A stretch of 64,000 bases of DNA from Paramacrobiotus metropolitanus (Eukaryota > Tardigrada > Eutardigrada > Parachela > Macrobiotidae), in assembly GCF_019649055.1 (NCBI RefSeq), contig NW_026570386.1, positions 1-64,000 of the forward strand, given 5' to 3'. This document shows, piece after piece, positions 1 to 64,000 of the stretch; position 1 is the stretch's first letter, and the number at the start of each line of letters is the position of its first letter. The translations under genes and the position numbers were made by a program. The notes under the pieces are model-generated. The model searched no databases. It saw only the letters and a program-made list of their open reading frames with translations, and was not told where the DNA came from.

Positions 1-371
1 TTGACGTTTAAGAGTGTAGGATTAAGGATCTGTTTCATTTTAGTTTGGTGGCCGATAGATAATATGGTCATACTATTGTGCCAGTATGCTGGTTAAGGAA
101 TATGAGCAGTTCTAAACCTCTCAACAACTAATGAGTGAATACTTCATTTTTTACTATGCGTACGTAATTTTCATCATTAAAATCATGATTTATCAGTAAG
201 CACTTACAATACACACGAACAATACATGGCGCTGCGGCTTGCTTATGGTTAAATATCGTAAGTTTCAAATTGTTATTAAACGTTTCGGACATTCTGGAAA
301 CTGTGGAGTCACAAATATTGAAAAACTCTGTAGTGATGTTGTGTTGTTACAGTTCAATACTTTCTTTTCAG
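1..371. other. No gene recognised upstream of GHITM exons
   Basis: I see no coding signal here that I can support. The upstream exons of GHITM (mitochondrial presequence and N-terminus) should lie here or before the window. The stretch ends in a pyrimidine-rich tract and a CAG acceptor at 369-371. Confidence 0.3.
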
Positions 372-1674
372 CTTTCGGCATCGGACAGGCAGCTTTAGCT
401 GGCGGTGCAGCGTTTGGAATTGGCGCATTATGTTACTATGGGCTTGACTTTCCAAACAGACTGGTTTATGGGAAAATCATAGTGAGTGGAATCGCCAGCA
501 TTGGTGTCGGTATGCCAGTTTAATAATGGAACAATGTTTAGTATGTGGCCAGAATATGTCCGGACGCGCGTTCACGAAACATATGCTTATTTGGGTGGAT
601 CGCTGGGAGTCACAGCCATCTCTACTACCCTAGTGTCGCGCAGTCCTCAGCTGATGAGTATGATGACACGAACTGGATGGATGTCCATTCTGCTGACTTT
701 GGCGCCATGATCGGCACCGGAATGCTAGCCCGCTCAATTGCTTACGAGAATACCGGTCCCAAGCATCTGGCGTGGCTTTTGCATGCCGGTACATTCGGCG
801 TTTTATTGTGTTGTACAGTAACTGTTGTCTGCTGTACTTTAATAAGTGTTTTTCGGTAATTCTTTAGCGACGATCGGAGCGGTAATTGCACCATTGACAT
901 TGTTGGGTGGCCCAATTATGATGCGCGCGGCCATGTACACAGCTGGGATTGTCGGTGGACTGAGCACCGTGGCCGCTTGTGCGCCATCCGATAAGTTTCT
1001 CTACATGGGCGGTGGACCATCGGCTTGTGGTATTTGCCGCATCCCTGGGCTCGATGTTCTGCCTCCGACAACCGGTACAAAGAGCGTAGATGTTTCGGCA
1101 ATACTTGTGTGATATTGTACGTAATATTCAAAACAGCAAAAGCGTCTTTGTCGTGGTTTTAGCAATTGGGGCTGGTTTGTATTCGATCTCGATGTACGGA
1201 GGACTTTTGCTATTTTCGGCTTTCTTGCTCTACGATACCCAACGAGTGGTCCGAAAAGCCGAAACGCATCCACCTGGAGTTCCGGGCATGATCAAGCAGT
1301 ACGATCCCATCAACGCGTGAGTTTTGGCACTTGATTGTTCAGAGTTTACAATGAAAATTAGCGTTTTGATTTAGTAAGTGGTTCATTAAACTGGCTACCG
1401 CTGTTCAGTTTATTCATTAAACTGGCTACCGCTGTTCAGTTTAAGCACACATTTCGAAGTTTGCAAATTGTTGAAGAATAAAATTCAAACGGTTAAACTG
1501 ATTTATTTAAAAAAAAACAAAGTATATACGGGATTAACGGGAAAGGCTGTGAATTATTATGTTTTTGGTCTGGAATGTGTTGTATTTTTCAGGATGATGT
1601 CGATTTACATGGACATTATCAACATCTTTATTCGTTTGGCTGTAATGATGGGTGGTGGAAACCGTCGACGATAA
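372..1674 (+). CDS. Growth hormone-inducible transmembrane protein (GHITM/TMBIM5), 5' end missing, frame breaks
   Basis: GHITM is the inner-mitochondrial-membrane member of the Bax-inhibitor/TMBIM family and acts in cristae structure and cation exchange. The exons read, in order: 372-481 (ALCYYGL), 519 to about 798 (WPEYVRTR...ETYAYL, then GPKHLAWLLHAG), 868-1074 (GGPIMMRAAMYTAGIVGGLS, PSDKFLYMG), 1163-1316 (LYSISMYGG, FLLYDTQRV, KQYDPIN) and 1593-1674 (MSIYMDIINIF, ending GGGNRRR then TAA). This order and these motifs match animal GHITM along the membrane domain; the presequence and start codon are not identified. The first intron (482-518) would be only 37 nt. Two problems: one base is missing near the T-run at 698-700, which otherwise gives a stop in the next codons, and 1020-1058 reads as GHITM only in the neighbouring frame (a compensated pair of shifts). 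The end of the second exon is unresolved. Assembly error and decay both fit; the identification itself is secure. Confidence 0.85.
1382..1443 (+). repeat. Perfect 31-bp tandem duplication in last GHITM intron
   Basis: Two adjacent identical 31-bp copies (1382-1412 and 1413-1443). Each contains a 7-bp inverted repeat, TAAACTG...CAGTTTA, around a 12-nt loop, so each copy could form a small hairpin. Confidence 0.85.
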
Positions 1675-2059
1675 AAGAAACTGCTGATTGAACTTACAAG
1701 AAATTCTGAAATTCTTCCAGATGTGTTCTGATCTGTAATATATGATTCGCATAGCGATTTAAACGCCCAGACCTTGGATAAATTTCACCGTATCTGTAGA
1801 CGATTTTTTGACTGACAATAGTGAGTGACAGGGGAGTTGTACGAGTGAATTTGTCGTATTTCATGGTGATTCTTCCGTGAATACCTATCTCGTGTGTGAG
1901 CCAAATCCGAAATCGAATATTACTGTCTTTAGAAATCGAGGGGGTTCCGTTTCACTGTTTCAGTAAAGCCATTCACAGTATAGTTTTGAAAAATAATTGG
2001 TGGTATTTTCTTCGGAATTCTGCGGTCCACCTGGCTGGGGATCGATTGTGGGCTGTGGT
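1675..2059. other. Intergenic between two convergent genes
   Basis: GHITM ends on the + strand and the membrane-protein gene ends on the - strand. I see no gene or clear element in this stretch. Confidence 0.4.
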
Positions 2060-3019
2060 TCACGAGTGTGCAATTAATTGATAGGGCTTTTGACCGGGTA
2101 GATAACCTTCACCGAATTGCGTTTGTCTTTGGTCGATCATTTGAGGAGCATCCTGGAAAGAACCACAAGTGACTTACTAAACAATTACGAATTTCTGCCG
2201 GTTACACTGAATTGTTTCCTTACCGGAAACACCGCCGGTGGTGGCGAAACCGGAAGGTGAACGAGATGGCTGGACGGGGATGTTGTACTCTCGGTACTCA
2301 CATCCGAAGGACTAGCAGATGATTCTGCGGAAGCTGGCGTGGTCACTTCCGGTGGAGAGGCCAGTATTACGGCATTCGAAGTCAGCAGCGGTTCAAGTGG
2401 TTTTATAACGTTTGACGTAGCAGTTGAAGTTGAATTGGAAACGCTCTCGAATAAACTAGAGGAGGTAATATTGTTTCCTCGTGTGGTAGCTGGAAAAGTG
2501 TGATAACTTATCTATTCATTATTTTTCTTCTTCCCTAGCCTCCAAGTATATCAGATTGCTGTCATTCACTATTTTCACTGATTGCTGCTAGTCATATATA
2601 GCTATAGTTACCTGTTACAGTATCAAAATCTGTATTCTGTGTAATTTACCGAAAAGCGCACTGATAATCACAAGGAAAGACAGGCACGAAGTGGAGTGTT
2701 CCGTACGATACAGTTCAGCATTTTTCGGTGCTTTATAATCTTTGTCGAAAATCTTAATAGGTCCTGTTATATGGGAAATTATTAACGATAATAATCCGAT
2801 GTTGGTAATAGTCGATACAAGAAGCAACGCGATTTGGTGCCGTCCAGTCCAAAAAAATCGGGCTAATGGCAATACTAAATTCGTAGCTATCTATATTCGT
2901 GGCGCAAACAAAACTGGAATTACAGCATCACCACTTGTATTTCTGCATTCTTATCGCCAACGAAAAAGGTCATGAAATATGCAGCATGGGCCAACGTGTC
3001 AACGATAATGGATAAATTT
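2060..3019 (-). CDS. Unrecognised multi-pass membrane protein with Ser/Thr-rich tail (partial model)
   Basis: I do not recognise this gene. Four - strand exons join in frame: 3019-2935 (hydrophobic, contains AHAAYFMTFFVG), 2890-2650 (hydrophobic QIALLLVSTITNIGLLSLII, then charged IKIFDKDYKAPKN, then hydrophobic SCLSFLVIISALF), 2489-2224 (Ser/Thr/Pro-rich, TTSPSS and TSTATS stretches) and 2152-2060 (DAPQMIDQRQ to a TGA). Phases agree at each junction: CAA|ATA, G|CT and CCG|GAT. The intron 2934-2891 would be 44 nt. I count three or four candidate membrane spans, which could suit a four-span (MARVEL-like) topology, but I see no diagnostic motif. The start codon and first exon are not found; the model probably begins between 3020 and 3780. 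The hydrophilic Ser/Thr-rich tail might be a glycosylated or cytoplasmic domain. Confidence 0.45.
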
Positions 3020-3821
3020 CTATGGTCAACCGATTAAATAAAAATTTAAAAAAAACCAACCGATAAAAATTAATTGAAGTCACGTTTTAACTTTTCAAGC
3101 CTTGAATAACAGCTGTGGAGAGAGTGTGGAATAACAGAAAATCTAGTGTGAAACGAAATGGTGGAACTAACGGAACAATATCCAGCAACGTAAGCACCGT
3201 AACACAGACATTTTCGCTTAACATAATTTTACAACAGTATGTTCACCTACCCTTTCGCAGTCTGCACCATTACTGCAAATGAATACCTCAGCAAAACTGA
3301 AGTGCTCGGCTCAAGAGTGGCAAAGTAAACCAAAGGTCCGTTGCAAAAAATTCCAGGACCGCAGTCCGTAAGTCGAACGATTCATGCTAACCGGATAAAG
3401 TAGCATCTGGTACTACGTTCTAGCTAATAATTAACACCGCTATTGCACAATTAAAAACACCACTATTTGGAACTCATCACATAAATCGTTAAATTACACG
3501 CCGCTGACAATACTATCTCATATTTTAACATTTATTTTTTCTCCTTTCTACATCAACCATACAAATTAACAAAGTAAGAAAACAACATAACTTTCTTGAA
3601 TGTAATCGAGAAATAATCGAATATCAATAGAAGTACAAACGAGTTCTGTGTGTAAATTTTTTGCACAACAAAAGCAATTCAAAATCCTAACTGGCCGGTG
3701 CATAATCAAGACTTTGTAGTACAGGCAATTTATGCACAAGGGTCTCCAAAAAAGCTACCAAACCCAGAGTTACTACAAACACAGAGAACGATATCGTTCT
3801 CTGTACTACAACTGTTTAGCC
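3020..3821. other. Spacer upstream of the membrane-protein gene and downstream of BEN-A
   Basis: No supported gene. It probably holds the missing first exon and promoter of the - strand membrane-protein gene, and it contains the palindrome at 3781-3804. Confidence 0.3.
3781..3804. repeat. Perfect 24-bp palindrome
   Basis: ACAGAGAACGAT is followed directly by its exact reverse complement, with no spacer. It lies 18 bp beyond the stop codon of BEN-A. A perfect palindrome of this length is expected far less than once per 64 kb by chance. Confidence 0.9.
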
Positions 3822-6258
3822 TTAGCTGGGTGACAGTGACACTGGAGAACGTCCATCCGACAAATCAAGAGGAGCGACAAAAGACGGCGCCTTGTAGTTG
3901 ATGGCCCGAGCCGGCACTCCGTTCTTGCGTTTACCAATATGACCCTTGACTTCGCGCGGCTTTTCCTCATTGGTGGCCGTATGCGACACTGAGCCGGTTA
4001 CCTTTTTCGGTTTAACCCCGCTGTGCTTCTTGTGGGATTCGCGGATGCTAAACAGGATTCCACCCAATTCTTGGTGGATCATCTCCTTTGTCGGCGGATT
4101 GGGAACATCTTTAAATTCACAGTAGCTATCCACAACACCTGCAACGTATATCTAATTAGTATGCAAATCCTGAGTCAATGCGATTCTAGCTTGCATTGGG
4201 TAGCATATTGTTTTCGAGTACGCGTAGTCGATACTTTATTTCTGGAGCGGTTTACGCACGTAACAAAACCTTGCGACTTACTTTTAACAACGTTCAGTCT
4301 GTCTTGATCCAACGCCTTTTTCCGTTTTTCGACATCCGCGCGCCCCGCTCTGTAGGTACCGAATTGATGAGCTCGTCCGTAGTAAATAACTTTTTCATTG
4401 TCAGTTTCAAGGCTTTTTTCCATGTAGATTGAGTTAAAACCGCATCCTACAAGGAAGCAACTCTTCAACTTTTTTGTAAGCATTTATTCGTATTTATAAT
4501 AAAAGGTGGGAAAAACGCCACGATGAGCAAGCAAAATCATGAAAATTTAATTCCATATGTACTGCAGCAATATTAACAGTCGGAAATACGGAAATGGATA
4601 ACTATCATCACAAAATTAATAACGAATATCAAAATACAAAAAGAAGATATGAAAACCAATCCTAAATATAATAATTTCAAGTACTTCGAAAAGGAACAGT
4701 GAAACCCATGAAGATCATGAAAATAAAGCAACAAAAGAAAAGAAATAGAAAACAGTTATTTTGTTTCCTCAAGTAAACCAGAAAATGGTCTTACCAAAAT
4801 CTCACTTGGGGCACTGGATCCATACCCATCGGCGAAGAAAGTGACGTGCTGGACGAAAACGGCGGTGTGCCTTCTAACGCATAACCTTCACCTTCAGGAG
4901 CCTATCCGAAATGAGAGTCTGATAATTTAAAATCGAAAAACATTAGACTGTTCAAAGCAGACTTTCAAAAACTGACCACTTCCCAGCACAACATTAATGC
5001 GGACAGTCAAACTGGAGGGTCAACTTACGCTGCGCTTTCCTCGAGCACTTTTGAGCACCGTTCCATTCTGGTAAGCCAACATGTTTTCTCGATACTATAA
5101 CACACAAACAACTGCTAAAAACAGGCCGCAAAAGGAGAGAAGCCGGCAGAAATCAACAATCACAAACACAGAACGAACCATCCACCAAGCAAGCAGCCTG
5201 TCGTTTGCAGCCGGATGCATGTTTACCCGCGATGCACCTGGCGCCATACTGACGGAGCTCCATTGAGGAAGGGCGCACTGCTGACCAGATCCACAGTACT
5301 CGGGGATCCTTCGCGTGCCTCACTGGCCGAATCCACGACGCGGAACGGGGCTCCACCACACTCTACAACGATGCCCAAACTACCACTAAATTCAAAAAAA
5401 TTACATACACGGAAAAATTGAGGTAAAAAAAGGAGTCGCATAATGAACAACATATTATATTAAATGCAAGAATTCAAGTTAATTTAAAATTGAAACAAAA
5501 CGAAACGAGAATTAAGTAGGAATCGTACAATTCAATTTTTGACGCTTATGGCAATAAATAACTAATTAACTACCATTTTCAAGTTTGTCACAAAAGGATG
5601 CCAACTGCTTTGCAGACCGTTCAGTTCGTTTTAGCATGTCAAGAATAATGCATTTCCGACATCGTATGACTGACCTCGGCGAACCACATCTCCTTGGTCT
5701 CGTTGTGTGCTGTTTCGTCTCCATGCTTCTGCAGAGGAATCAAGACATCAGCTCGCTGCACGACTGAATAAGAAATCCACAACCCACCGCGCGCATCAAG
5801 CCTAGTTCCACTGCCCAACGATAGCCCTTATCCTCGTATGTTTTCTCATTGGATGACGGGAACAGTCGCGCCGCGGCCAATTCATTTGCCGTTTTTTCTA
5901 CATACAAAATGACAAACCCGTAGAATGGACAGATCGGTCGTTTGTCCCCTGAGATGTGTATCCGGGACTGACCTTCTTCGATCCAGATAACAATACAGTT
6001 GTACAAGCCGTCGCGATAGCGTGCGCGACACACTATCTTCTCGTCAGTGCTGTGCCAGCTTCCACTGGTTCCAGGGCATTCAGAGGCAGAGCTGTTCAAG
6101 TAGGAATACGATTTCGTATTGCTGTTACGATTTCACAGGGAAAATGAGACAGATCTGTCACCTTTGACCATGGATGGACAGCCCTGAGATTCGTGGAAGA
6201 AAATGATGGCACTTCCTAAAGGAGCCGATCTGGCTTTCTTGTGCGGCGGTTCGGGCAT
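3822..6258 (-). CDS. BEN-domain protein BEN-A (tandem paralog 1)
   Basis: BEN domains bind DNA and chromatin partners, often as transcriptional repressors. Exons: 6258-6162 (starts MPEPPHKKARSAP, then GSAIIFFHESQGCP), 6091-5973 (CRARYRDGLYNCIVIWIEE), 5897-5788 (ELAAARLFPSSNEKTYEDKG), 5755-5675 (RADVLIPLQKHGDE), less certain Ser/Gly-rich exons near 5390-5235, 5083-5032 and 4909-4798, then the BEN exons 4446-4282 (STWKKALKLTMKKLFTTDEL...ALDQDRLNVVK) and 4138-3822 (SYCEFKDVPNPPTKEM). The same exon order, phases and residues recur in BEN-B, which supports this model strongly. Two exons (6091-5973 and 4446-4282) are each one base short of the length that keeps the frame; the second break is beside an A-run near 4322-4338. 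The intron 5787-5756 is only 32 nt. A nuclear location is inferred from the family. The function of the shared N-terminal module is unknown. Confidence 0.75.
5756..5787 (-). other. Ultrashort (32-nt) intron in BEN-A
   Basis: The intron starts GTGGGT after the codons for LGLMRA and ends GTGCAG before RADVLIP. The paralog BEN-B has an intron at the same place and phase (17284-16712, 573 nt), and its next exon begins with the related RSELIGV. Reading through would put the downstream exon out of frame. Confidence 0.6.
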
Positions 6259-9200
6259 TGTTTACAAAGTCTACAAACAAACACTGCCTACAACGAGCAG
6301 TAAACTGGATATTTGATAATGCGGAATCGAATAGTAAACAATGACAGTCGAAATCTTAGAACTGGAACACTGGAGCAATGTTTTGTGATAACATTAAATA
6401 CTTTCGAAAAACGAGAATAGTTTGATAAACAGAAACTACTGTAATCGAAAACTGTATGCTCAGAAGTCAAAACTACACATCAGCTCATAACAATTGGAAC
6501 TGCGTCCGGGTTCACTTTGACTTCTGTAAGGCCACTTAGGACAGGCAGATCGGTAAGTAAGGTTACCGACTTCGTGGAGTGAAAAGGTCAGGTGACATGT
6601 TTCGAATTTTCGATTTTACAATTCAGTCAGGTATGCATAAAAGTTGTAAACAGAACACATAGCTAGGACTTGCGACTTGACAGTTGGCGATATGTTTAAA
6701 TTATTACAGTGCAATGCATGTACAAGACACAAAATTGGGAAGTATGCATTTTAATAATTATTATTGTAATTGTATCCGTCCTTGTACATCATTGTACTTG
6801 TACATGGCTTGTACTGGTATATGAAAATATCTATACGATATACTGTAATTGTGCCTTAATGCGTATGACGGGCTTATATAAAATTAGTAAACTTAAAATT
6901 GAACGGCTGTTAGCTTATTCAGTTAATCTCAACGGCTGCCACTTCCGGCAAAAAAATAGTATTTAAACAATAAACTGTTTTGTTGAACATATCTGAACAA
7001 AATTCGAACTACGAGTACCGTATTTATTATGATTGTGCGCTGCTAATAAAGATTGAACATGTAAAATGATTTCCATACACGATGATTATACTGGTATACT
7101 GATAGAAATGTAATGTAAGAAATGTATTGTACGAGGCTAATTAGTAATAGTAGAAAAACATAATAAAAGTATGGGTGAATGATTTTTAAAAAAAGATGCA
7201 AATATTGAGTATAAAATCTACACTTATGCCGACGTTGTGGTGCGGAATTGCGGATAACACATCTAAATCCTTCCACAGAGCAAAAAAGACTTAATCACTG
7301 GTCAGTAGTAAGGATTTACTTATCGTTAGTTTCAAAATAAACGATGCAGAAGCTAACAGACTATCAGCTAAAGAAAGGCTTGCACACAGGTCTGTAAATA
7401 TTTGTAATTTAATGATCAAATCCTGAATTTGAAGCGATTTTAATAATTACGAGTACGGCAAAAAACAAGAAAACTGGCTATCAGAGAAATGTGCACCGAA
7501 AAATTGAGGAAAGATGAATTACTTATTATATACACACAGACACACCAAGGCCAACAGATTTTGATTATTAATAAGTACATTACGTACAATGCAACGAATA
7601 CAATGCTGCAGGTTAAAAAAGTGATTCAAGAGAAGACTCAAAAGAGTGCAACCTACGAAGTTACCGGTAATCGTCTTGGGTTATTACGTGAAATTCTGTA
7701 TTACTCGTATTATGACCAGTTAGTTCAGTACGGCCAGTAACTATCACAACTGTTGTTTTCAATCAGTACTTATTTTTCCTCATTGTGAAATCAGTCAGTA
7801 AAGCATCGTTCAATTTTTTGTGCTGATATCGCAACGCAAATCGATTGCAATAAAAGTCGAAACGTTACACTTTTTTAGAAAACGAGTTTATCGAGGTGCG
7901 GACATTTTCTTGCATTGGTTAAGAACATAGGTTCGTAGCTTCGCAATCAGATTTGATTTCCTGTCTGTACTCTGTAGGTATTTGTCATCAAAAGCACAAA
8001 AAGCCAAACGACCCATCAAAGTACGATATTGACGTACGACGAATGCGCTTATTATTAATACCATTTAATTTTCTTGAAGGACAGTTTATACCTGTCTGAT
8101 AGCTAATTAAACGCATAACATTAATAACATCTCGTGCATCGCTGTGCATAATTCCATCGGAACCCATGGCTACTATTGTTTACTTTAATAAATTTTGGCC
8201 ACCGTTGGGTTGTTGCATTCTACAACGTAATTTGTCGGGAATAATTAGATTTCAATCGTTTGATTATGATTTGCACAAACAAAAAAAAAATTAAACTGCG
8301 TAGAATTAATACAATTTTATAATTTACTACCTTTTAATTGAATTGTGTTTTTTACAACATTTATTTCGGTTTCGTACCTCGTATATATAAGTAAACTACC
8401 GAGAAAGTTTAATCAATATCTTCTGAATTAAAATTAAAAACAGCAACATGTCAATAATACAGTAGTACAAGACTTTTGCTGTTAGGTTTCGGACCATTTA
8501 ATAAGCGTCTTATCTGCATTATTGTACACTATAGACACAGTTTATAATGTACCGGTGGTACGAGTACAATACCAACGAGGGTACTGTAAGTATTATACTG
8601 TAGCATAACGTGTAAATATACGTATTTACTATTTACTACAGGATTTAAAATGTACATACGGTAGTGGCCTAAAATTAAACGCACATACACACGTTTAGAA
8701 TGCTCGATCCAAACAGTTGAAAGTGCAAAATAAATATTTTTTGTAATACAAGGTCTGTTTCAGCGTGTTCGCGGTTAATATATCCAAAATTTTGTCGACA
8801 CTCGACAGTAAAAGCGTAAGCGATAACGCTATGGGACCGAAGACACTTCATATCTATGTATATAAAAGCGTGGAAACCGGCGTTTTTCATGCTTATTATA
8901 ATCTTCGGGTGTCGGTTTGCAGTAAAAAAAATTCTTTGGAAGAACATAATTATGTACGCAGAATACAATACCTCTACCGATACCAGACAAAACAACAGCT
9001 TCATGCGGCAGTACAATACAAGCAGCTTTTACGGTAGCAGCACAATGTCCTCTTAAGTTTATAATCAAGTAATACTGATTGGTTTTGCATAATTATGCCG
9101 ATCGAATACTTAATTACAGGTGGATATAGTGCATACCCATAGCGGACTATAACTGTAGCGAAATAAATTTTGTTGACAAAAAATTTAATCAAAATAGAAA

Positions 9201-10725
9201 CTTACGGTAAAAGTCGCAGGAGTTTCGGGTAGCATACGCACAGATAATTGGCTTGTGAAAGGGAAATTTCAATGTAGTCAAAACACCGTGTAATAAGCTT
9301 TAAAACATGCGGCGCATAACGGGTTATTGCATATCTACTCTAGTATATAGATATACCGCTGATTTTGCGAGCACTTTGGTTAGAAGCTGCCCTAGCATAG
9401 AGCAAAGGTAAGTATAAAATCGTTAAATTCAGACTAAAACCCTATCGAGCTGTGCCATTTAATGTGTAAGATGGAAACTTGATCGCATTACAACAAATGA
9501 CTATCTAACGTAACCGTTGATCGAAAACGAGTACAACATCGAGTACCAGAAATGAATCTGAAATAATGAGTGTTGCGCAGGCAACGTTTGAGCCTTTAAC
9601 CAATAAGACCATATGCTTTCAAATTTGGGTTTTGGTTCGCTTTCGCCTTTTCCGCAGTACATATCTACTTCAAGTGAATATAACCAAAACCGCACTGATA
9701 TAGATTTTAAATGCCAGCAGCTGTTCGGTGTGTGTCTTCACCAGCATTTTGTGTACTATACGGGTAAGTTACGCTATTCGCTTGTACAGAATCGAAGTAA
9801 GTGAAGTACATCAAACTCTTAAGTGTAAAAATCATTGAAACCTTCACCATTACGGCATAAGAAAAGACGCTGCCGGAAAACAGGTGCAGTACGTAGCTAT
9901 AGGTAAGTACAATACAATACACTGGGTATAGTACGCAGGTTCTATCTCGAACTGCATTTTAAAACGCTTAACAAAATATACCAGAGTCCCAATGTACAAT
10001 CTGTGCACAATTTGTAACGTACCAGCAATGCTACTGTTGCCACCACATAGCCTACACCTACAAGTACTTACTGCACGATAGAAAGGACCGCAAATATTCT
10101 GATTGCAGATCGTTCTACTCGTAGTCACGTTAATATAGAATTCGAGCCGGTGTACATGCAGACCCTCAAATGAAGACAGAAACGACTATTGCATTTGGCT
10201 GGGAGCGCGGACTTTAATGCAGTTCCAGCATATCAAAATGAGTATTACGTTACATCAATTGTAAGTCTTCAAGGAAATTATGATTACGTTATCTGAAAAC
10301 ATAAGTAACAAAGTCTGAGTGCATACTGTGCAGTATATGCGTCCTGCAGCCAAACCTCTTGCTCTTTCATATAAATTTCAGGGTAGCTCTAAAATCTAAT
10401 CCGAGGTCAACAGTGACATACAGCGAGCAAATTGCAAACTAATACACTACAGAAAAACATGACAATATAAAGAAAAAATACATGCAAAAGTGCATGCATA
10501 ACTACATGTACGGCCACGTACCACATTGCGCCATTACTGCTACGTAAAATTTGAAAGTATGAAGGTGTCAAACCAAATCCGTCGAACAATATACCGTACT
10601 TCAACATTTGCAGGTATCTTTCTAGCCAAGCTATTTACAGATTCCAAGTTAAAACTGTAACTTATCGTACAAAAAGGCTCATAAATCGAACAGAGGATAT
10701 ACGGATGCATGTGGGATCTTTAACA
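6259..10725. other. 4.5-kb AT-rich spacer between BEN-A and BEN-C
   Basis: I find no open reading frame with recognisable similarity, codon bias or clean splice chains on either strand; the longest frames are about 80-110 codons and look random. It should include the BEN-A promoter just above 6258. The octamer ACGAGTAC occurs four times here (7011, 7449, 8560, 9527). Confidence 0.4.
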
Positions 10726-12979
10726 TCAGATTTCAGGTGGAAAGGTTGACAACTGAGACATGATTGCTGAGCGTATTTCGGTACTGTTCTGCTTTGGAAA
10801 AAAATCTCCGTTGAATGCTTTCATTATTAATCCTGAAAGAATTCGATCTTATTCAACACTAAATTTTTGCGCACTTAACAACAAGACCACCCGAACCTAT
10901 TAAATGATGCAACTTGATTTCATCGAGAATTCCGTTACAGCTGCTGCTGTTGGGTGCTGTCGAACAGGCGCGCAGTTTCTGGGATGCTGACTGAAGTTCT
11001 TCCTTGAAAAACATTTCTTCCAGTCCTTTTCGCACCACCGCGTCTGCTGTCGGTTCACAGACTATGAGAGTCTAAAAACAAACATTTTATGTACAAACAA
11101 AAAGTCTATTCCTTAGCACATGCTACATAACTGTATTACTGCGGCAAGTTATTAAGCCATAAACAGGCGAAAATGGGTCGAGGGGACCACAAGTAGCGAT
11201 TGTGTCCGATGCGTACGATAACAAAAATTTTTCTGAGTTGTGATAGGCACCACCTGTACCTCTACGTCCTTGCGTCGCCAGGTTTCCTCATGAGCAGAAT
11301 TACCCGAACCGGAAGTACGAGTGGCTGTGGGTTTTGATCGCCGAGGAGCCACCTGCTGCAGAATACATCATACAATGCCATTTTACATTTATAATTAATA
11401 TTGCCTCACGTACAACACATGACAATAACAATGAAACCATGAGCAAAAATTCAAATGAGAAAAGACAAATGTCATGGACAAGCAATTTATTAATGTGACT
11501 ATTCTACCGCCTTCGAAAAAAAATCGAAATCTCACCAAGTATTAACCGTAAATCCATTTAACGAAACGGTAATCATTCTACATGTACTCGTATCATACCT
11601 TTAAAGAGCATTGAAACTTTTGTGCATATCGATCACCAGTACCGCTTCAGATCGTATGCAGCTCTAACTATAGCGTCAGAATTTAAATTTTTATGGAGCA
11701 TTTCGAGTTACAAATAACACGCGACCTATATCAATCGGCGGTACCTTTTGTTTTGCCGGCTCTGGTGCGCTCGCCGGAGCAACCGATTGAGATCTGGTCG
11801 TAGGCCGCTTCGTACCCCTATTTGGATCTGTCGCTTTCTGGCAAACACTAAAAAGAATCATGATCTAGCCTAGCAGCTCTACAAAAGCAGAATTTCAAAA
11901 TCGCACCGTTTCGCACTCATAATACTAGTGCCGTTTTGCGTGGTCGTTTTGCGCTTATGCGATGTGGTCGGGGAAGTGGATCCATAATCCTCAATATTCT
12001 CCGTTTTGATTGGCAACTCAGAAGCACGCTCACTGCAAATCCGACCAAAATCATGAGAAGACATCGTTGCCACAGTTCCAGTTGACTGCTACAAAACCGG
12101 CAAGTCAAGGTATATTCCATTATTCAACACTGAACTTGTAGCGCAGTAGTGGACAGTACTTCACTTCTTACCGGACGTAAAACAGTGTTCCTGCTGTGCA
12201 TTCCCGAAATGCTGTTAGAATTTTTTATGTTGCTCTTGCTCGGCGCAATCGGCTCCATGGTCCGGCTGCTACTGCTGGATGGAATATGCGCAGGCACAGT
12301 ACCGGTGGAATGCGGCTGGACAATGGTTGGCGCAAACGGTGCAGCATTCGCCTGCTTTAATTTTTACTTTATCAATCAAAGATAAGTGCACACACCGTTA
12401 GACTGTGCCTTGTTTACCAATAATCAAAAAACTATAATGATTGCCTAATCATTACTTGATAAAATAAAACAGGCAGACAAGTAGAATTACTTCAGTTACA
12501 GCAAATCGGAAACATTCGCAGAATCACATGTACGGTTACCGATGGATCGTTGTGAGTTTCGGGGACGTGATTCGCAAATCCATTACGTGATGGCACAGCG
12601 CTGTGCGGTGTGGCCCGTGTGTGGGTTCGGGCGGCTGTCCGTTGACCGCGGCAGCGAAATGCCCGTAAATGGAGGGCAACGTATGGAAGAACTCCAGCAT
12701 GCGATCCGACAATTTGTTCATAAATTCCTTCAGTTTCACATAATCCTCCAAACAGCCGGCGCAGGCTCCCACGAAATACAGCCGCGCAGAAAACGTGCTG
12801 TTATCCAGATCGTCCTGCGTCCAGCGCCAGTCCACCTTCGCCTGCGGAGTGTGACGAGTGGTAATGAGATGGACACACTCGATCAACTCAACACCGGCAC
12901 GAGTTCCCGCCTTACGATCATCGCAGTATTTTATTAAGCAGGCCGGACAGGGGGAAGGTGGTATCCGCGGGGGAACCAT
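10726..12979 (-). CDS. BEN-domain protein BEN-C (tandem paralog 2)
   Basis: The BEN domain is split over two exons exactly as in BEN-A and BEN-B: 11071-10897 (AVVRKGLEEMFFKEELQSAS ... ILDEIKLHHLI, phase 1 end) and 10832-10726 (LIMKAFNGDFFPKQ ... TEIRSAIMSQL, TGA). Upstream - strand exons are low-complexity linkers: 11352 to about 11222 (APRRSKPTATRTSGSG), about 11845-11745 (NRGTKRPTTRSQSVAPA), about 12092-11930 (SSHDFGRICSERASELPIKT) and about 12369-12170 (ending in an SSSSS tract and MHSRNTVLRP). A GC-rich first exon, 12979-12540, has Cys-rich PPRIPPSPCPACLIKYCDD and a predicted helical DYVKLKEFMNKLSDRMLEFF. It does not resemble the N-terminal module of BEN-A and BEN-B. The join of 12540 to the next exon is not in phase as I read it, so the N-terminal part is tentative; the BEN part is solid. 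Confidence 0.65.
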
Positions 12980-13821
12980 TACCAGAGCTGTTTACCGTGG
13001 TCACACTGGAATACATCCTGTCAGAGTCAGTCAGACCATGCGGAACAAAGCACTTCGAACTCGCTGGCAGCACTGCAGTAAGCCCGTAAGTCTTACCCTC
13101 TTTGCCCTTACCTCATGTTGCAGCCAAGAACTTAACTGCTGATGCGCAAACTGCCAGATAGCCAGTAAGTTTTGTAAGATAAACGAATCAGAAAAACGTT
13201 CATTAACACGGTGACGCGTTCAATACTCATAAGTCGGATTTGTGAGAACCAGAATGCTGAAACGCAGTTCAAACTCCACATCAAACAAAAAAGCAAATTA
13301 CAGTCCTAATCGTAGTGGGTGGCGGCCGTGCTAGCATTTTGATTAACTTTGAAATTATTAGAAGAGCGACGCGAAATAAAACGGAGATGTGAAGACAGAA
13401 GAGGGAGTGCAAAAATTGTACGGTCAGATTCGCTCATCCGAGATTCGAATTTTTTTCTAATTGAAAATGCAACTAGCCCACTACCGTCACAAATCACAGT
13501 CAATAGATTGATTTCACGGTGGCGTAGTGCCCGCCCCTGTGACGTAGATGGGTGAGATGTACCGCGAATTTACATGCGCCGAAGAGGTTTTACAGCGTTT
13601 TATCAGCCAGTCGGCTTGGACGAGTTGGCAGCACCCAAACCGTTCATTAATTAGAAGTTGCTCTATTTCTGGAGTATTTTGGTTTCTTAGACGATGAGGC
13701 GTTAGTTATTCCTCTTTTAAGCTCCATTATTTATACGGGCCCACGGGTGGACGGTACGACACCGAAGCTGAATTTGAACAGAACTTCCGCTCAACGTCTC
13801 AAATTTAACTGGCTGTTTTCA

Positions 13822-13868
13822 ACCAATTGCAAAGTCCGCGAATGATTTGATTGGTTCAAGTCGCCCAA
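13822..13868. promoter_or_regulatory. Cluster of CCAAT/ATTGG boxes, possible BEN-C promoter
   Basis: CCAAT at 13822-13826, ATTGG at 13850-13854 and CCAAT at 13864-13868 fall within 47 bp; the last two form an 8-bp inverted repeat (TTGATTGG/CCAATCAA). The cluster lies about 0.85 kb upstream of the BEN-C first exon on the - strand. CCAAT clusters are typical NF-Y targets; the link to BEN-C is inferred from position only. Confidence 0.3.
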
Positions 13869-14399
13869 TCAATACTCCGGAGGCAGGATGAAATCAATCT
13901 ATTGCGAGTTGTTAGTGCTTTGTAAAGTTGGGGTGCCTCGTCAGGCCGGCCGAGGCGGATGTTTAACTTTACGCAATGGGCGTGATAATTCGCTCACTGG
14001 TCAAGGGTAAAATTTAAAGACAAAATTTTTTAATTGCTGAATCAGTATTACTGAACTTTTATGTACTTTGTATTTCACATTTTCAGTACTGTTAGTGTTA
14101 GCACAGAAATGAACATTGATATCATACAAAAGTTTGCTTTAATAAAAGCACGATTACTTGTATCTGTATGCTAAGTGCTTTGTCGTCTTGAGTATCTTGC
14201 CCAATTATCAACTGTTGTTGAAAATAACTAACTTGTAACTGAAGTTGTAAGTGGGTGTAAACTGTAAACTGCTTTCAAAATACTGTGAGTGGAATTGGTG
14301 GATTTGTAGGCAAATGAAGTTAGCGGCGGAAGATCTCTTTGTGCTCAAAGCATTTCGGCCAACCATGCGATTTTGTATTAAGTTCTTACTGTTAAAACC

Positions 14400-14531
14400 A
14401 GGGCGCTATCCACTGGAAACCGAGATACGTCTGAAAAAGGCGCCGACGGGGGAATCGAACCCCGGCTACGTCGTAGATTTGAAATCATTTGTGAGATTTT
14501 GTCGCTTTACGTGAGCCGCTTCGCTCCTCAC
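14400..14531 (-). tRNA. tRNA-like remnant or tRNA-derived element
   Basis: On the - strand there is an exact internal B box (GGTTCGATTCC, 14461-14451) with a GGGG/CCCC T-stem, followed by GTCGGCG and a T5 run (14438-14434) like a Pol III terminator. Upstream lie a 4-bp variable-arm-like hairpin (CTAC GAC GTAG) and an A-box-like GAGCGAAGCGG (14525-14515). No 5' acceptor strand pairs with the 3' end and no clean 7-nt anticodon loop forms. Further 3' a second D-arm-like block, CAGTGGATAGCGC (14415-14403), appears without a B box. This could be a decayed tRNA pair or a tRNA-derived SINE; I would not assign an amino acid. Confidence 0.35.
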
Positions 14532-15015
14532 ACTGTATTAAGACCTATTTGTACCCCCAATCTTCCATCTTTAACGACCAATACGGCAATACTGTCATAT
14601 TTATTTTGAAATAATTTTTTTTTTAATTTGGAGAATTCTTGTTCGCAAGTGGATTTATTCTTTGAAAATTCCTGGTAGAACGGGATACTGACGCGTACCA
14701 AGTCCACCAGGCACAGCACGGCGGGACGAAAAACTAAATACAATAATCAATGCCACCTGGCACCAGCTCAGGAACTTTAGTACTATGCATAGGCTAACCG
14801 ACTATGGAATTTAAAATTCTAGATCAACACCGTCGAGGAATCGAAGTGACGAAAACAGATCACACTTCAGACTTAAGATCTTAAAAAAGTGCACACAAAC
14901 AAAAAAGAGATTCCCTCTTATGAGAAAAAATTAAATATGTATTTGCAACCACCGGCAGTGAAACCGGCATACATTCAAATCGTGAAACCGGCATGCAGTT
15001 TCACAATCAGATCCA

Positions 15016-18000
15016 TTAATTTAGCTGCCGCGGCAAATCCATATCGCGGAACTTGGCAACTTTCTGCGGCATACCGGAATGGTTAAAGTTGAATTTAGGT
15101 CCATGGGAGAACTTCTTCATCCGGAATTTACTTGTCCTGCTGCTAATCAGGCACTTGTGAAGCGCTTGAGAAACGTGCCGTCGCGAAGGCTGTGGAACGT
15201 CTTTGGAAGAGCAATATTTGGCTAACAAATCTAAAACAGTAGCAAGTCCATCTACAACTTTTCCGAACAAAGCTACAACATTTATACCCAGAACAGCACC
15301 ATACTGCTACTATTCAAGTGACGACATTATTAACTCTTTCAGCACAAAAAAACAGAAGCGGACAGTGCTAATATAAGAAGCAATATTTTAAAAGGCATCG
15401 AATTAGTACTCAAGATTTTAATCCATTATTACAAGTCTCCAATAACCGGTTGTCAGGATTTTAAAACAGGATTTATATAAACTGAGGTGGAATCACCTTT
15501 CGCAACAGCTAAACGATGCGGATCAAGAACATTCATGCCGCTTTTTGACTGGTGTGGCAATGAAGTGGCCAGCTCATCTTCCGTGAAAAGTTCACGCATA
15601 GCGCATCGTAGTGCTTTCGTCCAAGTAGTCTCCAGTAACATTCGTTTCTGAAACTTTCATAATCTACAAAAAAACGTTTTGCAGCATATTCACCGTATTT
15701 ACCACGAGACCGTCGCTTGAGAGAGCCAGAGAAGTTGTATCAGCTGCCGTCAGCGACGGCATATCATCAAAGTCGTCCATGTCATCATCGAGATCATCCT
15801 GTTCAACACCATATTAACACTCATTAAAAATTACTCAGGTATTAAGGAAAGCTAAAGGATTAAAGTAAAATAGTCAGTATAAGCCTACAACAGTGCAAAA
15901 TAGTGGTTCCGCAACAGTGCAAGTCAGTGGAGAAAAATTTCGAAGCATCCACACGCATAACCCAAAATAAAAAAAAACACTGCTAAGTGCTAAGCAAAGA
16001 AAAGGTTACCATCATCGGGCTCTGGCTTCGAATGGAAGAAGGAATGTTCATACGGGGAACAGAGGGCATCATTTGCACCATAGAACAGGCTTTCGTGGGA
16101 ATCTTCTGCTTTCGCCCCTGCTTCTGCATTTTTATCCCCATATCATTGATGGAATTCGGAATGTGACCTCGTGCATGCGGCGTGTATGTGCTGCTGGAAG
16201 CAGAAGCGGCGGAGGATTCATATGCCGGGCTGTTGGCATCATGATCAACCGGTTCATCGTGGTCGATTCCATTAAAATTCAATTCCAGCTCGCCACTGTA
16301 CCTTTTCTACAAATACAAGCCCTCTATCAAATTTTTGTGCACTACTTCGATTTCACTTTTCATTTTTAAAACAGCCAGAAAGACCACAGTTGAAGGCGTA
16401 GTAAATACCTCGTTATATTCCTCTGCTGACACAAACAAAAACAAATTCGATGATTACAAAATCGACTAAAGTTACAAGAAAATTTTTTCGTGTATTCTTT
16501 ATCATACAGTATCTTACTGGATCGTCTTCGCACTCGATTTCATCCCCATTTCTCATGTTTCTTTCTGCTTGATTTTGAGAGATCGACTGTGTGAAAAAAA
16601 CTCAATCTATCTCTGCATACGCAAGTACAAGTCAACAAGCTCAATTCTAACCTGCTCCCGCGCATCCGGTCCTTCCACCAGCTCCGCTTTCACCCCAATC
16701 AATTCCGATCGCTACGAAAGAATCATTCAAATCAAAACGGTAACGGCACAGTAACATGTTGACAAAGTAGTTTTAAAAAGTCGTCTACCAGTATGAAAAT
16801 AGCTGCTATTTAAAGCTTGCGTAAAGCTGACTACGTGAAGCCTAATACCTAATATTCAAATCAACGGATCAATAAATCTGTTACATGCTGGCCCAGTAGG
16901 GATGGTGATTAATTCTCAACCACACCAGAGAAGAAATCAAACAAATTTACTAGCCAGTCTCATGTTTCAGACAAACAATTCAGTGGTGATCAGCGTCCGC
17001 TAACATGTCTCATTTGTCCATCAGCAGCCACATGCAGAAAACTCGGCTCGATTAACAGAATTTACAGAAAAGAAAATATAAAAAATGTAGAGTGTAGACT
17101 GACTTAATTGGCAAATGCGTTATTTCACACGATCGCTAAACAGTATTTTACTTAATTATTACTACCTGTTTCAGGCCAAACCATTTATTTCACATTCTGG
17201 TGCAAAACACAGAATGTGAACAAACATTTTTAAAAATTATTGACCTATTTTTAAAGGTCAAATAGACTCAATATATCAACCTACTCCTTTTGCTAATCCA
17301 TTATACTGCAATTCTCGAGCCCATCGCATTCCCTTCTCCTCAAAAATCCGCTCATTCGATGACGGTAGCAAGCGCGCCACGGTCAATTCGTCCGGGCTTT
17401 TATCTGAGAAGTAAAATCAAGCATTTTATCAGCAGCGTGCATTAAACAATTCAGCTTCCAAATTTGCTCATATCAGCGAAAAAAGCTCTGTTCCGACAAA
17501 ATACTTCCAATAAATCGATAAATTTGCAAATCAGCGAAAATTACACGAAAGGACTATCTACGCATAATATGTACCGATAAAAACCGCAGACTTTCTGCTG
17601 GAAACCCTTGGTCGTGTTCGTTTACAAATATAGCGTCAACATATAAACATTTTCTTAACTACAATATGCAGTACCCAGTACTACAACAGTTTACTCGTAA
17701 AATACTGGCCGTTTTCAGTAAGCGTTAAGGTATGACACTTCAATTTAGACAAACGACCAATCCGGCCGCTCACACCTTCTTCGATCCAGAGCACCACACA
17801 TTTATATATTTGGTCTTTGTATCGCGCATTGCATAACGTTTTTTCTGAAATCCTATTTCCGGGCTCCAAGGATTCAATGTCATGAAGTGGCAAGGCTAAA
17901 AGCAAAGAAACCACGCTATAAATTCATAAAGTAATGCAAAATTAGTGAAATAATTAGATAAGTCGGTGATGACTTTAGATCTGAAGTCCTACAAAAAATG

Positions 18001-20808
18001 TAAAGTTAAATGCCGTTACTTGATTGTATCCAGTTATGCAGAGCCTTCTCTCATGGAAGCATTCTGGTCGAAGCTACCAAAAAAACATTACTAATATATC
18101 GCCGAGCTACGGTAAAATTTGTTGCACAGAAAGACAATTTTTCAAAAAAAAAATTTATTCATAAAAAGTACAAATTCATTAAAAATTCAGAGCCACAAAT
18201 TAAAGACGTAAATCTACCATTTTATCAATGATATGCGATATATCACGCGATTAGAATCTGCACAACTTTTTGCATTAACAAAAAATGCCCAAAGGCGATA
18301 GATTTATTTCCGTAGTCGAGCAGTGTTTTGACAGAACGCAAAGGTAACTCTGAAAAGATACACTCGCAGTTTTACAGACTGCCCATATTTAACGATCTAA
18401 CCTCTCGTACAGTCTATGGTATCTGTTCAAAACTTTGAATCCCGTTTCTAACACCAGTATTATATCATGCAGCTGCAAGCCGGGTTATCGTGACTGCTTT
18501 TCTAACAATTATACGCAACAATTCAAGAAAACAGATAGTAAGAACTGTTGGCACTGAAAACATTTCAGGAAAACTTAGCACACGCTTTCGGCATTTTCTG
18601 GCATCCTATTTCTAAAAGTAATTTAAAACACAATGAACAGTTGTATTACATTCATATGCAAGAGAAATGTGGTGGTGTACAGAAAAAATTATAGCCATTT
18701 AACGCCCAAGCGTTAAATGACGTTAACGCAGAGCGAGCTCACGTGTCTTAGCAACCATGGTTGCATCCTTCAGAATGCCAGGGCACTTTGCCACGTACAC
18801 GCAGTTTGCCAGAAAAATTCGCAAATTTTAAATCGCAAACCTTAAAGGACCTTATTTATCATGCCGCGTAAAAGGCGCAACGTCTTAGAAGTTCAGTGTC
18901 GGAACCAGTAGAAATGGCATCTCCAGCACGTAAATCAATAGAGGGAAACGCCCAACCCAGCTTGATTCACTGACCGAATCCATCTCGAATCTACAAAGCC
19001 AGATGACCGCATTAATGGACAAGCAACGGGTGGTGGCCCCATGCCCCATGTTCAACAGTTTTTTCCTCCTTTAGTTGATCTGTGGGCACTAATACCCGTG
19101 AACTCACCCGCCCGTCCACCAGCATACATGGCTCTACCTGCAATGGAGAATTCGATCCTGAAGACGCTCTCAGATCGGCGAGCATTCGTTCATCTTAACA
19201 AACTGCAGCCAAACAATCGCGATTTTGACACATCTAATGAACGGACGGTATTTGTGTTGACGCTGAGGAAAGTTGGTTCCTCTGTTGCTCCACCCGCTCG
19301 TCGAAAAATTGAAAGTTTCCTGTCGTGGTTGGAGGCGTTTCTGCTCTTCGCTCGTTTCAGAACGTTTTATCATTCTGATTTAGCCGGATGTTTTTTCGCA
19401 TATATTGAGATAATCCGTGGTTTGTCCGTATCGCGCCCATTGTTTATCTGGCTTGAATACGATCGCCGTTTCCGGGAGAAAATGACCTTCCCAGATGTAG
19501 CTGAGTTGGCCTGGTTTTCTGAAGATTCTGCAATTATGGCTGATGTGGTGCGCTCTGTACCTTTAAGCGATAACTTAGCCAGTTGTTAGCCACCGCTGTT
19601 CATGCATCCACAACTCCTGCAACTTCCGGAATTCTTCGGTTGCTTTATATGCAAGGATCCTTTTCACTACGCCAACCTTTGCCCACAGCGCGCCGGGGTG
19701 AGCCCTACTGGTTCCGGCAGCCCTACCATTCCCAGCCTGAGCACTTCTTCTACACAAAGCCTCGCAACTCCGCAGCAAGTTCGCGCAGTCCTCGCCCTGT
19801 TATCTGTCGAGACTATAATAATGGCCGTTGTGCAACGCCCTGCCCGCACCACCGGATACACGTCTGCGAGCAGTGTTACGATACAACACACATTCGTGGT
19901 TTTCATCAAATGAATTCTGTCTAGATTCTTGTTCGTTGCGCTTTCTTTATCGAGTTTGCAATTATTTCTCAAATTTTTTTTTTTGCTAAATTTAATTATT
20001 AACCCAATTTTTTCTTTGCAGTCCTCCTGTGTGCCTCCGCGCGGTTGGGGTTGCCTGTCGGTTTGGGGTGTCCGGCGCGGCTTGTATCATAACCTGGTGA
20101 CGACGGCACCCTTCAGCGTGTCGTCTGGACATCGCTCAGGCTGATCACTTGCCCCGGCATCCTCAGGCGGCAACTTTCGGTCGTGAGCGAGCTCATAAGC
20201 AATTAAAAGCCATTTAACGCCCAAGCGTTAAATGACGTTAACGCAGAGCGAGCTCACGTGTCTTGGCAACCATGGTTGCATCCTTCAGAATTCTTCCAGG
20301 GCCACTTTGCCACGTACACGCAGTTTCACGGCCAGAAAATTCGCAACCTCCCGCCCGCCCGTTTATGCGCATTTATTGTATCTCAACGTTGTTCGGTGTT
20401 TTATCTCGTGTTTTCTTTCTCATACTGCTTGTACCAATTCGATTTCAATAAAGGTGTCCGGCGCGGCTTGTATCATAACCTGGGTGACCGACGGCACCCT
20501 TCAGCGTGTCGTCTGGACATCGCTCAGGCTGATCACTTGCCCCGGCATCCTCAGGCGGCAACTTTCGGTCGTGAGCGAGCTCATAAGCGTTAACGAAATT
20601 TTAAATGAATAATTTTGCAGGTTATAGTATAACAGAAACAACACCTTTGTAATTGAGATATTAATTAATAAATTTATAAGTCGTAATGCGAACACGAATC
20701 CATACCTTTAACCGATGGAGGACATCCTTGTGCTTCATGCCAGTAAATTATAGCACTTCCGGAATATCCCAAATGGGTAACTTGACGTTTCAGAAAATGC
20801 GCAGCCAT
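15016..20808 (-). CDS. BEN-domain protein BEN-B (tandem paralog 3)
   Basis: Exons: 20808-20706 (starts MAAHFLKRQ, then GSAIIYWHEAQGCPPSVKG), 17895-17776 (ALPLHDIESLEPG, CNARYKDQIYKCVVLWIEE), 17403-17285 (ELTVARLLPSSNERIFEEKG), 16711-16652 (RSELIGVKAELVEGPDAREQ), an acidic exon near 16554-16515 (unsure phase), 16306-16010 (YSGELELNFNGIDHDEP, Ser-rich), 15798-15703 (DDLDDDMDDFDDMPS), and the BEN domain in 15647-15497 (TTWTKALRCAMRELFTEDEL...LDPHRLAVAK) and 15230-15016 (DLLAKYCSSKDVPQPSRRHV). Phases of all the well-defined exons agree without frame breaks. The WTKALRxxMRELFTEDELA block and LDPxxL block are BEN hallmarks. The N-terminal module up to PSSNE is shared with BEN-A and is not a domain I can name; the ARYxDxxYxCxVxWIEE segment is Tudor-like in flavour only. 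Intron 1 (20705-17896) carries a retroelement. Confidence 0.8.
18694..18826 (+). repeat. Split repeat A1 of the retroelement
   Basis: Near-identical to 20209-20348, from the CATTTAACGC hairpin through CAACCATGGTTGCATCC to AAAATTCGCAA. It has small deletions relative to A2 around 18776-18812. Confidence 0.8.
19041..19922 (+). pseudogene. gag-like region of the retroelement, frame-shifted
   Basis: The first frame (19041-19589, 182 codons) has SWLEAFLLFARFRTFYHSD followed by FIWLEYDRRFREK, an arrangement of W...Y and W.xYDxxFR blocks that I associate with capsid-like ORFs of tyrosine-recombinase retroelements (recollection, not a search). A second frame (up to 19922) continues with a Cys/His cluster, CRDYNNGRC...CPHHRIHVCEQC...H. 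Another frame over 19640-19690 shows a CCHC-type C-x2-C-x4-H-x4-C. The capsid and zinc frames are not continuous, so at least one frameshift separates them. No active enzyme is encoded. Function is only inferred: RNA or DNA binding of the element. Confidence 0.5.
20067..20200 (+). repeat. Split repeat B1 of the retroelement
   Basis: Matches 20453-20588 along its length, from GGTGTCCGGCGCGGCTTG to GTGAGCGAGCTCATAAGC, with a few single-base differences. Confidence 0.8.
20209..20348 (+). repeat. Split repeat A2 of the retroelement
   Basis: Second copy of the A block, lying between B1 and B2. It starts eight bases after B1 ends and begins with the same 10-bp inverted repeat as A1. Confidence 0.8.
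20453..20588 (+). repeat. Split repeat B2 of the retroelement
   Basis: Second copy of the B block and right end of the element. It is followed by GTTAACG; its reverse complement (CGTTAACGC...) resembles the CGTTAACGC found just inside A1, so the two ends are partly inverted copies. Confidence 0.8.
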
Positions 20809-22274
20809 ATCGAGAGTCCGAACTAATCTTTTCTTTTATTCACATCGCATGCGTCAGCTGGTAACCTATAAAATATGAAATCCCATACGCACTTACAAGT
20901 TAGATATTACTCGTACGAACAGTATTTGCGCAAACATTAATTGTGGAACAAATCTGAAGTATTCTGATTGTATCTGCTGAGCGAAGCTCGCTTTGTACTT
21001 ATTGCAAATAAAGTTAAAAAACTGGAAGTTTTCCCCACGTACAACTATATAATTTACTATTATTATTTATCTATTTCTTATGCTTAAAAGTATGAAAAGT
21101 CTACTCATAATATCTAATCATCAGTAATTATCAAGCAGTAAAAATACTCTCGTTGGAAATACATGAGATTCACAATTAATGCCACCGCTTTTATTACAAT
21201 AGCATAAAACCAATACAGAGAATGCAGTATTGTTAGGACTGCATGAGCAAGGCGTCTGAATTCATGCGTCCAAGAACAAGTATGCAATCTGTAGATGGAC
21301 GACCTTGAAAATATGAAGACTTCATATTTAATGCGTTTAAAGCAGGCAACGAATCTACGTAAACCCAAAAAAAGTGCTGCATATTGCATAATGCGATACA
21401 GCAGCTAATTCAGCCTAATTGTAAGTAGTAACAATTCTAAAACGTAAAGCTTTTGAATCCTGACGCCAATAATAACAGTAGTAACATCATTAATTTTAAG
21501 ATATTTTGATCAACGTCCTTAAAACGTGCTTTATAAGTTTAATAAATATTGATAATTCCGCTTTATAAAATTTCTTCAATAATTTTTTTTAAATGGTAAA
21601 CAATCACGCGCGCTGAGCAAGCACACACAGTAGTAGTACTAGTAGTAAATTAGTAATCCTTGAGTGACTAAGTTATCTGTAACATTTTAAAAATATTATA
21701 TCTGTCATATTCTAGCTTAAAATAGAACAACCTGACAGAATGCCAATATGCCAAATGACAAAATGCCAATTTTAGAAGCAAAATAAAATAAATCTGTATA
21801 TGTTACCAGCTTAGCGTAATAAATTATAATCTCATTGCATGCTAGTTATTCATGTAAGTAAGTTATAAGTAATGATTGATGAACGCTGTACTCCATTTTA
21901 AAATGAACAACCAAGACTATCCAAATCCAAAGCAAAACAGATAAAACAAAATAATTTAAATTAGTAAATACTTACTAAAGTACTTAGTAAATACTTAGCT
22001 AGTAATTTAAATTAGTAAATTAAAATACTTAAATAAATTTATCCTTGATGTACCTTGCATGAGCAGGAGGCAATAAATTGCTAAAAGGCTGCATAAACGC
22101 TCTGCAATATGGTTTCAAAATCTGCGATAGGCTGCAGGAAAGAGAAAATGCAATCTAGCAAGGCGGAAAGAGAATCAAGAAGCTCGCAGGCCAAATGTGC
22201 AATAAACCAGGATTATGGCACGATCAGAACGATGGAGGTTCGATGTGGCAAATGCTCGCTTCAGCATGAAACAC

Positions 22275-22298
22275 TGCGCTCTCATCGTTGAGAGCGCA
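22275..22298. other. Perfect 10-bp stem-loop
   Basis: TGCGCTCTCA and TGAGAGCGCA flank a TCGT tetraloop. The stem is GC-rich in an AT-rich neighbourhood and could mark the end of a small structured transcript; there is no other evidence for one. Confidence 0.5.
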
Positions 22299-23666
22299 AG
22301 AGCCGACGTCGCATAAAACAAACTTAATCGATTTCAGTAAAAACACGAACAAAGAGCAGTACATAAGGTTTTAGGCTGAATCTCTGTAGACAAAATAACA
22401 ACGTTTTCGGATTTTTCAACAGGGAAGTCCCTGAGTGACGCCGGAAAGACAACTGTCAAACATATCGATCTAAAGTCTGGTGAGACGCTTGAAAAAGTTT
22501 GGGCGTGAACTTTTAAATGGTGTTTTAGACCTGGGCTGTCACGCACTATAGTCAGATCTCTCAGCAGCGAATCGGAGTCTGAAGTATGAAATCAACAATC
22601 GAACTGCAAAATAATCGTTAACTGTGGGACGTGCCGATAAGACCAGTGAAAAGCGCTGTATCTACTTATTAAAAATACGTACTTATATAGCTGTCGATTT
22701 TGAAGTTTTTCGGATATGCATCGGTGAATCTGCTCAATCATAAGTCGATAAATTAAAATCAGAAAGGTACATATTAAGCACTTCTCTTGCAGTCACATAT
22801 AATATTTTGACAATAAAAAGACTTCCTTAGTAGTTGTAAACTGTAGCCTCTTTAGACTTTTTTGCTATGATAATGCACTAATGCACACTTGTCATTGCTG
22901 TATAATTAATAATTTTATTAAAAAAATGAATACACACCGTATTATTATACTTATGGTTGCAGCTTGCAAGTTCAACTGCAAAAATGATTAGGGTAGTACT
23001 ACAGGTAGTATAAGCGCAGCAAATTTTTGTAGCCCATACTCGTAAGTACACAGCATCGGCTCATATCTTTCGAACAATTTGACAATTAATGCTAAAAAAT
23101 GATAATATGGCTCGATAGTATCCATTCTTTACCAATCAACTTATTGTAACCATGAAACCTGATACTGCAAAACTTCAAATGTTAGACAGGACCTGCGACT
23201 CATTCCAAGGAAACCCGTTCCTTCAGCATTTATTTACAATAAAGTTAGCACAAAAAATTTACTTACTTGTACTACAATTACAGTGAAATCTTTCTTATTG
23301 TTAGCCAATAGCGTGACCTTTAAATTAACAACCACACATGTGAAAACTTCGTAAGCGCAAAATGCGCTGATGATTTAAATTCTAAAGTGCCGACTTTATC
23401 GTATGGCTGAGTTACTGTTAAATTAAAAACGGAATCCCTCATAGAGTCATAGTAACATCATAATTACAGTATATGAGGTCACTAAATTTTGAAATGCTAA
23501 AAACTTATACAGTATATATCTAACAATTAGAAAACCAAAAACAGTTCATCAAGATTGCGACTGCACTCAACTGTACCAAGAACACAGGCAGCATTGCCCC
23601 GTTGTATTTCTAAACTGCAACGCTGCATCAAAAACAGTTTCATAGTTATAATAATTGTATTATTAA

Positions 23667-23720
23667 GATTTTAGAGCCAGCTTTGATATTACAGATTTTA
23701 GAGCCAGATTTGATATTACG
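23667..23720 (+). repeat. 27-bp tandem duplication
   Basis: Two adjacent 27-bp copies (23667-23693, 23694-23720) that differ at two positions, sharing TTTTAGAGCCAG and TTTGATATTAC. Confidence 0.8.
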
Positions 23721-24556
23721 TGCATATGTGCATATGCATATCCAGAGTCACTTACCATTGTTACCAATACTTAATGCTTATTGCTCGTAATCATAACATT
23801 GTATAGTCTTGACTCTTGAACATGTGTACAATTGCACATTACGTTGACCATGCAAAAGATGCTATTAGACAAATTACCAAAAAAGTACAAAAATAATCAA
23901 CGGCAGTTTGTTCGTGTGGAATACTTTAACGTGCCAGATAAGTACGGTACTATACTGTGCAAAACTTTACTATGTTATTGTTCAAAGACCTTCACAAATT
24001 ACTCAACTTGAATTATGAGTTCACAATACAACTGCACTAGAGTAAGTGTTACTATGTTGCATGTATCTAATTATAAAACAACAAAATATACGGCTACGTT
24101 ATGCGAATGAAACATTTTTGATTGACTAATTATATCAAATGTATTCGATAAAAGATCTATGGTAGGCGTGAGATATTGTACGCTGGGTGGAACACACATT
24201 AATTTAAAAACATTGATCTTTTTGAATAATGTGCATACAGTTATCCCCAATCCAGTGCTCTCATAAATGATACATTACGAAAGATGGGTCACAGAAATAT
24301 ATAAGTAAGTACTGCGATCGCATTTTCTTTTATTCCGCGGAACCATGTACAGAGTATTTCTTCATTCCGCTACAGCGAAAGATACCAAAAACGGATGTCA
24401 GGCTCACGGCCAGCCGATACATCACACATAAGAGATGCATGGATAAACAAACTACAGCCAAAATCCAACAACAAAATTAAAACCCGGGGTCCAGCATTTT
24501 TGCAGTGTCCATCGATGGAATCATCAAAAAACCGCTTTAGCTTTGAAGTTGATGAT

Positions 24557-27268
24557 TTAATAAGTATCACTCTTCAAAGAGCAACGGTATCTACAAATAC
24601 AGTAATATTCAAGACAGCATCGCACTCCACAATGGCTGTTGTTACCTTTTGCGGCATCATTCTCCACAAACCTGATATCCTTTGCAACGCCCAGCATGGC
24701 TCGTACTGACACAATTTTCTCCCTTGGTTTCCCGCTAAGTTTACCGATTCTTTCCTCCTCTCTATCAATTTTCTCCCATTCTTCAAACGATACTGGATCA
24801 CACTGCCGTGAACGAAGTAGTTCCAAAATCTGAGTGGGATCGCGGATCTTATCGCTCAAATTCAAGCGACCAGACTGTATATCCTCCATCAAGGTATCAA
24901 CAGTCTCGTATGCATCGTTCATGGTCGTTAAGATAACACCAACAGGGCCACGTTTAATCCATCCACTACAGTACAGCCCCGGCATCTGATCGACTCTGCC
25001 CATATCGTTAGGAACGATGCACTTTGCAGAGTCGAAGGGAATACTGCTGCACAGCGGAACTGCTTCGTATCCGATACTCCGAATTACAAGGCCACATTTT
25101 ATGATGTCAACTTCATCTGTGGAAACCACACCGGAAGAAATATCCATGGGATCCTAATGACAAAGCAAAACAGAAAACAACTTAACCCGCAACTGAAACC
25201 TGGCAGCCGACTATCAAAAACATTGAGTTACCGCCTTTCCTGGCTCTTTTGTAAAACTGACAAAAACAGCTGACAATTCTAAGAACCGATCTCAGAAGTC
25301 AGAAAGTTCAAAAATTACCCACCCTTAGTCGATTGACAGAAAAATTCACAGCTTCGATTCTGTCATCACTCCGAACAATCTTTCTCGGACTAGCAAGAAA
25401 TTTCAGATAGCAATTTTGCCAGTGTCTGAAGGAACATTTCCGGCACAGCTCACCATCAACTCCATTAACCTCTTCCGCTGTCTGGGAAACTCTTTTAAAT
25501 GATTTCTTATCAAAGCGACGTCAACTTCATTCAGAATTATATTAACATCCGGTAGTTTAGTCAATTCACGAAATTCCTTAATCGTAAACGCAACCTGTGC
25601 TGGTCCCCTACGTCCAACCTGGAAAAAAAGGTGACAATTACTCACGTAAATTCCAACTCAACTCGATTTCTTCACAGTTCTAATAGACTACTTTATTTTA
25701 ATTTTAGGACAATTTCTTATATAAAACATTACTGCATACTTCTATGGCATTTTTATTGTTTTTTTTATTTTTTGTATTAGCTTTTTCCATACTTACCGGA
25801 ATGCATGTCTCAAAATAGCGTCGATTTACCGTGCAGTGCAGAGTAGCAGAGGCCAGAGTACATTCAATTGATTCAAACAAACTTTATATCGCGATTTTTA
25901 AAGCAAACACTCCATCCGCAGAAGTATTCGAGGTAAAACTTTATATCTCTGCTGTACTTCAGTCGAGATTTTTAAAAACTTAGGGGCACACATCACTTGC
26001 TTCGAGCTCGCAAATCTCGCAAAAAACTTATCTATTTCGAAAACTATTCAAATTTACCTTACCTACGTAACTATTTATTTATTACTGCTTTACCAAAAAA
26101 ATATTCCGGACTCGACTTCTACGCAGCGCTTCCAGTGCATACTCCGTAATGTCAGTTTTGCTCAGCGCATCCGGCGATGTGAGTAATATTCTTGCAACGT
26201 CAACCGCTACGTTTCCTTGACCAACGATGACCGCTGAGGAATGGGAGAAATCGGGCTGAAAAGATGCATCGTCTGGAAGGCCATTATACCAGCCAACAAT
26301 ATTCCGAGCCGAGTAAACACCAAATCCATCCTCACCGGGAATATCCAATAAACGATCGCGGGAAGCACCACTGGCTAAAATAACAGCATGGTATTGCTGG
26401 AGGAGTTCCGCCACCGTTAGCGTTGACCCAATGGTTACACCGCCGAAAAAACGAAATTCTGGACATTTGGCTGTCGCGGAAAACGAGTGTATCACATTCT
26501 ACAAATTTCCATAACATGAAAACAAAATTACCGTACATGAACACGTAAACAACGTAGCATCCACTCTTGTAAAAATGCAAATAAATCAGTAAAATTCATG
26601 ATTGACTATTAATCAAACATAAAAACACTGTAAAGCCCTTGTGGGCCTTATTGTGTTTTTATCAATAAAAATATAAATTCCACACAAGACAAAAAACCAG
26701 CTTAGAATTTCGCGAAAATTTTTATCTGCTCGTGCAATAACGACAACTTAAAAGGTTAGAAGAACGTTCCTGTTGAAAGGCTTGCACAACTTACTTTCAC
26801 TTCCCGATGATCAGGAGCGACACCAAAGCGTACCAGTCCAAATGGGACTGGATATTTTTCAAACATATCCACACAAGATCCATTAATGTGCTGCAAAGAC
26901 AGCAAAGTACAAAAATTTTGAATTCATCAAATTTTAAAATAAATTTATAGCTGTCAGTTGTTCGACTCTTTTCCTACTGTTATCACTTGCTAAATTTGCA
27001 GTCTTTATGATTTTATCTCCTCATTTTTTCGGCTCTCGGGACGCTACGGCGCATACTGCATAGATACTGCTGTCGCGCATTTGGTACCAACCTTTAAAAC
27101 ATACTGTGCGCTATAAAATCCTGCTGGTCCACTGCCTACCACTGCGATTCGTGGCGCCTTCGAAGGATAAATTGTCGTCGAAAAGAATCTGCTACTTCTC
27201 AGAAATGGCACTGTACGCATTGCGGAATTTATGGCGACTCGCGGAACAGTTCGCACGATGAGAAGCAA
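24557..27268 (-). CDS. FDXR: NADPH:adrenodoxin (ferredoxin) oxidoreductase, mitochondrial
   Basis: FDXR passes electrons from NADPH through FAD to mitochondrial ferredoxins for Fe-S cluster assembly and steroid/heme-A hydroxylations. Exons: 27268-27092, 26890-26795, 26498-26094, 25618-25323, 25153-24557. The first exon has an Arg/Ser-rich presequence, then the FAD motif [13 protein letters not shown]. Next come [24 protein letters not shown], the NADP-binding [56 protein letters not shown], and a C-terminal SFEEWEKID...GKPREKI. All are family hallmarks in order. Exon 4 is 296 nt, one short of 297: the frame must shift near 25424-25440 to read the conserved LKFLASPRK block. The last exon reads about 30 codons beyond the usual C-terminus. 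It is divergent to KTI12, with 0.75 kb between starts. Confidence 0.93.
26621..26660. other. Near-perfect 18-bp stem-loop in FDXR intron 2
   Basis: AAAAACAC...AAGCCC and GGGCCTT...GTGTTTTT pair across a TTGT loop with two or three mismatched or wobble positions. It may be a small palindromic insertion; too short for a typical microRNA precursor. Confidence 0.45.
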
Positions 27269-28017
27269 ACTCTAAAAGCAATCTGGACCGTGAATAGGTT
27301 ATAAAATATCTATATAAACCAATGAAATCTTACTGGAAGAAGGCGAAGCTATCAAACATCAATACCGACAATACGTCCAACAAGCGGTATCTCACGTTAG
27401 AAACATTTTATGCAGAACTATACATGTCGTATTATATCTATATATCTCTGTACATTATGTCGAAGTAACTGAAAGCCCAGACACGTTTGTCGTTTCAGAA
27501 CTAAGAACTTACAATTAAAACTGAAAACTACAGAGTACAGTGAAATAATCAGAAATATCTTTACAATATACAGGTACATGTATTGATTTATTCTGAAAGT
27601 GAATATAATATTCAGAATATTATACATAAAGTGTGCTGTAGTGGTGACCACCGCGGGCGAGCGGTCGCTTATTATTAAGGGTACTGGATAAGCACCGGAA
27701 GTTTTCGGAGGAGAACAGAGATAATTCATAAATTTCATAAATTTCTTATGATCTTATTATACAGTAACTAGTGGTAGCGTTATTCTGTTGATTTCTACAC
27801 CTGTCCCTCGTGCATTATCGAACTTTTCACGGTTGACGGATCTTTCGCTAGGACATCTACAGACAGCCGCTACAGCTCGGAACCCTTCATATTGCGATCG
27901 CAGACATCAGGTTCGCTTTCGTGCACATTGGAATCGAGAGTCCAGAGCAATCTTCGTGCGCTTTCTGAACTCTGAGTGACCGAAAGCTTCATAAGCTTCA
28001 TTTGACTTGCCCCTATA
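27269..28017. promoter_or_regulatory. Divergent FDXR/KTI12 promoter region
   Basis: This 749-bp stretch separates the start codons of two divergent genes. I see no gene inside and no clear TATA motif at a fixed distance; a shared promoter is inferred from position only. Confidence 0.35.
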
Positions 28018-29160
28018 ATGCCTCTTGTGATCTTGTGCGGCCTTCCCGCTTCCGGAAAAAGTAGCAGGCAGAGGGAGCTACAGCGGTATTTGGAGGAGAC
28101 TGCGAAAATTCCCGTAATTGTTTTATCGGATTGTGTTCATTTTGGAGGATTGTCCAAGACTGAGTTGTATAGCAGTGAGTGTTTTAGCGTGACTGAAGGC
28201 TTATTTATTTTTTAAGAACTTGCAGCTATGATCATTGTCCGTTTTGAACAGGTTCTGCTGCAGAAAAGAATCTTCGAGCTGCTGTAAAATCAGATATTCA
28301 GCGTTCAATTTCTAAAGAAACCGTTGTCATTGTTGATACTCTCAACTATATTAAAGGATACCGCTACGAAATTTGGTGCATTGCCAAATCGTCCAAAACT
28401 CCTCAATGCATGGTACAGTAACTACAGTGGTACCTGGAATAAATTGAAGCGTCTGCGTGATCAGTATTTTATTTGCAGATTTGGTGCAATACTCCCATTG
28501 AAACAGCCAAAAGTTGGAATTCTAGTATGCCGATAGCCCAGCAGTATTCGCCCGAAGTGTAAGTTACGGGAATTTGGGAAATACAGTTCTGTGTTATCTG
28601 GCTAACACTTCGGCTTCCTTGAGTGTGAAGATTTATTATTACAGTATTTAATTTGCTGCGATTGTATGGCAGATGATTAGCAGTTTGTGGAGGATGTCTA
28701 ATGCCGGCGAACTGTTCATTTCAGGTATGACGCACTCGTTATGCGCTTTGAACCTCCTGATAGTCAGAATCGTTGGGAAAATCCATTGTTTACCGTTCTT
28801 CCGGAGGACGTTTTGCCTTTTAACGATATCCTTGCCTCTCTTCTGAACCGGCAACCTCCCCCTCCAAACCAGTCCACGCAATCACAGCCACTCGCACCCG
28901 TTAATTACCTGCACGAACTCGACAAGGTTACGCAGAGCATAACGGCTGCCATTTTATCTTCTCAGCTTAATGGACAACCGGGAGACAAAATTATTGTACC
29001 GGGCATCGTTGAACCAGTTGCATTTGGCCAAAAGGTATCCGCTCCGGAGTTGAGTCGTCTGAGGAGACAGTTTATCTCGCATTCGAGAACAAGACCCGTG
29101 GAAAATTTAGATAGAATTCCGCTGGTTTTTATTGAGTACTTAAAAAATACTGTGAAATAA
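28018..29160 (+). CDS. KTI12: KTI12 homolog, Elongator-associated P-loop protein
   Basis: KTI12 is a P-loop tRNA-binding ATPase that works with Elongator in wobble-uridine modification and is related to PSTK. Exons: 28018-28174, 28252-28412, 28479-28558, 28725-29160; they sum to 834 nt (277 aa plus stop), close to the animal family size. The N-terminus MPLVILCGLPASGKS holds the Walker A motif. It is followed by VVIVDTLNYIKGYRYEIWC (Walker B region and the family signature), WCNTPIETAKSWN, and the C-terminal VMRFEPPDSQNRWENPLF, with a final basic RRQFISHSR segment. Splice phases agree at every junction. The start chosen is the ATG directly before the P-loop, as in orthologs. Confidence 0.93.
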
Positions 29161-29476
29161 AATTAATGAGACATTCCGCCCTAGAAATATGAAATGCCGC
29201 CGATCCGTGAATGTTGGAGCATGGTGTCTGTGATAGTATCATACTGTCGTTGAGGTTTTCTAATATCATGCTATTTGGGACCAGAGTACCAGATAGTCAT
29301 GTTCTTTTAATGACTATTTCTTTTGGTTTGAAATAAATAGACTGTACCATAGACTGTACCATGTGCCGGTACAGTCTACACGCTTGTTAGTTGTTACTCG
29401 GCGGTTTGTCGAGATCGGTAACGACCACGCGATTTTATTTGATCTCAAAACTGTCTGCAAGTAGAAGTGATAAACT
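29161..29476. other. Spacer between convergent KTI12 and PINX1
   Basis: 316 bp holding the 3' ends of two convergent genes. A short repeat, GACTGTACCATA/GACTGTACCATG, occurs at about 29340-29363. Confidence 0.4.
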
Positions 29477-31456
29477 CTAATGCAGCAATTCATCGCCATA
29501 ACCCACGATTTCAAATATATTCGAGCCGGGAAAAATGTTACCCTTTTGTTCATCGGATAAACGTCGAAAATGATTGCGCACACTCTCCATCGATAAACCA
29601 TAAAATGTTTTCACAAACGATCTAGTGACTGTTGTAGTTTCTTTCTTTTCTTCATTAGTTGCTTCAACGTCATGCGAGATCTTTTCGCTTCTGATTACCG
29701 GATTTTGTTCTTCCACAGACTTGCTAAAGTGCATTTCAGGCAGTTTACTCTCCACGACTGCAAAATCAGAGCTCTTCTCGGTGGTGACAACAGAATTTTG
29801 CTCCACTCTTTTTCGTTTCTTTTTGATCATCTTCTCTGTTTGTGTAATCACTTCAGTCTCCGTAAGCTTAACTGAGCTACACCGATCGATACCGCTCTCA
29901 GCCTAAAGAGTATCGAGAATTCAAATAATTAAAAATAAGGCCATGTTTACAAAGACATACTACCGTTGTCATTTCCGGAGAATTTTGGGATTCTTCAACA
30001 TGGGAGACGTCATCCAACTCCTGGTCGTCTGCGCACGCGATTTCCGGTGGGACCAATTCAACTACCGTTTCAACACGCTTTCGCTTCTTCTTCGTTCGAC
30101 AGGACTCAACGGATACTGGAGGTTCAGCAGGTATGCTTTCGTTACCATTATAGTCATATTCTTTCTGATGGTGCAAAACATCCTAGCAAATAAAGGCGTT
30201 GTCAAGGACTTATTTTGCGTTCCATAGAAAATCGACACCATTTTGTAGCAAAAAATCCCACTAACTGTACTCTGTAAGCGATAAAAAATTTCGGCACTCG
30301 TTCAGAACTTACCCTAGCTTGAATATCGTTATTAAGCTCTTTTTGCACTGGCTCAGGCGGAGATGACATCTTTTCCTTCTTTTGTTTCAATTTCTTCTGG
30401 AAATAATCCTGAATGTTATCCGAGCTCGTTGTGGTATGCAATCCGGTAACAAACGAAACCTCCGGTGACGAAACCTAAAGATGGATGATTGCCAAATAAA
30501 GCAAATTATGAAAATTCGTAATTACAAACTATAACCCATGCGGTTACAAATTACTTCAATTGCGCTGCTGCTTATGTCGTCGTTCTTTTGCTGCAGAGTT
30601 GGAGCAGTTGAAGGAATTCGTCCACCGAAAATGGAAGAGATATCTTCTTTGGAACGGCAACTCAAATCCTTTCCCCTTGCAAACTTGTGATAACTGAAAA
30701 ATCAAATCTTGCGGAATGCAAATAACACGTGACTACAAAAGTATCCGTTTACTGAATGCGGCCTTTCGTCGATTTTGATTTTTCTTCTAAAGGCATTGTG
30801 GCCGGTAATTTAGCGTCCCCGACTGTCATTCCTATCGCTGAGTTTTCAGGTTTCTTGTTGAGAGTGGCCAAAATTGCATTAAAATCGTCATTGTGTGCCA
30901 GCCAGTTGTTTTCATGCTGAATGCTGCAGCCCAAACCTGTAACATCAGAATCAGGTTATTAATTTCTATATTCCAGGATAATTCATGCATGAACAGTACT
31001 TAGTCTCAATAATATCTGGAGAGAATATGTGAATTAGAAAAAAGAAACAAATATCGCTCAAGTACGAATATGGTTAAGAATTTCCTCGCTTCATGTGAGA
31101 TGCTGGAGCCTGCTTCTAACCAAACCTCAATAAACAAGAAAGGCTACTTGGGACCCCCTAAACTTGCGTACCTCTCTGATCATCTTTGAATTTGGGTTGA
31201 AGATAGTCGGTATCGCCCTGCCGTTCACTACCCAGTCCATCGCCAGGTTGCCAGCCATATTTCTGCATAAGTTTTGAGCCAAACTGCTGCCAGTCTGTGA
31301 TAGAATATCGTCAAATCTTTCATCCGCAGCCGTTCGAGAACCAACTAAGTAATTACAACGAAAGGAGACATACGGTCACATACCAGATGAAGAACTTTTT
31401 CCCTGTGGGTTGAGCGATATGACTTGTTTCTTCCTTGTTCCCGCCAATAATGACAT
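29477..31456 (-). CDS. PINX1: PINX1, G-patch nucleolar protein and telomerase inhibitor
   Basis: PINX1 is a G-patch activator of the helicase DHX15 in rRNA maturation and a TERT-binding telomerase inhibitor. Exons: 31456-31384 (MSLLAGTRKKQVISLNPQGK), 31294-31172 (G-patch: WQQFGSKLMQKYGWQPGDGL), 30936-30753 (GLGCSIQHENNWLAHNDDFN, LEEKSKSTKGRI), 30693-30555 (HKFARGKDLSCRSKEDISSIFG), 30474-30313 (NIQDYFQKKLKQKKEK), 30182-29964 and 29902-29477 (KKKRKRVE repeats). They total 1326 nt, exactly 442 codons. The order G-patch, NNWLAH, HYHKFARGKDLS, IxxYFxKKL and the lysine-rich tail is that of vertebrate PINX1. The tail exons carry two related KKKRKRVE motifs, probably nucleolar localisation signals. 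The last about 50 residues are less basic and not recognisable. Confidence 0.93.
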
Positions 31457-32713
31457 TTTGTAGGGTCGTAAGGATAACTACTTCTAAAGCACGAACAGCA
31501 ATGACTTCTGTATGCACGGACCGTGACGGACGCGGTAAGCTCTCCCTCCTGTATCAACTTATAGTCTTATATCAACACTCGTAGCTCTGTTCAGGACTTG
31601 TGAGCATTTGCAGGAAATGATTTGCTGTTTGCGGTTCAAGTTTCAAGCCAAACCGAGGCGGTCCAAGACCTAAAATATCACTGGCACTGTGTATAACAGC
31701 TGACAAGGAACAAATTGCCAGACTTACCGTTAGCGACATACCTTATGTGAGATGCTTTAAATAAATACGTTTATAAAATAATTTAGTTCTTATTATATTT
31801 TCATCTGAAATCGAAAAAAGTTGTAACGCTACCCGAGTAGTCTCTTTAAATTTTTAACAGCATAGCTGGAAATAGTGCACAGCCACCCAACGGGGCCACT
31901 GCCTGCCCACGACTCACGCAGGAGTCGGAATAAGTGCGTAGTTGGCAGGACATCTGTTTTAACATCTGCCGTCATATTGCGCAATACCGCCGAATCGTCG
32001 ACCGGAAGTGAAGGAGTGGAATGGACTGTCAGAAGTTAGAACTGACTCAACTGAGTCTGGTAGAATTAAATAAATTAAAATTGTTATCCTGGAATTTACC
32101 GGTGATGAGGCCGCCGCAAATTTACTGATCATAATCTGTAACTATAATAGTACTTTTTAAAATTTAATAAAAAAAAGTAAGTAATAGTTATCATTATTTA
32201 TTGTGATCACTGGCAAGCAACCTTACAACTGTCAGATGAGTGCAATTTCATCAGATACGGCGAAAGTCGACAAGCACGCCTGTTGTCCGGTAAATGTTCT
32301 GGCGATTCATTTCATTAAAGTTTTGAGTTATGCATTTTGTGCTGGTGCTGGCACTGGCGGAACTCAGCCGCGGAAGGAACTACTGAAGCACGAATTTTCC
32401 TTCTGATTTTCCGTAGTAAGTTCAGGTATACAGAAAATGTAAGAATACAAAATGAACATGTAAAGTAAACGAAGCAAACAAAATAAAGATATGTAAGCAA
32501 CATGAGTCAAGAAATGGATTTAACCGAAGTAATTCCACCATCTGTAAATATCGCGACGAGTATGAAACCTGTCAAGGCAACATGAAACTAGCAAAAATTT
32601 ACATTCTACAGATCTGCACTTATACCTCAATCCAATATTCAAATCACTTTACGCAAATTTGGCTTATCAACAGTTGAGAAATCTATTCACAGCGACATAA
32701 ATCGCATTAGAGT
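31457..32713. other. Spacer between HMG20 3' end and PINX1 start
   Basis: 1.26 kb with no supported gene. The part next to 31456 should contain the PINX1 promoter. A - strand stretch at about 31750-31600 has a donor-like MSLT|gtaagt and a following open exon-like piece, but nothing continues it. Confidence 0.35.
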
Positions 32714-34183
32714 TTAGACATACACGGCCAGCGGCTGCAGCTTCTTCGCCAATTCCATCACCTTCATCAGCAGCGAAGAGTGGCGAGCGGGTGATTTACG
32801 AACCACAGTCTCCAGCTCCGTCATGTATTCCTCGGCATTAGTGTTGTCCATTTCCAGGCCACTGGGTAAAGCGATCCCGCTCATTCCCTCCAAAATGATC
32901 TTCAGTGCTTCTCGCTTGGCTTTCTTCGTATCTTCGACTTTCGATTTCAAAGCATTAACACTATCTGCATTACGCTGTGTCTGTTCGCTCTGTGAGATCA
33001 GCCCAGAAATGTCAATGTCCAGTTCGTCTGCGGCTTTCTTGACATGTTTCAGTTCACGTTCGCGTTTAGTATTCCACTGCATGAACTCATCTGTCCAAAC
33101 TGGAATGTGAAATTCCTGAAGAGAGCCCGCGGCAACGGAATGCACTTTAGCCGGCGGCATGCCCAAGAGATCTTCCACGCCGGTGTCCACCTCTTCGGTC
33201 TTGCGTTTACGGCTGATTATGACCGATTCGGAATCACCGCTGGCATGTTTCTTCCCTCGACGGTTGCTGGTGGAGGAATTCACAGTCGACGGAGTATCGC
33301 GATCACGCTGCACTCGGCTGCGCTTGTCCGATTTTCGTGGAGCAACATCCGTTTCAGAGTTACTGTCGGCGGCGAGAGCTAAAAAATTTCGGTAATCATC
33401 CGTCTTTTTGTACTCCTCCATTTCTGCGGCATGTTGCAGCTTCGCCTTGTCAGCTTGTTCCTCGTATATCTGCAAAATTACAAACCCCGATTTTGCAGTC
33501 TATAAGCGAAAATTCAAGTGCAGCATTGAAGAATGCGCAAACACAATTTCTTACTACTTCAGCAGTACTATATTTCTATAAATTACAAACAGTGTACACT
33601 TTCCAGCAAATCTTCGGATTTGCAAAGTTTTTCAAACTCTGTGGCCCAAGGGTGGCTTCTTTAACAAAATCTTCGTGGGAGATAGGAACGCAGAAATTAG
33701 GAAACCAACACTTTTACGCAACCTGAAACTTTACTTTCCCGGAAAAATATATCCGAAAAAAAAATATCGGAAAAATATATCCTTCCGAGGCGTACTTTTA
33801 ACGCATGCTTCTAACAAATGCATATGTACTGTATGTTGTACCTTTCTGTCCTCGCTCGACAATGTCCGCCACGCCTGACCAACACGTTTAGTGGTTTCCG
33901 CTACCGACAGCACATCTCTTGAATTCCGGCGTATTTCTTCTTGCTTATCCAGTAGGAACAACAAATAGGCCGAGAGAGGCTTGACTGGAGCATTAGGATC
34001 CTTCTTGGCGCGTTTACGTTGCGGATGACCACGCGAACGATACGAAAATCCTCGAAATTCGGCAGTATTCGCTTGCTTCATAGCTCCGCCGCTCGTCAAT
34101 TCTGGACTGCGAGTCTCCGTGCCGCGACTTCCGTTTTCTTCCGATCCACTTGTATCCGCAGAAGAAGCACTTACTTTAGACAT
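32714..34183 (-). CDS. HMG20: HMG20-type HMG-box protein (HMG20A/B, BRAF35/iBRAF family)
   Basis: HMG20 proteins bind DNA and take part in the LSD1-CoREST complex. Two exons, 34183-33842 and 33469-32714, total 1098 nt (365 aa). The N-terminus is Ser/Gly/Glu-rich. A basic HPQRKRAKKDPNAP leads into the HMG box (PLSAYLLFLLDKQEEIRRNS, GQAWRTLSSEDRK, then across the intron IYEEQADKAKLQ, MEEYKKTDDY), about residues 55-135. A charged linker has an RKRKTEE nuclear signal. The C-terminal half carries the family signature FHIPVWTDEFMQWNTKRERE followed by a coiled coil, which in vertebrates contacts the LSD1 complex and the sister HMG20. Length matches human HMG20A (347 aa). Whether it descends from the single pre-vertebrate HMG20 is likely but not shown. 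Confidence 0.9.
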
Positions 34184-37100
34184 TCTGGAATTAACGCAAA
34201 CATACCGTTCACAATGTCACACCTTAATTATATCTACTGCACATGTCATTTCTCTATACAAGTACAGCACAAATGTACAATATATAAAACAATAGTTACA
34301 ATACACAGAATAATAACGTAAGTAATTTATTGATAGAAACCGAAAGGATGTACGATTACTGTCGCTGTGTAAGTTTTTATTATTATTATTTCATTATTAT
34401 TGTATTTTTATTAGATGTATAACAAATATAGATGTATTCTTATTATATTATTATTAACAAATTATTGTTATCCATGAGAATTACGCGTGTTTGTGTTTAC
34501 CAGAATCGGCTGCACTTGCAAGCTACCGAATAAGCTTAAACAAACCCACAAAACTACACGAATACGTGTTGTACAAGATTGAAGATTTCCAATCTTATAT
34601 GATTTTCTAGACTATATAGACGATTTCTTAGATTTAGCTTTAAAGGAAAGAGAAGTTAACCGGCACGATGTAATACTGACTCAAACACCATCGGATAAGA
34701 TCAATAATTATTCCATTATTAATACTTAAGTGATTGAAATCTTTACGTACACCATACGTAAAAAAAACATAAAACGGGCAGCACGAAGTAAGATCATAAG
34801 ACTGTGGCTTCAGCTTGCTTGGTGCTCAATCAGCATTTACTTATTGTTACGATTAGAACTTAAAATGTTAGTAACGGTTATAAATTTTTTGTTCTTGATT
34901 AGTTATGTACCCAGTACTACCAACTGAATATCCTTATACATTTACTTGAATTAAAGGTACTCGTAGAACTTTTGCTTCTTTAGATAAGTACCGTACTGCA
35001 TTCTATTCCTTTCCATCAGCGGTCACAACAACAACGCATCCGCAACGCATTCGCCATTCAAACTACAGTATTTGTAGAACTAGAAGTACTGTAAGACTTA
35101 CTTAATCGTAAGGCTATATTTAGTGATCTTCGATTATTGCTAATTTCAGTCTCTGTGATGCCCTCATTCAATAACTTTCAATGTGCAAGGTTTGACAGCT
35201 TTGACTGCGTGTCTGCGAAGTTTTCTTTAAAGAAAAGTAAAAAAAAAGTACAGCAAGTTGAATTAACCTATAGCATTAAGTACCTAAAGCCGAAAAGCGC
35301 GAAAGCGTAACTCAACCAAAGATCTATCTGTATTACTCGCCGTCTCGCTGAACGGAAATTTTCGATGAATACGTGTTTCACCTAGAATATACTAACCACA
35401 GCACCAAAAGAAACTTACCTTAATGTCGAAACACTGGCATAGTAGGTATTTTCAAACAAAATTTCATAAAATTTTGCACAAATTTAATCGCAATCGTTCT
35501 ACACCTATCATTCTATCAATTAAAAACAATTACGGTATGCTGGAAAGTCTAATCCCGCGTTCCAAAGAATCCAAACTGATCGGTGTTTTCGTATCTGGTT
35601 ATACGATCTTATATGGCATTGGAAGGCCGAGTGCGACAAAATTGGAGCGTGCCGCTTTTAAAAAACGTTTACATGTGTAGACACTAGGCAGTACTATCTA
35701 TATTATTGTAAGTTACTAACCATAAGCACTAACAAGTAAGCAGTACCTCAGGTACAGAGCAGGCTTATCTAAAAATTCTGTAATTAACAAGTACAGTAAG
35801 TACCGGCACTTGCAGTTACAATTAATTTAATTTTTAATTGGCATTTTGTTACGTATTTTATGCATATAATACGACGTTATATATAGTTCGTACGTACTAC
35901 TTCGTAACTTCGTAGCCATTAGTCGTAATAATGTGTGCGTCGCACTGCGCTCATTCTCTACCCCAATTTCGCTTCTGCACTCCACAAGAAATATTTTAAT
36001 TAATTTGCTCAAGTATGCGATTAATAAAGGTGACACGGTATAATTTTTTTAAAACTGAATTCAATTATTCAAATGTAGGTAAATTCAGGTAGGTGTTTTA
36101 CGTCCGTTTAAATATGGATGTGCTTAAAATGAAATGAATTGAATTTCTCAGCCTATTTTTGTCCAGTTCTGCGTACCATTCCCGAGAACGCACACATACG
36201 ACAAAATCCTCACCTGCCACTTCTCCGATGGGTTATCCAGGGTCCAAGGATAAAACGGATATCGGTAGTAGTTCAGTACCATAGTGACAGTACAGTAAAT
36301 TCTGTTATGGTTTATTTGTAAGTAATTAAGCAATTTTAAATTTTTACCATTTTACTGTGATCGCACACACTCTACCTCCTGGACTCTGCATTGATCCATT
36401 TTTTGCAATTTTTGTTGATAATACTTGTTGGGAAACACTTGTGTATGGAATTTTGAAGTGTAAAGTTGGTTTAATATCGTATTTATACAGTATTCTTGGA
36501 TAAGTTTTTTCAACAAACCGCAGACTTATGTTTTTTCAATGTCGCATGCAGTTGCGTTGTGTATTATGTACGTTCTACTTGCGGCTGTTCGTAGCTTTGG
36601 TAGGTGACACACTGTTGCCCATTGTAACTTGTTCTTGGAAGAAGTGAGAAACTGTTTCGTCGAGATTCTCTGGCGATAATCGACATTTGGTCAGACTAAA
36701 TTGCAGCCATCTAGAGCTTGTTGTGAATGTCATCATAAGTTATTCAACGTAAAACCTGGAACAGCGCGTTGGAATGGTGGATCTGGATCATGCATTTTTA
36801 AAGATTAATCAGAGGACAACAGTTAGTTGTTTTTAGTTGTGGTCTTTCTCGTCGCCACTCTATATATACATATTTGTGGAATCATAGCGTCGAATTTGAA
36901 CCGCTTTGATAACATACGTATACCGCGTCGTACGTTCATGAACAGAATTTATCAGGCTGCATTATCGGAAGTTTGATGCGATAAACCGAAACGCAGAGTG
37001 TTCTTTCTATCCGATCCGTTTAATAATATTGTGGACGTAACTGCACTTCGACTGTGTACGACAGCGTTCTTCTTGTATGAGCTCTGCAGCCTTATCTGCA

Positions 37101-37229
37101 ACATTTGCAAATTCGTTCAGACTGTCATTGGGTTTATCGGAAATTTCGTACACTAGGCTTCTCACTCGGGCTATACGCTGCCGGAATCGGAAATTCTATA
37201 TAAGCTCTGTTTGAAGGCATTATTCTGAC
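34184..37229. other. 3-kb AT-rich spacer before the ERK cluster
   Basis: No supported gene. It includes the HMG20 promoter near 34184, TATT-rich low complexity at about 34375-34460, and the ERK-1 promoter near 37229. An 85-codon frame at 35423-35680 has no recognisable motif and I leave it out. Confidence 0.4.
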
Positions 37230-39526
<2,297 letters not shown>

Positions 39527-41612
39527 CAGATTGGAGTGTTTCGTTTTATTCAGGTTCTCATCGAAGAGTAGTGCATGGTTTTTTAAAAAAAGTTTTTTGG
39601 TTTGATCAGTTTTGTGTAAGAGTATCGGTTACAGGGGCATATGTTTAATTTTTTATACCGATGCTTAATCGCGGTAATTTTTTACGATCAACGTGAACGT
39701 GCTGTTGACGTTAATATATCATTATTTTATTCAACTTTTAAGCTTTTATACATTTTGTGGTCCAAATGTTGTTTTTTGTGGATCGGCTTTTTGGTGTTGC
39801 TAAATACGTTGCTTTGCGCTGAGATCGTTGCTAACTACGGTAGTTTCAACGATTTCTACTGTAGTAAAAGTGGAAGATTCGGGTATGGTAACTTTTCTGT
39901 CGTTCTTTTGCATAGTCGAGGGGCTGCAGTTTCTGCCAGTGCTAAAAGTTGAAGGAAATAACTGGTCCCCCTTTTCTGCACACCCCGTACAGCCAACCAC
40001 ATACATTGCTACGGATGACAAAAGTATACATGGTTGCGTCGATCTGCTCTCCTGAGGGCCGAATGTATGTCGCTTCTTAAATTAATGAATTACGCCCAAA
40101 ATTAGAAATAGCAAAGGCAATTCCGGTTAGCGCAGCGGAGGTGGTTGAAAGGCTGGAGACGGCTGGACGACTTTGTTTGACCAGTGTCCAGCCGAGAAAT
40201 GCCATTAGGGTGTGTTATTGGATATATGTCCAGATATTGGAGAACTAAAACATCTCTGATTGACGATGTGGCATAGGGATTGCACGTTTGTGTTTAGTAC
40301 ATTTCAGTTGCTGTTGTGCTAAAGTTAAGTTGATTTGGATGTAACAAGTCGCTCTTCCCTCACGCCCCCCCCCCTTCTTCTGTGAGGCGACGGGGTTGTT
40401 TAAGCAAGGACTACGGGGCCGGTGTATAATAATAAGGCAATTTTCCAGCCGCCTTTATGAGCCTTAGGAGGCGCATCCACAGAAAGTCGTCCAATTAAAT
40501 CTGCAGCATATACATTCATCTGGATGCACTCAGTACTAATGCCTTGCAAATGGCTATCATTTTTATGATTGCGGCGAATCAAACGAAAACTAATATTAAT
40601 ACTGAATTTACAATTTTGAGCGGTTGTCACTTTGTATAGTTTTTATTTTTAATAACGGTTGCTCGCGCTTAGTACCTATTGTTAGTTGATTAACTTGGGG
40701 AACAGTTGAGAAAAACTTCTCCTTAAAGCCTCTGAATTTTCTCATCTATTTAACGTCTTGTCATCGATCGTTTCTGAAACTGCATGCAAATTCCAGGAAG
40801 TAATGTACAGTATGTGTGTGCACCTGCGGCGCAATGGACTGTAACACACAAATGACACAATCGGCTAAGAAGGCTCTGTGTTTTGGAGTAATGGATTCTG
40901 ATTTCCTAGAAATATCAAAATGAAAGAGATATTAGTAGCTTACAACTACTGGTCGTCCTCGTACCCGACGTACTGTCAACAATGTACGGCATGTCTGAAA
41001 CGGTTGTAGGCGGCAGTATAACCGTCCAGATAAAAATCCTGATTCGAGCACGGACCTCACATTTCACAATATGAAAAATGCTGGGCGGGCAAAAAAACCA
41101 ACGACAGACAGTTTTGACGATTTAACGGCAAAAGCGGCCGTCGGACAAGTTATCCGTTCGCATCGATGACTACCTGAGCAGTCCGGCGAAAGCTGGACGT
41201 GCCGGCGACAGTTGGAAACGGGTTGTTATCTTTTCTGTACTCGTATAACAAGGTTACAAGGGATACGTACCGTTACAGCAGAACTGAAGCTTCATTCTGA
41301 TATCTGTATGTCTGTAAACGCTGATCAGATGTTTTTTAGTGATCAACTTCCTCTATCTTTTCAGTTAATAAGGAGCGTGTTCTTCCCGATAAACAAAATG
41401 TTTGGCTAATTTTTAGGTTGGTAATGCATGAAAAAAATTCATTACTGGTGTTTTTTTGTATGCAGAGAGGTGTGTTGTAAACTGAAAATTCGATCTTAAC
41501 CGTCTTCGTTTATAGTGATTAAGTTAAAACCATTGATTACAAATAAGTTCTAAATAATTCAACATGTACACCTCTTTACAGAAAGAACGGAGTGGTCATT
41601 GGGAGCGCCGTC
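39527..41612. other. Spacer between ERK-1 and ERK-2
   Basis: No supported gene. Contains an A-box-like sequence with a GC-rich hairpin at 40127-40193, and a C9 run at about 40367-40375. The ERK-2 promoter should lie close to 41613. Confidence 0.35.
40127..40193 (+). other. Possible Pol III-type or structured RNA element
   Basis: TTAGCGCAGCGG (40127-40138) fits the tRNA A-box consensus exactly. 23 nt on, GGCTGGAC (40161-40168) and GTCCAGCC (40186-40193) form an 8-bp perfect stem. No B box or complete tRNA fold follows. It may be a tRNA-derived remnant. Confidence 0.25.
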
Positions 41613-44600
41613 ATGGATCCACTCGAGCCTAAAACATTTTCATATTCTAAACCTGGAAAATCTAATTACGGTGCGATGTACATGTCAAGCCGAGGTGGAC
41701 TTCCGCTTTGTGACGCACAAATAACGGCAGGATCGTCACTACGACAGGTACATAAATTAATATTACAGATGGACCGGCATCATGATGTGGGTCCAAAAGC
41801 CTTTTTCAGAATGATCGTTTGAGACCAAAACTGAATAAGGCTGTGCTGTGCCTCTTACTTAATTCTCAGGGCTGAGTTAAGCGGATTTGCGCCGGCGTCA
41901 TTTGTAATACAAACCGGATAATTTATTACCCGAAAAGGATACCAAAAATTTTTTCGTCTCAGTCGTTACTGAAACTGCAGCGAGCTGATATTAAAGCAGC
42001 TGTTAGTCGCGATTAGAAAGCGGCTGTTTTCACAACAAAAAAGGGTTCCAAATTCTGATACAATTCGCATGCGGGGTTCCAATTTGTGATCCGATACCGT
42101 GCACAGACCCGAATGAGCGGTATTCGTTTTGCATGCGATCTGGTGTTGAAAAATCGAGATTTTTGGAACCAGGGATCAGTCAGACGCATGCTGATTATAT
42201 ATATACTGTATATACAAAAGATCACGTGTTATTAAACGCTTTCACAGTATTTCTGAAGTTTTTTGCATATACATATAGTTTGATACTTCGCTTGGAAAAA
42301 CCTTAAAGCTGACTCACTTTTACTTTCGATTGCGCGGTAGGTGATGGCAGTTGTGCGCAATGTCCGATTGTACATGCGCGCAATGCTTCAGCCTGGAATC
42401 GACGAGAAGTTTAATTATGAAAACACTGTGAAATGTAAACTCATGATCTTATCGCTGTTCATTAACGTTTATTATTGTATAGAGTAGGGAATAATACTTT
42501 GTCGATATTGTACAATGTTTCTGTAGCAAACAAAAATGCTCTCTGGTCTTCTACAGCGGGAAGTTCTAAGTTGATCAGTTGGTGGGTTACCTCATAAATG
42601 TGTGTGTTGTTGGGCAGGTTACAGCCGGACAAACCTTTAACGGTGAGTCAAGTGATCATAAACGAAAAATAAGCATTTATTATAACTATGATGCCCCACT
42701 TCTGCGATTGTTACATTTGTCGGTTTACTCGGTTATCGCTTTGCCGCAGTGGGACCGCGTTACACGAATTTGCAGTGCATCGGCGAAGGATCATACGGTA
42801 TGGTTGTATCCGCTGTCGACACCCTAAGTCGTGATCGGGACAATGCCAGAGTGGCAATAAAAAAGATTTCTACCTTGGAACACCCGATCAAGTGCCAGCG
42901 GACACTGCGGGAAATTAAAATTCTTAACCGTCTCAAACATGAGAACATCATCGACATTAAAGACATTATACCCCCTCCCACGATGGACCAGATGCAGGAA
43001 GTGTACATTGTTCAGACACTGATGGAGACCGATCTGGAAAAATTACTGAAAAGAGACCGTCTTCGGCAGGATTACATTTCCGCTCTTTTATATCAAACCC
43101 TGCGCGGACTGAAATATATTCATTCGGCTAATGTATTGCATCGCGATTTGAAGCCGAGCAATCTTCTGTTGAATGTAGAAGCGTGCGATCTGAAGGTAAA
43201 TACTTGCGCAAAATTACTAACTGTAATATATATATGGTAATCATCTAATTTTTAAAAAAGTATATGCATATATATTGTGTTTGACTGGCTTCTGTGTAGC
43301 TGGAATTAATCGTAAATACCAATATATTTTTCCTGCAAAACTTACAAGTTACAACACACATTTGCAGGCTGCAACAAACTCGCAGTAAACAACTGCAGCT
43401 AACTGTGAGTGTTTTTCCCAGATTTGTGATTTTGGTTGGGCTCGGGTGGATCCCACACTCGAGCGTGGCGGCGTTTTGACAGAATATGTTGGGGCCAGAT
43501 GGTACAGAGCGCCGGAAACGATGTTGAATTCTCGAGGTTACACCAAAGCGAGTACGTAAATTAATTAATGTGGTTGTCCCAACTTGTCGGCATCCAATTC
43601 TGTTTCCGATACGAATGGCTTATTTCGTTACATTAGTTAATGCGCCGGTCATTTTGCTTTTTAGTTGACATCTGGTCAATGGGATGCATTTTTGCGGAAA
43701 TGATATCCAGTCGCCCAATTTTTCCTGGAAAGCATTGTAAATGATATTCAGTAGAGAAAATCTTTAAGATTGTATCAGTAAAAATCTACAATCTGTATTT
43801 ATCTCGTATTATACACATATTCATTTCACATTGGAAGCATGACTGCCTTGTACAGATCTGGACCAGCTCAACCACATACTGAACACAATCGGTTCTCCTT
43901 CCGCAGAAGATCTGGAGACTATCCATAACGATCGAGTTAGTGCTATCGTAATTTAAGCTTGAATCTGTTGTAATTGACTACTATTGAATTTATTGTAATT
44001 TGCTACTGGGTACTTGAATCTTGAACCATACCATCAGTACTTACTGAAATTTCAGGCTCGATCGTATATCAGGAGTCTGCCACCAAGAAGGCGACAAGCG
44101 TGGACCAAGCTTTATCCTAACGTCGCCTCTACAGGTATTCTGAGCTAGAGTAGGCCTTTTTTGGCACATCACTTGACAGCTTTCCCTGAATAAGGAAGGA
44201 ATCAATGGAACTGTAATATCTTGGCGCGAAACAGATTACCCAATTACCTGTTATCTTATAATTTCCAGCGCTTGACCTGTTGGATAAAATGCTGACTTTC
44301 AGTCCGGCAAACAGGATTCCGGCGGAAGAAGCTCTGGCGCATCCCTTTGTGGGTCCGTGGAGAGCCCAGATGAGGTACCTGTATTGGTCGTCCCATCTTA
44401 TTCTTATTGTCAAATCTCGATAAAGGTGTCATCCTGGAATTCCTCTAACGCATCCCTAGTCCATATTTACAAGTTGTAAGTTACAACTGATGGAACTATT
44501 TGTGATCCAAGGGGTGAACCGGTGGCGGAAGAACCATTTACCATTGAAATGGAACTGGATGACCTGCCAAAAGAGCGACTCAAGGAAATGATTTGGGATG

Positions 44601-44638
44601 AAATGGTCACCTTGAAACGAAAAATGTGTTTGGTGTAA
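41613..44638 (+). CDS. Divergent ERK-type MAP kinase ERK-2
   Basis: Nine exons (41613-41747, 42618-42642, 42750-43195, 43422-43551, 43665-43736, 43856-43935, 44056-44134, 44269-44374, 44512-44638) total 1200 nt (399 aa), all in phase. The kinase core is intact: [31 protein letters not shown] in [17 protein letters not shown]. Departures from ERK are clear. DFGLAR is ICDFGWARV; the conserved [10 protein letters not shown] is [10 protein letters not shown] (the P+1-loop Thr is lost); [10 protein letters not shown] is [10 protein letters not shown]; and DHICYFLYQ is [10 protein letters not shown] six-residue LSRDRD insert before the lysine is shared with ERK-3. It is closer to ERK-3 over most of its length, but the last exon is closer to ERK-1. 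Substrate choice or regulation has probably changed. Activity is not excluded, since Lys, Asp and TEY remain. Confidence 0.9.
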
Positions 44639-45698
44639 CGTAATGGAATTTATCCTCAGACTGCAGTCTCTTTAAATCGCAGAACTGCAGGGTTTTCTCA
44701 GTTTTCTAGGTGGTTCACATTTTTGTGTGATTATCGGGTGAGGGCACTCAGGGGAAATAATATTTCGATTAAAGATGTGTAGATATTAAATTAGTTGATA
44801 CGGTCAACATATTTTTGAATATTGTATTTAATTTGGCTGTAACTCCTGTAAGTATCTTTTACATTTTATTGTCCAGAATGCTGCGTTTTATGGGTCGGTT
44901 TTCTTGGACGTTACTGACAATGAATACGGTGACTGTGTATTCAGAAATTCAATGTATAACTGAAAAATCCAGCTATCGTAAACCATGCAGTACCTTTAAA
45001 TATTCCTTCTTTCTTTATGTTGTTGTATTCTTTTTTGTATACTGATCTTTTTTCAAGGGCTTCACAACTGTTTGACATGCGGGCAGAATAAAGTAAGTAT
45101 TTATAATACGGCATCCATGCATTTGTTGAGATTGTGACGAACCAATACCAATGAAGACAACCAAACTAAACATAAATGTCATCCTTTATTAGGCAATTAA
45201 CACAAGGTGCAAATGTGAATATTTCACTGTTTCAAAGATTCTAGTTGGTGTTTTTCGATTACCATGCAGTATCGCCATATTTACGCCCCAACTCTGGTGT
45301 CGATGTGACCGAATTTAACGGCACGTCTGACCTGTTGTCCGGAGATAAAATTTAATATGACCTATTGTTTGCTCGCGGGAAGATCGAACTCAGTACGGGA
45401 CGATCATAAACGATGGGACGTACATCAAAATGTTTCTAAAACACAATTAGGACTGTCAAATATCAGCAGCCCGTTTGTATCTGCGGCACGACTGCTGCGC
45501 ACGTATCGGCTACTCATCTTTCCGCTATGACTAAGAGAAAAAAATTGAACAATTTTCCCACCAGTGATAACGGATACACTCGTACAAATAAACACCAAAT
45601 CTGACAGCACCGTGAATTCTGCAATAAATCGGCCTTCAGTGCCATTCACTACCATGGACAACGCAACATAACAAGGGCAAACTTATTAAGAAAAATAA

Positions 45699-45786
45699 TT
45701 TCTTACATGACATAGCTTAATGACATGACATGACATCGCTTAATGACATGACATAGCTTTCTTACAGGACATAGCTTAATGACATG
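45699..45786 (+). repeat. Short irregular tandem repeat (ACATAGCTTAATG type)
   Basis: At least four imperfect copies of ACAT(A/C)GCTTAATGACATG, with TTCTTACA(T/G)GACATAGCT at both ends. It is small and local. Confidence 0.7.
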
Positions 45787-46124
45787 TAATATTAATATTT
45801 TCTTCATGTGTAATAAATTTGCTAATTAGGTGCTAAAAAAACCAGGTGCGCAATTACTCATTAGTGGCAGATTCGCTAATTAATTAGGTGCTAAATGTCC
45901 TAATTAGGCGTGACTGACTAGTTAGTTCATCAAACTTTCGCTCAATAACTAATTATTAAGTTAATTAATTAAACCTTATTATCTTAAAACTTAATGACGA
46001 AGTACAGTAAGTACAGCGTAATTACATACAGTTTAATGCAGCCTGGATCATTACGAACGTTTATTAGCAGCGCAGGATAATTTTAAAGAGTTGACAAGCG
46101 GTCATGAATGTAAGCGCGAATTAT

Positions 46125-46150
46125 AAAACCGAGCTCAACAGCTCGGTTTT
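46125..46150. other. Perfect 11-bp hairpin
   Basis: AAAACCGAGCT and AGCTCGGTTTT flank a CAAC loop. It resembles an intrinsic terminator, but on an animal chromosome that reading has no support; a structured RNA end or a small palindromic insertion fits as well. Confidence 0.5.
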
Positions 46151-46737
46151 CTAATTCAGCAACTGATTCTCCATCTGACCAATGCGCGCGGCGTTATCAG
46201 TGAATCTGTCTGACTCACAAATCAGTGCGTGAGTTGTTGCGCACTCGAGAGTTTTGCCTTGATACAATTCGCATCAGAGTCCCAATACGTGGTAATATTT
46301 GACAGCAACTAATATAGATATAGTATTACAGTACTTGTATAGATAACTGCGGATTACTTGCAAAGCTACAATTGCTGTACGAAGTAGTCAATTTCGACGG
46401 CCATGCAGAAGTGCACGTACCTTGTTAGTTGCTACAGTTGTAAACAGTAAACTGGACATTGGCCGAGTTCGTTTCCGTATATCTGTAAGTGCGCACAGTG
46501 TATACGATATGCACATGCACGCATGAATGCTACCGCATGGAGCTGATTTGGTATTGGATCATACACTCCGTGAATGCCAGACGCACACATCTCAACCGTA
46601 GTCAACCTCCACAGCTGTGTGCGTTTATTTTACGTCAGTTTCATTTTTTATGGTTTTTCTTTTAATGGTGATTGTGAGTTAAGAAAGGTGTGCAACCGCC
46701 AGAGGAACAGAGTGGATTTGCTCCTGAAAACAGAATC

Positions 46738-49774
<3,037 letters not shown>

Positions 49775-50835
49775 TTATAGACACAGACATTTCCGTAGGT
49801 CTCTGGTGTGTCGTGTATTACGATGTAGCTTCCATTACTTTAAGGGCTAAAGGTGACCTTAGAAATTTCAGTAATTGCCCGCTTGTTGTTTTTAGGAATT
49901 TATATGAGAAATATTTAGGACTGTTAATACTTGCATTGTACGTTTACGAACTGTTACCGGTAAAAATTAAATTTCTTTGTAATTAAGGTACCGGTATCCG
50001 TATAGGCCACGTTCGGCAAGTGGAAAACATTTTTATCTGCACTTTCCTTGTTACCTAATTAACCGGAACCGGCCATTTCGTATATTGTTATGCATGTTTG
50101 CTGAACTTTGCTGAAAGTCAAATTTTTTAATTATAAGCAGTGTGGGAAAACAAATTCTAGGCATTTGATTCGTTGCTTCTGCAACTAGCGTACGACGGAA
50201 AGGAGATACTACTAGTAACCCACTGAAATAATTATAGCTACGTATATGTTCTTGGGAAACGTTTGTTACAGTGTGCTTTTGGCATGTGCGCTTGTTATGG
50301 CAGATAGTAGATACCTAGTAATAAAATTCTAGCAAACGATATCAAAAAATGCCGATTTAACATCCTGATAAACAAAGCAGTTTGCAGTGGGACAATGAGT
50401 GAAAAGGAAGTCATGAAATTTCCAACCAAATAGTACCGGCATGTGCAAAAATGGGCACCATATACGGAGTATGTGGCTTCTGAAAGCGACGAAGTTTGCT
50501 CTGAAGTTAAAAGTTCCTCAAAATTTTCACTGTTCGTTTTTCAATAGCCGGAAACTAATATCTATGTATATTCTAGGGACACCTTTACATAACATTATCC
50601 GTATTTATGCGTTTTCTGTACGTTATATGTATTTATACGAGTACACGCGCCCATGGATCTATTCGAGAATCGCTGTGCCGGTTTATAAACAAAATATCAC
50701 CAGCAGATCAGTAAATAACAGCACAGCATCGGTTTATTTCAAAACTCTTGTTTCTTGTAACTCGCACGAAATATCAAAACCAAAAGCCCGGGACAGTTCG
50801 GAATTCGGATCAGTAAAAGCACAGACATTTCTTCT
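49775..50835. other. Spacer between convergent ERK-3 and PSMD5
   Basis: 1.06 kb, AT-rich. No gene recognised; a 140-codon frame at 50441-50863 has no codon bias or motif I can support. Confidence 0.4.
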
Positions 50836-52836
50836 TCAAGCGCCACCTTCAAATGCGACCTGATACTGCCCTTGCATATAAAACGGTCCATCCCTCACGT
50901 ATTCTTTCAAACGAACTACAGTAACACTGTCGAAAACTTCCGTCAGACTGTTCGATTTCACCATCGACTCAATAACGTCAAACTTCAACTGTTTGATATC
51001 GGTGTCCACTTCTGCTTGCCGGTTCAGTAAGTATTCAATTAAACCAGGTTCCTCTCGAAATTTTATTTGTGCCCATTTTTGATCAGCCATCGCACGGAAC
51101 ACCATCAACACGGGCAATTTTACATCCTTGAACGGATTACAGGCTTTCTGGAAAAGCGCCATCAGAACTTTGTCACCCATGGACTCGAACCACAGCGAAC
51201 TGATAACCTGGAGCTCCGAATCTGTCGGTGGTTCTAAACCCTGCAACAAACGCAAAAATGTAATGCTTATGGTAAGATGCAAATTCGCATATTATTTTTT
51301 TCGCAAAAAGCGCTTTTTTAGTTGCTTTAAGCGCATAACACTCTGTAAAATAAAAAGGCGGCATAAATGCACCAGGTGCAACCGCAAAAGGTCAAAACGC
51401 GGTTAATAAAAAAGACAACTTTGCTCCTTGTGACTCTGTAAATTCCTACTCAATTACTACGGCAAGAAGTATTCGTTTTCGGTACTTGTGTAGGTATCTG
51501 CTGACCAAAGTTCTAAAACGTGTACTAAACCCACCTCGATTCGTTTCACGAATAATTCCAGAACATGAATACTGTTATCCGTCACAGAATCTTTCCCGGA
51601 TGTACTTGTGACACGTCTTCCCAACAGTTTTAACAATTTGTCTATCAGGCGTTCGCCTGTCGAAAGTATCAGATTGTGCAGATACCGTTTTCCCGCCACA
51701 CTGCAGCTTGCCAGCTGACCAAAAAATTCAAGTGCAGCTGCAGCGGAATGATCAGTCCTGTCAAACACCAATTGTCCAGCCAAAAGGATAACCTTCTCGC
51801 ATTTCAAAATGCAGTACTCGGGAAACTTTCGAGCCAACGTAATGTACATGCGCATGAGATACGGACCAAAATACTCAAATTCCCTCTCGTTCTTCTTCGA
51901 CATTATCGTGTTTTCCGCTAAGTCCATGCCCCCAGATTCTTCCAGTAACTGCAGGCCGGTTGAATGCTGAGCAAACTGGCACATTATTTCAGATGCGTTG
52001 GCCAATACCAACAAATCCATATTACGGAATGTTTTGTATAAATGTTCCATCAAACCGAGTTGAACAACATATGGCAAATTGTCAGCGCTTTGTATCAATA
52101 GTTTGTCCAAGAAATCAAAAATTCGAAAATTCACAACATCTCTGCTGCCACCGCGGGTAGGTTTATCGACGATATCAACAATTCTGGCAGCAAAGTGAAA
52201 ATTTGGCCGAAGAATATTCGTAATATGAAAATGCTGGCAGATCTGCAAGATGGACGTCTCCGCAGCGACGGCGACATACGACTCATCTTCCCGAAACCCT
52301 TCCGCTGATGTACTGGTAATCGGCAAAAACAGCGATAAATTTTCCGGAGAAATTTCTAAGCCATTCCGCAGCCGTCCTATTTTCCTGTAGCCAAACGCAC
52401 GCACTCGCGGCAGTGCTGGCACTTTGGTACACAACACGGCGAACTCCAAATGCCACGGCAGGTTGATCTGAACGTCTTTCACGCCGTTAGCATCCGTTAA
52501 CGACTCTGTCAGCACATCGATCAAGTTAGCAACATCATTCTCCACATCCTGAATATGGATGGCAACAGTTGGGGCAACCTGTACGCGAGGAAGGATTTCG
52601 TTTGAGAATCTGTGCAATTTGGGCTTCCATATGTCCGCCAGTAACGACAAGGTCCCGTATTTGGTTATCTCATAAGTGATGTCGCTCAAGAGCTTTCGAA
52701 GATTCTGCAGATCCGCTGCGGTGTGGGCCTTTGCGAAAATGTCACAAATTTTGCTGAATAATGCAGAGAGCAGAACATCGGAAGTCGTATTTCCGAATCG
52801 GGAAGACGACTGTGTCGCAGAGTCATTCGAATCCAT
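50836..52836 (-). CDS. PSMD5: 26S proteasome non-ATPase subunit 5 (PSMD5/S5b) assembly chaperone
   Basis: PSMD5 is a HEAT/armadillo-like chaperone that holds the RPT1-RPT2-RPN1 base module during 19S assembly in the cytoplasm. Two exons, 52836-51535 and 51240-50836, give 568 aa (human 504). I chose the ATG at 52836 (MDSNDSATQSSSRFG) because it precedes the first helical segment; an upstream ATG in the same frame at 52893 exists but adds non-helical residues. Repeated leucine-rich helices fill the protein, for example YVVQLGLMEHLYKTFRNMD. The C-terminus is diagnostic: VFRAMADQKWAQIKF, GLIEYLLNRQAEVDTD, LTEVFDSVTVVRLKEYVRDG, PFYMQGQYQVAFEGG. These line up with the last 100 residues of vertebrate PSMD5. 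The frame is clean throughout. Confidence 0.9.
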
Positions 52837-53186
52837 AACAAGTTGCATACCCTTCCACACGATAAAGGTTGTTCTGGCCAATATCCAGCGCAAACAAATC
52901 CTGTAACGACTTCAAAGCCTAACTTGCAACACAGAAAAATGATAACAAACCTGGGTTTTTAGACTAGAGTAGTTCGAAAACTTCAAACTTTTGGCGACGA
53001 AAAAGAAGGCTTCGGCTGGAATTCTGCAATGTCATTTGCAGTACTCAAGACAGCAACCCGGAGATAGGGTGCCTTAACGTACTGTACGAAATTGCAGCTA
53101 CAGTAAGTAGTTCAGCGGAACTGGACTAAAAGGCAAGCACGTGGGAACTAAAAACGAAGCCATGAACGATAACTGATAACTCATAT

Positions 53187-53222
53187 GCATTAGCGCTGCA
53201 ACTTGCATTAGCGCTGCAACTT
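53187..53222 (+). repeat. 18-bp perfect tandem duplication
   Basis: GCATTAGCGCTGCAACTT occurs twice in direct succession (53187-53204, 53205-53222), adjoining the left arm of the inverted repeat. Confidence 0.85.
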
Positions 53223-53345
53223 GTACGTGTACAAATCACGCATATATACATACAACTAAGACGTTTTCGCAATTACCATTGGCTGGCCCGGCCTACTTTT
53301 GCCTACTTGATAGATGTATGCGTGATTTGTACACATACAAGTAAG
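53217..53345. repeat. Imperfect inverted repeat, MITE-like
   Basis: The left arm near 53217-53250 contains ACTTGTACGTGTACAAATCA and CGCATA. The right arm near 53312-53345, read in reverse complement, contains ACTTGTATGTGTACAAATCA and CGCATAC. The arms are about 30 bp with one or two differences around a spacer of about 60 bp. Confidence 0.7.
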
Positions 53346-53550
53346 AAACGCATTAAGCATGAGATATGTATACTCCAACTTTAAGACATCGGAAAATTTC
53401 GATATTGCTCAGCTGACTCTCCTACAGCCTGCTTATACTTTAACTACAACACATTGACTTCCAATTTTTTCGATTTTTCCTCATCCTGTTATTAATTGTT
53501 GTTTTTTATTTGATGTTTCGAAGTTGTTTCGGTAGCTGATCAAAAAGGCG

Positions 53551-54171
53551 ATGGCATCCGCAAGCAACCATATTCACGGAGCCCATTCCCTCCTCGATGG
53601 TCTGCAGATTCGCTTCAGCGATAAATATCGACCTGCTAAACGAATCGTTCTAGCTCCAGACTATGTCCACCGCACCCAGGAGGACATGGCAGCGATACTG
53701 GACTTGGATTATAATTTCAGATTAGAAACATCAGTGTTATCCAATCAGAACTCCAATGGAAACTGGTTGTCGTTGTTCAAAGAAGAGGATGCTCAGATGA
53801 AGGACAGTGCCAGCCAGGAGAATTCGCTAGCCCCTTCGTCTTCGCAGCACAGAGGGCCGTCCCCTAGCAGCAATAAACCAGCTCGCCCTCCTCCTCCCCA
53901 GCCCCACGCTCACAGTAGCGCTTCTGCTGAAGGAACGGCCGCGGTCAGATTAAGTCCCACGTCAGCGTCCGTCACGTATCAACAGTCGGTTCCCCTCCAA
54001 CCACAAAAAGTCAGCCCACAACCACAGATTCCGCGACCTAACGGAGCAACTAATCACTCGTTCCGTGTTGAAGATTTCGAACCCAACGCTGCCAATCCTT
54101 TCGATGCGGAGGAACTGAAAAGTTTGAACGATATGGAGGAATTGCAGCGGGTGCTCCAGTCGCCACACTAG
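53551..54171 (+). CDS. UBAP1: UBAP1-like ESCRT-I subunit, short form
   Basis: UBAP1 is a metazoan ESCRT-I subunit that sorts ubiquitinated receptors at endosomes. The single coding exon gives 206 aa. Residues about 13-60 (SLLDGLQIRFSDKYRPAKRI ... LDLDYNFRLE) match the N-terminal UMA region of UBAP1, which docks into ESCRT-I. Residues about 175-205 (VEDFEPNAANPFDAEEL, NDMEELQRVL) match the later DFExxxxPFDxxELKxxxxxEEL motif. A Pro/Ser/Gln-rich linker lies between. The C-terminal ubiquitin-binding SOUBA domain of vertebrate UBAP1 (about 500 aa) is absent from this reading. An intron donor (GTGAGT, 54171) lies inside the stop codon and the spliced reading is also TAG, so it still ends here. It may be a truncated or lineage-short form. 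Confidence 0.75.
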   Translation: MASASNHIHGAHSLLDGLQIRFSDKYRPAKRIVLAPDYVHRTQEDMAAILDLDYNFRLETSVLSNQNSNGNWLSLFKEEDAQMKDSASQENSLAPSSSQHRGPSPSSNKPARPPPPQPHAHSSASAEGTAAVRLSPTSASVTYQQSVPLQPQKVSPQPQIPRPNGATNHSFRVEDFEPNAANPFDAEELKSLNDMEELQRVLQSPH

Positions 54172-54871
54172 TGAGTGTTAGCTTGAGTGTTCTCTTTCTT
54201 TGCTTTCTTTTGATTAATATCTTGATAGCGGTACACGCTAGTCGTTTCTCCCGATATTCGTTGACGTAACATCCGCTTGTATTTTATTTTGTTTCAGGAC
54301 TGAGCACGTTTTTCACGGTTTTTGTCTAAATTCGACAGATTCCATTTTTTAATGAATTCGATTGATGGTTAAAATGTGTTTACTTAAACTTTGGTTTTTC
54401 TGTGAATACGCAGAATACGCTGGTGTGAGCTGATAAATGCGCAAGCTAAGATCTCTTTTTTAAAACGATATTTATACGTTACATAAAAAGAAAATTTTAT
54501 TAGTAACAGCGTTACAGATTACCGACTCGATAACTGTTTACTGTTTAGCCACTTTGTTGTTTTCAGGTATCGAGTTTATCTTTTTAGTTATTTCCAATGA
54601 TTCCGTAACTATCAGGTTCGGTCTGATAGTTATTGCGTCACCTGTGGGAAAACAAAATACATGGAATCCTTGAAATACAGTTTTTTCAAATTCGTGTACG
54701 ATTTCAGAATCCGACTGTTGAACAAACTGTATACAGGTAACAGGGCTATAAGCATTTATTCCCATCCGAATTCCAAAAAAGATCATAAGATGATATTTTA
54801 TCTAATACAGTAAATCTGTTTCAAAGACTACAACTATGGCGATGACATTTAAACTAAATCTGTTTCAAAGA
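54172..54871. other. 3' regions of convergent UBAP1 and SLX9
   Basis: Contains the probable 3' UTR intron of UBAP1 (54171-54297) and a partial tandem duplication of the SLX9 3' end (copies at 54811-54840 and 54855-54884). No further gene recognised. Confidence 0.4.
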
Positions 54872-54884
54872 CTACAGCGATGGC
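54811..54884 (+). repeat. Duplicated SLX9 3' end
   Basis: A 30-bp segment, TAAATCTGTTTCAAAGACTA plus CA-C(G)ATGGC, recurs with a 44-bp period. The right copy includes the SLX9 stop codon; the left copy lies in the 3' flank. Confidence 0.75.
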
Positions 54885-56360
54885 GCTGCTTCTGGTTCCG
54901 GCTGGCCGAATTTGAGTTTCAGATGCGTTTGTATGGCTTGGAAAGGATTAGCTTGGTAATCAGGATCATTCATGACAGCCGTCATAATAGCAGCATTTTG
55001 CGCCCTGACAATGCAATGGATATTTTGTCAACCCAAGGATATTTTTAATGAAGTTTGGAAGCAATGTAAATATCAGCTAATTTCTTACACTTGCAGCGCT
55101 CGCACGGATTCTTTTTTCATGGGTTTGTATTTCCCCGACATTCTACGAAAACCAAAAATACCAAATAAATCGACCCTTAAGGAAACAAAAGAAATTTAAT
55201 TTCGGAATCCAGTAGGAGTAAACCATAAAATCAGTAGAGTAAAATAGACGGTCTGTCCGCGTGTTGTGCTCTTAAAACACCAACCTTTTAGAGTCTCCAG
55301 CTGCCCGTCTAGAGGTAGCATTTAGGAAAGACGTCAAATCAGGAAGAGCGTCCACCATCGTCCTTACGTCTCCCACCACGGCGGTTTTCTGCCGATTTTT
55401 ACGCTCTCTAGCTTCCGCCACAGCCTGCTCTAATCCATTAACTTCTGCAATTAACAAAAAAGCTTTTATACATAGATCACCGTAGTCATGATACCAAATC
55501 CTTAATTCCACGACCGTTTTGAAACAACGGGTTCAGCCTACTGAGTAAATATTATCAAGGGTAATGTGGCGGCTGCTTTAGGCAATTTATCAGCGATAAA
55601 GTTAACGGTTGGATAGAGAAGATACAGTATTGATTGTTTTATCCTCCTGTAATTTATGATCCAGTTTCCATGCGGCATGTACTACATATCTCACCAAAAT
55701 GCAGACGTGTTCACAAAAGCTGTATAAAATTACGTTGTGATGTAACTTGTGAATACACACTAGCTCTTACTTACTTTTTAGCCAGAGCTGATGTCGGAGT
55801 TCTTTTTTGTCTTTTTCTTCATTCCGGCATAAACTGACGATTTGGCGGACAGAGTGGACATAATGGTGTTACGCTCTTCAAAATCGGCGAACTGATTTTT
55901 TAGGAGCTGAGATGTCACTTTCGCAGTTGACAAAACATCCGTAGGGAACAGCTGGTCGATCACAGACTATAAGAAATGTGTGTGTAGTTTTTTAGACTTC
56001 AGCGACACAATCACTCGCAATGTCGACATTTTACTGTTTTTGTTATTGACTACAGTTTTAGGCAAAAACTGAGCACTGCGTACTGTTGACAGCGGCTGTT
56101 CACATGAGCTGGATGCAGTAACGTTCCCGATTCCTTCGTTAAGCTTTGCGCCGGTACCGCGTTTCTCATCTAATATAACCGATCAAACAAAACGAAACAT
56201 GAATAATATCTACACATAAATAATCTCAATTCTCAATCACGATCCATGAGCAAATAAAACTTAATCGTCACGTAAGCCACTCGACTTGTCACTTACTGCC
56301 ACTGGAACTCCCTTTTGTCAGATTATGATACCGCTGCCTCAAACGCCTGACTTTTGCCAT
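54872..56360 (-). CDS. SLX9: SLX9/FAM207A ribosome biogenesis factor
   Basis: SLX9 is a nucleolar protein needed for 40S subunit maturation and export. Exons: 56360-56297 (MAKVRRLRQRYH), 56169-56054, 55966-55775 (QLFPTDVLSTAKV ... then KKxxKKELRHQLWLKK), 55444-55285 (EQAVAEARERKNRQK, VVGDVRTMVDALPDL), 55004-54872 (DPDYQANPFQAIQTHLKLKF). The start resembles the MVGKVRxLR of human FAM207A. The lysine-rich KKELRxxxWLxK, the VVGDxxxxxDALPxL block and the C-terminal PxxAIxxxL follow in the same order. Exon 3 is 192 nt, one base short of the 193 required. The two halves join if one A is added to the A6 run (T6 at 55803-55808 on +); as sequenced, the frame ends at a TAA at the exon end. The last exon end is duplicated downstream. 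Confidence 0.78.
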
Positions 56361-57080
56361 TCTGTACAAAGAAACTGGCAAGAAAGATTATTTAGGTGAA
56401 GACTCTCCACTGGAGAGTCGACAATCAAAACTTCCACAGTATGGACCCGACGTAGAGTACCGTAGTCACTGGCGTAGTGTTCTGTAGTCCGCGACTCAAT
56501 ACCTGCCCCTGGATGCAAAAACTGCGAACTGCTGATCAAACTGCAAGCTTCAAATGGCAAGGTTAAGCTGAGACTGCAAAAGATTAAAACGTTCAAATAC
56601 GCACAAACAAAGCAAAACAACCAAAAAATGAAAATGTATTCGTAGTACGAATTTCGTACTGGTAAACTAGAAGTAATAAAGAAGTTTTTAACATTAATTT
56701 GAGAGTGAGAAAAAACTTCGGCAACTGAGAAGCATCGAACCCCCATGGCGGCTTTCATTTGCGCAGAATAGACTGAAGTTGACCACCAGTTCGGAGGGTG
56801 GTAACAACGGCAAAAAAAGTAAAGACAGCCTAGCCTGTTAGTGGCATCAACTGGCTTTACGGGGCAGACTGGGCCCTGGGTAATAAAAAACAGGCAGAAC
56901 TAAAGCTCATCGATTAGAAGTAAAAATTATTATGGAAAAAGAATACCTATCATTCAAATTGCCCTTTTATCATAAATTTCTATAGTGTAATAGTTTTGCG
57001 TACTTATGCTTCCAGGCAGTCAACCACCTTAAAACCGTTAACTAAGTTCATGCGAGCCGCAGCAAGAATATCCTGATCCT
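56361..57080. promoter_or_regulatory. Divergent SLX9/MOCS2 promoter region
   Basis: 720 bp between the start codons of SLX9 (-) and MOCS2A (+). No gene seen. Confidence 0.35.
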
Positions 57081-57543
57081 ATGGAAATCACTCTGAAATT
57101 CTTTGCCAAGGCGAAAGATCTTACAGGGACTGCTGAAACGAAGTTCCACGTAAAACAGTCAAATAGCCTTACTGTTGGATCCTTTTTGCAACAAGTGCAC
57201 TCAAAATTTCCAAGGTGAGCTGGAGCAGTAATTTCTAAAGAGGTAGAAGAAGAACGATAGTTGTTTTGCTATTCAGCATTGTGACTTGTAGTAATTTGTA
57301 GTCAGCTACAACTGCTACATTGAAAATTAATTTCCTGTTCTAACAGTTAACTTCTACGTTTTACGTAAACTGTTGCTTGTGCGCGATATGCTGTATGCAG
57401 TGCTTTTTTTTAGGCTCCGTGAACTAAACAACGAAGTAATTTTGGCGCACAACTTGGAATTTGTGGAGTTGAATCCCACTTCCCCTTTTAATATCCGGTC
57501 AGGTGACGAAATCGCCTTTTTGCCACCTGTTAGTGGAGGATAA
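57081..57543 (+). CDS. MOCS2A: Molybdopterin synthase small subunit (MOCS2A), first cistron
   Basis: MOCS2A is the sulfur-carrier subunit of molybdopterin synthase. It is ubiquitin-like and carries a C-terminal thiocarboxylate. Two exons, 57081-57214 and 57414-57543, total 264 nt (87 aa, the normal family size). The sequence opens MEITLKFFAKAKDLTGTAET and ends IAFLPPVSGG, the Gly-Gly required for thiocarboxylation, followed at once by TAA. The reading frame of MOCS2B begins 34 nt after this stop with no promoter or splice acceptor in between, so both come from one transcript, as in other animals. How ribosomes reach the second start (leaky scanning or alternative splicing) cannot be told here. 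Confidence 0.95.
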
Positions 57544-57577
57544 TTACCGTATCGGAGAATCACATTCCGCTGGCACC

Positions 57578-58420
57578 ATGCCGATCACTGGAATCGATGT
57601 CCTCATTATGTCAGAAAATCCTCTGTGCATTGATGAATATATCGCCAAATTAACTAATGCACCTGCGAGTGCCGGATGCGGAGGCACTGCAATCTTTATT
57701 GGTACTCGTATATATTGACATATTATTTAACAGTTCTCCCGTAATTAATCAGTTCCCTTTTGTTATTCAGTTGTATCATGCAAACGTGCTCTGTTGAATC
57801 TTTATTTCGTCCCCGTAATTAACAGCCCTTTTGTACTAGGTACATCTAGAAGTTCTTCCAAGATATCTGATAAAGAGGTAATTGCGCTGGATTATCAAGC
57901 ATACGTTCCTATGGCTGAGAAGAAACTGAAAGAAATCTGCTCTCAATTACGACAACAGTTTATTTCGATTGGCTCCATTGTACTGGTGCATCGCATTGGG
58001 TACGTCTTGTTAACGCTTGCCGGAAATCCAGAACTGATTGCATTTGTTTTAGTTATGCTCCTGTTGGCGAAGCGGGTCTGTTTGTTGGTATATCCGCCCC
58101 ACATCGGCAGGCGGCAATTGAGTGTATGGATGCCGCTATCACGGAAATAAAAGCAAAGTTACCCGTTTGGAAGCAGGTAGGGCATTTCACTGCGAGTAAT
58201 ATTAATAGTAAGCTTTTGTACTAAATTTTTTTATTTTAAATCCTGTGGAGTGTCGCATCGCGACGATCTTGCAAGTAATGTTTCTCGGTTTGTACAGGAA
58301 GTATATATCGATGGCTCTCGGTCCTGGACCGTCAATCCCGAATGTTTGTGGTCTGCGAAAGGAGCTGAAGCATCGAAGTTGAACCAAACAGAAAAGGTTT
58401 TGGTAAATGGATCAACATGA
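57578..58420 (+). CDS. MOCS2B: Molybdopterin synthase catalytic subunit (MOCS2B), second cistron
   Basis: MOCS2B (MoaE family) transfers two sulfurs from MOCS2A to cyclic pyranopterin monophosphate to make molybdopterin. Exons: 57578-57701, 57840-57999, 58053-58176, 58298-58420, total 531 nt (176 aa). Landmarks: APASAGCGGTAIFIGTSRSS (MoaE GGxxxFxGxxR motif), LDYQAYVPMAEKKLKEIC (LxYEAYxxMAxxxL), IGSIVLVHRIG, YAPVGEAGLFVGISAPHRQA, and the lysine-bearing KAKLPVWKQ. A bicistronic arrangement with MOCS2A is conserved in animals. The start, MPITGIDVLIM, sits in a reasonable context (ACCATGC). The tail after WSAKGAE is short and unremarkable. Confidence 0.95.
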
Positions 58421-59095
58421 CCATGCCATGATAGTGATGTCCATTTTTCGCAGCTGTAAGAAGCGTTTAGAATTGTGCCTTTTGGCGCGTAGCTGACAAT
58501 ACTATTTTGCTTTGGATGCTTATTTTTATGGTGTTGGAAAACTTGAAACTATAAAGCAAAATAGTAGAAATTACTTGGTAGTCTTGACATAGCTACTGTA
58601 ACTTATTCATGGCTGTCAGAAAGGCGGCAGATTGAATTTTTTTTAAACGCTTCTGTTCTTTGTTCATAACTTGGCATGGGAATCGCTACACAGCACAGTT
58701 TTAGACTGTAATTTTGCTGGAACAGTGTCCTTCAGAAAAAACCGATTGGATGATTTGCTCACATCGCAAGAAACGCTAAATCAAAATTTGAAACATCAGA
58801 ATTGAATAAGTGCATAGAACAACCCTATTTATCGCCACTTCTACAAGTACATTAACTGACACAAAAAGAACAATTAAATACTTGCTTCTATCCACGCGGC
58901 AAAATTAACATCCTGAGAACATTTCACCATATTGCGGAAATCAGAACGAAGAACAGAAACAAATCACATTGAGAGAGTTGTACAAATAAAGTTTATTCGA
59001 TGAACTCTGAAATAATGACCAGCAAAGGCGACCACATTACACGTTTACGATTGTTATGCCGTTACCGTAACAGGCGTAACTGAGTTACGATACCA
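58421..59095. other. Spacer between convergent genes
   Basis: 675 bp, AT-rich; no gene or element recognised. Confidence 0.4.
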
Positions 59096-60123
59096 CTAGG
59101 AAACATTGTGGGGATTATCGGTGTCCTCCAACGTCGACTGGTCAGCGGCTGTAGTTGTGGTATTCTCTACTTCTTGAACGCTTCGTTCATGCTGCAGGGC
59201 TAGTGTGTCGAAACGCAGTAACTCTGCGAGTTCTTCCGCAGATAGGGCCTGCCGATCGGGAAAAAGACGCTGCATCATCCAAGAGGCATAAACAGGATCG
59301 TTATTATCAGGTATTTCATTATCGCCCGATTCGCCACCACTGATAGCATCACTGCTGGTGACTATCGGTGACAAGGACACTGGTGCTGGACCGAGAAAAT
59401 CCCTCATTCGGTCAGCGCGAAGCGCGCTGAGTCCACGCACAATCTCCCGGTTAGGATTAGATGCTGCTCCGCTCGATCGACACTGGATTCGGGCTAATTT
59501 GCGCTCTGAAAAAAGGGGGAATAATGGATACTACAATCATCATACTAGATACATCTTTACACGCAGACTTCCACTTTACTGTTAATGGAGGAATTTAGAA
59601 TGCATAATAAAAATTTAAAACTCGGAAGTGAAACTCAAAAATAGTAAAACTGAAGTGCAGTAGAACTCTTGTTACTACTCATACAATTCGTATTATAACA
59701 CGTAATGCGTACAGCGTACTATTAATTTTTGTTACTTTACGATGTCGTGTTCGTCTGTTCGATAATTATTAATTCATTCCTTTATAGTTTATACAGTACA
59801 CATACTGTGGTATGAACAAACACATCACGCTTACCAAGAACGGAAACATATTCCGAAGAGTCTGGAAGTTTCTGAAAAGCTTTGGAAGAAAAATTGTCGT
59901 CAAACGAGAGCTGATTTGTTTCCACCTGCGCAGCACTGCAGCTGCTTTCGATAGAAGCTCCTTCCCCAGTCCCCCACGGATCTGCCATCCCCATGCTGCG
60001 ATAATTTGATCTGCGAGGAATTCTTAATAACCAACCACGGGCAGCCAAAACTAGAAGAAACAGCTCAGTGTAAATTGCACATAACAACAAGAAGAACAAC
60101 AACAGATGCCACGAAGTAACCAA
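59096..60123 (-). CDS. Unrecognised small single-pass membrane protein
   Basis: Two exons, 60123-59835 and 59505-59096, join in phase (G|AG) to 699 nt (232 aa). The N-terminus, residues about 5-30 (HLLLFFLLLCAIYTELFLLV), is a strong signal anchor or signal peptide followed by basic LLRIPRRSN. The rest is hydrophilic and rich in Ser/Asp/Glu, with a basic stretch NREIVRGLSALRADRMR at about 115-131 and an acidic tail with NTTTTAADQST. There is no Cys pattern or known domain that I can name. The topology suggests a type II or secreted protein with a largely disordered exposed part. It is divergent to WDHD1, 0.64 kb away. Real-gene evidence: one clean splice, in-phase junction, compositional coherence; function unknown. 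Confidence 0.6.
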
Positions 60124-60765
60124 AAAAATCAGGGAAAGATGGAAATACGTGTTGTTCGTGTGTAGAATGTACTTACAGATCTGTCAGCTGTGAGCCTGCG
60201 ACTGTTTGGGTGGTTTTTCATGAATAAGTCATGCACTTACCAGGGCGGCTGCCAGCTAAGTGACGATTAGCCGCCAAAAGGCACGATATACAAGAGCTTC
60301 GTTTTTAAAAATACTGTAAAAGCCAAAATCCAGTAAGAACAGCTTGACTTTTAGTCTTTTACAAATTATTTCATCATTTTTAATGCTCTTTTACACTAAT
60401 GTTCCTTTTTAAGAATTTAAAAACAAATCGAAGCCTGTGTCGGCTGCTGTTAAAAGATTGTACAAATAGCTTACGTCTGATATCTGCTTCTCGTGGAACC
60501 TTTTAAACGCTACTCAGATCTATTGTTTTGCTTCCAGCTTCACTAGCAGAAAAGTCCTGAAGGACCGTGAGACTGCGATGATGAATGCGGAATTGCGATC
60601 TCTGCATTTACACTTTTGATAGTGCTTTGGAGTGCCGATTTGGACAAGTATTTTGAGTTAACTTTGGGGAATAAAAGCTTGAAGCTGCAGTCTGTCTCAT
60701 CAATTATTGGCAGTCCATGAAGTGCTGTCTGGGCACGCCACAGTAGTCACTTCAGGTTTCCGAGG
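60124..60765. promoter_or_regulatory. Divergent promoter region of membrane protein and WDHD1
   Basis: 642 bp between two divergent start codons, with no gene seen. Confidence 0.35.
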
Positions 60766-63700
60766 ATGGCACCAGTCGACAGAATCGCAGTTTCTGGTGG
60801 ACCAGCTGATGTTTGTTTCGATGAAACTGGCAGGTTAGTGTTTCCTTTCACCGTGAATAGCGAAAACTCTTTTTAGGCCAGTTTAAGTGTGTTACGGTCG
60901 TACAGGTTGTTAGAAGAGTTGGAGAGCTCTTTAAAGGAATTAGAAATGTTGCAAAGGCAACATGACGCTCAGTTATGCGCTGTTTAAGGGTGGTTGCGGC
61001 TGACGGATGATTTTCGTCGAAGTACTGTTGATGTTTAACTTGCGCATTTTGTAGTCAGATCATTGCCTGTGGAGATGACCAGGATACGAGAGTTTTCAAG
61101 GGGATCGAGGATATGGCCCCCACCAGTCATTTGCTGGAAAGAGGCCGCAATCATGGCTTCGCTATCATCTCCAAGGTTCGTATACTGCTGAGTTAAGGGA
61201 ACTGGGCTAACATTAACAATAAGGAATGTAATAATAATAAATTATGGTGTTGGTCTTAGGGCTCGCGATATTTCATCGGGTCGGATGCGAACACTGTGGA
61301 TGTCTATACACTGGAAAACGGCGAATTTGAATCGTCAATTATGCAGTTTACGGCCGCTGTAACGTGTCTGGCATCTGTTTCGCTTCCTCAGAGTAAGTTT
61401 TTATTTGCAGAAAATATATTATTTTACCATAGCCTTGTTAAAGCGCAAACGACACAAAGCGTTTTTCAAATGCAGAGGTATTTGAAAATATTTTGTATCG
61501 TTTGCGCAGAGTTGCGGTAATTTTCACCAGTTTTCTGACTAAGATTTTTATTGTTTCAGCAACACTAATAGCCGCTGGTGCAGGGGATTTCAAAATCATT
61601 GTAGCAAATTACGACGTGGAAACCGGGATTGTAACCACTCGAGCGAGTTTCGTGGGACATGCGGCGCCTATCTTGAGTGTCGCTTTGGATCCCGTCGGCA
61701 AATATTTGGCATCTTCCAGTAAGTGGTATTGTTCAGCCGAAGTATTCTGTGTCAGAAAACCTGGCTGGGTTAAATCGTTTGTTTATTACAACTTACAGGT
61801 GGCGACGGTACCGTGAAGATGTGGAATATTTCCGATAACGCATGCGTGAAAACTCTGGATAATTTTATTCCCAAGATCAATGATTATGCAGCCGCCAGGC
61901 AGCTGGGACGAATGTCATTTGAACCCAAAACAGGGAATATTCTCGCTGTTCCCTCGGTCAGGGACGTGAAATTATTTATTCGCGATAAATGGGAAGTTGT
62001 GGGTGTTCTAAACGATTCATCCTGTCACGCTCCGCCGTCAGTGGCGTCATTTTCTCCCTGTGGGACACATGTTGCGGTGGGCCACAACGACGGCACGATT
62101 TTGCTGTACAATACTGGTTCCCGCCAGATGGTTAAATCCTTCCGCAGCGGAAAATTGAAGTCGGTGTGGAGGATAGCCTGGAATCCGGCTCGAAATGTGG
62201 CTGAATTTGTCTTCTGCGACCGGGAAGGATATATTTCTTTGGTAAAGGAAGCTTTTCTGCCGTCGGAGAACAGAGAGAACAGTACCAACAATTTTTCGGA
62301 TGGTGTCACACCAGAAGCGAAAGCCCCTAAGTCACCTACTGGCAAACTGGATATTGACGAAAATTCCAACAAGGGAAGTGGACACTTTAACGATAATTTC
62401 GAGTTCGATGATGATCAGATTGATATCGTATCAGTCTCTGATTTTGCTGCAAAAAAGACGAAACCGGCAGTTCCCTTCATTCCACGGACAAAAATGCAAA
62501 AACATTTTCAGCCGGGAACGACCTATGGACATCGGCATCGCTTTTTAGTGTGGAATGATATCGGGTATATGAAAACCTATGTTGGTGAAGACTCAGATTC
62601 TTTTCCAGCCATTGATATTATTTTCCATAATTCATCTCAACATCGTCCAATACATGTGACCAATATGGAGAACTTCACTTTGGGAACGCTTAATGATACG
62701 GCATATCTCCTGGCTACGGAAGAACCTGATAGGCAGGAAGAGACTGATGTGCGCCGCAAGAGCAGTATGGTTAGACTGGTCATGATTGGAGACGGGAAAC
62801 AGTGGACGCTACCGCTGAACGATGATGAATGGATTCGGGGAATTGCGCTGGGAGGGAATTTGTGCTATCTGGCGACTAGTCGCCGAATGGTCAGAATGAT
62901 TACGCATTCGGGATTCCAGCAGTATATTGTATCGTTTCCCGGACCATTTGTATCATTAGCAGCCCGGGCAAACTTGGTAACTGTTGTGTACCACCAAGCG
63001 GAACCCTTTAACGGTAAATAGTGAATTTTTTCAGTTTTACACATTTTACAAATGCCCGATGCGAACGGTAAGTTGACTACAAATAATTAATGATAAATTG
63101 TTTTTTTTCTAGATGATCAGTGCCTGGGTCACTCTTTGTACCAGATAACTACAAGAGGACTGGACCTGATCGAATCCGACAGAAGATTACCTCTTTCGCC
63201 CAAAGCGGAACTGGTATGGGTGGGTTTTGGTTTGCGTGACACGCCTTGCATTGTGGACAATGCTGGCATTGTACGGGTGTATCAGTGCAGTGGTCCGCTG
63301 GCCAAAATCTGGTCTCCTTGTCTGGATTTGCGCTCCCGAATCAAGAACAAATTTGATCATTACTTTATTGTGGCACTTGACGAAGTCAGCCGACAAATCC
63401 GGTATGCCTGCTGAAACAGCTGCACTAATAAGTTTAATCTGGAAATTTTATAAGAACGTTTTGATTTACTTTTTAGTGCCATTTTTTGTCGGGGATCTTC
63501 ATACCCACAGACAGTTCCGATTCCTGTTCAGTCAGTGATACCCTTGGAAACCATGCAAGTCGATATGACGGAGGACAACAACAAGAAAGAAGCCGATTTG
63601 ACTCTGAGGCGTCTGTTTCCTTCTTTTGCTGATCAAAATTCCAAGATCTCCGCTGAAGTTTTGCGGCTTTTCGCGGTAAGGTTACGTCTGCGCGGTTGTG

Positions 63701-63944
63701 TTATTCCGGAAGTTTGCACATATTGCTTTTTCAGACTTACAGTGCGAATTCCGAAGAAAGGCGGGCTGTAGATATCATGCAAGCTCTTGTACCAGAAGTG
63801 AAGGACCTGGCTGTTTTCCGGAAATACGCTCTTTCTGCGTGCCGCAAAGAATTTGCCACATTGGTGGAAGAGATCATTGAGCAGATGCACCGGGACGAAG
63901 ATGCAGACAGTATTCCTCGACCGCCTAGGTTTGCCCTTTTGTAG
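60766..63944 (+). CDS. WDHD1: WDHD1 (AND-1/Ctf4) replisome adaptor, C-terminus short or beyond the window
   Basis: AND-1/Ctf4 trimerises at the replisome and links CMG helicase, Pol alpha and other clients. Exons: 60766-60833, 61055-61175, 61260-61392, 61560-61718, 61799-63013, 63113-63401, 63477-63675, 63735-63944, all in phase (2394 nt, 797 aa if the last stop is real). The N-terminal WD40 propeller is clear: CGDDQDTRVFKGIED, GSDANTVDVYTLENG, GHAAPILSVALDP, GDGTVKMWNISDN, WSP-like SFSPCGTHVAVGHNDGTILL. After an acidic linker comes the SepB propeller: HRFLVWNDIGYMKTY, DDEWIRGIALG, DDQCLGHSLYQI, VWVGFGLRDTPCIVDNAG. The helical bundle (LRRLFPSFADQ ... CRKEFATLVEEII) follows. The vertebrate HMG box is not seen. 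After RPP at 63928 an intron donor may exist, so the gene may continue past 64000. Confidence 0.92.
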
Positions 63945-64000
63945 ATTTGCTGTAATTGACTTGCTGTTGATACCCGCTAACCGTAACCTATAATGGCATA

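Follow-up and report, generated by a model that had tools for sequence, protein, structure and literature searches.

A 1.9-kb gag-only element with split direct repeats in the tardigrade Paramacrobiotus metropolitanus, a probable non-autonomous Ngaro-type retroelement

LTR retrotransposons are known to include parasites that keep only gag. In the TR-GAG elements of plants gag alone is retained, with two LTRs around it, and TRIM and LARD elements are LTR-flanked by definition. Among elements of other types, PAT carries a methyltransferase domain. Gag-only Copia families in Ectocarpus are the subject of passages in PMC12477816, and the split direct repeats of Ngaro-like elements (A1 ... B1-A2-B2) are described in parts of PMC9210276 and PMC6681497. 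SIRE of Trypanosoma cruzi is, in a section of the latter source (PMC6681497), the A2-B2 unit of VIPER, and in a passage of PMC3266345 Ngaro and Viper are given as elements without a methyltransferase domain. Gag-only elements with split direct repeats were not found described in the open-licence literature searched, which fits the suggestion in the original prediction that the present element may be undescribed.

The window (64,000 nucleotides, positions 1 to 64,000 of contig NW_026570386.1) contains one such element on the forward strand at 18693..20593, delimited by its repeats and by the homologous copy C16. Repeat alignments bear out the predicted order A1 - gag - B1 - A2 - B2. A1 (18693..18824) and A2 (20208..20346) share 92.1% identity over 140 columns (2 mismatches, 4 gap openings), and B1 (20067..20200) and B2 (20453..20588) share 98.5% over 136 columns (0 mismatches, 2 gap openings). 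Between A1 and B1 lie a gag-like region (18861..19924) with a Cys/His-rich finger, a motif recognized by eye, and an AT-rich linker (19925..20066). B1 and A2 are separated by a short junction (20201..20207), A2 and B2 by a segment (20347..20452) that is also kept in the solo A-B units C22 and C26, and B2 is followed by the right junction core GTTAA (20589..20593). When the masked window was compared with itself by BLAST (repeats of at least 60 bp, E-value up to 1e-10, spacing under 5 kb), one pair of kinase gene copies was the only other qualifying direct repeat, and the split repeats are therefore not a chance arrangement.

As predicted, a 10-bp hairpin, read from the sequence, heads each A repeat (18696..18719 in A1 and 20211-20234 in A2). 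In ten A-heads 97.8% of cells are paired (9 pairs counted), and one pair is changed on both sides; the covariation score was equalled or exceeded in 64 of 500 shuffles, so that the hairpin counts as conserved, while its pairing is not established by covariation. An Rfam search of the element gave no match. The original prediction had also placed the element in an intron of a BEN gene. This placement is unsupported by the 12 neighbouring ORFs scanned, none of which gave a Pfam BEN hit, although a BEN exon may lie outside them.

Autonomous relatives are present in the same genome. Two intact elements of about 4.5 kb (C13 and C37) carry gag followed by RT and then recombinase, with 99-100% identity in their A and B pairs, and RT and tyrosine recombinase are located between A1 and B1, where the original prediction had advised looking for them in full-length copies. 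Domain matches in C13 were RVT_1 (E 2.1e-11) and Phage_integrase (E 2.5e-5), and in C37 Phage_integrase (E 0.034), both integrase matches being under the curated cut-off. The two pieces of the window gag match the Gag of C13 with E 2.2e-60 (45% amino acid identity) and 1.6e-13 (50%), and the Gag of C16 is 59% identical to that of C37. The core GTTAA and a like A-head hairpin are common to gag-only and autonomous elements. No Pfam match over cut-off was obtained for the gag pieces, so that the name Gag rests on where the homologous frame lies in intact relatives and on the presence of the finger.

The window element thus has the split direct repeats and the Gag homology of Ngaro-like elements (order DIRS), but differs in size (1.9 kb) and in that neither RT nor recombinase was detected: searches of the element gave no match for RT and RNase H, taken together, and none for tyrosine recombinase, whereas RT (RVT_1) and recombinase are present in the relatives. 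Split direct repeats are also shared with PAT-like elements. However, no methyltransferase match over the Pfam cut-off was obtained in the six proteins scanned, which speaks against a DIRS1-like element, and Ngaro therefore fits better than PAT; Methyltransf_35 matches inside Gag were sub-threshold (E 0.034 in C37 and 0.28 in the window). The PAT/Ngaro reading originally proposed is supported by the copies and intact relatives in the genome, and we consider it very probable that the window element is a non-autonomous Ngaro-type retroelement, reduced to gag and end repeats. In the absence of RT and recombinase a partner is needed, as foreseen, and same-genome copies support this. None of 32 B-repeat matches led to an autonomous element whose ends match, which indicates that the partner is diverged or missing. 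Twenty of the 32 (at least 80% identity) are at places without known RT, 18 of them in loci that were read and the others at C21 and C47:363k, and the remaining 12 are in RT-bearing elements with identities of 73-75%.

Gag alone with RT and integration taken from a partner is likewise the make-up of TR-GAG and of the gag-only Copia of Ectocarpus. Those elements have LTR ends and a DDE integrase; here there are split direct repeats, with no LTR pair in the window element, and a tyrosine recombinase would act instead. TRIM and LARD are derivatives that are short or do not code and that move in trans, as the clan-2 elements C17, C169 and C42 do, but they are LTR-flanked, unlike the elements with split direct repeats. 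SIRE is a non-coding derivative of an element with split direct repeats. A-B units that occur alone here (C22, C26 and C18) have the same make-up, while the window element also keeps A1, gag and B1.

A second full copy (C16:649914-651821) is 96% identical to the window element. The gag frame of the window copy, a copy with many 1-nt deletions, has several breaks, some of which may be assembly errors, and that of C16 is interrupted by a private 22-nt deletion, so that neither of the two full copies has an uninterrupted gag. Internal deletions are common, and together with the broken gag in both copies they would suit an ordinary wreck: a single autonomous Ngaro copy would have been inserted, an internal deletion would then have removed its RT and recombinase, and segmental duplication would have produced the two full copies. 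This history is contradicted by independent insertions and is very improbable. The flanks of six copies (the window element, C16 and four relatives) show no mutual similarity, and several independent insertions are thus seen; C16 has its own A pair and B pair, each 100% identical; and at five further loci of the same Gag clan (clan 1) gag adjoins B1, with no RT between. All seven gag-only loci of clan 1 form one side of a 98/98 branch, opposite 13 autonomous Gags. The rows of C253 and C51 in that tree are long, and those of C79, C1 and C179 are less than half filled; L031, L032 and L034 (unclear type, with a trace of RT in L032) and L030 (Gag 97% identical to that of C13) were omitted. Matches to RT or recombinase were absent from six of the seven loci (tblastn with protein queries, E 1e-4), and at the seventh, C179, they are outside the element's ends.

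Gag-only elements (about 2.4 kb) also occur in a second Gag clan (clan 2), where two copies have an uninterrupted gag. Their rows do not fall together in the best Gag trees, the second of which omitted L039, L042, L047 and L056 (long, gappy or unclear); bootstrap trees that unite them in one clade make up 6% in the first case and 36% in the second, although a topology test does not reject such a clade (p-AU 0.257). In clan 2, RT and recombinase may therefore have been lost more than once. We regard it as possible, if somewhat doubtful, that the gag-only form as a whole originated repeatedly and that the apparent selection on gag dates from an autonomous stage. An autonomous clade among the gag-only rows of clan 2 (92/95 in one tree, an open fork in the other) agrees with such a history, as do several close gag-only pairs that look neutral. 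Clan 1, on the other hand, needs one change only, and the gag-only sublineages of clan 2 have in common a 3' spacer of ~600 bp between gag and B1, with 71-78% identity over most of its 3' part between the C148 and C179 groups. This spacer was not found in the autonomous element C63, in which only about 40 bp separate the end of the recombinase frame from B1, and none of 16 spacer-bearing places (11 of them read) is within 5 kb of an RT match, among the RT matches listed. The spacer argument is weak for the sublineage of C4, C233 and C109, where the spacer aligns only in pieces of about 80-160 bp and which was missed when the C148 spacer served as query.

A decayed RT or recombinase as the source of the spacer or linker was considered and rejected. 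The window linker has no convincing similarity to either (best E 0.33, to RT), and the only other match up to E 1 was 0.79, in the body of C169.

Between clan-2 sublineages, dN is 0.16-0.27 and dS 0.9-1.3 (ratio 0.15-0.22; the decayed copies L039 and L042 were left out). When the gag of C16 was compared with the outer gag of C179, 91.5 synonymous differences at 100.7 sites and 87.5 nonsynonymous differences at 328.3 sites were counted. Some close pairs give no sign of selection (C16 and window, p 0.45; C179 outer and C1:3352k, p 0.65; C148 and C1:1006k, p 0.51; C16 and C79, p 0.074) and others do (C9 and C233, p 0.0045; C1:382k and C61, p 7e-6). This shows purifying selection on gag between old sublineages and a mixed picture in recent pairs. 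We are fairly sure that the gag-only elements are an old and diversified lineage whose gag appears to have been kept by purifying selection through a large part of its history, and for this reason supplying its own Gag was probably a gain for the element. Gag in cis is not strictly required, since clan-2 elements without usable gag have also moved recently.

A wider proposal, to which we give a little under even chances, is that gag-only elements with split direct repeats are a standing class. At least two Gag clans would have lost RT and recombinase long ago and kept gag under purifying selection (clan-1 synonymous sites are nearly saturated), living as parasites with their own Gag and borrowed RT and recombinase, and gag-less and A-B-only elements would use the same helpers. 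If true, the gag-only solution would recur among tyrosine-recombinase elements, where two Gag clans with signs of selection have it, and Gag in cis would be worth keeping even with all enzymes borrowed. The gag-only, gag-less and A-B-only elements of one clan have common termini, and each kind departs from the next by a single part. They thereby offer natural material for asking, in Ngaro-type elements, what Gag does and which end parts recombinase and RT recognise in trans.

The junctions were examined in nine loci in which flanking DNA begins directly after a B end: eight have GTTAA there and one has GTTGA, and the junction pattern gave 18 matches against 1 in the reversed control. GTTAA stands at both the B|A junction and the right end of C16, C47, C4, C13 and C37, and in the window copy it stands at the right end, with an altered B1|A2 junction. 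Two empty sites of clan-2 gag-only elements (C179 and C4) show insertion at a short core without target duplication; the predicted lack of duplication was thus seen in these relatives, and for the window copy itself no such site is available. It was also predicted that inverted CGTTAACGC marks both ends. B2 ends in AAGC and is followed by the core, and the bases beyond the core vary between copies; the last bases of CGTTAACGC are therefore target sequence, and while part of it belongs to the element, a paired CGTTAACGC is unsupported as an element feature.

These ends also bear on two other readings. The lone A-B units resemble solo LTRs, and A1-A2 and B1-B2 could in principle be the usual LTRs of an LTR element, solo or nested. 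This is hardly credible, as no repeat unit stands at both ends (the left end carries A alone) and target duplication is absent from the two clan-2 empty sites, which show a core instead; no copy was seen that has an A-B unit at each end together with a duplication of 4-6 bp. A Crypton-like DNA transposon, which would have subterminal repeats and be transferred as DNA by its tyrosine recombinase, would leave the same type of junction. It is very unlikely all the same, because the gag homologue adjoins RT in intact relatives and a copying step would best account for A1..B1-A2-B2 with identical pairs. The lone A-B units do not decide this point.

For a non-autonomous Ngaro-type element, the RNA would span A1 to B2, be packaged in Gag (its own or that of a relative) and be copied by the reverse transcriptase of an autonomous relative. 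Through the repeated A and B segments the cDNA may become circular, with a B|A junction in the circle, and the relative's tyrosine recombinase would join the GTTAA core of that junction to a TTAA-like target, a recombination that should leave no target duplication.

The C37 element is bordered by flank repeats of 43 bp. These were first read as a long target duplication, a reading that was not retained; they may instead go back to a tandem duplication that the target had undergone earlier.

The window element (18693-20593) is a non-autonomous, gag-only, Ngaro-type element. The predicted order A1 - gag - B1 - A2 - B2 was borne out when both repeat families were placed by coordinates. Direct-repeat comparison located A1 (18693-18824) and A2 (20208-20346), which share 92.1 % identity (two mismatches, four gap openings), as well as B1 (20067-20200) and B2 (20453-20588), which share 98.5 % identity (no mismatches, two gap openings). 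The gag-like region lies at 18861-19924. This order was considered real because the only other direct repeat in the window (at least 60 bp, E-value ≤1e-10, ≤5 kb apart) is a kinase gene pair. The pair (42627-43197 and 47311-47864; 81 % over 572 columns) codes for the N-terminal region of two MAP kinases of ERK-like type, named by eye. The original prediction placed the element in a BEN-gene intron, which was not confirmed: none of the 12 scanned ORFs had a BEN match. A reductase-like frame is found at 26.1-26.5 kb of the window (Pyr_redox_2, 3.9e-6).

When the genome (169.8 Mb, 533 contigs) was searched with the whole element, one other full-length copy was observed (contig C16, 649914-651821; 96 %), with identical A1/A2 (145/145 bp) and B1/B2 (142/142 bp). 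Comparison of the flanks (about 1-2 kb per side) of six copies (window, C16, C22, C26, C18 and C79) gave no match between any of them at E 0.01, and the copies are therefore separate insertions. Only A-B is left in C22, C26 and C18, as expected for A1 x A2 recombination; this make-up is like that of SIRE of T. cruzi (PMC6681497). The window copy differs from C16 by 21 substitutions in 1883 aligned positions, and it carries 24 small deletions (one at the edge) versus 3 in C16. Ten of its 15 single-base deletions fall in runs of two or more. Natural decay would not usually give such an excess of deletions over substitutions, part of which may stem from errors in the assembly of the contig. A 22-nt deletion in gag is private to C16.

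The element had been read as PAT/Ngaro-like, and full-length relatives with RT, tyrosine recombinase (YR) and split repeats were indeed found on contigs C13 (L018) and C37 (L026). In C13, gag, RT and recombinase are encoded in open frames between the repeats (A1/A2 100 % over 170 bp; B1/B2 100 % over 145 bp), with Pfam matches to RVT_1 (2.1e-11) and, scoring below the curated cut-off, Phage_integrase (2.5e-5). C37 has the same layout, with repeats of 99.4 % and an RT 66 % identical to that of C13; its recombinase frame matches Phage_integrase (0.034) and Phage_int_SAM_1 (0.0018), both below cut-off. The Gag of C13 shares 45 % amino acid identity with the window gag region over query 73-302 (E-value 2.2e-60) and 50 % over 312-361, and 50 % (query 182-361) and 38 % (query 19-176) with the C16 gag. 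Since the RT search gave at least 76 matches from the 76 of 976 candidates that were scored, RT-bearing elements are numerous in this genome. A repeat of ~43 bp, common to both flanks of the intact C37 element (1197-1239 and 5769-5812 of L026, G000:C37:8500-15500), begins exactly at the B end and may reflect an older tandem duplication of the target or an atypical product of insertion.

There is good evidence that the gag-only element of clan 1, the Gag clan of the window element, belongs to an old lineage. The alignment of the window element with C79, C253 and C51 runs without a break from gag into B1, and tblastn with RT and recombinase proteins (E-value 1e-4) found neither in the C79, C253, C51, C16, C1 and window loci; at the C179 locus the same search gave matches solely outside the ends of the outer element. 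In the Gag protein tree, a 98/98 branch separates 7 gag-only rows (C253 and C51 long; C79, C1 and C179 under half filled) from 13 autonomous rows. Among 32 B-repeat matches, 20 have at least 80 % identity, all in places without known RT (18 in loci read, the other two being C21 and C47:363k), and identity falls to 73-75 % in the remaining 12, which lie in RT-bearing elements. The gag-only lineage therefore has its own ends. The B-repeat search found no close autonomous partner of this lineage in the assembly. Locus L013 (G000:C179:162500-169500) is a triple nesting: a gag-only element lies in A1 of a second one, and this second element is in turn bracketed by matches to the RT and the recombinase of another YR element.

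The nested C179 element has the same repeat and gag order and a different Gag (clan 2, gag-only elements of ~2.4 kb). As a DNA query it detected two near-full copies (C1:382k, 89 %; C61, 88 %), and its gag part matched ten more distant relatives (70-76 %). Both repeat pairs were present in 8 of 9 fetched clan-2 loci, and C9 had none. C148 and C1:1006k contain an uninterrupted gag (376 aa) and gave no RT or recombinase match. In C63, an autonomous relative whose Gag has 60 % amino acid identity, RT and recombinase are present together with repeats of this kind. A single gag-only clade in clan 2 appeared in 6 % and 36 % of bootstrap trees (first and second tree) and was absent from the best trees; it was not rejected (p-AU 0.257). 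The C148 and C179 groups have in common a 3' spacer (~600 bp) between gag and B1, with 71-78 % identity across the greater part of its 3' portion; it is present only in pieces (~80-160 bp) in the C4/C233/C109 group and was not found in C63. As a query, the C148 spacer found 5 places, all gag-only, and missed the C4/C233/C109 group. No RT lay within 5 kb of 16 spacer places (11 fetched) among the RT matches listed. There is fair evidence that the gag-only form is recurrent in the genome. In clan-2 loci L035-L041, B1/B2 identity is just 91-93 % over 115-128 bp, also in those whose A1/A2 identity is 98.7-100 %, and L058 has a 97-bp B core of 100 % identity; the true clan-2 B may not span the whole alignment.

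In C16, C47, C4, C13 and C37, the sequence across the B1|A2 junction is AAGC-GTTAA-(4 nt)-ATTTAA, and it is altered in the window copy (AAGC-AATTAAA); genome-wide, a pattern for the junction gave 18 matches versus 1 with a reversed control. Where the B end borders flanking DNA, the core after it is GTTAA in 8 of 9 loci and GTTGA in one. At 11 loci without RT whose A end adjoins flanking DNA, the four preceding bases are TTAA in seven, and TTAT (window), TTAC, CTTA and GTAA in one each. Two clan-2 gag-only copies have empty sites. For the nested C179 element, the unbroken A2 of its host element serves as such (empty ACGGAAAACATCC; left junction ACGGAA-TGGATTCC; right GTAATGGAA-AATATCC; one flank base differs). 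For C4, an unbroken target duplicate is present in the left flank (TTTCGTTAAATCATATAAAT versus TTTCGTTAAAT-element-CATATAAAT). Neither site shows a target duplication, and both are consistent with a single recombination event at a short core common to element and target.

When gag was compared between the three clan-2 gag-only sublineages, dN was 0.16-0.27, dS 0.9-1.3 and the ratio 0.15-0.22, leaving out the decayed copies L039 (up to 0.28 when included) and L042 (0.41-0.52). For C148 and C9, 145.7/264.0 synonymous and 131.3/864.0 nonsynonymous sites differed (p 2e-36; all p values are rough, as sites were treated as independent). Tests within sublineages were mixed (C148-C1:1006k, p 0.51; C9-C233, p 0.0045; C1:382k-C61, p 7e-6), and ratios to decayed copies were 0.7-0.8. 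In clan 1, C16 and the outer C179 gag differed at 91.5/100.7 synonymous and 87.5/328.3 nonsynonymous sites (p 3e-32), with further pairs at p 6e-5 (C16-C253), 2e-5 (C16-C51), 0.015 (C253-C51) and 0.074 (C16-C79). Among the most similar pairs, differences look neutral (C16-window, p 0.45; C179 outer-C1:3352k, p 0.65). The pattern is that of a gag which selection maintained while its lineage was mobile, and which decayed once inserted. The reading requires that RT and recombinase had been lost before the period of selection. The single clan-1 branch supports this order of events, which is less firmly supported in clan 2, where the best trees split the gag-only rows.

Whole-phrase searches of open-licence papers found none on DIRS, Ngaro or YR elements described as non-autonomous, and none on gag-only DIRS elements; the matches listed for a looser wording were unrelated. 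An entry that is unpublished or confined to a repeat database may well exist. Ngaro, split direct repeats and non-autonomous together gave two papers, PMC6681497 among them.

Elements without a usable gag were also observed. C17 and C169 are 99.58 % identical over 2130 bp, and their flanks are dissimilar. Their A pairs agree at 98-100 %, and both retain the four repeats as well as the spacer; gag is seen only as traces (E-values 0.13 and 0.057), as in a third such element, C42 (0.032). C47 (clan 1, 1.53 kb, repeats 100 %) gave no gag match. These elements are therefore moving, or recently moved, on the proteins of others, and gag in cis is dispensable for their movement. The same genome also contains an LTR-type gag-only element (7232-8956 of L010, G000:C253:14500-23500), in which the only frame between 300-bp direct repeats (99.7 %) encodes a Copia-type Gag of 329 aa (Retrotran_gag_2, 4.1e-20).
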